Shown piece after piece: positions 1 through 41,528 of a stretch of 41,528 nt of DNA. A model generated the notes under the pieces. The model was not told where the DNA came from. It saw only the letters and a list, made by a program, of their open reading frames with translations, and did not search any database. Made by a program: the position numbers and the translations under genes. This stretch comes from a virus. How positions within the stretch are numbered: position 1 is the first letter of the stretch; every line of letters starts with the position of its first letter. The stretch is taken from IMG/VR virus record IMGVR_UViG_3300050343_000181, positions 1 through 41,528 of that record. One strand, 5' to 3'.

Positions 1-7
1 TGCCATA

Positions 8-2140
8 TTATGCTGTTATTCCCAGAGTTTTGATTTTATGAATCGAACGGAAAGCAACAGCACTAAAATCAGGAATGTCTCCTCCGCCACCAGAAGTAGG
101 AGATGCTTGTGCTGCTGATTGCTTTGCTTTCTCTGCATTAGCAAGTGCTTCTGTTGATGTTCCACCTCTCTTTACTGGTTGCCCTACCACTGGTTTTGGT
201 TTTGATGCCACCATTTGAGGCGTGCTACTTTTACCAGAAAGACCTGCCATTGATCCTTTGGATCCTGAGGGGGATGGTGATGTTACTGGTGGTGGAGAGG
301 ATGATCCAGATGAAGCAATCTGTGGTTGACTAGACCCTGGTGCGGGTTTAGGTACGTCTTTCAGATATGCTACGTTATCGGCACCTTTACCTTTGATTAA
401 ATTAACAATCGCTGGTGCTCTTCGACCAACTTGACCATACCACGCACTATCAACTAACTCATTTCCTGCTTGCTCATAGTTTCCAGCAGCAAATGCTTTC
501 TTAAATGCCGGGAATCCACTTGCCCAGGCAGGACCCATGTTAAATGTAAGGTCAATTAAGGCTGCTTTCTGCATTCCATCCGCCTTATCATACCCAGGAA
601 TCTTCATGGCAGCTGCCTTATGATGCTCATAATCTTTATCAAATAACTCATCTGCCTTCTGTTGAGAGATGCGATCAGGCATCGTTTCACCTTCCTCAAT
701 CAAGTGACCATATCCAATCGTTGGGAATCCACGACTATCCATATATTTGTCAAGTCGCAGTCCCTCATGGACTTTGATCATATCTTTTGCGAACTTATCA
801 TCAGCAGAACCACCGCCACCACCTTTCTTTCCTTTAGTGTCAGCAGCACTCTCCATACCTTGCTGCATTCCACCAAAGAAATCTGATACACCTTTTCCTA
901 TACCAGAGAAGAATGCTCCAAGTCCCCCCGGTTTTTTCCCTTGTGCAGAATCAAATGCTTCATTTCCATCTTTGTTTCTACCACCAGGTTCCTCTTTGCC
1001 CCCCATCTGTCCACCAGTGTTAGCATACACTACATTATTAGTAATCGTTGGGCGGTTGGTTCCACCACCCATAGCGTTCATAGATGCTAGAGTATCCGTT
1101 CCATACTGTTGAACAGCACCTCGACTCATCACAAACTCGCCAGGTGTTAACATGGCAGGTATGGTGTCTTTGTTAGGACCAGAACCAGGAACAACACCAC
1201 CACTTCGTGCGTTCATTACTTTTGCTGGTGCCTGTCCAGATCCTGGTGCAGGTGCTTTCTTTAACTGTTCACCTTTTTCTTCTATTGGTTTTATATCATC
1301 ACTAGTGACAGCATCTGCTGTTGCTGCGCCATCTAAATTTCCAGCATCATTCTCAACATCTTTTAAATCTTTATTTGCTGCGTCTGCATCTTTCTCTGTC
1401 TGCTGTCCAAATCCAAAGAGTTGTTTCGTAGCACTAATCAACTTTGGTAGGAATCCAATAATCAAAGCACCTAACATGATAACAAATCCAGCAGGACCAA
1501 ATATCATAGGCATGAACAGAAGAAGACCACCAACAATTGCTGGCCAAAAGTCGCTCAAGAAACGGAAAACAGTTTGTATTTTCTTCTCATTATCTGGATT
1601 CTGGAACCAATCAAATATAGTCAGTACAGCCTTACCAGCGAGAAGCATCAATAAACCATTCTTTAACTTCTCAAACATATTTGTAACAGGTGCGAGCATC
1701 TTCTCACCCTGCTTCTCAATAGCCTTGAGAGATTTCTCAAGACCACTCTCCTTCATCTTTCTCTTTTTATTTTCTTTCCTCTTTTTCTCCTCTGCGTCTA
1801 ACTTATCCTTTGCTGCCTGTTCTTTTCTAAGTGCCTCAAGAATATTATCCAGAGAATCAAGAATTGAAGTCTCTTCTGTTGGCAGTTTGCTACCAATATC
1901 ATCACCACTAATTTTCTTAGACTGAAGATCGGCAATCTTTTTCAGTCTTGTAATCTTCTCAGCATTTACTGCTATCGCTTTTTTATTTCCCTTTACGATG
2001 CCTGCGAGTTTACCCGTCGCACTTGTTCCGCCATATGGACCACCACCCACTTTACCCAAAGAAGGACCACCAACATCCCTACCCATGAGTTTGGATGCTG
2101 AAATAGTTTTAGTTTGTCCCTCAAAGGTTTCAACCGCCAT
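8..2140 (-). CDS. Tape-measure-like tail protein with GH24 lysozyme domain
   Basis: This 710-residue protein is a tail or baseplate-hub component that carries a peptidoglycan hydrolase for cell entry. Residues about 100-150 are charged and coiled-coil-like; 162-176 and 201-232 are strongly hydrophobic. Around 312-357 lies a Gly-rich stretch with DTIPAMLTPGEFVMS, typical of the C-terminal part of tape-measure proteins. Residues about 448-590 match T4-type lysozyme, with E459, D468 and T474 in the same spacing as the T4 triad E11/D20/T26. The last 100 residues are Ser/Pro/Gly-rich. The frame is intact and overlaps the gp51-like gene by 11 bases. Cyanophage annotation usually calls such proteins gp5 baseplate lysozyme; the position just after tail chaperone-like genes also fits a gp29-like role. 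The lysozyme domain is certain, the structural role is inferred. Confidence 0.8.
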   Translation of the reverse strand: MAVETFEGQTKTISASKLMGRDVGGPSLGKVGGGPYGGTSATGKLAGIVKGNKKAIAVNAEKITRLKKIADLQSKKISGDDIGSKLPTEETSILDSLDNILEALRKEQAAKDKLDAEEKKRKENKKRKMKESGLEKSLKAIEKQGEKMLAPVTNMFEKLKNGLLMLLAGKAVLTIFDWFQNPDNEKKIQTVFRFLSDFWPAIVGGLLLFMPMIFGPAGFVIMLGALIIGFLPKLISATKQLFGFGQQTEKDADAANKDLKDVENDAGNLDGAATADAVTSDDIKPIEEKGEQLKKAPAPGSGQAPAKVMNARSGGVVPGSGPNKDTIPAMLTPGEFVMSRGAVQQYGTDTLASMNAMGGGTNRPTITNNVVYANTGGQMGGKEEPGGRNKDGNEAFDSAQGKKPGGLGAFFSGIGKGVSDFFGGMQQGMESAADTKGKKGGGGGSADDKFAKDMIKVHEGLRLDKYMDSRGFPTIGYGHLIEEGETMPDRISQQKADELFDKDYEHHKAAAMKIPGYDKADGMQKAALIDLTFNMGPAWASGFPAFKKAFAAGNYEQAGNELVDSAWYGQVGRRAPAIVNLIKGKGADNVAYLKDVPKPAPGSSQPQIASSGSSSPPPVTSPSPSGSKGSMAGLSGKSSTPQMVASKPKPVVGQPVKRGGTSTEALANAEKAKQSAAQASPTSGGGGDIPDFSAVAFRSIHKIKTLGITA

Positions 2141-2315
2141 TGCCTTTTCTTTGCTGCTCCTTTAGTCGTTCTTCTTCAAGATGCTGTTGGAGAAGTCCAA
2201 CATAGATGTCTCGTTCCCAAGGCATCATATTTTCAATCTCACTTAAAGAATATTTATGGTACTGCATCAAGGCAAAGTTAAGTCTAAAGTAACTCTCCAG
2301 ATCCATATGGAGCAT
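2130..2315 (-). CDS. gp51: gp51-like tail assembly protein
   Basis: This 61-residue product contains a PWERDIYVGLL segment and a charged C-terminus, like the short gp51-type or GT-type tail assembly proteins that follow gp26 in T4-like phages. No clear ribosome binding site precedes the ATG at 2315. The reading frame continues upstream without a stop into the end of gp26, so the product is more likely made as a gp26 fusion by -1 frameshifting at 2324-2330. Its 3' end overlaps the lysozyme-tail gene by 11 bases. In T4, gp26 and gp51 act in baseplate hub assembly; a chaperone role here is inferred from that and from gene order. Confidence 0.55.
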   Translation of the reverse strand: MLHMDLESYFRLNFALMQYHKYSLSEIENMMPWERDIYVGLLQQHLEEERLKEQQRKGNGG

Positions 2316-2330
2316 CGCTATCCGAAAAAA
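2295..2330 (-). promoter_or_regulatory. Candidate programmed -1 frameshift site (gp26 to gp51-like)
   Basis: On the coding strand gp26 ends GCT TTT TTC GGA TAG. The heptamer T TTT TTC (2330 down to 2324) fits the X XXY YYZ slippery rule. Slipping back one base enters the gp51-like frame with no intervening stop. A small hairpin (CTCCA, 8-base loop, TGGAG) lies 11 bases downstream. Position and direction match the G/GT frameshift of tail assembly chaperones. Caution: homopolymer errors are common in this window, so the six-base T run must be verified. Confidence 0.5.
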
Positions 2331-3040
2331 GCTGCTAAGCCCTCAAGTACGACCTCATTATTCTTCTTAGTCTTGGGATTCTTGATGTTCAATGTGTGTG
2401 AGAGTTTGGGCATTGTTTCAAAGAACTGCTCAATCTCTTTGAACTGACTGGAGTTCATGGACTCAAGGAACTCATTAATCTCTTTCTTGGTACAGTCTGC
2501 TGCTGCCCACACTTCATCTTCTGTAAAAATCTTATCAACACAAGAAGCAATCAATTCAAATGATTGATCCATTGCGTTGCCACCTTCCTTAAAATCAAAG
2601 TTGCTCTTGATGAATTGCTCCAAGGATGGATATCTCATCTCCATCATCAAACTATTGTCCAGTTTGATTCTCTTAGTGTGCTTTTCATTCTTCTGAACCT
2701 CAATATCATCCAGGTTAATTGTAACCTTGACTTGAGTTTCTTCATCATCTGGGCAGGTGATATTAACCTCAATCTCTTCACCCACGGACTTACCGCGAAT
2801 GTTGAGAAAGAGATATTCAATATCAAACGTAGGTAAGTCCTCCACCTTAATGCCCTTGGTGAGGACACAATTACGGATGACGTTGCGAATAGCAGTCGTG
2901 ATTTGCTTTGTGTCTTCACTCTCCAAAGCAATCACAAGAAGTTTTTCTTCTTTTACAAGAAAGGGTCTGTAGTTTACCGTCTCTCCAGTTGATGGCAACT
3001 CAAGTTCATAAGACGGCGTAGAAATCTTTGGTAAGGGCAT
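2318..3040 (-). CDS. gp26: Baseplate hub assembly protein gp26
   Basis: This 240-residue protein resembles T4 gp26 and its family (T4 baseplate protein), which helps build the central baseplate hub. Recognisable parts are the N-terminal PLPKISTPSYELELPSTG stretch, the YLFLNIRGKSVGE segment near residues 76-88, a paired-Asp/Glu ITCPDDEE stretch and a long helical C-terminal half. The length fits the family. It lies between gp54 and the gp51-like gene. The C-terminus LAAFFG is encoded over a slippery run that may direct a fraction of ribosomes into the gp51-like frame. Confidence 0.8.
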   Translation of the reverse strand: MPLPKISTPSYELELPSTGETVNYRPFLVKEEKLLVIALESEDTKQITTAIRNVIRNCVLTKGIKVEDLPTFDIEYLFLNIRGKSVGEEIEVNITCPDDEETQVKVTINLDDIEVQKNEKHTKRIKLDNSLMMEMRYPSLEQFIKSNFDFKEGGNAMDQSFELIASCVDKIFTEDEVWAAADCTKKEINEFLESMNSSQFKEIEQFFETMPKLSHTLNIKNPKTKKNNEVVLEGLAAFFG

Positions 3041-3068
3041 AATAACCTATAGAGTTTTTCAGTGTGAT

Positions 3069-3076
3069 TATTTATT
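3069..3076 (-). promoter_or_regulatory. Possible T4-type late promoter for gp26
   Basis: The minus strand reads AATAAATA, seven of eight bases of the T4 late consensus TATAAATA, 29 bases upstream of the gp26 start. It overlaps the gp54 stop codon, so chance is possible. Confidence 0.35.
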
Positions 3077-3876
3077 ACTGGAAAAGGATACTTGAAGCAA
3101 CATCAGCAACAGATCTAACTGCTGGGGGTAAGAACTGACTTGCATTCCGAATGGCTTGTTCAGCAATACTCAAGTTGCGTTGGTTACCTGAACCACCACC
3201 AGTGTCACCAGGAGCACCAATTCTTTGTGGTCTATCAATGTAGTATCTTATGTAAGTCATGGATACTGTGCATTTCAAAAGACTAGATGCCTCATAAGAA
3301 ACGGGCATAGAGTTGATACTAATTGGATATGCTTTTACAAATCCGTATGTAAGGGAGGTTGCTGGTTGTCCTCTCCTCACTGCCTCCTCTCTAGATGTTA
3401 GTAGCGGGCGAACTTTTCTCAAACTTTGTGATCTTCAAACCATCAACAGCATAGTCATCTCTATACTTTGCTCTGTAATAAGAAGAAGCGTCTCTAGTAT
3501 CACCCCCATCAAATCCAACAATCCAATCTATCCATGCCTCAAAGAAACGAATGGGCATATAGTTGGCAGCATCAACATAGAATGTAAAGTCAAGTCGGTC
3601 ATCAAAGATTCTTCTGTAAGCATGTCTCTCAGTTACACCAGTGTGGTCACTAGTGAGTTCTAATGTTGCGAGGTTAGATCCTGGAAGGGACACCTCACTA
3701 CACATCAGATTTAACTGATCTTGCTCAAAACGAACACCAAACTTACTGAGAGAACTTTGTCCTCCCTGTGTGCCCCCTGCCTTGAAGGGACTATCCATCG
3801 CAATCTCAAAGTGAGATGTTAATGCTGGTTTTAACAGAGTTCTTTTGAGATCTGCTACATTCTTTCCAGAAGCCAT
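3075..3876 (-). CDS. gp54: Baseplate tail tube initiator gp54 (frameshifted)
   Basis: Two adjacent frames (161 and 115 residues) together make one gp54-like protein of about 266 residues. The N-terminal part has the tail-tube-like fold pattern seen in T4 gp54 and gp19 (a V-S-LPG strand, then DRLDFTFYVD, then an FFEAWIDWI helix). The C-terminal part has AYPISINSMPVSYEASSLL followed by TYIRYY, matching the last strands of gp54. The frame changes near 3416, where the coding strand has AAAA where AAA would keep the frame; the span is 3n+1 bases, consistent with one inserted A. gp54 caps the baseplate and nucleates the tail tube. I treat the break as a sequence error because gp54 is essential in T4. 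Confidence 0.75.
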
Positions 3877-3877
3877 T

Positions 3878-3885
3878 TATAAATA
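3878..3885 (+). promoter_or_regulatory. T4-type late promoter for gp4-gp48-gp53
   Basis: Exact TATAAATA on the plus strand, 24 bases before the gp4 ATG at 3909 and between divergently transcribed gp54 and gp4. Sequence and spacing match T4 late promoters read by the gp55/gp33/gp45 system. Confidence 0.8.
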
Positions 3886-3908
3886 ATTTTTGACCTTATA
3901 TATTATGT

Positions 3909-4358
3909 ATGGGAGAAAGTATCAAGAGTAAATATCAAACCTTCATATCCCAAGGAAATATAAGGGTAATCCAAACAATATTATATGTCGTAGTAGTTGG
4001 GAACGGAAGTTTTGCCATTACTGGTGCGATCTGAATGAAAGTATTCTTGAGTGGGGTAGTGAGGAATTTTGGATTCCATACCTATCACCTGTAGATAGAA
4101 GAGTTCATCGTTACTTTCCTGACTTCATTATAAAGGTAAAGGAAAGCGCAGGTCAATTAAAACTTATGTGATTGAAGTTAAACCAAAAAGACAAACTATA
4201 GAACCTAAGAAAACCTCAAGAGACAAACAAAGTCATACATCTATGAGTGTAAGACCTATGCTGTCAATCAAGCAAAGTGGAAAGCAGCAGTTGAGTTTTG
4301 TGAGGATCATATGATACAGTTTAAAGTAATCACCGAAAATGAACTGGGGATCAAATGA
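3909..4358 (+). pseudogene. gp4: Head completion protein gp4 (broken by frameshifts)
   Basis: Translating 3909-4358 in shifting frames recovers a gp4-type head completion protein of about 150 residues: an N-terminal MGESIKSKYQTFIS, then KGNPNNIICRSSWERKFC, SEEFWIPYLSPVD, HRYFPDF, TYVIEVKPKRQT, and a C-terminal NQAKWKAAVEFCEDH ending ENELGIK. In T4-like phages gp4 is needed to finish DNA-filled heads and has an endonuclease-like fold. Frame changes occur near 3956, 4160 and 4230; each is explained by one missing A in an A run, and three deletions keep the total length a multiple of three. It ends in an ATGA overlap with the next gene. Read as a real gene damaged by sequence errors. Confidence 0.7.
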
Positions 4359-4699
4359 ACCGCTTTGAAGACAATCAAATCAACAATAGTACGAATGATC
4401 CTGAAGAGATGATGATGAAAATCATGGAACTCCTCAACAGTACGGTCACACCAATCCCTGATGTAGGTGGATTTTATACCTTTATATACAATGCTAAAAC
4501 TCCCAACATCAGTTATGATCAACACCCACTGATTGCCTGTACTGAAGTTTTGCGTTGGGGTTTCAGAGGAATCAATCTTCACCTGAGAAAATCAAGGCAA
4601 TATACCTGGGATGAAGTGGCAGGACAGTTGTACATTGTCCAGTATGATGAGGTTGATGACTTAATGAAAATACCATATCGCAAAATGATTGATAAATAA
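4355..4699 (+). CDS. Conserved cyanophage protein of unknown function
   Basis: A 114-residue protein with an acidic, Met-rich N-terminus followed by a compact domain with GGFYTFIYNAKTPNISYDQHP, WGFRGINLHLR and QYTWDEVAG. From memory, proteins with this pattern sit beside gp4 and gp48 in marine T4-like phages, but I know no function. It starts with an ATGA overlap on gp4 and is followed 17 bases later by gp48, so it is probably co-transcribed with late virion genes. Confidence 0.65.
   Translation: MNRFEDNQINNSTNDPEEMMMKIMELLNSTVTPIPDVGGFYTFIYNAKTPNISYDQHPLIACTEVLRWGFRGINLHLRKSRQYTWDEVAGQLYIVQYDEVDDLMKIPYRKMIDK
4691..4698 (+). promoter_or_regulatory. Possible late promoter for gp48
   Basis: GATAAATA, seven of eight bases of TATAAATA, 19 bases before the gp48 ATG. 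It overlaps the stop of the preceding gene, so it may be coincidental. Confidence 0.3.
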
Positions 4700-4716
4700 G
4701 TAAAAACCTTTGTCTA

Positions 4717-5996
4717 ATGGCAGCAGGACAGTCAGAAACAAGTAACATCGCACCAGTAAAAGTAAGAACAGGAAACGCACAACAGCGTCGTTCTGGCAAA
4801 GGACCTTCTACGCAAAAATATATTGCTACAAAGGTAACTGAAGGTACGGATGCGAAAGGAAATCCAACCTTTACAAAAGAAATTGTAAGATATGATGATG
4901 CTAAAGGATCTAATCCTGTAGTTATTGGGGCACAGAAAACAGGCGAAACAAAAATAACTCCAACTGCTAACGCCAATGCGAGTGATAAAGTTGGCATGGC
5001 AGAGGGAGGTCCACTGGCAAAGACCTCTGGTCAACAGATGGAGTCAACCAGAGATAGTTTTGGTTTAGATGCTCCAGCAAAAGATAATTTTAATAAAGAC
5101 AATAACAAATCTGGTCAAGCAACGACATCAGATGCTCCACAAGAATCATCACCTGCATCAGCTGGAGCCGCGGGTGGTGGTGGTGCTGGTGATGCTGCTA
5201 GTGGGAAAACCAGAATGACTTTTCCCAAAGATCTAAAATATCCGATAGATATTGGCACTACAAAACAAGATGTGATTAAGTTTGACATGCTTAAGTATGA
5301 GCCAAAAAAAGGGCAAGCAGGTCAAGTTGGATTTACTCTGAGATCAGATACAGATACTAGAATTATTGGATCTTGTTTCTTACCCATCCCATCAGGTATT
5401 CAAGATGCGTCTACTGTAACTTTTAATGATGATAGCATGAACGCGATTCAAGCTGCTGCGGCAGAAGCTGCTATAGCAACATTAAGTAAAGGAGTGGGAG
5501 CAGGTGCTGAATCAGCTGTTAGTTCAGTGAAAGCAGCTGCTGGAGATCCAGAAACCAGAAAAGCAATAGAAGGCTACCTTTGCCGGGGCAGCAGTAGGAG
5601 CAGAAAATCTTCTCGCAAGAACAACTGGTAATATTCTAAACCCAAACCTTGAGTTGTTATTTAAAGCACCAACTCTACGCACCTTTAACTTTACATTCAA
5701 GATGTCTGCTCGTAATTCAGATGAGGCAGATGAAATTATTAGAATTCTTCGTTTCTTTAAACAAGGATCTAGACCTCAGAGATCACAAAGTAATCTATAT
5801 CTGAAATCTCCACACACATTCAAGATTAAATACTTACATAGAGCAGCAGGCACTGACGAGCATCAATACATTGGTAAAGTCAAGGAGTGTGCCTGTACTA
5901 ATGTTGCTGTGAACTACACTCCAGATGGACAGTATGCTACCTACACTGAATGATGATTATGGTACTGGTGATAACGATCAATTTATTGGATTCTAA
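4717..5996 (+). pseudogene. gp48: Baseplate tail tube cap gp48 (frameshift plus internal deletion)
   Basis: The N-terminal 200 residues are low-complexity (Ala/Gly/Ser/Asn-rich), followed by a gp48-type domain: YPIDIGTTKQDVIKFDMLKY, then after a frame change near 5570 (one extra G) LELLFKAPTLRTFNF, KMSARNSDEADEIIRILRFFK, LKSPHTFKIKYL and NYTPDGQYATYTE. gp48 sits with gp54 on top of the baseplate and starts the tail tube. After YATYTE the frame stops, yet the typical C-terminal tail NDDYGTGDNDQFIGF resumes one base away. The PVSYxxxxxFxELEP segment expected between them is missing, which implies a deletion of about 70 bases. The stop overlaps the gp53 start (TAATG). Confidence 0.75.
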
Positions 5997-6657
5997 TGTC
6001 AAACTACTTCAGCAAAATTCCAGACTTTGAATATGTTAGCAGACTTCCTGATGCTAGGATATCTGATTACATTCCAGTAAAGAATATCTTTATGAGAGGT
6101 AAACTCAGAGAAGATATCTTTCAAGATGCTTCTGTCTTTACCAAGTATAAAATTAAAGGTAATGATAGACCTGATAATGTTGCATTTGAACTCTATGGAG
6201 ATGCTAATTTAGATTGGTTAGTTTTAACATGCAATAATATTATTAATGTATATAATGAATGGCCTATGACTCAATTTGATTTTGAGAATTATCTACTAGA
6301 AAAGTATGTAACTTATGATAATATAAATGCGATTCATCATTATGAAACTACTGAGGTAAAAAATTCCTTAGGGGCAACAATCATTTCTGCTGGACTACAA
6401 GTTGATTCTAATTACTCAGTATCATTCTATGATGATCAAATAGAAGGTATGACAACAGTATATCCGGTGGTTTCAGTAACAAATTATGAGTATGAAGAAA
6501 ACTTCAGAATGATAGAAGAAATATTTTTGTTTTAAAAAGTAAATTTCTAAGTATAGTTAAAGATGACTTAGAAGAAATGATGGAATACAAAAAAGGTTCC
6601 ACTCAATACAAGAGTGAAACCTTAAAGACTGCTGATAATATCAGACTATTTCAGTAA
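5996..6657 (+). CDS. gp53: Baseplate wedge subunit gp53 (one frameshift)
   Basis: gp53 forms part of the baseplate wedge. Family signatures are YFSKIPDFEYVSRLPDA, then KRG/RGKLREDIFQDASVFTKYKI, DRPDNVAFELYGDANLDW and NYLLEKY. The first frame stops at 6535, but the neighbouring frame continues as IFVLKSKFLSIVKDDLEEMM and ends TADNIRLFQ at 6657. The break near 6500 is explained by one missing A (GAAGAA AAACTT read as GAAGAA AACTT), and the total length is one base short of a multiple of three. Expected full length is about 220 residues. It overlaps gp48 by one base and ends the plus-strand late block. Confidence 0.8.
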
Positions 6658-6710
6658 ATTAATATATGCTGCGATAACCAATAAGGTTAAACACAACTGG
6701 TTATATCTCA

Positions 6711-7636
6711 TCACTCTTCAGCAAGTTTCTGGAAGTAGGACAGAGCATCATCTTCATCAGAGTCAGCAGACTTAGTGGGAGTGATGTCTGGTGCATTGAA
6801 GTCAGCAGCAGGAGGCTTTACTTGATTCAAAGTTAGGAGAGAAAGATCCACGACCTTCACTCTCACTTTCCAGTTCCTCATCATAACGACGGGGTGCAGA
6901 CTTCTGACCCAAACCATCTTCAGACGCTTATGCAGTTGTTCATAGGACTTGAATTGATCTGTTGCAACTAGTGCTGACAGAGAGTATTGCTTCTGCCACA
7001 ATGCTTCCAGTGCATCGTCATCATCCAGAAGTGGTGAACCTTATCAAACTCAGAAGAATCATAGTTCCAGTAACCTGCAACCTTCTTCAGTTTCAGTTTG
7101 AAGTTAGCACCCTGCCAGAAGTCAAAAGGATTGATTGGAGTCTCATCCTCAAACTCAGGTTGCATTGCTTCCATGACCTTATCAAAGATCTTCTTACCAA
7201 ACTTATACAGGAAGACACGACCTTCATTCTGAGGGTTAGCCTTGTCCTGCACAACATAGATGTTGGCATAGTAAGAGAGTTTGCGTTTCTGCTTACGAAC
7301 AGTATCTTTATCTGCTTCGTTACCGCTGTTCCATAGTTCGCGGTTGTACTCTGACACAGGGTCTTTACTACCATTTGTAGTCAGAGAGTTTTCAATGTAC
7401 CATCCACCAGGACCTTGGAAGGCATGGGAGTACATCTTTGCCCAAGGAAGGTCTTCACCATTAGGTGCGGGCAAGAAACGGATCACGGCATAACCATTGC
7501 CGGTCTTATCCATTTCGGGTTTCCAGAGACGCTCATCAGCACCACCAGAAGTATTGTTCATCTTCTCAACTTCCTTTACCAGTTTAGAGGTAAGGGAACC
7601 AAGAGAGGATTGCTTTTTAAGATTTGCGAAAGACAT
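6711..7636 (-). CDS. gp32: Single-stranded DNA-binding protein gp32 (frameshifted)
   Basis: gp32 coats single-stranded DNA during replication and recombination. The N-terminal 200 residues are clear: MSFANLKKQSSLGSL, YAVIRFLPAPNGEDLPWAKM, HAFQGPGGWYIENSLTT, KRKLSYYANIYVVQD, GRVFLYKFGKKIFDKV and PINPFDFWQGANFKLKLKK. The frame then shifts near 7015, and the C-terminal part follows in other frames: ALWQKQYSLSALVATDQFKSY, then (out of frame near 6830-6920) a segment rich in EELESESEGRG, and the acidic tail ADSDEDDALSYFQKLAEE typical of gp32 partner-binding tails. At least three indels are needed to restore one frame. A good promoter lies just upstream (7681-7708). Confidence 0.85.
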
Positions 7637-7678
7637 AGGATTCTTTAGATTAATTAGATTTGGCTTTTGTGTACTTCG

Positions 7679-8026
7679 TTATTCTACGGTCTGCTTCACC
7701 TTTGTCAATCTGCTTTTCATAACATCAAGCATTTTGCTCATGTTGTTAAAGATCATATTCATATCAGCACCAGATGGAAGACCCATCATTTGAGCAGAGT
7801 CAAGAATATTTTGTTTCATCTTTTTTGCTTCAGGATCATCAGACAAACTCAAACGGGTATAGAGAACTTTTTGTTTATCAATAAGTTTCTCTAGAAGTCC
7901 CACATGAAAAAGTTGTTCTTGCCGATTCATCTTAGGAAAATTAAAAACATTACGATATACATCGTCTTGTAACTCACTTATTACCGTCATTTCTGCACGG
8001 ACAACATCAGATTCAAAAAAACTCAT
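7679..8026 (-). CDS. DUF1825-like protein
   Basis: A 115-residue helical protein. Its start (MSFFESDVVRAEM), middle (LLEKLIDKQKVLYTRLSLSDD) and C-terminal MIFNNMSKMLDVMKSRL line up by eye with the DUF1825 family of small cyanobacterial proteins (FFDSEIVQ, ALMDRYRVFMKRFELSED, MFxQMxxTLERMK). Function unknown. It overlaps gp59 by four bases and lies just upstream of gp32, so it is part of the replication block. Family assignment is from recalled patterns, not a search. Confidence 0.6.
   Translation of the reverse strand: MSFFESDVVRAEMTVISELQDDVYRNVFNFPKMNRQEQLFHVGLLEKLIDKQKVLYTRLSLSDDPEAKKMKQNILDSAQMMGLPSGADMNMIFNNMSKMLDVMKSRLTKVKQTVE
7681..7708 (-). promoter_or_regulatory. Early sigma70-type promoter for gp32
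   Basis: Minus strand TTGACA (7708-7703), 16 bases, TAGAAT (7686-7681). The expected start point is about 40 bases before the gp32 ATG. The -10 element overlaps the end of the DUF1825-like gene. Confidence 0.45.
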
Positions 8027-8615
8027 TTTCCTAAAACAACCTCCTTAACAATTTTTTTGTAACGGAATACATCAATATTTAGGAATGGAGAATACTTTTT
8101 CATTCTAAGACTTACGGTTTCCCAGACAGGATCTTTTAGATCTTTATCCCACTTAGTTCTGAATCCAAGTATCTTATCAAGGATAACCATAGTCTCAATT
8201 GATATACTCTCTCTCAGATATTCCTTTAAGATCAATGGGTGACCTTTCTGACTTGAGAACGCTGAATCTATCTTATTCTCAATCAAGATAGATTCTATTT
8301 CTTCTTAAAGATATATGATAATGATTGATTTCTTTTTTTCCATGCAGTATACCGACCCTCTCCTTCTCGAATCATCTCTCCGATCCAGAGTTTACTTGGG
8401 TCAGTGCAAGTAATAAAGTTAGATATAAAGAATTCTATTACTTCTTTATCGTCCTTACCTCTGGCAAGTTTCTCAAACCAGAAACGATCTTTTCGTTTAT
8501 AAAAAGATTGGACAGTCGCACGACTCTTCCCACAATACTTGTGATAGTCATACTTCTCTTTCGTAAAGTGATTCTTTAACGAGAGGTATTGCTTATAGGC
8601 ATCAAACGGCATCAT
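8023..8615 (-). CDS. gp59: Helicase loader gp59 (one frameshift)
   Basis: gp59 loads the gp41 replicative helicase onto gp32-coated forks. The N-terminal domain is recognisable from the start MPFDAYKQYLSLKNHF through YKRKDRFWFEKLA and EFFISNFI to WIGEM. The frame stops at 8295, but the C-terminal domain continues in the next frame as EIESILIENKIDSAFSSQ, then HPLILKEYL, ESISIETMVILDKILGF and a Lys-rich end. One missing G (AAG GAA GAA read as AAG AAG AA) repairs the frame. The resulting length, about 197 residues, is close to T4 gp59 (217). Four-base overlap with the DUF1825-like gene. Confidence 0.8.
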
Positions 8616-8635
8616 GAAAAAAGTAATAGGGTCAA

Positions 8636-8666
8636 ATTTTTGCCGGAATTTTTTTCAGGCAAAAAT
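8636..8666. repeat. Inverted repeat upstream of gp59
   Basis: ATTTTTGCC and GGCAAAAAT form a perfect 9-bp stem with a 13-base loop in the short gap between gp33 and gp59. It lacks a GC-rich stem with a clean U tail on the minus strand, so it is a weak terminator at best; an attenuator or RNA-stability element is possible. Confidence 0.45.
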
Positions 8667-8670
8667 GAAA

Positions 8671-8940
8671 TCAAATCGGTAGTTTTGCTCTGGAACTTCT
8701 CTTCAAGAAATTTAGTTCCTGAGCTTCACACTTAACTTTATCTTTTAAAGGTTTAGTAATGAGTTTGGGAACAAATTCTACATCAATACTATTCAGTTCA
8801 CAGAAGTGAACGATAGCATCAATGTAAGTCATACTCTTATTTTTTAGGACAAGAGTCTCAATTTCCTGTGTAAAACGGGTGGGACAAAAGAACTTGTTTT
8901 CCAATGCCTTTTCTAGTTCTTTATCCATCCTCTGACCCAA
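8671..8940 (-). CDS. gp33: Late transcription co-activator gp33
   Basis: This 89-residue protein resembles gp33, which links host RNA polymerase (beta flap) to the gp45 sliding clamp for late transcription. Typical features are TRFTQEIETLVLKNKSMTYI, DAIVHFCELNSIDVE, a KLITKPLKDKVKCEAQELNF helix and a short C-terminal LPI tail. MDKELEKAL at 8928 is an alternative start. The gene overlaps the upstream nuclease by 28 bases. Its presence fits the T4-type late promoters in the window. Confidence 0.75.
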   Translation of the reverse strand: MGQRMDKELEKALENKFFCPTRFTQEIETLVLKNKSMTYIDAIVHFCELNSIDVEFVPKLITKPLKDKVKCEAQELNFLKRSSRAKLPI

Positions 8941-9602
8941 GTATTGTGATGTACAAATTCTTTAATATATCTAACCAATAACTTAATATAATCCCCTTTG
9001 TTCCTTTTGTCAAATACTTTTACTTCTCCACCAGGTGTAACCATAATGGTGATAAGTTTTTTGACGGGGATACCGGTTAGTTCATAGTAGGCAGCAGCAT
9101 AAAAAGTTTCTTGAACGAAATAGTTTTCTAACCATTTCTCAGGTTTAATCTTTTCAGAAGTCTTAAAGTCAATGACTGCAAGTTCTCCTTCGTATTCTGC
9201 AATACAGTCAACCCTACCAGCTAAACCAAGATACTCTGAGTACAGAGTTCTTTCTATAGCGTGTACGTTATTTATCTTATCCAGATATGGTTTAGCATGA
9301 TGAAACATAAACTGAGTAAGAGGACGAAAGTCATCCCAGTTTATTTCATTATTCCTCATGTATACTTCAACTGCTTCGTGGAAGTCAGTGCCACGGGTAG
9401 TTGCTTTCTTTGTGATTTTGTTTGCTTCTTCAACACCAATTCTCTTTCGCCAGTTGATAAAGATCTGTCGATTATAGAAAGAAGTCACAGACGTAATAGA
9501 AGGCACCCAGTCTCCATTTGGAAGGTTATAGAGACGGATGCCTTTAGTTTCTTTCTTATTTAATTCAAGGTCACCAAGGTAATTACAATGCTCAAAAATC
9601 AT
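8913..9602 (-). CDS. PD-(D/E)XK exonuclease
   Basis: A 229-residue RecB/Cas4-like nuclease. The catalytic core is visible as GRVDCIAEYEGELAVIDFKTS-type sequence with D132, D145 and K147 (D...DxK) and an upstream H75 in RGTDFHEAVE. From memory this protein occurs next to gp33 and phoH in many marine T4-like phages and resembles MGME1-like single-strand exonucleases. It probably acts in recombination or host DNA breakdown. It overlaps phoH by four bases upstream and gp33 by 28 bases downstream. Confidence 0.8.
   Translation of the reverse strand: MIFEHCNYLGDLELNKKETKGIRLYNLPNGDWVPSITSVTSFYNRQIFINWRKRIGVEEANKITKKATTRGTDFHEAVEVYMRNNEINWDDFRPLTQFMFHHAKPYLDKINNVHAIERTLYSEYLGLAGRVDCIAEYEGELAVIDFKTSEKIKPEKWLENYFVQETFYAAAYYELTGIPVKKLITIMVTPGGEVKVFDKRNKGDYIKLLVRYIKEFVHHNTWVRGWIKN
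8985..9013 (-). promoter_or_regulatory. Early sigma70-type promoter for gp33-gp59
   Basis: Minus strand TTGACA (9013-9008), 17 bases, TATATT (8990-8985), inside the 3' end of the nuclease gene and about 45-50 bases before gp33. Both elements and the spacing are near consensus. Confidence 0.5.
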
Positions 9603-10351
9603 AAATTCAAATCCATTTTTGCAACTAAGTATTCTTTACAGAGACCAGATCTAACAATATCTTCGACACCAAATTCAATGATGTCCATAGACGGCATTGT
9701 TCTAAGGATTCGCATGAAGTCAGCAATACCATTCTTCTCTGCCGTTTTAACAAGGTCAGATTGTGTTGCGTCTCCACAGAACATAATCTTACTATTCTCT
9801 CCTATCCTTGTAATTATACTATCAAGTTCGTGGAAATTCAAGTTCTGAAATTCATCAACAATAATAACTGCATTATCAAGAGTTGTACCACGAATGAATG
9901 AAGTAGACCAGAAACTTACAGTTCCTTGATTCTTAAGATTGCCATACAACATCTCAAAATCATTATCATTTGGCATCTCAAACATATACTTCACCATATT
10001 CTTATATGGAATCTGATAAAGAGAAGACTTATCCTCATGGTCACCAGGTAAGAAACCAATCTCTCTAGTTGCTACAAGAGACCTGACAATGTAGATTTTC
10101 TCATAGGGAGTTCTTGTATCAAGAACATCTCTTAGAGCATTGTAGAGGGTAATAAACGTCTTACCTGTTCCTGCTGCACCATAAGCAACGATATTTTGAT
10201 CGTTCTTATAGCAACGAAATAGTTCTTTCTGATTTTCTGTTAACGGTTCGATGGGTTTCATCAAATCCGTATTGATTGGTTTCTTTCTTTTCATTTGTCT
10301 GTTAGACATTCCAAATGGAACTGGTGATTGAGACTTTTTCTTTGAGGTCAT
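9599..10351 (-). CDS. phoH: PhoH-like ATPase
   Basis: A 250-residue PhoH-family P-loop ATPase. Walker A GAAGTGKT is at residues 58-65, Walker B VIIVDEFQN at 162-170, with the family motif GDATQSD downstream. The N-terminus is basic. PhoH is found in most marine myoviruses; its role is unsettled (RNA metabolism or phosphate stress have been proposed). The stop overlaps the nuclease start by four bases. Frame intact. Confidence 0.9.
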   Translation of the reverse strand: MTSKKKSQSPVPFGMSNRQMKRKKPINTDLMKPIEPLTENQKELFRCYKNDQNIVAYGAAGTGKTFITLYNALRDVLDTRTPYEKIYIVRSLVATREIGFLPGDHEDKSSLYQIPYKNMVKYMFEMPNDNDFEMLYGNLKNQGTVSFWSTSFIRGTTLDNAVIIVDEFQNLNFHELDSIITRIGENSKIMFCGDATQSDLVKTAEKNGIADFMRILRTMPSMDIIEFGVEDIVRSGLCKEYLVAKMDLNL

Positions 10352-10373
10352 ACGCTATAAAAAGTTAGAAGAA

Positions 10374-10623
10374 TTAACCGTAGTATCGGTTTTTACTGAC
10401 ATTTGCACCTGGTTGTCTGGATGAACGATCTAAAACCTCATTCCATCCATTGGATTTAGCCTCACCAGTCCACTTAAACTCAGTAGACTGACCTGCACAT
10501 CCTTCTGACCAGTCTTTATCCCATCCTGGATTTTCTTTTTCCACTCATCGAGTATGCTTTCATAGTCATACTGAGTGTCTTCTTCTCTTTTGTTTCTAAA
10601 TTAATAACAGGGTATGTTGGCAT
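10374..10623 (-). pseudogene. Small cyanophage protein (frameshifted)
   Basis: Starting from the ATG at 10623 the sequence reads MPTYPVINLETKEKK, then MTMKAY, and after one or two frame changes DEWKKENPGWDKDWSEGCAG, then STEFKWTGEAKSNGWNEVLD and a basic end GANVSKNRYYG with stop at 10374. A missing A in the A run after TGG (near 10540) accounts for one change; a second indel lies near 10558. From memory, short phage proteins beginning MPTYP with a W-K-x-NPxWDxDW motif are conserved in marine myoviruses with no known function. It starts 24 bases after the thyX stop. Confidence 0.55.
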
Positions 10624-10643
10624 AGCTCAATTGTTGGTGTAAA

Positions 10644-10651
10644 TATTTATG
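10644..10651 (-). promoter_or_regulatory. Possible late promoter
   Basis: CATAAATA on the minus strand, seven of eight bases of the late consensus, about 21 bases before the ATG at 10623. It overlaps the thyX stop codon. Confidence 0.3.
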
Positions 10652-11293
10652 AAACCCATTCCATTGCTTCAGCAACAGCAGGGAATTGTTCGCAGAAGAT
10701 TTCTTTGCACCTAGTGCAAGATCCATATGTTCCTTCTGTGTACCATTTGCAGAACGCAAATCGATATAATGGATCCATGACCGAACTGAGCCTGTCATGT
10801 AGATTTTGGTGGGACACGCCAAAGGAAGCACAAAACGAGCACACTCCTTTGCAATCGATGCATCAAGCATCTCTTTGTAGAGTTTCATTCCTTCTTCAAA
10901 GTGTTTTTGCATTTTGATTTGGAACTCTTGACGGGTAAACGCATCAATATCATCAATAGAATTCTGACGATTCTTGGTGTCTTGTCTGCGTAGTTCAGGT
11001 AGAGGGATCGTCTCCGCGAGTAAGGAACTATCAGCATAGCGTTGTGAAAATTCTTGATATGTAAATGAACGATGTCTCAGCACTTGAGCTGCAATTCCTC
11101 TAGTAGTATTCAACTCCAGAGTCATATATGCTTGCTCAAAGATACTCCAGTGCTGATGCTTCACACAATACTTGAGTAGACCAGAGAACTTTTCATTCTC
11201 TTGGTTGTTTGGATTACTCACACGGGCACAGTATGCCATGTGCTTCTCTGCATCAGGAGTTGCGCTGATTAGTTTTACGTTGTTCTCGCTCAT
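10647..11293 (-). CDS. thyX: Flavin-dependent thymidylate synthase (C-terminal frameshift)
   Basis: ThyX makes dTMP from dUMP using FAD and methylene-tetrahydrofolate, feeding phage DNA synthesis. The signature RHRSFTYQEFSQRY (RHRxxxxxxxSQRY) is present, with SxxS/ECARFVLPLA and the MTGSVRSWIHYIDLR segment before the C-terminus. Near 10712 the frame is lost; the neighbouring frame gives the expected C-terminus CKEIFCEQFPAVAEAMEW ending at 10647, so a one-base indel in GCACTAGGTGC is likely. The start chosen is the ATG at 11293, since the frame upstream begins with TTG. Expected length is about 215 residues. Confidence 0.85.
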
Positions 11294-11444
11294 CAAGTGT
11301 CTCGTTAATAATGTCTTTTAGTTCTTGTCTTTCTAAATCAGTAAAGACATTTCGTTTTGGTATCACCAGTGGTGGATATGATTTCTTTGATTTTGGTTTA
11401 CCACTACCAGGAAAACTCATCCCTTGTGTATCTATCTTATCCAT
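11253..11444 (-). CDS. Small protein of unknown function
   Basis: A 63-residue product starting MDKIDTQGMSFPGSG with a Lys/Pro-rich middle and a charged helix FTDLERQELKDIINETLDE. The ATG at 11444 overlaps the stop of the upstream gene (ATGGATAA) and is preferred over the upstream ATG at 11468. It overlaps thyX by 41 bases. No function recognised. Confidence 0.5.
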   Translation of the reverse strand: MDKIDTQGMSFPGSGKPKSKKSYPPLVIPKRNVFTDLERQELKDIINETLDEREQRKTNQRNS

Positions 11445-11612
11445 CGTCGTCCTCAAAAACTTCGTCATAATCTAATATGTAGTTGGAAGCAGGATCATCG
11501 AAATTTTCTTGCTTGGTGTGTATACATCTACATCAGAGTATACCTCAGACTCAAGAGCATCAACCAGCAGTTTTAGATTCTTTACTATCAGTTTTAGTTT
11601 ATCTCTTTCCAT
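11437..11612 (-). CDS. Small acidic protein (one frameshift)
   Basis: From the ATG at 11612 it reads MERDKLKLIVKNLKLLVDAL, then ESEVYSDVDVYTP, and after one frame change NFDDPASNYILDYDEVFEDDDG with stop at 11437. One missing A near 11515 restores a single frame of 58 residues, and the span is one base short of a multiple of three. It resembles short acidic proteins near thyX in cyanophages, from memory. It follows directly behind a terminator hairpin. Confidence 0.55.
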
Positions 11613-11637
11613 AAAAAATGGGAGGTTTCCCTCCCAT
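11613..11637 (-). terminator. Rho-independent terminator
   Basis: On the minus strand ATGGGAGG, loop GAAA, CCTCCCAT, then six T. Perfect 8-bp stem. It ends transcription coming from 11.7-12 kb just before the ATG at 11612. Confidence 0.85.
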
Positions 11638-11664
11638 CTTAACACTATTCAATTGATTTGACAA

Positions 11665-11832
11665 TCACTTGGTGTAAGTGCGTCCACGATAGCAGAAAGT
11701 CCCGTGAGACTCTTTGCTTTCTACACAACGAGTAGAATACTCAACACCACGATATGAGGTGTGGGTAATCTGTGCGTCATGGATAGCAGATGCTTTGTTG
11801 ATCTGCTTCTTGATGATGTTAAGTGTGTTCAT
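11665..11832 (-). CDS. DUF4278-like small protein
   Basis: A 55-residue protein beginning MNTLNIIKKQINKASA with THTSYRGVEYSTRC in the middle and FCYRGRTYTK at the end. The paired YRGxxY motifs are the hallmark of DUF4278, a small cyanobacterial and cyanophage family of unknown function. It has its own terminator 28 bases downstream, so it is probably expressed as a short transcript. Confidence 0.65.
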   Translation of the reverse strand: MNTLNIIKKQINKASAIHDAQITHTSYRGVEYSTRCVESKESHGTFCYRGRTYTK

Positions 11833-11843
11833 TGTAGGTACTC

Positions 11844-11981
11844 CTAAAGTAGTTGGATTTTTAGGTCCGTTCCTTTAGTCGTTTGCGTCCCAATAGCACT
11901 CAGGTGTGATTCCTTCATAACCTCAACCAACTCAATCTTAACTTCATTGTTAAGATTTTCATTATTCTTCATCCGTAGCAT
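11844..11981 (-). CDS. Doubtful small ORF
   Basis: A 45-residue frame from the ATG at 11981, ending just upstream of the DUF4278-like gene. Its C-terminal codons lie over one copy of a direct repeat (11866-11892). I recognise no family and cannot exclude that the region is non-coding. Confidence 0.2.
   Translation of the reverse strand: MLRMKNNENLNNEVKIELVEVMKESHLSAIGTQTTKGTDLKIQLL
11866..11892. repeat. Direct repeat copy 1
   Basis: TCCGTTCC, nine variable bases, TTGCGTCCCA. The same ends and the same spacing recur at 12046-12072. It lies upstream of the DUF4278-like gene. Confidence 0.65.
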
Positions 11982-12032
11982 AATGCTATCGGTATCAGAC
12001 AATTGAGTGTTGAATATAAAATAATTCAATCA

Positions 12033-12111
12033 TGGGATGAACGGCTCCGTTCCGCGACTTACTTGCGTCCCACCCAAGAGTGGGATGAACGTCAGGTCTT
12101 ATTATAGACCT
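12033..12111. repeat. Direct repeat copy 2 inside a hairpin-rich segment
   Basis: 12046-12072 repeats TCCGTTCC-N9-TTGCGTCCCA. Around it TGGGATGAACG occurs twice (12033-12043 and 12081-12091). Nested inverted repeats are GAACGG/CCGTTC (12039-12052), TCCCAC/GTGGGA (12068-12085) and AGGTC/GACCT (12094-12111). No long frame crosses it, so it looks like a structured untranslated region upstream of the DUF4278-like gene. Confidence 0.55.
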
Positions 12112-12140
12112 CATATCTTATTTAGTCAAGTGTCTTCGTA

Positions 12141-12384
12141 TCAACACGAACATTTATAATTGTGGTTATTCAAATAATGCAAGGTCTCCTTCAGACCACC
12201 ACGATGCTTGAGTCCAATAGCAACCTGTGGGTATTCAGCATTCTACACCAAACTCTGCATGAAACTGCTTCTCTGTAAAATCTTCATCCAAGAAGTATTC
12301 ATGGAAATCTTCGTGAATACTTTTCAAGAGCATACCAGCTCGTTCACATTCTTGACTACCGTTACTGTAAATTACTGCTTGCAT
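12141..12384 (-). CDS. Glutaredoxin-like protein (one frameshift, no CPxC)
   Basis: From the ATG at 12384 it reads MQAVIYSNGSQECERAGMLL, has an acidic middle, a TEKQFHAEFG segment, and after one frame change near 12240 EYPQVAIGLKHRGGLKETL, ending at 12141. The fold pattern (beta strand, active-site loop, helix, EYPQVxIGxKHIGG motif) is that of glutaredoxins in cyanophages. The redox site is NGSQEC rather than CPYC, so only one cysteine remains and ordinary dithiol chemistry is unlikely. One extra T in GAATGCTGAA explains the break. A complete CPYC glutaredoxin occurs at 15.7 kb. Confidence 0.65.
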
Positions 12385-12394
12385 TTTCGTATAT

Positions 12395-13091
12395 TCATGA
12401 AATAGCAAGTGGTTGTAGTCGGTCAAGAATCTCACGATAGGCAGGAACAATATCACCTTCATCCTTTCGGAATAGATCCTTATCAAATCTTTCATCACTA
12501 CCAATCTTCCATAGTCTCATACTATCAGGACTGATCTCATCGGCAAGATACAAATCACCATGAGCATCATAACCATACTCAACTTTAAAATCTACAAGAT
12601 CAATACCCATAATGTAGAACATCTGACGGAGATAATCATTAACCGTAGTGTCATCTCAATAAAAGGTTCTGGATTATATCCCATCAGACGCACACGATCA
12701 GGTGTAAGCAGAGGATCATGCTTACTATCATCCTTCAGAAAGAATTCAACAATAGGTTGTGGTAGTGGAGCACCTTCTTGAAGAGTTGTCTCACGAACAA
12801 TAGATCCAGCAGCACGGTTCCTACAAATAACTTCTAGTGGAACAATGTCTACCTTCTTACAGATCATCTTATTAGCACCAACCATATTAATATAATGATT
12901 GGGAATAAGTTCTTTGGAAAGTTTTTCAAAAATAATAGATGAGATACTACAGCAGAGAGATCCTTTTCCTAGTGGATGGTCAACCATCTCACCGTTGCCA
13001 GCAGTTACCTTATCATGATACTCAATAATGACACGATCAGCATCGTCACCTTGATACACAGTTTTTACTTTTCCTTCTGTAATTACTTCAT
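12395..13091 (-). CDS. purC: SAICAR synthetase PurC (frameshifted)
   Basis: PurC joins aspartate to CAIR in purine synthesis. Recognisable parts are the N-terminal VITEGKVKTVYQGDD, then HPLGKGSLCCSISSIIFE, VPLEVICRNRAAGSIVRET, EFFLKDDSKHDPLLTPD and, after a frame change near 12640, MGIDLVDFKVEYGYD and LYLADEISPDSMRLW. Length and order match phage PurC (about 230 residues). The start ATG at 13091 needs one more A to enter the PurC frame (ATGAAGTAATT for ATGAAAGTAATT). It overlaps the preceding gene by four bases. Confidence 0.85.
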
Positions 13092-13375
13092 AATGTTCTC
13101 TCTAACCTATTCGTTGCTTGATCTGGGAAGTCTCTTGGTCTATTATCAGTAGCATTATCAGTCTTAGGAGAACCTTCGTTCGCCTTCATAGTATGTTGAT
13201 AGTTAGGTCGTGGGTATCTCATATAGAATGGATCAGGCATCCAGTATGTTACCTGCCATTCTTGTTCGGGACATAGTTCAAGATGCTTCTCTACGGTATG
13301 AGAGAAACTGCCGAGTTGAATGTATCCATCGTGAGTGATACATCTACCATTACCAGCATCAACCAGAAACATCAT
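13088..13375 (-). CDS. Unknown protein upstream of purC
   Basis: A 95-residue frame starting MMFLVDAGNGRCITHDGYIQ, with a WQVTYWMPDPFYMRY centre and a hydrophilic C-terminus. The upstream codon in frame is TTG, so the ATG at 13375 is used. It overlaps purC by four bases. I do not recognise the family. Confidence 0.5.
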   Translation of the reverse strand: MMFLVDAGNGRCITHDGYIQLGSFSHTVEKHLELCPEQEWQVTYWMPDPFYMRYPRPNYQHTMKANEGSPKTDNATDNRPRDFPDQATNRLERTL

Positions 13376-13383
13376 CTTGCTAC

Positions 13384-13698
13384 TCAATCTCTCTGCCTCC
13401 AGTCATCTGGTTTATCTCTCTGAAACCAGTCTTTAATATCATCAGCACTATCGAACCCCGTTTTATGATTGGATGGATCGGGGTCTCCTAAACCCATCCT
13501 ATTCAGAAAATCGTCGGTACTACCTTCCTCAATATCTTGCGATGCTTGCCTTCGTGCCTTCTGTAACCAGTCCCTAGCAAGGGTATGCGACTTGGCAAGT
13601 TTCTCTACCCAGATCATATCCTCTAACGGAACATGTTCTTTATTGGCAATACACCTACAAATAGACTCTAATCTGAGTCGGTAAGCGGTAGAAAGCAT
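13384..13698 (-). CDS. Conserved cyanophage protein, unknown function
   Basis: 104 residues: a helical N-terminus (MLSTAYRLRLESICRCIANK, then MIWVEKLAKSHTLARDWLQ) and a C-terminus with FLNRMGLGDPDPSNHKTGF and DWFQRDKPDDWRQRD. From memory this protein is highly conserved in marine T4-like phages, in a block of small genes near purC and psbD. No catalytic motif is visible; it might be a nucleic-acid or protein adaptor, but that is a guess. Confidence 0.65.
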   Translation of the reverse strand: MLSTAYRLRLESICRCIANKEHVPLEDMIWVEKLAKSHTLARDWLQKARRQASQDIEEGSTDDFLNRMGLGDPDPSNHKTGFDSADDIKDWFQRDKPDDWRQRD

Positions 13699-13699
13699 G

Positions 13700-13894
13700 T
13701 TAGTTCTTTCGGAGTTTAGATTCTAATTCTGAAGTTTTATTGAAATCAGCATATGCTGCTTCTGATCTTTCACCGAGAATAGTTAAAATGTCATCACGAA
13801 TCACATCGTTATCAACATAATCATCAAGATACTTATCTAGTGCTTCCTTCAGGTATCTATACCTGTGCCACTCCGGTGAGTATGGTTTATACAT
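13700..13894 (-). CDS. Conserved small cyanophage protein
   Basis: 64 residues beginning MYKPYSPEWHRYRYLKEALD, then DDYVDNDVIRDDILTILGER; helical, charged. First gene behind the promoter at 13918-13946, about 17-25 bases from the predicted start point. Similar short proteins accompany the neighbouring gene in marine myoviruses, from memory. Function unknown. Confidence 0.6.
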   Translation of the reverse strand: MYKPYSPEWHRYRYLKEALDKYLDDYVDNDVIRDDILTILGERSEAAYADFNKTSELESKLRKN

Positions 13895-13917
13895 GATGAT
13901 AATAATACATGCTAACG

Positions 13918-13946
13918 ATCATAATACTATCTATTGGGTTTGTCAA
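13918..13946 (-). promoter_or_regulatory. Early sigma70-type promoter
   Basis: Minus strand TTGACA (13946-13941), 17 bases, TATGAT (13923-13918). It begins in the stop region of the upstream gene and serves the 13.9-12.1 kb block including purC. Confidence 0.6.
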
Positions 13947-14167
13947 TCTAGTCCCAGATTACCTTGATCCTCAGTTTCCTCAAGCATGGAAGTGATGATG
14001 TGTTCATTCCCATCCATCATTTTCACAGCATACAAACTTGATTTAGCATACTTCTTTAGACCTTTATACTTTTTGATGAGCACATCAATCTCATCCAAGT
14101 CAATTGTAATTTCTGCGTCCTTTCCTGTTCGACCAGCATTCTGGTTACCACCGAATCCAATACTCAT
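13943..14167 (-). CDS. Conserved small cyanophage protein
   Basis: 74 residues from the ATG at 14167: a Gly/Asn-rich MSIGFGGNQNAGRTGK start, then DAEITIDLDEIDVLIKKYK and a beta-rich SSLYAVKMMDGNEHIITSM. The ATG overlaps the previous stop (ATGA), which decides the start. No known function. Confidence 0.6.
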   Translation of the reverse strand: MSIGFGGNQNAGRTGKDAEITIDLDEIDVLIKKYKGLKKYAKSSLYAVKMMDGNEHIITSMLEETEDQGNLGLD

Positions 14168-14505
14168 TTTCTTTTCTTCCCCTCCCTCTTTGCTTTCACA
14201 CCCCAAAGTTTAGGATTAACAGTTCCATATCCAAAGTCAATTCTTTGGACAGAACCTTTTCCATACTTATCATAGTACATATCAAAAAGTTTAGAGACCT
14301 TGCCACAGCGAACAAGATCAATGAATTTTTGATTATCAACAATATACCAGATCAACCTAGCATCCGTTGGAAAAGATTTATCGTTCGCAGCTTCAAGAGT
14401 AGTTTTCTCAAGAAGGATCTGGCAACTATAGTCGGATGGGTTTACACTACTACTCTCTGATCCAAACTCAGCCATTTCCTTTTCCTGTTCTACTGCTACC
14501 GTCAT
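14164..14505 (-). CDS. Conserved cyanophage protein, unknown function
   Basis: 113 residues starting at the ATG at 14505, which overlaps the previous stop (ATGA). Notable segments are SYSC/DYSCQILLEKTTLEAAN, ARLIWYIVDNQKFIDLVRC, FDMYYDKYGKGSVQRIDFG and a basic tail KAKREGKKRK. From memory the DMYYDKYGKGxVQxIDxGYG motif recurs in marine myoviruses. No enzyme motif is visible. Confidence 0.6.
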   Translation of the reverse strand: MTVAVEQEKEMAEFGSESSSVNPSDYSCQILLEKTTLEAANDKSFPTDARLIWYIVDNQKFIDLVRCGKVSKLFDMYYDKYGKGSVQRIDFGYGTVNPKLWGVKAKREGKKRK

Positions 14506-14975
14506 GAACGGTCCCCCCATCGAATGTCAGGGAATGCCTGAGCAACATTTGCCTGGGATATTTTATATTTAGTTTGCAGTTGTTTATCTTTTGTTAAGCA
14601 CAAAATCTTTGCCTCCTCTGGGTGCAGACCTTCTAACATCTGAATAAACATAGTCTCTCTACGAAGACCATTCAGGGTATCATTACCACCCTTTACAAAG
14701 TTATAGAGATGCTTCCACTCTCGACGGAGAGAGGTGTGATCAGTTCCAACAGGAACTTCATTCTCTTTGTATGGAACGTCTCCAGGTGGAAGAATACTGA
14801 TGATGCTGTCATCAAAGTTCCAGATCAGAATGGAAGTCAGGGCATCATTGCGATACTCCTGAAGAATCTCCGCTTTCTTAGCACCACTCCGTTGCTTGCT
14901 CGCGAGTTCTAGAATCTCGTGAAGGAATGGGTTAGGTGGTAGTTTGACTTCCTTTGTTGCCTTAGTCTTCGTCAT
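14502..14975 (-). CDS. DUF6433-like phage protein
   Basis: 157 residues from the ATG at 14975. It has PPNPFLHEILELASKQRSGA, LTSILIWNFDDSIISILPPG, PVGTDHTSLRREWKHLYNF and RRETMFIQMLEGLHPEEA, a pattern I associate with DUF6433, conserved in T4-like marine phages and of unknown function. It overlaps the upstream gene by 14 bases and the downstream one by four. Confidence 0.6.
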   Translation of the reverse strand: MTKTKATKEVKLPPNPFLHEILELASKQRSGAKKAEILQEYRNDALTSILIWNFDDSIISILPPGDVPYKENEVPVGTDHTSLRREWKHLYNFVKGGNDTLNGLRRETMFIQMLEGLHPEEAKILCLTKDKQLQTKYKISQANVAQAFPDIRWGDRS

Positions 14976-15183
14976 CGTCTTCGTGGGACTCATAATAGTT
15001 TTCAAATCGTACTGCTAAAATTTCATCGGGTAATACATTTCCATTTTCATCAAACATCTCTGGATGCATATAAACGGGTTGGGTTTGGAACTGATGCTCC
15101 TTTGCTAACCATCCTACCACACCTCCTACAAAAAAGAACATGATAGAAACTAATGTTCCGATAGTCAAGGTTACTGCTAACAT
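14962..15183 (-). CDS. Small membrane protein
   Basis: 73 residues with one N-terminal membrane helix (about 3-26, VTLTIGTLVSIMFFFVGGVV), then QPVYMHPEMFDENGNVLPDE and an acidic tail ending EDDDED. It has a good ribosome binding site (GGAGG) and is probably an inner- or thylakoid-membrane protein with a cytoplasmic tail. Conserved in cyanophages from memory; role unknown. Confidence 0.6.
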   Translation of the reverse strand: MLAVTLTIGTLVSIMFFFVGGVVGWLAKEHQFQTQPVYMHPEMFDENGNVLPDEILAVRFENYYESHEDDDED

Positions 15184-15201
15184 CTTTTGTCCTCCAGAGA
15201 T

Positions 15202-15407
15202 TTATTTCTTTCTGATGTCCAGATAGAAGTTTAGGTGAAATACAATCTCTCTGCGAAAGAGAGCGACCATCTTACCAAACTTTATCTGAAAAGTTTTGGG
15301 GGGTTCTGGTTTCTTCCTCCTTTTCGTAGTAGTAACTCAAACCCACGATTAATGTGGGTATCATCGTTATTTAGATTGCTTTTTTCTTCGTCCAGGTTTT
15401 CGGTCAC
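15202..15407 (-). CDS. Small basic protein with GTG start (one frameshift)
   Basis: A GTG at 15407 lies seven bases after AGGAGG. The product reads VTENLDEEKSNLNNDDTH, INRGFELLL, then after one missing A near 15325 KKPEPPKTFQIKFGKMVALF and RREIVFHLNFYLDIRKK, ending at 15202. The span is one base short of a multiple of three; expected length is 68 residues. It overlaps the preceding gene by 41 bases. From memory, similar NNDDTHINRG proteins occur in cyanophages. Function unknown. Confidence 0.5.
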
Positions 15408-15724
15408 GACTATACCTCCTTGCATCTTCTAAGATACTATACAAATAGTTTTGATTTTTCGTGCTTGAGGTTTAGGAATGTGACCATATCCTTCACGCAA
15501 TTGTTTGTGTTCGTTATCAGCACCACCAGCAAGATATTCATCAAGATCTAATATCAATCACCAAGTTCATTAGCAGTGCTACTTCAATGAAATGATCTAT
15601 CTCATGCTTTTTTATTTTGCTGTCTTTGAGATAATCATAAAATCTTTAAATTCATTTGTCCCTCAAAGGCATTATCAATAGCATGTTCAATTAGATCATA
15701 GATGTCGATGAGGTTTTGTTCCAT
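15367..15724 (-). pseudogene. Conserved cyanophage protein (several frameshifts)
   Basis: Reading 15724 to 15367 in shifting frames gives MEQNLIDIYDLIEHAIDNAF, FKDFYDYLKDSKIKKHEIDH, DEYLAGGADNEHKQLREGYG, then HIPKPQARKIK, LYSILEDARRYSRDRK and a basic end. The C-terminal HKQLREGYGHxxKPxARKIKxYLYxIL pattern is one I recall as common in marine T4-like phages, with no known function. At least three indels are needed, some in A or T runs. The start ATG overlaps the glutaredoxin stop (TAATG). Confidence 0.55.
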
Positions 15725-15959
15725 TAGACCAGTTTTTGTTCTCTTAGATATTTGACAGTTTCCGGAGCATCCACCAATATGTCATCATCTTTGAAAACTC
15801 TTGGGAAGGTAGAACCTTCTCCAAACTTATCATAGAACTCTTCGCGGGTATAGTCCCTGTTAAGTTTATATATCACATGCTTAATTTCTGCAACTGTAAT
15901 ACATGTCCAACCTTGGTGCAATAAGGACAACCATCTCTTGAATATACTGTAAATGTCAT
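15724..15959 (-). CDS. nrdC: Glutaredoxin with CPYC active site (one frameshift)
   Basis: From the ATG at 15959: MTFTVYSRDGCPYCTKV, then after a frame change near 15890 AEIKHVIYKLNRDYTREEFY, DKFGEGSTFPRVFKDD and TVKYLREQKLV. CPYC is the dithiol redox centre; TFPRVF holds the cis-Pro that binds glutathione. Expected length is about 78 residues. It probably supplies electrons to a ribonucleotide reductase encoded elsewhere. AAGGAG lies upstream of the ATG, which overlaps the talC stop (ATGA). Confidence 0.8.
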
Positions 15960-16600
15960 TTGTACAACTCCTTTCCAATCGTTTTCAAAAATCTCCATAC
16001 CTTTATCAGTAAGAATGTGGTCATACATCTGATCAAATACCTTAGGTGGCATTGTACAGATCTCAGCACCATTATACCATGACCTGATAGCACGTTGCAC
16101 ACTACGGATTGATGCAGACAGAACCTGAGTTGACACCTATGAATACGATACAACTCAGAGATGGATCTGACAACCTCTAGACCTGCTACTGACTGGTCGT
16201 CTAAGCGTCCTACAAAAGGGAGAAACATATGTTGCCCCTGCCTTTGCTGCTAAGACTGCCTGAGAGGCACAGAAGATGAGTGTGACATTGACCTTGATAC
16301 CTTCATCTGAAAGACGCCTTACAAACAATCAACCTTCGCGTGTGCATGGAACTTTGATGGTAGCATACATCACCAAACTTTTCATACAAACGAGATACCT
16401 TCATCATACATATCAAGGTCACTACCCATGACTTCCATGGAAATATCTTGAACACCAATATCTTTAATCTCTTGATAAACATCTTCAGGATTACGACCAC
16501 TCTTTAAGAGAGTAGGGTTAGTTGTGACACCATCAACCAATCCAGTACTCAAAGTGTTTTCGATAACCTCCGTGTCAGCAGTGTCTAGAAAAATTTTCAT
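15956..16600 (-). pseudogene. talC: Transaldolase TalC (several frameshifts)
   Basis: TalC moves a dihydroxyacetone unit between sugar phosphates in the pentose phosphate pathway; cyanophages use it to divert host carbon to nucleotide synthesis. The N-terminus MKIFLDTADTEVIENTLSTG, then GVTTNPTLLKSG, is intact to residue 70. Later frames give ATIKVPCTREG (the Schiff-base lysine lies in TIKVP), [53 protein letters not shown] and YDHILTDKGMEIFENDW. At least four indels are needed for one frame of about 215 residues. Every conserved motif survives, so sequence error is more likely than decay. Confidence 0.8.
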
Positions 16601-16626
16601 TAAAAAAGGGTCCGATTATACGCCCA

Positions 16627-16854
16627 TTATATATCAAGAATTATCTTGTTGTAAAGACCCTCAAGTCGTTCTCTTGTTAAATCAACATACATCACCTCTT
16701 CACCTGCTTCAGGTGCTTCAGGATGCTTTGGTTTACGAACGGGTTTACTCATCTCTATATTAATAGATTGAATGTTGCTCCACATCATTGCGAATGCAGC
16801 ACCCCCAATGAGAGCAAAGCATACAAAATATACAAAGACTTCAAAGTTATTCAT
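16627..16854 (-). CDS. Small membrane protein
   Basis: 75 residues from the ATG at 16854 (MNNFEVFVYF). One membrane helix (about 5-25) is followed by a Pro/Glu-rich linker (KPKHPEAPEAGEEVMYVDL) and a charged C-terminus. It overlaps the upstream gene by eight bases. Similar HPEAP..GEEVMYVDL proteins accompany talC and psbD in cyanophages, from memory. Function unknown. Confidence 0.55.
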   Translation of the reverse strand: MNNFEVFVYFVCFALIGGAAFAMMWSNIQSINIEMSKPVRKPKHPEAPEAGEEVMYVDLTRERLEGLYNKIILDI

Positions 16855-17104
16855 GCTTCGCTTGCAGTTTGATTGATGCCATCGTATTGTGAAGTTCTCC
16901 AATATCACGGAGACCTTCAACACTGAACCAGGGAGCATTTGCCCAACTGAATCCTTCACCCATGGTACTATCGGGTGCTGTGATGTACCAATGACATGCT
17001 GTGTCTGGTACATCTACTGAACACTTAGACCAATCGTCACTCCATTGTGGAACTTGAACCCACATTAGAGCAGCAAACATAATACTGTATAGTGCTTTAA
17101 TCAT
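16847..17104 (-). CDS. Exported protein of unknown function
   Basis: 85 residues with a short hydrophobic signal or anchor ([20 protein letters not shown]), then WSDDWSKCSVDVPDTACHWY with two cysteines, APDSTMGEGFSWANAPWF and a helical C-terminus. Probably periplasmic or lumenal. It overlaps DoxX by eight bases. I recall this family next to photosynthesis genes in cyanophages but no function. Confidence 0.55.
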   Translation of the reverse strand: MIKALYSIMFAALMWVQVPQWSDDWSKCSVDVPDTACHWYITAPDSTMGEGFSWANAPWFSVEGLRDIGELHNTMASIKLQAKHE

Positions 17105-17495
17105 TTGTGAGTCTCCGTTTTATGAGATGATCTAGTGAGAAATTACCACCACCATTGAGAACGATACATGCTGCACCTCCCCAGTAAAGAACTAAAAGTT
17201 CTAACAAGTAGATGTTAAATCCAGATGTAACTAGAGCATGATAAATTGCGAATGATATTGTACCTAGGATTGCCAAGGCACCCAGACGAGTGCCGAGTCC
17301 AAAGATAACCAACCAACTCCCCACAATCTCAGCAAATGCTGCGAAGTATGAGGAGACGATTGGGAATGGAAGATGCAATGGTCTTACAAATGCATCCGCA
17401 AAGTTTTCAATGTTCTCTAGTTTCTCATATCCATGATGGATAAGCATGGTGCCTATCGCTATACGAAGTAATAAGAATCCTAGAGATTGAATCAC
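17097..17495 (-). CDS. DoxX-family membrane protein
   Basis: 132 residues with four hydrophobic helices and DoxX features: [19 protein letters not shown] near the start, [20 protein letters not shown] in the middle and [18 protein letters not shown] near the end. DoxX proteins are small quinone- or redox-linked membrane proteins; the role in phage is unknown. The start is GTG, overlapping the psbD stop (GTGA), so it is translationally coupled to psbD. Confidence 0.8.
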
Positions 17496-18546
17496 AATGC
17501 GTTACCTCTTGGTAGAACTTCTTCAGGGAATACGAAGTTTTCATGTGGTTGATCAACTGGTGCCAACCATGCACGCAGTCCTTCATTCAGAAGAATGTTC
17601 TTAGTATAGAAAGTTTCAAACTCTGGATCTTCTGCTGCACGAATCTCCTGACTCACAAAGTCGTAAGCACGAAGATTAAGAGCAAGCCCAATAATCCCAA
17701 TACTACTAGTCCAGAGCCCCATAACTGGAACAAATAACATAAAGAAATGAAGCCAACGCTTGTTACTAAAAGCGATACCAAAAATTTGAGACCAGAATCT
17801 GTTGGCTGTAACCATAGAGTAAGTCTCTTCCTCTTGGGTTGAGTCAAATGCTTTGAATGTGTTTGCTTGATCGCCATCTTCATACAGGGTGTTCTCTACT
17901 GTCACTCCATGAATAGCAGACAGCAATGCTCCTCCAAGTATACCAGCAACTCCCATCATATGGAAGGGGTTGAGCGTCCAGTTATGAAACCCTGGAGGAA
18001 GAGAAGGAACCTGAAAATCGCCGCGACACCGAAACTCGGCGCAAAGAACCAAGATGACTGTCCCAAAGGATAGATGAGGAATACAGACTGACGAATACAG
18101 CAATAGGACCAGAAAAAGCAATCGCATTGTAGGGTCGGATACCAATCAGGCGAGCAAGTTCAAATTGCCGAAGCATGAAACCAATGAGGGCAAAGCTCCG
18201 TGGAGCGCCACAAAATTCCAGAGTCCCCCAAGTTGGACCCAGCGGACGAAATCCCCTGAGCCTCAGGACCCCAGAGAAGAAGAAGAGAATGACCCATAGC
18301 GTCAGCTGGAGTGCTAACTGCCGCTGTAAGAAAATTCGCGCCCTCAAGATAGGAACTAGCGAGACCATGGGTATACCAGCTCGTAACGAAAGTTGTACCA
18401 GTAAGCCAGCCGCCAATAGCAAGATAAGCAGTGGGAAGAAGAAGAAGTCCAGACCAACCAATAAAAACGAAACGATCCCGCTTAAGCCAGTCGTCGAGTA
18501 CATCGAACCACCCCCTCCTTTGTTGTTGTAGTGTTGATGCTACCAT
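17492..18546 (-). CDS. psbD: Photosystem II D2 protein PsbD (frameshifted)
   Basis: D2 is one of the two photosystem II reaction-centre proteins. Clear D2 segments are [79 protein letters not shown] (histidine ligands), [20 protein letters not shown] and a C-terminal PRGNAL. The full span is one base short of 351 codons plus stop. Breaks lie near 18257 (GGGG where GGGGG is needed), near 18200 (TT for TTT) and near 18090. A complete D2 is the likely true product. Start ATG at 18546 follows a strong AAGGAGG. Confidence 0.9.
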
Positions 18547-18633
18547 TTTTTGTTTTACCTCCTTAAGGTAAAATAGATTTGTGGCCAAGTATGTGTGTGT
18601 TTGTGAACTTATCATATCTTAACACAAAAATAG

Positions 18634-18659
18634 AAAAAAAAAAGGGGTCGAATGACCCC
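18634..18659 (-). terminator. Terminator downstream of psbA
   Basis: Minus strand GGGGTC, loop ATTC, GACCCC, followed by ten T. It lies 24 bases after the psbA stop and separates psbA from psbD. An A-rich, T-rich flank on the other side could let it work in both directions. Confidence 0.85.
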
Positions 18660-18682
18660 TCCTTTTTATATATTAACCACTA

Positions 18683-19763
18683 TCAACCGACAGAAGGTGC
18701 GGTGAGTGCCACAGGAGTGGACTCAGCAGCAGCAAGGTCGAGTGGGAAGTTGTGTGCGTTACGCTCATGCATAACTTCCATGCCCAGACCTGCACGGTTC
18801 AGTACGTCTGCCCAGGTGTTGAGCACACGACCCTGACCATCAAGGATGGACTGGTTGAAGTTGAAACCGTTCAGGTTGAACGCCATCGTGGAAACACCAA
18901 GTGCGGTGAACCAGATGCCAACAACAGGCCATGCAGCAAGGAAGAAGTGCAAGCGAACGGGAGTTGTTGAATGAAGCGTATTGGAAGATCAGGCGACCGA
19001 AGTAGCCGTGAGCTGCGACGATGTTGTACGTCTCTTCTTCTTGACCGAACTTGTAACCATAGTTCTGTGACTCTTGCTCAGTCGTCTCACGGACGAGTGA
19101 AGAAGTAACGAGACTTCCGTGCATAGCAGAGAACAAAGATCCACCGAATACCCCAGCAACGCCGAGCATGTGGAACGGGTGCATAAGAATATTGTGCTCT
19201 GCCTGGAAGACAAGCATATAGTTAAAAGTACCAGAGATACCAAGAGGCATAGCATCAGAGAAAGAACCTTGACCGAAAGGATAGACTAGGAATACTGCTG
19301 ATGCTGCTGCAACTGGTGCAGAGTATGCTACACAGATCCATGGACGCATACCTAAGCGGTATGACAGTTCCCACTCACGACCCATATAGGCATAGATGCC
19401 GATGAGGAAGTGGAAGATTACGAGTTGGAAAGGACCACCATTATACAGCCACTCGTCGAGCGATGCGGCTTCCCAGATGGGGTAGAAGTGAAGACCAATT
19501 GCGTTGGAAGATGGTACAACTGCACCAGAGATGATGTTGTTACCATACATGAGTGAACCAGCGACGGGTTCACGGATGCCGTCGATGTCCACGGGGGGAG
19601 CAGCGACGAAGGCGACGATGAAGCAGATAGTTGCTGCCAACAGAGTTGGAATCATCAGTACGCCGAACCAACCGACATAGAGGCGGTTATTGGTAGAAGT
19701 TACCCACTCGCAGAACGAATCCCACGATGAGGTTGTTTGTTGCCTTGAAAGTGTTGAGGCCAT
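18683..19763 (-). CDS. psbA: Photosystem II D1 protein PsbA (one inserted base)
   Basis: D1 turns over fast in light, and phage copies keep photosynthesis running during infection. The sequence is D1 throughout: [60 protein letters not shown] and the C-terminal [16 protein letters not shown], where processing after DLA exposes the Mn ligand Ala344. Residue 130 is Glu, as in the high-light D1 form. The frame breaks at about 18957, where CTTGCAC has one T too many for S-L-H-F-F; the span is one base over 360 codons. No intron or homing endonuclease is present. Confidence 0.95.
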
Positions 19764-19812
19764 TGTAATTGAAAAAAAGTAAGATCATCAGGGAAATGAT
19801 GGTTTTACTATT

Positions 19813-19917
19813 CCTGTATCACCCTTAGATACAGGTATTAAAGACGTGTTTAGACACCCTAGAGGTCTTGGTTTGCGGGGTGTTGCGACTTGTTAAGGAA
19901 TGTGTTGGTTCCTTAAC
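19813..19917 (-). promoter_or_regulatory. Structured 5' leader of psbA
   Basis: About 160 bases separate the psbA promoters from the ATG. The leader holds three perfect inverted repeats: GTTAAGGAA/TTCCTTAAC (19892-19917, 8-base loop), ACACCC/GGGTGT (19854-19883) and CCTGTATC/GATACAGG (19813-19835, 7-base loop). This suggests control of mRNA stability or translation. Confidence 0.6.
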
Positions 19918-19926
19918 CTCTCGACT

Positions 19927-19934
19927 TATTTATA
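19927..19934 (-). promoter_or_regulatory. T4-type late promoter for psbA
   Basis: Exact TATAAATA on the minus strand, about 164 bases upstream of the psbA ATG. It shares three bases with the -10 element of an early promoter. Confidence 0.75.
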
Positions 19935-19960
19935 ATACTACGGTTTTCCTGACCTGTCAA
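19932..19960 (-). promoter_or_regulatory. Early sigma70-type promoter for psbA
   Basis: Minus strand TTGACA (19960-19955), 17 bases, TATTAT (19937-19932), directly joined to the late TATAAATA box. Confidence 0.65.
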
Positions 19961-19991
19961 TCCCCTTTCAGCATTCTCGAAAATTGGATTT

Positions 19992-19999
19992 TCTAAATA
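19992..19999 (+). promoter_or_regulatory. Possible late promoter for the exported-protein genes
   Basis: TCTAAATA on the plus strand, seven of eight bases of the late consensus, 28 bases before the ATG at 20027. Spacing fits T4 late promoters. Confidence 0.45.
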
Positions 20000-20026
20000 C
20001 ATATACATACCCTTCTCGGTTTATCT

Positions 20027-20520
20027 ATGAAACGGTTTCTACCTTTCATAATGTTATTGATGACCGCATCAGCAGCAAATGCAGGTGCTCTTACTCATAA
20101 ATTATCTTCTAGTGTTCAATTAACCGTTGATGCTGCTGCTACTAACGTCACAAGACTAGGTAGTACATTTTCAATCTCAGGCAACGGTGTAGATACTACT
20201 GACGGAACAACAGTTAATACAATTTCTACTGGTGCAATTACTTCTGGTGTTTATTCTCCAGGTACTATTGCTGCCACTCAAGACACTCCAGGAAACGCTT
20301 TTAGTTTCTCTCAGTCTTACACACAGGCTGATGCAATCCCAACAGTGCAGTCACTGTTGGTGATGTAGCAAACTTTGGCAATATTACATCTACAACTGCA
20401 GGATCTGCTGGTTCTCTAGCTGGTACTCTTAGTACTGCTGGTGCTATTACTTTGACGGCTGGTGGTGCTGGTACAAATGCTACTGGACAATTTGTCAGTG
20501 AGCTCACGATCCTACACTAA
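20027..20520 (+). CDS. Exported beta-rich protein 1 (one frameshift)
   Basis: A signal peptide (MKRFLPFIMLLMTASAANA) precedes a Thr/Ser/Gly-rich, low-charge domain with SSVQLTVDAAATNVTRLG, then after a frame change near 20330 SAVTVGDVANFGNITSTTAG and GTNATGQFVSELTILH. Expected length is about 164 residues. Composition suggests an extracellular beta structure. First of three neighbouring plus-strand genes for exported proteins. From memory similar proteins occur in marine cyanophages and picocyanobacteria; function unknown. Confidence 0.65.
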
Positions 20521-20541
20521 ATAAAATGGAGGTCAGAAAAC

Positions 20542-21012
20542 ATGACTTCTGGAAAGACAATCATATATATTGTGATGTCTGCAGTGGCAGCAAGTCTTAT
20601 TCCTGCCACTGCCCTGGCGGTCCCCGTGGTCCCAAACTTCACACAGGGCTCAATGACAAGTCACACGGAAACAACGTCGAAGGTGACTGAAACGATTAAC
20701 TCTATAGACTATGCAACAGGATGGCAATATTCAGTATCGGGAACAAACGTGACCAACGGGGGACAATCCCTCAGTCCAAACCCAACGACAAACTCAGTGA
20801 TCGTGAATCCATTAGGAGGAACAGAGGGGCAAGTAACAAGCGCCAACTCTGGTCTCGATTTAAATGGACAGAGTTTCACGATCGCAGAACCAGGAGCAGC
20901 ATTCCAGTTCACTCAGACCTACATGGGACCGGGTGTAACGAATCAAACTGTGATTCAAAGAATCACAGAGGTTACAAGCATCACAGACACAACAAGTATC
21001 TTTACCCAATAA
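20542..21012 (+). CDS. Exported beta-rich protein 2
   Basis: 156 residues, frame intact. Signal peptide MTSGKTIIYIVMSAVAASLI... ending near ALA, then a Thr/Asn/Gly-rich domain: SMTSHTETTSKVTETINSID, YSVSGTNVTNGGQS and FTQTYMGPGVTNQTVIQR, ending TSIFTQ. A strong GGAGG lies 7-8 bases before the ATG. The composition matches its neighbour at 20027, suggesting a functional pair. No function known to me. Confidence 0.7.
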   Translation: MTSGKTIIYIVMSAVAASLIPATALAVPVVPNFTQGSMTSHTETTSKVTETINSIDYATGWQYSVSGTNVTNGGQSLSPNPTTNSVIVNPLGGTEGQVTSANSGLDLNGQSFTIAEPGAAFQFTQTYMGPGVTNQTVIQRITEVTSITDTTSIFTQ

Positions 21013-22008
21013 AAGTATTATGTCTATCTGCCCTGACTGCGGTTGTAACTGCCCCTGCTCATGCAGCGGATGTAGGGGGTGTAAGTGCAACAGCAAACCC
21101 AATCGCAAATAGTTCAGGCTCGGTTACCAACCAGGCCATTCAGGTATTACAAGGACCATATATAACCAACCAATATGGTGGTGGTATTGCATGTCAAGGA
21201 CCGACTGCTAATATCACACCATTCATTACTCATGCTCGTAATGAGAAGGATCCATTTGAGACACATTACATGGAACCTCAATATGATAAAGAGATTTTGA
21301 AGGTCAGTTAGTAGAAGTTACAAAGAATGTAAAGAACTGGCCTTGGGATCATTATGATGATAGAACATATACAAACTCCGCAGGTGAAACTGTTCGTGCC
21401 TTATGAAGATGGTGCAGACATGCCTATCACAGTTATGGAAATGATGGGTGATGGTGTGCCTGATAATCCAGGAGCAGAACTCTGGGAAAAACCAGTAAGA
21501 ACTGGTGACACTAGAAACTACAGTACTAGTCTTGGTTTATCTGCAACAATCTCTTTCCCACTTGATGGTGGACTACAAGAACGTTGTAAACAAGCAGCAG
21601 ATACTCAAATCCAAATGCAGCAACAGTTGATTGCCAATAAACGCTTAGACTTTGAGATCGCAAGACTTAAAAATTGTGGCGAACTAATGCAGAGCAGGAA
21701 TCAGTTTCCACCCCAGAAGCCCTTATTTTAAAATATGTGCAGACGTGGTAGTGCAAAATGTCAATACCGTCAAGCAACATCGTCACTCTATCCCTTCGGC
21801 TTCAGTGCCGAACGTAGAATCTTTATCGCCCGGTTCCGGTCGCGTTGCTCCGCCTTCCTCTCAGCAGCAGACAATACCGGGGGCTTCTTACCCCGTAAGG
21901 TCGCAATCTTCTTCACAACCTTCTTCGTCACAGGTTTCACCACTTTTAACAAAAGGTCAGCAAGAGGTTTTGCAAGCAGTGCCGAGGTCGTTGCCACCAC
22001 AGCGATAG
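21009..22008 (+). CDS. Exported protein 3, coiled-coil C-terminal part (frameshifted)
   Basis: A signal-like KVLCLSALTAVVTAPAHAAD precedes GVSATANPIANSSGSVTNQ, then IQVLQGPYITNQYGGGI. Later frames give NVKNWPWDHYDDRTYTNSAG, VPYEDGADMPITVM, LGLSATISFPLDGGLQERC, a Gln-rich coiled coil, RLDFEIARLKNCGELM and a Ser/Gln/Pro-rich end QEVLQAVPRSLPPQR. At least three indels are needed. The in-frame start falls on ATAAAA at 21009; ATGAAA would give both the start and the previous stop, so a base error is likely. The last 221 bases are antisense to the gene at 21788-22602. Confidence 0.6.
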
Positions 22009-22602
22009 ATGCAGTAACAGTTACAGCACCTGGTGATGGTAAGTTTGCAACAATTTGATCTGGTATATTTAAATTTTCAAATACAGGGAGACATTCTTTT
22101 CCTACTGTCTCATACCTGACTATCTTTTTATTATTTTCTAATACTTTTCCTACAGGATTCTTTAACTGTTGCTCTCTTGTAGGACACTCTGCTTTTGCAG
22201 CATCTGTTTTAGGAGCTGATGGTGCTTCAGGAGTTGGTGGTGGTTTTGTTTCTGGTGCTTTATATGGTGGGGGTGGTGGAGATGTCTGTTGTTATTTCTA
22301 ATCTACGTGGATCATAATCTATTGGACTGTAACTAGGTGTTCCTGCATCACAGAATGTTTGAACACCATCCCTGTCCTCTTCTTTTAGTGTTTGGTTCTC
22401 ACTACTATCTCTATGAGACTCAACACACCCTGGTATATTAACAATAGGAATACCCACCTGTGTGGTCACGGGTGGGTATATTGGTAGTGCCTGTGGAGGA
22501 TTACTCATCCAATCAGGCATTACATTAATATTTTAAATTCAAATCACGAATATCAGCAATACGAATACTATTATTCGGAATAATGATATCAGGTATCTCC
22601 AT
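21788..22602 (-). CDS. Pro-rich membrane-associated protein (frameshifted)
   Basis: From the ATG at 22602 (overlapping the upstream stop, TGATG): MEIPDIIIPNNSIRIADIRD, then after an indel near 22526 MPDWMSNPPQALPIYPPVTT, VNIPGCVESHRD, YSPIDYDPRRLEIT, a second indel near 22285, a Pro-rich linker, TREQQLKNPVGKVLENNKKI, VTVTASIAVVATTSALLAKP (hydrophobic) and a basic tail with KKVVKKIATLRGKKP, ending RSALKPKG. The long in-frame C-terminal 240 residues show it is a real gene. From memory a relative is found in marine T4-like phages; no function is known. Confidence 0.65.
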
Positions 22603-22808
22603 CAGTCTTCATCAAAGTATCTTTCTAAGACATCAATACGTTCTTGTTCCTTTGCAATCAAATCAATTTGGTCTTGAATAGCACTCATAATATCTGGATG
22701 CTCACCAATACCAACAGGACTTCTAAAGTAAACCTCAACATTCATCTTGGCTCTTTTGATATTTCCAATAGCACTTGCTTTGAGTGCATCAATCATTTCT
22801 CTTCTCAT
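22602..22808 (-). CDS. Conserved small cyanophage protein
   Basis: 68 residues, helical: MRREMIDALKASAIGNIKRA, then VEVYFRSPVGIGEHPDIMSA and a coiled-coil-like QDQIDLIAKEQERIDVLE. The SPVGIGEHxDIMxAI motif is conserved in cyanophages from memory. Start ATG lies two bases after the previous stop; the 3' end overlaps the next start (TGATG). Function unknown. Confidence 0.6.
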   Translation of the reverse strand: MRREMIDALKASAIGNIKRAKMNVEVYFRSPVGIGEHPDIMSAIQDQIDLIAKEQERIDVLERYFDED

Positions 22809-22809
22809 T

Positions 22810-22974
22810 TTAATCCTCTGTAATGTTACAAGTTAATTCGCAGTTTTCCCCTCCAAATTCAGAGTCTGGGATAAAGGGGGCAGATCCACAGACAGCACTT
22901 CTACACCAACGTGCCGTGTGCTCTTCTAATTTCCCTGAGTGCTTCAAGGTCCATGTTTTTTGTTCCTCCGTCAT
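22810..22974 (-). CDS. Small cysteine-containing protein overlapping the nuclease gene
   Basis: A 54-residue frame starting MTEEQKTWTLKHSGKLEEHT, followed by ARWCRSAVCGSAPF and a C-terminus GGENCELTCNITED, with four cysteines in two pairs (CRSAVC and CELTC). The first 74 bases overlap the nuclease 3' end in another frame, and the stop is two bases before the next ATG, which fits operon packing. The cysteine pattern suggests metal binding or disulfides. Not recognised. Confidence 0.5.
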   Translation of the reverse strand: MTEEQKTWTLKHSGKLEEHTARWCRSAVCGSAPFIPDSEFGGENCELTCNITED

Positions 22975-23359
22975 ATGCATGAGCATAACCCTCCTCGATC
23001 ATTTGCTCGTTGAGAGACAATGATTCGTCCCCAATATATAACCAACCTAAAAGACGACCGTACTTACCTTGACCACCAACCAATTCAGTTCTGACAGACA
23101 ACTCATCTTCTCCAGCAATTGCACCTTCTAGTTTTTCTTTCATCCAGTTGGTTGCTTCGATTCCAAGTGCCTTTTCCTCTAGATTTCTCGTCCTTTTCTC
23201 TGGTGTATCAACTCCTGCAACTCTAACTCTTTCTTTCTTGTATAAATCAAACCCAAGATCAATGGTGACATCGATAGTATCACCATCAAGAACACGATTG
23301 ATCTCCGTCACTCGGAAGTTGTAGCAGCTCTTTCTGCTCGGTGGTGTCATTGCTCCCAT
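22901..23359 (-). CDS. Staphylococcal-type nuclease (SNc domain)
   Basis: 152 residues with the thermonuclease fold: RVTEINRVLDGDTIDVTID (Ca-binding Asp), ERVRVAGVDTPEKR (catalytic Arg and Glu region), ALGIEATNWMKEKL and GKYGRLLGWLYIGDE (second Arg). It lacks an obvious signal peptide, so cytoplasmic degradation or processing of nucleic acid is likely. It overlaps the upstream membrane protein by 74 bases and a cysteine-rich small gene downstream. Confidence 0.8.
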   Translation of the reverse strand: MGAMTPPSRKSCYNFRVTEINRVLDGDTIDVTIDLGFDLYKKERVRVAGVDTPEKRTRNLEEKALGIEATNWMKEKLEGAIAGEDELSVRTELVGGQGKYGRLLGWLYIGDESLSLNEQMIEEGYAHAYDGGTKNMDLEALREIRRAHGTLV

Positions 23360-23495
23360 CTTTTAACTCTGCAAATGCTATTCCTAGTATGTAGTAGATA
23401 CAATAGTATGCTCCTGCGACAGCAAGGAATACCATAAAGATCACTGACCATACAGGGTCATTCACATCATTAATGGGACGTAATATTAAATTCAT
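23286..23495 (-). CDS. Small membrane protein
   Basis: 69 residues: MNLILRPINDVNDPVWSVIF followed by one membrane helix (about 16-40), then AELKDGSNDTTEQKE. The N-terminal HPINDxNDPVW pattern and KDGSNDTTEQ tail are conserved in cyanophages from memory. The 74-base overlap with the nuclease is long; the real stop may be earlier if an indel is present. Function unknown. Confidence 0.55.
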   Translation of the reverse strand: MNLILRPINDVNDPVWSVIFMVFLAVAGAYYCIYYILGIAFAELKDGSNDTTEQKELLQLPSDGDQSCS

Positions 23496-23501
23496 TCGTA
23501 A

Positions 23502-23843
23502 TTAATTTACGTGAACAACTCCAGTCATACCTGCTCCCTGATGAGGACCACAGAAGAAGTTATAGTCTCCTGCGTCAGCAAATACAACGTCCTGTGATTC
23601 TCCAGGAGCAAACAGTAATGCTTCTCTAGAAAGATCTGCACGACCTTCTACAATAATATTGTGGGGAGGTAGTGATTCATTGATGAAGTGAACAGTATCA
23701 CCAGCAGAGATTGTGATCTCATTCGGTGAGAATGCTAGGTTGCCATTAGCACCCATTGATACATCTACTGCCCATGCTATCCTTGGTATAAAGAAAATTA
23801 GTGCCGCTACAACAGCAAGAATAATTCCTCTAAAAAAAGTCAT
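23502..23843 (-). CDS. petE: Plastocyanin
   Basis: Plastocyanin carries electrons from cytochrome b6f to photosystem I in the thylakoid lumen. The 113-residue precursor has a signal peptide (about 1-25, cleaved after AWA) and a cupredoxin domain with all copper ligands: H61 (PPHN), C98 (FFCGPH), H101 and M106. Frame intact. Next to other photosynthetic genes in the window it suggests the phage supports electron flow beyond photosystem II. Confidence 0.92.
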   Translation of the reverse strand: MTFFRGIILAVVAALIFFIPRIAWAVDVSMGANGNLAFSPNEITISAGDTVHFINESLPPHNIIVEGRADLSREALLFAPGESQDVVFADAGDYNFFCGPHQGAGMTGVVHVN

Positions 23844-23900
23844 TATTGTTTATGCAACTGCACTATCTAGTTAATTGTGCTTAGAGTGTAAATCGAATTG

Positions 23901-24488
23901 TCAGCAATCACTAATTATAGAATTGACTTGAGATCCTGCCTCAGAACCAAGACTTTGTCCCAGAAGTAATGCCCAACCAGATGCCAACCATCCAATGTAA
24001 GGGATACTAGAAACAACAGGAACTGCTACACCAGCAGCAATACTAGTTCCTGCCATCGCACCTTGACTGCGTGCTCCAGCGTCCGCCACGATACACTCTA
24101 CGTCTTTTGCAGACTTTCCCTCGCCTGGTAAAGAGGCACCTCCCATGTTTCTCACACCTTCCATAGTATATTGATCGCGACGATATTCATTACGATTCTC
24201 AAAAGTCTTAGTGCCACCGAACAGACCTTTCTTATCTTGATTTTTAATTAGGTCAACAGATTTTTCGGACTCAAGAATAGCAGGATCATTTGCCTTATAT
24301 TCGATGGTATAACCATCCTTACCTGCTTGAATTTTGTAAGAAGAGTATGGGGTGCCGCGTGGAATATTAATCGTTGGAACTTCAACCCTTTCAGATTGTT
24401 TTCCGACCAGATGTCCCAACACACCGATGTGTGCGATTGCTACGACACCACCAACACTAAGGGCAGTCCACTTAAGGTAAGGTTTCAT
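23901..24488 (-). CDS. Membrane-anchored protein of unknown function
   Basis: 195 residues: an N-terminal membrane helix (about 8-28), a charged soluble middle (GTPYSSYKIQAGKDGYTIEY, KKGLFGGTKTF), and a C-terminal hydrophobic Gly/Ala-rich part (AGVAVPVVSSIPYIGWLASG) that could form a second or third membrane pass, with CIVADAG and SDC cysteines. It is adjacent to a holin-like gene. From memory conserved in marine cyanophages; function unknown. Confidence 0.6.
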   Translation of the reverse strand: MKPYLKWTALSVGGVVAIAHIGVLGHLVGKQSERVEVPTINIPRGTPYSSYKIQAGKDGYTIEYKANDPAILESEKSVDLIKNQDKKGLFGGTKTFENRNEYRRDQYTMEGVRNMGGASLPGEGKSAKDVECIVADAGARSQGAMAGTSIAAGVAVPVVSSIPYIGWLASGWALLLGQSLGSEAGSQVNSIISDC

Positions 24489-24489
24489 A

Positions 24490-24939
24490 TCACATTTTGT
24501 ATGGAGGTTGATCTGTTACGATTTTGATTGGTCCTTGCTCGACTCTAATGGTTTGAGCGGGGGCAGTCTGAGATGCAGCAGCAATGAGTCTCTCAAGGTC
24601 TGCTTTGGTAATTCCACCAGCGGCAGATGCAGAACCGTTACCATTTCCGTTCATCTTCATGGTGCCATCACCAGACTTCTTCGCCGTCTGAACACCAAAA
24701 GTCGCAAGCACCCCAGTAAAGACACTTGCGATAAAAGTCGGATCAATCTTCCCTTGTGGGAAACCAGGGATCGTTACATAGTTCAGTGTGAGAATGCCAC
24801 CAGACCAGACAAGAATACCAAGACGGACGAAGGTTGAAAGAACAGCAAGATGCTCCTCAGAGTCTTCAACCTTTTCCTTCAACTTTCCAAGTGGTCCTTT
24901 GGGTTTTTTGATTTCTTCCTTCTTTACTTCTTCAGACAT
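24490..24939 (-). CDS. Holin-like membrane protein (tentative)
   Basis: 149 residues: Lys/Glu-rich N-terminus, two hydrophobic segments (about 32-50, LSTFVRLGILVWSGGIL, and 65-85, DPTFIASVFTGVLATFGVQ) joined by a short turn, then a Gly/Asn-rich linker and a soluble C-terminal tail. A small protein with two membrane passes and a charged end fits a class II holin or similar, but no conserved holin motif is visible. A possible late promoter precedes it. Confidence 0.45.
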   Translation of the reverse strand: MSEEVKKEEIKKPKGPLGKLKEKVEDSEEHLAVLSTFVRLGILVWSGGILTLNYVTIPGFPQGKIDPTFIASVFTGVLATFGVQTAKKSGDGTMKMNGNGNGSASAAGGITKADLERLIAAASQTAPAQTIRVEQGPIKIVTDQPPYKM

Positions 24940-24961
24940 CTCTCACGAGCAAAGGCTCATT

Positions 24962-24969
24962 TATTTATG
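24962..24969 (-). promoter_or_regulatory. Possible late promoter
   Basis: CATAAATA on the minus strand, seven of eight bases of the late consensus, 23 bases before the ATG at 24939. It contains the stop codon of the upstream gene. Confidence 0.4.
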
Positions 24970-25195
24970 GATCGAGAATTTCTACCGTGATGTTTGTGCT
25001 ATTGATGCTATTGTATTTTTTACAGAGAACATCACTTGATTGATGTTCCCATTTGTGATACGCATCTTTGAGAGACTTAAAGTAATCTTCACCATTGAAA
25101 TCTTTCATTTCTTCGACAACAATGGTTTTGATTAACACATCTCTTGTTAAATGTGTCATATGTAAATGCTTGTTTTCCAACAACGAATTCGACAT
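24965..25195 (-). CDS. Small soluble protein, unknown function
   Basis: 76 residues, or 64 from the inner ATG at 25159 (MTHLTRDVLIKTIVVEEMKD). Charged and helical with one Cys. No clear ribosome binding site before the outer ATG. Function unknown. Confidence 0.5.
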   Translation of the reverse strand: MSNSLLENKHLHMTHLTRDVLIKTIVVEEMKDFNGEDYFKSLKDAYHKWEHQSSDVLCKKYNSINSTNITVEILDP

Positions 25196-25259
25196 TACAA
25201 GTCTAAGGAGTATTCAAAGAATTTGTCTTGGGTGAGTACCTGGTTTATCTTAGGTCTTA

Positions 25260-25937
25260 TTATTTATTAATAAAACCATTTTCAACCAGGTATTTGCGGG
25301 TCAATGGTGTTGGATCATATTCGGTCCACATCTGACCAGCAGCACAAGCATTCAATGCATTCATAGTCATGTGTTCAGTCTTACCTGCCCACATTGCTTC
25401 CTTCTCCCATGGAATTGCTCCTGGTTGTAATGCATATGTCCTGCGTACCATCTCTTGCCACATCTCAGGGACACTATCTTCTGGCAGAATAAGAGCAATC
25501 AAACTATTATCAATTGTTCCTGCCATGCAATCTTGTGCTGCGTGCCATCCTTCATGACGCATCACACTCATTAAGACATGAGGACGACCCATGAATGTTT
25601 TGTTTAGATAGAAGTTATTACTTACAGTATGGTAGACACCACGATTTCCTACTGGAAAATACTTTTCGTCAGCAAGATATACACCCACACCAACTTCACT
25701 TAGTGAAGCAAGCATATGATTAAACTCTTGTGCCACTGAAGTAAATGCTTCAGGGTTGTCATAATTTGAAGAAACATCTAACAAAGAATTAACTTCAGTT
25801 ACATCATCAGTGCATTCCTGAAGGAGCATACATCCCATCGAATGACTAGTATAGTAATCATCATCTGTAAGAGGATCTGCAATTGCAGCAGGGACAGCAA
25901 GACATGCTGCCATCAAGGCCATAATAATTTTTTTCAT
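25260..25937 (-). CDS. Exported zincin-like protein (HExxH)
   Basis: 225 residues from the ATG at 25937. A signal peptide (MKKIIMALMAACLAVPAAIA) leads to a domain with MGCMLLQECTDDV and, near the middle, RHEGWHAAQDC: HEGWH fits the zinc-metalloprotease motif HExxH, in a helix as expected. Cysteines at several positions suggest disulfides in the periplasm or lumen. Family not recognised; a wall, lumenal or envelope protease role is inferred from the motif only. Confidence 0.6.
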   Translation of the reverse strand: MKKIIMALMAACLAVPAAIADPLTDDDYYTSHSMGCMLLQECTDDVTEVNSLLDVSSNYDNPEAFTSVAQEFNHMLASLSEVGVGVYLADEKYFPVGNRGVYHTVSNNFYLNKTFMGRPHVLMSVMRHEGWHAAQDCMAGTIDNSLIALILPEDSVPEMWQEMVRRTYALQPGAIPWEKEAMWAGKTEHMTMNALNACAAGQMWTEYDPTPLTRKYLVENGFINK

Positions 25938-25938
25938 A

Positions 25939-26193
25939 TCAGAAAGGTAGAGCGGATCCAGTAGTTGTGGGAAGTGGTTGAGCACCACCAGTAGCATCAG
26001 GAAGTTCTGGCATAGCAGAGTCTAGCATACCAGGAAGTGCGTCTGCGATTGCCGCTGTTGCTGCTTTGGTGATGTTTTCAGTGACTTGTTCAGTGATAGC
26101 ATCTTTACGCCAATAGACATAACCAGATGTTGCCAGGATGCTTGTAGTTCCTACAAATGATAGGACTGCTAATACATTAATTATCTTTTGCAT
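25939..26193 (-). CDS. Small single-pass membrane protein
   Basis: 84 residues with an N-terminal helix (about 4-28, INVLAVLSFVGTTSILATSG), then YVYWRKDAITEQVTENITKA and an Ala/Pro-rich tail. Likely inner membrane with an external C-terminal domain. It overlaps the upstream gene by 17 bases. Function unknown; similar small proteins occur in cyanophages from memory. Confidence 0.55.
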   Translation of the reverse strand: MQKIINVLAVLSFVGTTSILATSGYVYWRKDAITEQVTENITKAATAAIADALPGMLDSAMPELPDATGGAQPLPTTTGSALPF

Positions 26194-26398
26194 AATATGC
26201 CTCGTAGTATTTTGTTATCCCAAAACTAGTTTTATGTCCTTGGGAAATCCAATCATGAGCACACTCATAGATTGATTGACTCGAATATTTAGGTTTGTTG
26301 TCTTCCATCTGACCACCATATTTTGAGAGAAGAATCTTCAATACCTCTTGACGAAGTTTAGTATTGAAGTCATTGTAGCGCCAGTCGTCGTAACTCAT
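26177..26398 (-). CDS. Small soluble protein, unknown function
   Basis: 73 residues, helical: MSYDDWRYNDFNTKLRQEVL, then LSKYGGQMEDNKPKYSSQSI and YECAHDWISQGHKTSFGI. Its ATG overlaps the stop of the SleB-like gene (ATGA) after repair of that gene's frame. Not recognised. Confidence 0.55.
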   Translation of the reverse strand: MSYDDWRYNDFNTKLRQEVLKILLSKYGGQMEDNKPKYSSQSIYECAHDWISQGHKTSFGITKYYEAYYAKDN

Positions 26399-26824
26399 TG
26401 TTGAATGTTTTCAGAACCACCTTGAGTATCATTGCCAGTGATAGTGGTAGAAGTTTCCTCTATTATGACACATTGGATCTTCAGATGCAACCCTATATTT
26501 GAGCATACTCTGACCTTTAAAACTTGTTCGGTCTCCAATAATGCTATATGCTTTTAGAAGGTTCTCTTTTCCTTTTTCAGATTTAAGTTTATTAACCAAG
26601 TTGATGTTAGCAACAGGTCTCTTGTAATCAAATCCCTGATACTGACCAGGAGCATACACCACGTCTGCAACTGTATTTGGATAAAGGGGAGATCTAACTC
26701 TATTAAGAACTGATGCAGCAACGCAATACTCATCGAAAGTATTTACTGCTGCCTCAACCTGGATGGTTCTCGCCAAGTGATCATAATCAAGAGCAGTTAG
26801 TCCTAAGATCGTTTCTAAAATCAT
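26395..26824 (-). CDS. SleB-type cell-wall hydrolase (C-terminal frameshift)
   Basis: The first 131 residues match the SleB/CwlJ hydrolase family: LARTIQVEAAVNTFDEYCVA (conserved Glu), SVLNRVRSPLYPNTVADVVY, APGQYQGFDYKRP and HNRGNFYHYHW. Such enzymes cut the glycan strand of peptidoglycan. The frame stops at 26429, but the adjacent frame reads NDTQGGSENIQQ and stops in an ATGA overlap with the next gene, so one base is probably missing near 26435. No signal peptide is visible; together with the tail lysozyme the phage has two wall-degrading enzymes. Confidence 0.75.
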
Positions 26825-26830
26825 ACCATT

Positions 26831-26855
26831 AAAAAAGGAGCATTTTTAGTGCTCC
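26831..26855 (-). terminator. Rho-independent terminator
   Basis: Minus strand GGAGCA, loop CTAAAAA, TGCTCC, then TTTTTT. It closes the hli operon coming from 28 kb and lies six bases before the SleB-like start. Confidence 0.8.
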
Positions 26856-26858
26856 TGT

Positions 26859-26887
26859 AATATATCTCAAAATATTTAGTTTGTCAA
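26859..26887 (-). promoter_or_regulatory. Early sigma70-type promoter for the SleB-like operon
   Basis: Minus strand TTGACA (26887-26882), 17 bases, TATATT (26864-26859). The predicted start, about 26852, falls within the terminator hairpin, so the new transcript would not carry a complete terminator while upstream transcripts would end there. Confidence 0.55.
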
Positions 26888-27027
26888 GAGGGTGACGGTG
26901 CATAAACTGGTGTCATCATCCCTCCATCTGGTGGTCCATCATCATCTTCATTAGTTTCTATGAAGAGGAGCATAAAGAATAGGGGTGCCAATAAAAAAAT
27001 TGTTGTCTGTGCCCATTCTATACTCAT
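26884..27027 (-). CDS. Very small membrane protein (47 aa)
   Basis: MSIEWAQTTIFLLAPLFFML gives one membrane helix; the tail is acidic and Gly/Pro-rich (ETNEDDDGPPDGGMMTPVY). The DDDGPPDGGMMTPV tail is one I recall from cyanophages. The ATG overlaps the previous stop (ATGA). Function unknown. Confidence 0.6.
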   Translation of the reverse strand: MSIEWAQTTIFLLAPLFFMLLFIETNEDDDGPPDGGMMTPVYAPSPS

Positions 27028-27092
27028 GAAGACTTCCTAACTGCTGCACCAATTGGAATAAGAAACAGCAGTGCTGCTACTACAAATCCCAT
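27024..27092 (-). CDS. Tiny hydrophobic peptide (22 aa)
   Basis: MGFVVAALLFLIPIGAAVRK plus two serines: a single membrane helix with a basic end, similar in layout to small photosystem subunits. It is placed exactly between the hli stop (TGATG) and the next start (ATGA), which supports it being translated. Confidence 0.5.
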   Translation of the reverse strand: MGFVVAALLFLIPIGAAVRKSS

Positions 27093-27199
27093 CACCAGAT
27101 ACCGGGAATGATTTGTCCTGTTGTTGCATAGCTACCCATTGCGGCAATGACTCCGATCATTGCTGCCCAACCATTAATGCGTTCTGCGTTTTCGTTCAT
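27092..27199 (-). CDS. hli: High-light-inducible protein (short Hli)
   Basis: 35 residues: MNENAERINGWAAMIGVIAA followed by MGSYATTGQIIPGIW. The ERINGWAAMIG segment is the chlorophyll-binding helix motif (ExxNGxxAMxG) of Hli/Scp proteins, which protect against excess light and aid photosystem repair. ATGA overlap with the upstream gene and TGATG overlap with the downstream gene. Confidence 0.85.
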   Translation of the reverse strand: MNENAERINGWAAMIGVIAAMGSYATTGQIIPGIW

Positions 27200-27345
27200 T
27201 GTTTTTCCTCTAATGTTTTGTTTGTGATTATAATTTTTTCACCATCGTGGGTGAACTGTAGCTCGTCATCTGGATGCCAGAGAAGTTCTTCATACATGTC
27301 ATCCAGTTTCTGCATGTCTTCATACAGTTGATTCGGGTTTGGCAT
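27196..27345 (-). CDS. Small soluble protein (49 aa)
   Basis: MPNPNQLYEDMQKLDDMYEE, LLWHPDDELQFTHDGEKI and a Lys/Glu-rich end. No membrane segment, unlike its neighbours. It ends in an ATGA overlap with hli. A recurrent companion of hli genes in cyanophages from memory; function unknown. Confidence 0.6.
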   Translation of the reverse strand: MPNPNQLYEDMQKLDDMYEELLWHPDDELQFTHDGEKIIITNKTLEEKQ

Positions 27346-27607
27346 CTTTCAAGTGGTGAGGTGCATGTTCTCTATCCATGGGTTGAGACTTGGTGTCGTC
27401 ATTCCTAGATAGATTTTTGATTACGATAAACGCATCTTTATTATATTTACGCACACCAAATGGAGTAGCCCATTTTTTGTTGTAATCCTCACCTTGATGG
27501 ATGCCAGAGATAGTAGTGCCGCCAATTAAGATAAAATTTAGTTTGATCTGTTGGTGCGTTCTCGTAAAATGAGATATCACCATAAGTTTTGTGGTCTTTG
27601 TATCCAA
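27320..27607 (-). CDS. Uncertain small protein, possibly the C-terminal part of its neighbour
   Basis: The frame 27607-27320 has a plausible soluble C-terminal part (KKWATPFGVRKYNKDAFIVI, KNLSRNDDTKSQPMDREHA) but no convincing start, and its first third overlaps the gene at 27489-27734 in another frame. Either an indel near 27500 splits one longer gene, or the start is non-standard and lies near 27490. Confidence 0.35.
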   Translation of the reverse strand: MDTKTTKLMVISHFTRTHQQIKLNFILIGGTTISGIHQGEDYNKKWATPFGVRKYNKDAFIVIKNLSRNDDTKSQPMDREHAPHHLKDAKPESTV

Positions 27608-27734
27608 CCATACGACCTTTCGTATTTTGGATGGCTCCCATCATAGCAATGATCAGAAAGATTGCGGGTGGTCCAATAATGAGGGCACCGCCAATCACAT
27701 AATAAGTAAGGATTTCAAGTAAAGAGGGTTCCAT
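27489..27734 (-). CDS. Small membrane protein
   Basis: 81 residues from the ATG at 27734. MEPSLLEILTYYVIGGALII and following residues form one or two membrane passes (about 8-33), then NTKGRMVGYKDHKTYGDISF and an aromatic C-terminus. The start overlaps the previous stop (TGATG). Function unknown. Confidence 0.5.
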   Translation of the reverse strand: MEPSLLEILTYYVIGGALIIGPPAIFLIIAMMGAIQNTKGRMVGYKDHKTYGDISFYENAPTDQTKFYLNWRHYYLWHPSR

Positions 27735-27820
27735 CAATAAGTTTCAGATAGGTTTTCAATAGAATAGCAAAGTAAAACAAGAAATGCAATACTTGTTAAA
27801 GTGAAGGCAAATTCAGTCAT
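27734..27820 (-). CDS. Tiny membrane peptide (28 aa)
   Basis: MTEFAFTLTSIAFLVLLCYS then IENLSETY: one membrane helix with short charged ends, layout like small photosystem II or cytochrome b6f subunits. It is held between ATGA and TGATG overlaps with both neighbours, which argues for translation. Confidence 0.6.
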   Translation of the reverse strand: MTEFAFTLTSIAFLVLLCYSIENLSETY

Positions 27821-28038
27821 CAGAATCCGAAGACACCAAAGAAAAATACACTACCGGAAGTAGCATAAGAGATGACAGCAGCAACAAATCCAAGCATAGC
27901 AGTGCGTCCATTCAATTTCTCTGCCTTCTCTGCATATGTCTCATAACCATAACGCTGTGCGTCGGTTTCTGAGATGTACATTTGGGGTTCTCTGGCGAAC
28001 AAATTTGTGCGTCCACCGTCTTCAGTTGTTACAGTCAC
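27820..28038 (-). CDS. hli: High-light-inducible protein
   Basis: 72 residues with GTG start. The C-terminal half carries AEKLNGRTAMLGFVAAVISY, the chlorophyll-binding helix motif of Hli proteins, followed by ATSGSVFFFGVFGF. The N-terminal half is soluble. It is the first gene behind a near-perfect early promoter and would be expressed soon after infection. Confidence 0.9.
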   Translation of the reverse strand: MTVTTEDGGRTNLFAREPQMYISETDAQRYGYETYAEKAEKLNGRTAMLGFVAAVISYATSGSVFFFGVFGF

Positions 28039-28065
28039 GATACACTCCGTAATGTTTCTTTACAT

Positions 28066-28094
28066 ATTATATAGGAAAGATAAAGTTTTGTCAA
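28066..28094 (-). promoter_or_regulatory. Consensus sigma70 promoter of the hli operon
   Basis: Minus strand TTGACA (28094-28089), 17 bases, TATAAT (28071-28066): perfect consensus elements at optimal spacing, about 28 bases before the GTG at 28038. Confidence 0.85.
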
Positions 28095-28097
28095 CAC

Positions 28098-28289
28098 CTA
28101 CCAGTCACGGTTGTACGTGCATTTCTTTGGATGCTTGCTGCACCACTGCAGGACATACGAGTCCGGATCTACTTCCATAGAGTAATGAGCATGGTTATGC
28201 AGCATACCTATGAGAATAAGTAATGAGATAGTGATTAGATTATAATGGAAGGCAGGATGGGTAATGAGTTTTGTAAAATAATTTCTCAT
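28098..28289 (-). CDS. Small membrane protein
   Basis: 63 residues from the ATG at 28289. MRNYFTKLITHPAFHYNLIT leads into one membrane helix (about 17-31), then HNHAHYSMEVDPDSYVLQWC and KHPKKCTYNRDW with two cysteines and several histidines that could bind metal. The ATG lies just after the T tail of a terminator, so its own promoter is not obvious. Function unknown. Confidence 0.55.
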   Translation of the reverse strand: MRNYFTKLITHPAFHYNLITISLLILIGMLHNHAHYSMEVDPDSYVLQWCSKHPKKCTYNRDW

Positions 28290-28315
28290 AAAAAAAGGGA
28301 TGCCGTCGCACCCCC
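28290..28315 (-). terminator. Terminator of the outer-membrane-like gene
   Basis: Minus strand GGGGTGC, loop GACG, GCATCCC (one G-U pair), then seven T. Confidence 0.7.
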
Positions 28316-28353
28316 AGTATAACATCTAGATGTTTATGTGTCTATATCAACGA

Positions 28354-28728
28354 TCAGAAGTTGTACTTCAGACCCAACTTGGTTCCATAACCACGGTCGA
28401 TGTCAGCATCGCCAGAACCGACGAAACTAACTTCTCCGTATGCACCAAGTGCGTCAGTCAGTGCAAGACCAAGACCTGCCTTACCAGAAGGAACGGTGTC
28501 ACTTTCTGCACCATCAGGGGAAACTACACTAGCTCCTCCTTGGACGTAGTAAGAAGCATTTTCACCCACTTCACCTTCATAACCTACGTGCAGGTCTGTG
28601 GTGGTCGAATTGTAATCAGATCCAGTCCAACCAGAATTGGCTTCCACGTTGACGTAGGGACCGGCTAGGGCGGCAGCAGGGGCAAGAGCAATTGCAGCGG
28701 CAGCTGCGGCGATAGTCGTTTTGAACAT
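28354..28728 (-). CDS. Outer-membrane beta-barrel-like protein
   Basis: 124 residues: signal peptide (MFKTTIAAAAAAIALAPAAA, cleaved at LAG), then alternating strands such as YVNVEANSGWTGSDYN, DLHVGYEGEVGENASYYVQG and GKAGLGLALTDALGAYGEVS, ending LKYNF with the terminal Phe typical of outer-membrane barrels. Small for a porin (about six to eight strands). A late promoter and a terminator frame it as a single-gene unit. From memory similar proteins are found in cyanophages and Synechococcus; role unknown. Confidence 0.65.
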   Translation of the reverse strand: MFKTTIAAAAAAIALAPAAALAGPYVNVEANSGWTGSDYNSTTTDLHVGYEGEVGENASYYVQGGASVVSPDGAESDTVPSGKAGLGLALTDALGAYGEVSFVGSGDADIDRGYGTKLGLKYNF

Positions 28729-28769
28729 TTTTTGTACCTTTAGTTACTTGCGGAATGGTTACCCGCAGA

Positions 28770-28842
28770 TGGATAGGGACTCGACTGTCCCGTGTTAATA
28801 TCACCATTTGTTACTTTAATTACTGAAAGACAAATGGTTAAG
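28770..28842 (-). promoter_or_regulatory. Structured leader upstream of the outer-membrane-like gene
   Basis: Between the late promoter and the ATG at 28728 the transcript holds two hairpins, GGGAC/GTCCC (near 28778-28793) and TTGCGG/CCGCAA-type (near 28747-28767). With the psbA leader this is the second late gene here with a long structured leader. Confidence 0.45.
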
Positions 28843-28850
28843 TATTTATA
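28843..28850 (-). promoter_or_regulatory. T4-type late promoter
   Basis: Exact TATAAATA on the minus strand, 115 bases before the ATG at 28728. Confidence 0.75.
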
Positions 28851-29354
28851 CTATTGACGACTAATAAGATAAATTGCAGCAGAGAAATCATTAACAAACT
28901 TTAGATGAAGCTTGACATGGATGTCACCAGTACAGATAGTTGTCATTTGAACACAATCCCAGTCATATGGGATCAGACCAAAGAAGTCTCTCCAGGTAAA
29001 GTTCCAGTAGCGAACGATGTCTAGATTTACATCATCCTCAAGGATCATACAGTAATCATCATCAGTCTCTTCATAGAAATGCTTGATTGCTTTGAGATGC
29101 GACATGCAGCACCCTAACTCTGCCTGACTTATATTATCAGGGATTCTACCTTTAAGGTGAGCAGAGACATCATCATCCCTACCATCAAAACCAGAGATGC
29201 GAGTATGGTTCTCAATCTCCCAGTATCTAAACTGACTCTCCATGTAGTCCCGACGATGTGTGTCGGCATCGAGATTCAACCAGTAGACATGGGGGATGCC
29301 TTCTAACTTGAATGCTGACTTGTTTTTATCACGCAGTAATTCTTGTCCATCCAT
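28851..29354 (-). CDS. GT25-family glycosyltransferase, apparently truncated
   Basis: 167 residues with the glycosyltransferase family 25 pattern (LPS galactosyltransferase-like): IPHVYWLNLDADTHRRDYME, ISGFDGRDDD, ELGCCMSHLKAIKHF and YCMILEDDVNLD (the LEDD metal-binding motif). Family members usually run 60-100 residues further; here the frame stops right at the late promoter at 28843, so the C-terminal part is missing. It starts 26 bases inside the end of the GT11 gene. Confidence 0.75.
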   Translation of the reverse strand: MDGQELLRDKNKSAFKLEGIPHVYWLNLDADTHRRDYMESQFRYWEIENHTRISGFDGRDDDVSAHLKGRIPDNISQAELGCCMSHLKAIKHFYEETDDDYCMILEDDVNLDIVRYWNFTWRDFFGLIPYDWDCVQMTTICTGDIHVKLHLKFVNDFSAAIYLISRQ

Positions 29355-30141
29355 TGGGAATCAAATCGGAAGTATCGTGGTCTTTTGTGTATCCAGTTCC
29401 AAACCACTGGACGGGGGCAATGACTTTCTTATCCTTGTTAGCAGAGAGCCATGCTCCCCACCAGGAATATGTTGAGTTGGCAATGATGAAGTCATCACAC
29501 AGGGACATCAAACACAGGTCAACACGATTGTCATCGTTCTCAGAGATCATGAAATGCTCTCCAGAGAAGAGTTCTTGTTCATTACACCATGCAGGGTCAT
29601 CAGAGAAAACAATCACATTACGATAGGCATCAAAGTGCGACAGTGCCTTCTCATAGTAAGCAAGCGTACAAGGTGGATGATTAGCAGAGTTGCTTACATA
29701 GTCTGTGCGACGAACATGAAGTGCCACAGGGTTGTCTACATCCTCCATCATCTCCTTACATGGTTCAAGGATTTCACTCTTGAATGTGAAGTCGCGGCGA
29801 ATCTCATCCTCAATGTGCTTAAAGTATTTCTCTGATTGGAAATACCCCTGCAGACTTACATGATCTGGACAGAGACGAAAGAGTTCCTCATCAAAGTGAA
29901 AGAACCTTTCTCCAACAACAGGAGCATGACCATTATTCAACAGTCCAACTTTCACATCAAGATCAAAAGAGTCAAACAACTCTGTCCGAAGCATGTTACC
30001 AATACCATCATTCACTGCCTCAGTGTGATTGGGAATAATGATCTCAGCACCAGTGTTTCTAGCAATGCCTTTCAGTGACGCATACTGGAACATTTGATTG
30101 GCAAGTCTGCCCATCCGTCCAAGCGCATTAAATCCTATCAT
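29329..30141 (-). CDS. GT11-family glycosyltransferase 1
   Basis: 270 residues matching alpha-1,2-fucosyltransferase-type GT11 enzymes: GRMGRLANQMFQYASLKG (N-terminal nucleotide-sugar region), HVRRTDY at 142-148 (motif I), a SDDPAWC segment and NSTYSWWGAWLS near the end. It would transfer fucose or a similar 6-deoxysugar to a glycan. A paralog lies at 30941-31837. It overlaps the upstream gene by four bases. Confidence 0.85.
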   Translation of the reverse strand: MIGFNALGRMGRLANQMFQYASLKGIARNTGAEIIIPNHTEAVNDGIGNMLRTELFDSFDLDVKVGLLNNGHAPVVGERFFHFDEELFRLCPDHVSLQGYFQSEKYFKHIEDEIRRDFTFKSEILEPCKEMMEDVDNPVALHVRRTDYVSNSANHPPCTLAYYEKALSHFDAYRNVIVFSDDPAWCNEQELFSGEHFMISENDDNRVDLCLMSLCDDFIIANSTYSWWGAWLSANKDKKVIAPVQWFGTGYTKDHDTSDLIPNGWTRITA

Positions 30142-30944
30142 TTCAATTGTTCTCTGCGTGTTTTCAGATAATCCTGGTCTTTATAATAATCCACCAACTG
30201 GTCTCTGTCAAATGTTTTGATCGTATTCCAGAGTTGATAGTTGTTATTGAAGTTTGGATTACTGAACCAGGAATTGTGTGTTCTACCATGCTCAAGATGA
30301 TAGACAAAATTATTGACTCTTCCGATGCGATTACCCATCATGCTCATACGGAAATAGAACTCATCATCCTCACATCCCCATGACACAAAGTTTTCATTCA
30401 TCATGTAGCAGTCAATATACTTCTGACGATCAACAAACTGCGTCCAACCAATAGTCGAGTTTGATAATGTCTTACTCTTATCTAGGACGGATACATCGAG
30501 TTTGTTCATGAACTCCTCAAAGACCCTCATGTTATAGTCTGCCTTCCATTGATAGATGCCACAGGAATATGGATAGACCACATCATATTCGCCATCAGCG
30601 ATGCCCTGATATGCCTGTACATAGGATGACTTAGGCAAGATACAGTCAGCATCATAGTTTGCTACAACCTTTGTATCAGCCGCAACGATCAAATCATTCA
30701 GAACCTTACTCTTACAAAAGAGTGGGTCATTACTCTCTTCATACAAACAAGTCAGGTTCTCTACATTCGCACGTTTCTTAATCTCAGGCAGTGCCCGAAA
30801 CTTAAATGTGTCGCGACCAGATACTTCCTTGACGATAACCTTTGCTTGTACATGTGTTAAAAGATAAGAGACCGATGAGATGATATTTCTCAATCGGTCT
30901 TCACTCTCAATCCTAGTTGGAATTAGAAATGTAAGGTCCATCAT
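30138..30944 (-). CDS. Glycosyltransferase (galactosyltransferase-like GT-A)
   Basis: 268 residues. N-terminal MMDLTFLIPTRIESEDRLRN, a YDADCILP DxD-type motif near residue 97, and WGCEDDEFYFRMSMMGNRIG, the acceptor-side motif of family 7/27-type galactosyltransferases, followed by VYHLEHGRTHN. Intracellular, with a nucleotide-sugar substrate that cannot be named from sequence. Four-base overlaps on both sides. Confidence 0.75.
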   Translation of the reverse strand: MMDLTFLIPTRIESEDRLRNIISSVSYLLTHVQAKVIVKEVSGRDTFKFRALPEIKKRANVENLTCLYEESNDPLFCKSKVLNDLIVAADTKVVANYDADCILPKSSYVQAYQGIADGEYDVVYPYSCGIYQWKADYNMRVFEEFMNKLDVSVLDKSKTLSNSTIGWTQFVDRQKYIDCYMMNENFVSWGCEDDEFYFRMSMMGNRIGRVNNFVYHLEHGRTHNSWFSNPNFNNNYQLWNTIKTFDRDQLVDYYKDQDYLKTRREQLK

Positions 30945-31837
30945 TGTTGAATTCTATCCTCAGGAATAGTTTCTACAATCCAGTCCTCAGGAATCAGGTC
31001 CTTGAGGTTGTTAAATGCCAGACGTGAACCAAACCAGGGATCCTGTGCAATCACTTTCTTATCTTTCTTCTTCTGCAACCAAGCACCCCACCAGGACATA
31101 GAGGAGTTAGCAATGATAGCATCATTACACATGGTCATCATACAGAGGTCATAGTAGGGCACCAAGGACCTTTCCATACCACCTGTTCCATTCATCACCT
31201 CATTGGGATAGTAGATGCGTGTCTCGGACAGATAGAAGCGATCCTTCTTAAAGAGGTTCTGCTCTCTTACCCAGTCCAAATCATCTGAACAAATCAGAAC
31301 GGGACGATCATCATTGAAGTGTTTGTCTAGTAGATATTCATAATGTTCCACTGTGGGCATCGGATACCAGTCAGGACGACCCACATTATCACCCCTGCGA
31401 ATATGAAGTAAGATAATCTCACCATTAAACTGCTTCATGTATTCAGCACATGGTTCATAGATCTCATCCCTAAATTGAAAGTCTTCACGGATTGAGTCTT
31501 CAATGTGCTTGAAGTATTTCTCTGACTGACGATACCCATCAATATTCACATTGTCTGGACAGTTGTTGAACAGTGCTTCATCAAACTCAAATCCAGGTTC
31601 ATCCAGACTGCCAGCAGTAACAGCAAACCCAGGAGCAACTTGTCCAATCAATCCAACATGTTTTACATTCGGCAGTTTGAAACAATCAAACAAACCATAG
31701 TTGGCATAGTTTGGAATATCCTCTGGTGGGATACAAAACTCTAGGTTATTATTCGCAGCAATACCACGGAGTGCCGCATACTGAAACATCTGGTTGCCTA
31801 GGCGACCATTAGTTCCAAGTCTATCATATCCAATCAT
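30941..31837 (-). CDS. GT11-family glycosyltransferase 2
   Basis: 298 residues, same architecture as the gene at 29329: GRLGNQMFQYAALRGIA, HIRRGDN at 145-151 and NSSMSWWGAWLQ. The two proteins also share SEKYFKHIED and downstream EPC, so they are paralogs separated by one gene. The different motif I (HIRRGD versus HVRRTD) suggests different acceptors or donors. Frame intact; four-base overlaps with both neighbours. Confidence 0.85.
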   Translation of the reverse strand: MIGYDRLGTNGRLGNQMFQYAALRGIAANNNLEFCIPPEDIPNYANYGLFDCFKLPNVKHVGLIGQVAPGFAVTAGSLDEPGFEFDEALFNNCPDNVNIDGYRQSEKYFKHIEDSIREDFQFRDEIYEPCAEYMKQFNGEIILLHIRRGDNVGRPDWYPMPTVEHYEYLLDKHFNDDRPVLICSDDLDWVREQNLFKKDRFYLSETRIYYPNEVMNGTGGMERSLVPYYDLCMMTMCNDAIIANSSMSWWGAWLQKKKDKKVIAQDPWFGSRLAFNNLKDLIPEDWIVETIPEDRIQQ

Positions 31838-32988
31838 AGGTTTACAATAAAGATGTCTTCAGTGATGTTGAACTTGTTGTCCACGAATCTTACCATATCA
31901 CCATAGGTTTTGTCAAGGTATTCAGACACTTGAGGTGTGACCCTTCTGTCATTCTGAATATAGACCTTATGTCCTCTCTCTAGAAGGTCTAAAGCCAAAC
32001 GATACTGTTGACTCTCTGTAAGAATATCTGTTCCCTTCTTGTAGGTAATATACTCAAAGTAGTATGGGAGTTTGTGTGAGTTCATTGTATCCCAATAATC
32101 ACATACGATCTTCGCATGTTCGTTATTGAAACCATCTGTAACATAACCTAGGTTATACTCCAGTCCTACAGCCTTAGCGAAGTGTGCGAAGGCTCTGTTA
32201 TCTCTAGGAAGACAAGGACCACCATAACCTACACCCCAACCAAGATACTTCTTACCGATACGACTATCACATCCAACAGCACTTAGGACTGCGGTAACCT
32301 CATCACCACATCCTGCCATATGAAGGACATCACCTAACATATTGGCGTAACTGATCTTAGTTGTAAGGAAACAATTGACTGCAATCTTAGTAATCTCTGC
32401 AGACTTTGTACTCATAGTACAAACAATTGCTCTGTTGATTTGAATCTTCTTATAAAGATCCTTGATATCTTTTACAGTTCTATCATTCTCCATTTCCTGA
32501 TCAATACCAAGAAGAACCATATCAGCCTTCTTAAGATCACTCACAATACTACCCTGTGCAATAAACTCAGGGTTATACATTACCTGTACATTACTAGGAA
32601 GTTGTGAAGTAAATTGATCACAATCACCAGGGTTGGTGGTACAACCAATCACCAGATACTTTCTACTCTTTACATCACCAAATTCTTCTACAACCTGCCA
32701 CACAGCAGATACATCATATGATCCATCATCATTAGATGGTGTTTGCACAAGAGTATAGATGAGATCACACTCATCAATTACTTCTTTGTTGTTAGTTGTT
32801 GCTCTAAAATTCTTTGATACTCTGAGTAGATCTTCTACTTCAGGTTCATTAGTTGTGATCTTCTTCCGGTTTAGATCATTTACATAATCCTCACGAATAT
32901 CTGATACCAGAACATCGTAACCAGCTTGTTCACAAAGAAGGGCAAAACAGATACCTAATCTGCCTGCCCCAATAACTCCAATTTTCAT
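31834..32988 (-). CDS. Nucleotide-sugar dehydrogenase (UDP-glucose/GDP-mannose type)
   Basis: 384 residues. The N-terminal NAD domain begins MKIGVIGAGRLG (GxGxxG); the catalytic cysteine is C259 in GYGGPCLPRDN, with K201 and N205 of the central helix in place. These enzymes oxidise a nucleotide sugar twice to its uronic acid. Length is slightly below the usual 390-450. Part of the overlapping sugar operon; product not determinable (UDP-GlcA or a 2-acetamido form are candidates). Confidence 0.85.
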   Translation of the reverse strand: MKIGVIGAGRLGICFALLCEQAGYDVLVSDIREDYVNDLNRKKITTNEPEVEDLLRVSKNFRATTNNKEVIDECDLIYTLVQTPSNDDGSYDVSAVWQVVEEFGDVKSRKYLVIGCTTNPGDCDQFTSQLPSNVQVMYNPEFIAQGSIVSDLKKADMVLLGIDQEMENDRTVKDIKDLYKKIQINRAIVCTMSTKSAEITKIAVNCFLTTKISYANMLGDVLHMAGCGDEVTAVLSAVGCDSRIGKKYLGWGVGYGGPCLPRDNRAFAHFAKAVGLEYNLGYVTDGFNNEHAKIVCDYWDTMNSHKLPYYFEYITYKKGTDILTESQQYRLALDLLERGHKVYIQNDRRVTPQVSEYLDKTYGDMVRFVDNKFNITEDIFIVNL

Positions 32989-33725
32989 AGTGTAAATGTA
33001 GGAATAGGTTGCATCTTATGTTGATTTTGTTGATTAAACCGATAGAGAATGTCTACACCTGGACCTGTGCCCGCCTCCATTGCTTCTTCGAGATCACCGT
33101 ATGAGCAACCAATCTGATCCTCATCAGTTCGTCCATCGTCCCACAGACCATCTGTAGGATTAGCAGCAATGATTCGTTGGTCCACGCCAAGATGTTTTCC
33201 AAGTTCCCATACTTCAGTTTTATATAAGTCAGCGATGGGTGCGATGTCAACCCCGCCGTCACCATATTTAGTATAGAACCCAACACCATAGTCTTCAACC
33301 TTATTTCCGGTTCCCACCACAATACCACTCACAGATCCAGCGACCTGATACAGAGTTACCATGCGAAGACGAGATCTAGTGTTCGCAAGAGAAAGTTTGT
33401 CATCATTATACCCATCTATAGTGGATACAAATGTATCAAAGGTTTCTGATAAGTCATACTTAAGTCTGGTTACATTGGGATATTTCTGCTCCAACCAGTC
33501 AAGATGTGCGTCTGACAAATCCTCTTGTTCTTCTTTCTGATGAATAGGCATACCCAGCACATAGGTAGGCAATCCCGTCTCAGCAGAAAGGGTGGAGGAG
33601 ACAGCAGAATCAATTCCACCAGACACACCCACCACAAGGGACTTAAGTTTATTCTCTTTTACATATGCTTTCAACCAGTTAACAAGTCTTCGCTTGACCT
33701 GATCGTAATCTTCAATTCTGTTCAT
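32985..33725 (-). CDS. nadE: Ammonia-dependent NAD synthetase
   Basis: 246 residues with the N-type ATP pyrophosphatase loop SGGIDSA (35-41), GTGNKVEDYGVGFYTKYGDG for the adenylate and P2 loop, and IAPIADLYKTEVWELGKHL, all typical of NadE. It lacks a glutaminase domain, so ammonia or a host amidotransferase would supply nitrogen. It makes NAD from deamido-NAD; alternatively, in a sugar cluster, a NadE-like enzyme may amidate a sugar acid. First gene after a 37-base gap with an extended -10 element. Confidence 0.8.
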   Translation of the reverse strand: MNRIEDYDQVKRRLVNWLKAYVKENKLKSLVVGVSGGIDSAVSSTLSAETGLPTYVLGMPIHQKEEQEDLSDAHLDWLEQKYPNVTRLKYDLSETFDTFVSTIDGYNDDKLSLANTRSRLRMVTLYQVAGSVSGIVVGTGNKVEDYGVGFYTKYGDGGVDIAPIADLYKTEVWELGKHLGVDQRIIAANPTDGLWDDGRTDEDQIGCSYGDLEEAMEAGTGPGVDILYRFNQQNQHKMQPIPTFTL

Positions 33726-33747
33726 GTCTCTAGTTTAATTTTATAAA

Positions 33748-33756
33748 ATTATAACA
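33748..33756 (-). promoter_or_regulatory. Possible extended -10 promoter
   Basis: Minus strand TGTTATAAT (TGn TATAAT) 23 bases before the nadE ATG; no -35 match. It could restart transcription inside the sugar operon. Confidence 0.3.
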
Positions 33757-33762
33757 CAATTA

Positions 33763-34140
33763 TTAGTCACCCGGAATGACTCTATGACTGTCTTCATCAA
33801 AATGCTCTGTGCTGAACTCAAATAGTTCAGTATCTTCCAGAGCCAGCATCTGATGACGTTGGTTGCGATACACATGAAACTTATCACCTTTGCTCAAGAT
33901 AATCTCATCAGAAAATTCAATCTCATCATCGGAGGAATGTCTCAATGAAATCTTTCCACTCTGCACATAGAAGACCTCATCTTTCTTTTCATGATAATGC
34001 CAAGAGCATCTCTTGCCCTTTGCGATGAACAGAAGTTTCCCGCAATACTCTTCACAGTTTACAATCCACTTTTCATATCCCCATCCTTTGGAAACATACT
34101 TGATTGGTTCGTCTGCTCTAATCGAAGAAGTCTGTGTCAT
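33763..34140 (-). CDS. Cupin-domain protein (sugar isomerase-like)
   Basis: 125 residues from the ATG at 34140. VSKGWGYEKWIVNCEEYCGK and GKRCSWHYHEKKDEVFYVQSG give the HxH...E metal site of cupins, and GDKFHVYRNQRHQML the second motif. Such single cupins in sugar clusters resemble the isomerase domain of type II phosphomannose isomerase. Substrate unknown. It overlaps the HAD gene by 23 bases. Confidence 0.7.
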   Translation of the reverse strand: MTQTSSIRADEPIKYVSKGWGYEKWIVNCEEYCGKLLFIAKGKRCSWHYHEKKDEVFYVQSGKISLRHSSDDEIEFSDEIILSKGDKFHVYRNQRHQMLALEDTELFEFSTEHFDEDSHRVIPGD

Positions 34141-34444
34141 TGATACCCTTGTCGTCAATATAGAAATCACCAGACGGTTTACCTAGGAATAATTGATGAT
34201 ACTTACATCCCCACAAACTTAATTGTATTTCAGTAAGTTCGTAGAACTCTTCCTGTGCTCGGGTGGCATTGTTTTTGAACCGACCCATGCCCCTGGCAGT
34301 AAGGTAGACGATAGTGTGACCCTCGTCGTATAACTTATTTATTTTATCAATCCTACTCTGGATTGGCAATGCTTCAGTATAGCGGGTCTCTTCAGTTTTG
34401 CCAGGAGCGCAGATCGTCCCGTCAATGTCAACCACATACCTCAT
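34118..34444 (-). CDS. HAD-superfamily sugar phosphatase
   Basis: 108 residues: VVDIDGT with D6 and D8 (motif I nucleophile and acid), VYLTARGMGRF (motif II Thr) and SGDFYIDDKGIND (motif IV acids). A minimal capless HAD. Between a heptose-type kinase and a cupin, it may play the role of GmhB (removal of a phosphate from a heptose bisphosphate), but sequence alone does not fix the substrate. Confidence 0.75.
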   Translation of the reverse strand: MRYVVDIDGTICAPGKTEETRYTEALPIQSRIDKINKLYDEGHTIVYLTARGMGRFKNNATRAQEEFYELTEIQLSLWGCKYHQLFLGKPSGDFYIDDKGINDTDFFD

Positions 34445-35177
34445 TTACGTCCCCCTCAGTCAATATATAAGTTCCAAAGTGCGTGACAGCAATTGCTGCT
34501 GCTTTGTTTGCATATGGAATTGCTTCTTCTATTTTACCATAGATTAAGTAAAAATATACTAAAGCAGAAAGAAATGTATCACCAGCACCTACCACATCAA
34601 AGACACCAACTCCAACACCTGGATAATTCTTGCCTTGATAGTCAGCACCTTTAGGTCCTTTGGTGACGATTAGATTACCAGTCTTATTATCCAGTTTGTT
34701 ATATTCATCATTATTGATCTTGATAAACGCATCATTCACTGGGAGAGTGGTCTTCTTACTATCAATGAATACTGGTCCATCAAACCACTTTACCAACTCA
34801 AAAATTTTTTCCGTTGTAAGAAATCCTTTATCATAATCAGATATAACTAAGGCATCAAAGTGCCCCTTAGGCATATCAAAATGAAGAGGTTCTACAGGTT
34901 CCTCCAAATCAACACGGAGCATCTGTTGATTATATCTCTCATCAATATATCTACGCTTTACTATCTTCTCCTCTTGAGTCATCATATACACTTCTAGTCC
35001 GAAAGAAAGCAAGTTCTCTCGGACATTCCATGCCATGCCTTTTTGTATTTCAGTTCTCTTCTGGTGAAGAATAGGAACAGGTGCCTCTGGATTCAGTCTC
35101 TCACATACACCATAGATGTATTGGTCTTCACAACTATCCCCGATCAATAATACTTTCAATGGTTTTTGTTGTTGCAT
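34428..35177 (-). CDS. PfkB-type sugar kinase, HldE N-domain-like
   Basis: 249 residues: LLIGDSCEDQYIYGVCERLN PEAPVP (ribokinase family start as in heptose-7-phosphate kinase), SDYDKGFLT, and DVVGAGDTFLSALV with the catalytic Asp of GAGD. The adjacent gene encodes the matching nucleotidyltransferase, so the two halves of HldE are separate genes here. Expected reaction: phosphorylation of a heptose (or related sugar) 7-phosphate at C1. Overlaps its neighbours by 17 and 44 bases. Confidence 0.75.
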   Translation of the reverse strand: MQQQKPLKVLLIGDSCEDQYIYGVCERLNPEAPVPILHQKRTEIQKGMAWNVRENLLSFGLEVYMMTQEEKIVKRRYIDERYNQQMLRVDLEEPVEPLHFDMPKGHFDALVISDYDKGFLTTEKIFELVKWFDGPVFIDSKKTTLPVNDAFIKINNDEYNKLDNKTGNLIVTKGPKGADYQGKNYPGVGVGVFDVVGAGDTFLSALVYFYLIYGKIEEAIPYANKAAAIAVTHFGTYILTEGDVNEVCG

Positions 35178-35535
35178 ACTTTTCTATTCTATCAAAGAAT
35201 CTCAATTCAGCAGGGTACATTGAACCAATCACTGACTTACCTTTCCAGTCAGATCCTACAACCATTATATCAGGTTTTATTGTTTTGATGCAACCTTCCA
35301 ACTGCTCATCACTATCAAATACTACGACATAATCTACAGCTTTCAGACTTTGAAGCATAAATGCTCTGTCTTCCACAGAATAGACTGGTCTAGAAGGTCC
35401 TTTCTTTTCTGCGACCCTCCTATCACTATCTATGCCAACTGTCAGAGTTCCCCCTAGAGACTTGGCATAGTTGAGAAGTTGAACGTGACCTGGATGAAGG
35501 ATATCAAATGTCCCGTTGACAAAGATATGTTTCAT
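35134..35535 (-). CDS. Cytidylyltransferase-family enzyme, HldE C-domain-like
   Basis: 133 residues from the ATG at 35535. VNGTFDILHPGHVQLLNYAK contains the HPGH nucleotide-binding motif, KSLGGTLTVGIDSDRRVA the second strand, and VVFDSDEQLEGCIKTIKPDI the sugar side. Matches the adenylyltransferase domain of HldE. With the kinase next to it, it likely activates a sugar 1-phosphate to an ADP- or CDP-sugar. Confidence 0.75.
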   Translation of the reverse strand: MKHIFVNGTFDILHPGHVQLLNYAKSLGGTLTVGIDSDRRVAEKKGPSRPVYSVEDRAFMLQSLKAVDYVVVFDSDEQLEGCIKTIKPDIMVVGSDWKGKSVIGSMYPAELRFFDRIEKYATTKTIESIIDRG

Positions 35536-36349
35536 AGACTTTGCGAATTCCATTTACTAAACCACTATATTCAATAGGCAAGTTATTTGCTTTTCCAACA
35601 TACGGAAATATGGGATGCTGTCCTTCAGATTGAATGTCAACCTTATGAGGACCTAGGTGATTGATAATCTCAGCGATATCACTGAGCATATACTTACGAT
35701 TATAAACACAATTTACATCTCTTGGTCCATCATTACCATCAAGATAATACTGAATAATCTTATAGAGGTCATCAGCAAAGATAAAATCCATCTTCCGATC
35801 TTTGACAAGTTGAATAGGTTTCTTATTAATATATTGATTGATGTTAGTGTTAAAGAATCGTGTGCTCTCTTCATGCTCACCAAAGCATCCAAAGATACGA
35901 AGATTCACACCCTTTGGATTATCTAATACACGTTTGGCAATAACATATTTTGAGAATCCATATGGATCACTTGGAATAACTTTACCAAAGTCTTCTGGTG
36001 AGGGTTCATCAACGGGAGCAGGACGACCATATGATGCACCACTATCCAAATTGATGAACATGTCAGTCTGATCAACATACTTATACAGGGTCTCAAACAT
36101 ATTGAGATTAGTATACAGAACTCTATAATCATCATCAAGGTCTCTTCTGCCACCGACAATGGCAGCATGAATGATTGCATCATAGTGTTGACCATCATCA
36201 AATAGGGTAGCAACTTCTTCATCAACCTGAAGTCGAACCTGAGTTGATCTTGGTCTAACTACCTCATATCCTGATTCCTGAATGAAAGGAATTATCTGAC
36301 GACCAATAAAACCATTACCACCAGTGAAAAGAATCTTTTTACTTGTCAT
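35504..36349 (-). CDS. NAD-dependent sugar epimerase/dehydratase (SDR)
   Basis: 281 residues of the extended SDR family: TGGNGFIG at 9-16 binds the cofactor; SGASYG provides the Ser and YGFSK (about residue 130) the Tyr-Lys catalytic pair. Pattern resembles GDP-fucose synthase-like or dTDP-sugar reductases. In this cluster it could be the reductase that finishes a deoxysugar. Overlaps the nucleotidyltransferase by 32 bases. Confidence 0.8.
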   Translation of the reverse strand: MTSKKILFTGGNGFIGRQIIPFIQESGYEVVRPRSTQVRLQVDEEVATLFDDGQHYDAIIHAAIVGGRRDLDDDYRVLYTNLNMFETLYKYVDQTDMFINLDSGASYGRPAPVDEPSPEDFGKVIPSDPYGFSKYVIAKRVLDNPKGVNLRIFGCFGEHEESTRFFNTNINQYINKKPIQLVKDRKMDFIFADDLYKIIQYYLDGNDGPRDVNCVYNRKYMLSDIAEIINHLGPHKVDIQSEGQHPIFPYVGKANNLPIEYSGLVNGIRKVYETYLCQRDI

Positions 36350-37205
36350 GTTTCCAACCTGCTCCTTGACCTAAAAGTTTTTCGAGTTCTTCATCTTTGA
36401 TCTCATAGAAGTTCTCCTGTGATGGGAATTTAACATCACGAACTTCATTCACATATTCAGTCAGAGCAGACTGAATCATCTGACCTGCCTCACAATATCG
36501 TTTCACAAACTTGGACTTGAACTCCCAGAAGAGTCCAACCAAGTCATGCATAATGACCAGTTGACCATCAACTCTGTCACCAGCACCAATACCATACACA
36601 GGAATATCAAGATTGGTAGCAATCATCTCAGCAGACTCTCTAGGCATACCCTCAAGAAGTAAGAAAGTACATCCAGCATCCTGAAGACGCAGTGCCTGGT
36701 CAAGAATGACCTTTGCCTGATCAGCAGTCTTACCCTGGACACGATATCCACCAAGTTTGGCACGGGTATGAGGAGTCAAACCAAGGTGACTCATCACCAT
36801 GATACCAGCATCACAGATTGCCTTGACCCGTTCTACCATACAACCTTCGACCTTGACGGCATCCATGCCAGCCTGAATGAAGTCACCAGAATTTCTTACT
36901 GCCTCTTCATTAGAAACCTGGTAGGACATATAAGGTAGATCACCAACAGTGAACGCACGAGTTGTGCCTCGTGCTACTGCTCTAGCAGACCGCAGCATAT
37001 CATCCATGGTGACTGGAATGGTGCTCTTGTATCCCAAGGTGGTCATACCAAGAGAGTCACCAACCAGAATCCAGTCAACACCAGCATTGTCTGCCATCAG
37101 TGCCTGTGGGTAATCATAGGCAGTGACACCAACAGTCTTTACATTGTTCCGTTTTTGTTTGCGTAACTTCAGAATAGTTACTTTATCTTTGTTATCAGCG
37201 GGCAT
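36339..37205 (-). CDS. panB: Ketopantoate hydroxymethyltransferase PanB
   Basis: 288 residues. PanB adds a hydroxymethyl group from methylene-tetrahydrofolate to 2-oxoisovalerate. All key residues are present: VGDSLGM with D50, VGDLPYMSY with D89 (metal), VKVEG with K118 and E120, HLGLTPH, GGYRVQG, LLLEGMP with E185 (base) and GIGAGDRVDGQ. Frame intact, overlapped by 11 bases with the SDR gene. Unusual in a phage. Its place next to a ThDP enzyme in a sugar cluster suggests either a pantothenate boost or a role in making a branched sugar; both are inferences. Confidence 0.9.
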   Translation of the reverse strand: MPADNKDKVTILKLRKQKRNNVKTVGVTAYDYPQALMADNAGVDWILVGDSLGMTTLGYKSTIPVTMDDMLRSARAVARGTTRAFTVGDLPYMSYQVSNEEAVRNSGDFIQAGMDAVKVEGCMVERVKAICDAGIMVMSHLGLTPHTRAKLGGYRVQGKTADQAKVILDQALRLQDAGCTFLLLEGMPRESAEMIATNLDIPVYGIGAGDRVDGQLVIMHDLVGLFWEFKSKFVKRYCEAGQMIQSALTEYVNEVRDVKFPSQENFYEIKDEELEKLLGQGAGWKHDK

Positions 37206-37206
37206 T

Positions 37207-38892
37207 TCAGTCTAGGGGCTTAACGATCATATTATCATGAAATTCCTCTCTGGACAAGAAAGGATACATGTCTTCTAAAGGCGGTGCGCTAATCGTACCG
37301 TCAGGATTTTTTCTACCTTGCATCGTAGGAACAACCTCCTGCCATTTTTCACAAAGGACCTCACATACAATGGGTCCATCATAGTCAAGAGCAGTAGCAA
37401 TAGAACCTTCTAAACAATCAGCATCAGCATACACATGCTCAATGCCAAAACTCTTTACCACTTCACGGATGTTTGGAATAGATACACCACTCTCAGGATC
37501 AGTTCCAATCTCTCTACCTTCAAAGAACTTCTTCTGTGTGGTACGGATGGAAAGATATCCATCGTTGTTCCACACAAATAGTTTAACTGGAAGATTGTAG
37601 TGGGCAATAGTCTGAAGTTCTTGTAAGTTCATCATAAACGAACCATCACCAGTCACTCCAATCACATCACCACCCTTAGCAAACGCAGCACCAATACAGG
37701 CAGGAATAGTAAATCCCATCTCTGCCTGAGAACTGGATGTGATGAACCTTTGCTTTGATTGAATCTCTGTTGCCTGAGCACAGACATAGAATGCTGAACC
37801 AGCATCAGAGATGACCACATCATCATTACGCTTGAGGTCATTGAGACACTTCATGAAGTAGTAGAGATCTACTTTCTCTGTGGGATTTGTGTCAGGACAG
37901 ACTGGCCATTGGTCTTTCCAACGCTGACATGTTTTGTTCCAATCGGTCTTCTCACGATCAAACACATTGATGTTAAGAAAATCCTTAGCATCACGATGAA
38001 TGAACCGATCAATCTTTACAGTTTCTTTGGAGTGTTCATCCTTATCAATATCAACTACAATTACTTTTGCCTCTCTAGCAAATGTAGTATAGTTATATCC
38101 AGTCACAGGGACAGAGAGACGACAACCAATTACCAAAAGCAGATCACAGTTCTGCATCGCAAAGTTACCAGCACGGGTTCCTTTGACACCCACTCTACCC
38201 ACAAAGTTTGAGTATACAGAAGGGAACAAGTCAACAGCATTGTATGAAGTGACTACAGGAATACTAGTTCTCTGAACAAATTTAATAAACTCATCACGGG
38301 CTTGAGCACAGTTGATACCGTTACCTGCCAGGATAAGAGGTCTCTTTGCTTCTCTCAATTCAGACTCAATGTCAAAACACTGAGCCCCTTGTACGTCCAT
38401 AGGAATATCAACCCATACAGGACCAGGACGACCATGAGTAGCAATCCGAATCGCATCTTTCATTACCTCCTCAATGTCTTCGGGATCATTAACCACCACC
38501 GCATACTTGGTAATTGGTTTCACAATATCAATGATATTTGCTTCCTGAACACCAAGGTTTCTGACACCCTCTGGTGCCATGTGAGGGCGATTGACATTAC
38601 CAGACACAAAGATGACAGGAACACTGTCCTGCCATGCGTCTAGAAGTCCTGTGATGGCATTTGTTCCACCACATCCTGTGGTCACATTTACTGCTGCCAG
38701 ACCATTATTGTACTTGGCATATGCCACAGCACCCATAGCAGATGCCTGTTCGTGATGGTTGATGATGGGTTTAATCTTACCATGTGCTGCTACAGCATCA
38801 TTCAAGAACATCGCACCACCACCAGTTACAAGGAAGATATGTTCACAACCTGCCTTATAAATCTGGTCTACAACATAATCCGCTACTCTCAT
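37207..38892 (-). CDS. ThDP-dependent enzyme, acetolactate-synthase-like (YerE type?)
   Basis: 561 residues, full three-domain ThDP enzyme. N-terminal PYR domain with the activating glutamate E48 (HHEQASAMGAVAYA), central domain around 180-330, and PP domain with TGDGSFMMNLQEL (415-427) and WNNDGY (441-446) for Mg-ThDP. It resembles acetolactate synthase large subunit, but no small subunit is present. Next to an RfbH-type dehydrase, the best analogue is YerE of yersiniose synthesis, which attaches a two-carbon unit from pyruvate to a 4-keto-3,6-dideoxysugar. One base separates it from panB. Confidence 0.75.
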   Translation of the reverse strand: MRVADYVVDQIYKAGCEHIFLVTGGGAMFLNDAVAAHGKIKPIINHHEQASAMGAVAYAKYNNGLAAVNVTTGCGGTNAITGLLDAWQDSVPVIFVSGNVNRPHMAPEGVRNLGVQEANIIDIVKPITKYAVVVNDPEDIEEVMKDAIRIATHGRPGPVWVDIPMDVQGAQCFDIESELREAKRPLILAGNGINCAQARDEFIKFVQRTSIPVVTSYNAVDLFPSVYSNFVGRVGVKGTRAGNFAMQNCDLLLVIGCRLSVPVTGYNYTTFAREAKVIVVDIDKDEHSKETVKIDRFIHRDAKDFLNINVFDREKTDWNKTCQRWKDQWPVCPDTNPTEKVDLYYFMKCLNDLKRNDDVVISDAGSAFYVCAQATEIQSKQRFITSSSQAEMGFTIPACIGAAFAKGGDVIGVTGDGSFMMNLQELQTIAHYNLPVKLFVWNNDGYLSIRTTQKKFFEGREIGTDPESGVSIPNIREVVKSFGIEHVYADADCLEGSIATALDYDGPIVCEVLCEKWQEVVPTMQGRKNPDGTISAPPLEDMYPFLSREEFHDNMIVKPLD

Positions 38893-40160
38893 TTCTCAAA
38901 CGAATCAACTACAGTTCCAACATACTCAATCATGTCTTCAGTGATTGTAGGGGAACAACCAACAAAGAACACCAGATCAAGAACCTTACAAGCATTTGGA
39001 TAGTTCCGATAGTAATCAAGGTGGCGATAACCAGGATGCATCAGAACATTACCAGCAAAGTAGTTACGAGTCTGAACCTTGTTATCTTCCAGGTGCTTGG
39101 TCAGTTTAGTCTTGGTCCCTACACTATCACAGATGATGGGGACACCAAACCAACTGGTCTCTGCTTCAGGAAGTTCATCCACACTACGGACACCAGGAAT
39201 GCGTTCAAAGATTTCCTGCATCAGAACCTTGTTCTTACGACGCAGACGATGAATCTCATCCTGCTTAGTCAGTTGAACAGTCCCGATAGCACCCTGGAAG
39301 TCCATGGGTTTCAGGTTGTATCCCATCTGAGAGTACACATACTTGTGGTCAATGATGCCATCATAATGCTCAATCCACTTATCAAATCTCTTACCACAAG
39401 TGCCGCAGGCAAGCAGATTCTGTTGACCCACACAATAACAATCACGACCCCACCATGCCAGACTACGGGCAATGTTGATCAGTTCCTCATCATCAGAGGA
39501 AATCATACCACCCTCACCAGTACAAATATGGTGAGCAGGATAGAAGGAGCAAGATGCTGCGATAGAGTGGTCAGTAAGGAAACGATCTTTCCACTTACTA
39601 CCCAGACTGTCACAATTGTCTGAGACCAACATGATCTTATTACGATCACAGATGTCTAAGACATCATCCAAGTTATATGGATTGCCCAGAACAGGAGATG
39701 AGAACAAGGCACGGGTCTTGGTAGAGACCTTCTCTTCAATCTCATCAATGTTCCAGTTCAGATCAGAGAAGTCAATATCAACGAAGATTGGTTTCAGACC
39801 ATTCTGAACAATGGGTGCGATGGTGGTAGGGAAACCAACGCTACACACGATGATCTCATCACCATCTTGCCAACCAAATCGCTTCTTCAAAGCAGCAATC
39901 ATAATCAGGTTGGCAGAACTACCAGAGTTCACCATCAAGGAGTGACCCTTGTTGAATTGTTTGGAGAACTTCCTCTCAAACTCATACACCTTCTCACCAG
40001 ATGCCAACCACTTACCGTTCAGAAGTCCATTGACAGCTGCTGCCAACTCCTGGTTATCCCAATAAGGACCAGAATAATATACGGGATTGCCTGGTTTCCA
40101 CTCACTGTTAGCAAAGTAAGGAGGTTTTACACCTTCAAGCAGTGCTTCAACATCAACCAT
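38889..40160 (-). CDS. rfbH: RfbH/E1-type CDP-4-keto-6-deoxyglucose 3-dehydrase
   Basis: 423 residues of the DegT aminotransferase fold, but the PLP lysine is replaced by histidine in SFYPAHHICTGEGG (H210), the mark of PMP-dependent E1 dehydrases. The iron-sulfur cysteines match: C183, 57 residues, C241-Y-C243, and a downstream CGKRF cysteine (C255), close to the C-X57-C-X1-C-X7-C pattern of E1. It removes the C3 hydroxyl of CDP-4-keto-6-deoxyglucose on the way to 3,6-dideoxyhexoses. Partners RfbF, RfbG and the E3 reductase are not in the window. Four-base overlap with the ThDP gene. Confidence 0.88.
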   Translation of the reverse strand: MVDVEALLEGVKPPYFANSEWKPGNPVYYSGPYWDNQELAAAVNGLLNGKWLASGEKVYEFERKFSKQFNKGHSLMVNSGSSANLIMIAALKKRFGWQDGDEIIVCSVGFPTTIAPIVQNGLKPIFVDIDFSDLNWNIDEIEEKVSTKTRALFSSPVLGNPYNLDDVLDICDRNKIMLVSDNCDSLGSKWKDRFLTDHSIAASCSFYPAHHICTGEGGMISSDDEELINIARSLAWWGRDCYCVGQQNLLACGTCGKRFDKWIEHYDGIIDHKYVYSQMGYNLKPMDFQGAIGTVQLTKQDEIHRLRRKNKVLMQEIFERIPGVRSVDELPEAETSWFGVPIICDSVGTKTKLTKHLEDNKVQTRNYFAGNVLMHPGYRHLDYYRNYPNACKVLDLVFFVGCSPTITEDMIEYVGTVVDSFEK

Positions 40161-41013
40161 TTTGGACCTCGTTCAAATAATCATTTACATCATCAGACAC
40201 AACAGAGGATAACCAGTTTCTGAATCCTCCATGTGATTTATTTAATTCACCAGCAATACTACCACCTGCCTGGTGTAGAACTTTGATACACATAGGTTCC
40301 TGTGTGACCGGATCATCAAGCCACAGTCTATCATCTTTTACGTAAATTTGCGACCAACTTTCCCAATGATTGTTAGGATCGTCACCCCAGCAACTACAAA
40401 TACCATACGATACATTAGTACCAATAGCATCAATCACCTCAGAATTATACTTGTCCCAATGGAACAACTGATTGAGTGTGTCATTCTCATCACCCAGACC
40501 AGGGAAACAAGGATTGATCTCTCGCTTAACCCGTGCTGCCTCGATGTTCAGTGCGTGCCAGTCATACCAGAACTCAGGTCCATTGGCAGCAATCAGTCCG
40601 GCATTGATGAAACCCTGGACAGGAATAGGTTCATTGTTTCCCCAGGGTTCAATATGATTGATTGTAATGCCACCATGAGATCCTGCTTTACCGAAACTAT
40701 TATTGTTCCGAACACCAATGACATCAGCATCACTATTGAATAGTTCATCCAGAGGTCCAGTGACGACAGCATCAGCATCCAGGTGAACCACCATGTCATA
40801 CTTATCCACATAGGGCAGACAAGTAGGTGCCATCATCCAGATGGGTTGCATCCAAGGCAACTGTTCATTCACAACATTAGTCATCTCTGTATTGAAGATG
40901 ACATGATCCACATCAGGATGGAAGTATTTGATTGAGTTTGCTAATTTATCAACACCTAGCAGTTCGGCAAAGTCGTCCGTACACCAGGTGGATACACAGA
41001 TCTTCTTACTCAT
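40153..41013 (-). CDS. Glycosyltransferase, GT8-like
   Basis: 286 residues, GT-A fold: N-terminal KKICVSTWCTDDFAELLG, VVHLDADAVV with the DxD motif (D79, D81), and QGFINAGLIAANGPEFWYDW typical of retaining GT8-like enzymes, with HQAGGSIAGELNKSH near the end. Sugar donor unknown. It overlaps the rfbH gene by eight bases and the partial gene upstream by eight bases. Confidence 0.7.
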   Translation of the reverse strand: MSKKICVSTWCTDDFAELLGVDKLANSIKYFHPDVDHVIFNTEMTNVVNEQLPWMQPIWMMAPTCLPYVDKYDMVVHLDADAVVTGPLDELFNSDADVIGVRNNNSFGKAGSHGGITINHIEPWGNNEPIPVQGFINAGLIAANGPEFWYDWHALNIEAARVKREINPCFPGLGDENDTLNQLFHWDKYNSEVIDAIGTNVSYGICSCWGDDPNNHWESWSQIYVKDDRLWLDDPVTQEPMCIKVLHQAGGSIAGELNKSHGGFRNWLSSVVSDDVNDYLNEVQNG

Positions 41014-41528
41014 CTACAGCACCCACAACAAGGTTTTCAGACTCCTCACTAATGTCCATATTAACCGGGAACAACATCACAAATCCTTGTTTGTTGTAAG
41101 AGCGAACCACATAGTGGGTATCCTCAAACAATTCTTCAATGAATGCGATACCATCACCACCATATAGACCTCTTTCTGCCCAGTTGCCAGTCTCAAAAGG
41201 ACCGTCTTCATAGACACGCAGGTCATCAATCACAAAGACATCATTAGACACATCACGTCCTTTGACAATCAATTCCAGTTCGCTACGCAGAGGCAGACGC
41301 TTATCAAGATCCTGCTCATCACCATATGATGCCAGACCAAAGTCAGCACCAGGGAAAATGTGCGTCAAGCCAGAACAGAGTGTTGCCGTTCAGTTGAGGT
41401 AGAATCTCAGGCATCACTTCAGATGATTGACCCAGGTGCCAATTTACATTGGTGAGATACTTAAATGCCTCGACATTCCTATCATAGATCTCTTTAATGA
41501 TCTCGATAGTATGGACAGTCAGAGCGGG
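41006..41528 (-). CDS. Partial gene, runs off the window edge (one frameshift)
   Basis: The C-terminal part of a protein. From the window edge it reads LTVHTIEIIKEIYDRNVEAF, then HLGQSSEVMPEILPQLNGNT and LFWLDAHFPG, the frame shifting near 41358 (one T too many), followed by FGLASYGDEQDLDKRLPLRS, ELELIVKGRDVSNDVFVIDD, LRVYEDGPFETGNWAERGLY and a beta-rich end at 41006. The LFWLDAHFPGxD and IDDLRVYE motifs resemble a family of methyltransferase-like proteins in sugar clusters; this is a weak assignment. The start lies outside the window. Confidence 0.5.

Follow-up and report, generated by a model that had tools for sequence, protein, structure and literature searches.

The window, the whole stretch of DNA analysed here, is a 41,528-base IMG/VR virus record (IMGVR_UViG_3300050343_000181). 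Its baseplate and tail genes, together with phoH, psbA and a PhotoRC-II cis-regulatory RNA directly 5' of psbA (RF01717, 71.9 bits; window 19800-19895), mark it as a fragment of a marine cyanophage. On the minus strand, three intact ORFs follow one another: an RfbH/E1-type sugar 3-dehydrase (38889..40160, 423 aa), a YerE-like ThDP-dependent decarboxylase/ligase (37207..38892, 561 aa), and a PanB-family hydroxymethyltransferase of a glycan-type clade (36339..37205, 288 aa), the last being the proposed maker of a 4-hydroxy-2-oxoacid donor. The dehydrase and ThDP genes overlap by 4 nt and a single nucleotide separates the ThDP gene from PanB, which bears out the sequence-only reading of the locus as three adjacent intact genes with minimal spacing. 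Low dN/dS values against a relative (PanB 0.035, ThDP 0.081, dehydrase 0.071) indicate purifying selection on all three genes. Many other viral contigs have the same set, which is therefore not a chance arrangement. The loci compared below come from a viral PanB search in which the 80 best of 103 confirmed relatives were kept; with L197 and the window these make 82, and with L082 and L083, 84 loci. The search was tuned to relatives of the query, and the statements made here concern these relatives, not all viral PanB.

The module is embedded in a run of glycan genes on the minus strand. Downstream, overlapping PanB by 11 nt, lies an SDR of the NAD-dependent epimerase/dehydratase family (35504..36349), homologues of which are present in 57 of the 84 PanB loci. 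It is followed by an HldE-domain-II-like nucleotidyltransferase (35134..35553), an HldE-domain-I/PfkB-like kinase (34428..35177), a HAD phosphatase-like protein resembling EcbF/BcbF (34118..34444), and a cupin (33763..34170). Directly upstream, an ORF at 40153..41013 on the minus strand overlaps the dehydrase by 8 nt; it has homologues in 25 loci, gave no match to Pfam or NCBIfam, and is probably glycosyltransferase-like. The run also includes nucleotide-sugar dehydrogenase-like and fucosyltransferase-like ORFs, both named by eye from sequence. Within this phage glycan operon, a nadE-like NAD synthetase gene (32985-33725) adjoins the nucleotide-sugar dehydrogenase-like gene and is kept in 9 related loci.

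Two further observations concern the window outside the glycan genes. The psbA (D1) ORF (18840-19763) shows an apparent frameshift: it covers profile positions 1-274 of 359, and the C-terminal part of D1 (...FNFNQS) lies in another frame, so that either the contig has an error here or the gene is broken. At 20721-21731, the family phrog_848 is matched in consecutive portions by two neighbouring plus-strand ORFs, which points to a second frameshift or a split gene.

The dehydrase and the ligase

The best PDB match of the dehydrase is E1, CDP-6-deoxy-L-threo-D-glycero-4-hexulose-3-dehydrase (3bcx, 250 bits). An early look at the sequence had noted histidine instead of the PLP lysine, along with the Fe-S cysteines of E1, and both hold: His210 stands where the 3bb8 chain has Lys, and C183-X57-C241-X-C243-X11-C255 corresponds to the E1 set, with a last spacing four residues longer (X11 vs X7). 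The score against the NCBIfam RfbH equivalog model (PRK15407) is below the cut-off (367.9 vs 423 bits), which counts against the pathway proposed below; the enzyme is therefore described as an E1-like 3-dehydrase, with no claim to a CDP substrate. A DegT-homologous dehydrase is found in 69 of the 84 PanB loci, and all 69 in which the catalytic position could be resolved have His there. These fall into three sequence types: E1-like with the cysteines, 'FYFGH' and 'FYASH'. No Lys-type DegT protein was seen among the 84 loci, where two further DegT fragments do not span the site.

The 4-keto sugar on which such a dehydrase would act is expected to come from a 4,6-dehydratase. None was found within the 41.5 kb window, which also counts against the model. 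Among the relatives, 32 PanB loci have an RmlB-like NDP-sugar 4,6-dehydratase next to the module, and 6 of 18 window-type viral records have a strong match to GDP-mannose 4,6-dehydratase at a distance of about 10 kb, where it could instead serve GDP-fucose. The occurrence of RmlB-like and GDP-mannose enzymes suggests that the sugar nucleotide probably differs between lineages. A CDP-sugar route had been expected at first; sugar 4,6-dehydratases do exist in related viruses, but CDP in particular is not supported for the window's lineage.

The ThDP enzyme has all three Pfam TPP domains, a catalytic Glu48 and the cofactor motif G415-D416-G417. Its closest solved relative is JanthE of Janthinobacterium (PDB 8rph, 381 bits vs 229 bits for the best acetolactate synthase), and a profile of the viral family likewise scores JanthE at 600 bits vs 447 bits for the best acetolactate synthase. 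The C-terminal tail 'PPLEDMYPFLSREEF' is YerE-like; it is common to JanthE and absent from the acetolactate synthases aligned here. In a tree with JanthE as the sole YerE-like reference, standing in for YerE, ErwE, MygE and MMAR_2332, a 100/100 branch of length 1.11 parts the phage enzymes and JanthE from 7 ALS, GCL and PoxB, and the Chloroflexi and Prochlorococcus ThDP enzymes fall on the viral/JanthE side. The enzyme thus does not group with IlvB, a placement that the sequence-only reading had left to be checked, and 18 related viral records (some >110 kb, possibly incomplete) yielded no AHAS small subunit (PF10369). Three active-site positions of JanthE discussed in PMC12188165, V121, P293 and Y297, are conserved as V115, P262 and Y266, and Pro262 replaces the Arg of the ALS DDRVTG motif, as in JanthE. 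The two enzymes differ in the cofactor motif, CDG in JanthE and the canonical GDG in the window enzyme, and in having Lys567 (JanthE) or Thr523 (window enzyme). The ThDP genes are genomically linked to keto-deoxysugar dehydrase genes, both in viral PanB loci and in cellular neighbourhoods. By sequence the window enzyme is a YerE-like ligase, for which carboligation onto a ketone acceptor is predicted.

PanB pairing and the proposed donor slot

A ThDP gene adjoins PanB in 82/82 viral loci (the 80 best of 103, L197 and the window) and in 84/84 when L082 and L083 are counted; in L004 it is clipped by the contig end. The two genes are always on the same strand, with a median gap of 5 nt, and the 82 viral loci fall into 43 clusters at 95% PanB identity. 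A control for query bias, anchored on an ordinary PanB, gave 113 viral relatives, with a ThDP gene in 79 of the best 80. The pairing also occurs in a Chloroflexi MAG, where a His-type dehydratase accompanies it, and in a Prochlorococcus single-cell genome, so that the question of whether PanB co-occurs with its partner elsewhere is answered by viral and cellular genomes alike. The PanB tree disagrees with the ThDP types: the PanBs of L076 and L081, loci with a type A ThDP enzyme, group with those from type C loci. Reshuffling of the PanB, ThDP and dehydrase types has thus left the pairing of PanB with the ThDP gene intact, a hallmark of functionally coupled genes.

L043, L033 and L083, comprising type B PanB-ThDP clusters and the Chloroflexi MAG, have a B12-binding radical SAM protein and an SDR in common, a hint that the sugar or its branch undergoes a further carbon modification. 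A PanB-ThDP cluster (L368) is present in IMGVR_UViG_2716884398 (130,604 bases), a record named unlike the metagenome-type ones that may be an isolate and possibly of use for experiments. Other candidates were set aside: ThDP/PanB matches in INPHARED were dropped as phage relatives because most were in bacterial-looking records, Microcystis phage MaAM05 was dropped because its panB sits with panC and suf genes, and plasmid matches were ordinary IlvB/IlvG and PanB.

The main new evidence comes from viral ThDP relatives lacking PanB, which often retain the acceptor genes and have another 2-oxoacid enzyme beside the ThDP gene. The neighbour is a 4-hydroxy-2-oxovalerate-aldolase-like enzyme in L230 and L243, and a NeuB-like synthase in L232, L238, L241, L242 and L237, the last assigned to its family by clustering. 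The NeuB-like neighbours could make an ulosonic acid for another purpose. Among 790 Chloroflexota and cyanobacterial genomes, 16 have such a YerE-like ThDP enzyme; the 15 newly read cellular neighbourhoods include a His-type RfbH in 11 and NeuB-like genes in 10. Two cyanobacterial clusters (L310, L311) have the order RfbG-RfbH-ThDP-MhpF-MhpE, in which acetaldehyde dehydrogenase MhpF and 4-hydroxy-2-oxovalerate aldolase (MhpE/DmpG) score above curated cut-offs. They share with the viral module the acceptor route, the ligase family and, in the neighbouring slot, an enzyme that forms a 4-hydroxy-2-oxoacid, but have the aldolase and acetaldehyde dehydrogenase in place of PanB. An in silico study of more than 200 YerE-like clusters may already have noted aldolase partners. 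Near the viral ThDP gene of L229, L231, L233, L235, L240 and L210, which have no PanB, lie a DJ-1/PfpI protein, a cupin and a small HAD-like ORF. That some viral ThDP loci have such genes instead of a recognised donor enzyme counts against the model.

The known family reactions of PanB, 4-hydroxy-2-oxovalerate aldolase and NeuB all give 2-oxoacids with a 4-hydroxyl. Donors of this kind, 4-hydroxy-2-oxoacids, are preferred by ErwE, a YerE-like ligase (PMC12247030). PanB is therefore most simply understood as a donor maker.

A probable branched-sugar pathway

Taken together, these findings make it probable that the three enzymes work as a donor-acceptor module building a C-branched deoxysugar, with PanB making the hydroxylated donor. 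The RfbH/E1-type enzyme would strip the 3-hydroxyl off an NDP-4-keto-6-deoxyhexose to give an NDP-4-keto-3,6-dideoxyhexose. PanB would move a hydroxymethyl group from 5,10-methylene-THF onto a small 2-oxoacid, yielding a 4-hydroxy-2-oxoacid; the reaction is most likely that of pyruvate to 4-hydroxy-2-oxobutanoate, and ketopantoate or a product from 2-oxobutanoate is possible. The ThDP enzyme would then decarboxylate the 4-hydroxy-2-oxoacid and join the hydroxyacyl unit to the C4 ketone, generating a tertiary alcohol whose acyl branch is hydroxylated; the downstream SDR, a candidate reductase, may reduce the ketone of that branch. YerF is thought to reduce the corresponding branch ketone of yersiniose. 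Observed directly are the intact genes, their families, active-site residues and phylogeny, the obligate pairing and the swapping of the donor slot; from these we infer the substrate of PanB, all other substrates, the nucleotide and the final sugar. Decoration of a host or virion glycan would be our guess at the biological role.

Precedents for the chemistry are available. E. coli KPHMT hydroxymethylates several 2-oxoacids (PMC7611260), and a one-carbon transfer from 4-hydroxy-2-oxobutanoate to THF with release of pyruvate has been described (PMC8719824); a search of the open-licence literature found nothing on PanB together with 4-hydroxy-2-oxobutanoate. The erwiniose pathway of Pectobacterium (ErwE) likewise has a YerE-like ligase, a hydroxylated 2-oxoacid donor and a 4-keto-3,6-dideoxy sugar acceptor, but it is bacterial, its CDP sugar is established, and the text consulted (PMC12247030) names no PanB as maker of the donor. 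The yersiniose A pathway (RfbH/DdhC, YerE, YerF) also runs from an RfbH-type dehydrase to a ThDP ligase and has a downstream SDR, but uses pyruvate as donor, adds a two-carbon branch and is without PanB. The idea that PanB supplies a modified 2-oxoacid as acyl donor, put forward from the sequence, has gained support from comparative genomics through the pairing, the His dehydrases and the donor-slot swaps. The companion idea that the ThDP enzyme branches a ketosugar stands as far as a YerE-like ligase and a hydroxylated branch are concerned, but the two carbons then envisaged are not supported: if PanB feeds the ligase, the branch should have at least three.

The alternative closest to yersiniose is that the ThDP enzyme adds an acetyl branch from pyruvate, while the PanB product, a 2-oxoacid or hydroxyacid, is a separate substituent of the same glycan. 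YerE itself prefers pyruvate (PMC12247030), and the related ThDP loci with no recognised donor enzyme nearby fit such a scheme; but PanB abuts the ThDP gene and stays paired with it despite reshuffling, the slot holds aldolase or NeuB-like genes in other members, and an aminotransferase that would provide an N-acyl acceptor was not found in the loci, where all DegT proteins are of the His type. We consider this alternative unlikely.

The donor-maker reading can be widened, with somewhat better than even confidence, to a viral modular toolkit for C-branched sugars, in which a neofunctionalised PanB would turn a folate one-carbon unit into 4-hydroxy-2-oxobutanoate or a homologue, the slot would be swapped between PanB, aldolase and NeuB-like enzymes, and viral panB would be a glycan gene. 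If so, PanB gains a second role beyond vitamin B5 synthesis, folate one-carbon metabolism is linked to branched-sugar synthesis, and the published interpretation of a gene abundant in marine viruses is corrected. It would also provide a rule, applicable to clusters whose sugar is not yet known, that the gene beside a YerE-like ligase predicts the branch.

PanB and the vitamin reading

The window PanB matches PF02548 at 322 bits and TIGR00222 at 275.8 bits (cut-off 207.6). It belongs to the fold family of E. coli PanB (KPHMT), and the catalytic residues D45, S46, D84, K112, E114, H136 and E181 (E. coli numbering) are invariant in the 82 viral copies. The viral PanBs differ from 78 ordinary PanBs at I200 (Tyr/Phe), L213 (Val), V214 (Ile), I212 (Leu) and V183 (Met); the window protein has I200Y, I212L, L213V, V214I, V183M and Q142H, and lies outside any pantothenate operon. 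Positions I202, I212 and V214 bear on substrate scope in E. coli KPHMT (PMC7610986). By themselves, the pocket changes do not fix the substrate. A second viral clade, 43-46% identical to the window PanB, has the same M183, L212 and I214 and also adjoins a ThDP gene. The viral family forms a clade apart from ordinary PanB, with altered pocket residues. It is rare outside viruses: beyond the Prochlorococcus and Chloroflexi genomes, no comparable score was found among 790 genomes.

A marine virome study interprets an abundant viral pantoate transferase as a pantothenate/CoA booster (PMC8940887). Applied to the window, PanB would be an auxiliary metabolic gene that raises host pantothenate/CoA, its place in a sugar operon being incidental. 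The score above the equivalog cut-off and the intact catalytic residues agree with this, as does the published interpretation; the separate clade with its altered pocket does not, nor does the ThDP neighbour in 82/82 loci and in 79/80 with the ordinary-PanB query. In addition, panC was not found in 18 related viral records (some >110 kb, possibly incomplete), and the two cellular genomes with a viral-type PanB, one from Prochlorococcus (single-cell) and one from Chloroflexi (MAG), each have a second, ordinary one. We regard a vitamin role here as distinctly unlikely, and the reading of marine viral panB in PMC8940887 as probably wrong for this PanB family, meaning the sequence clade only, as judged from the gene context of that clade.

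Very improbable is the proposal that the ThDP enzyme is an acetolactate synthase which, with PanB, boosts valine/pantothenate metabolism: both proteins have relatives in that route and the top NCBIfam models are acetolactate synthases, yet the scores are far under the model cut-offs (TIGR00118 329.7 vs 538 bits), and the 100/100 tree split, the missing Arg of the DDRVTG motif, the lack of an AHAS small subunit among the 18 records and the nucleotide-sugar genes that are always close by all speak against it.
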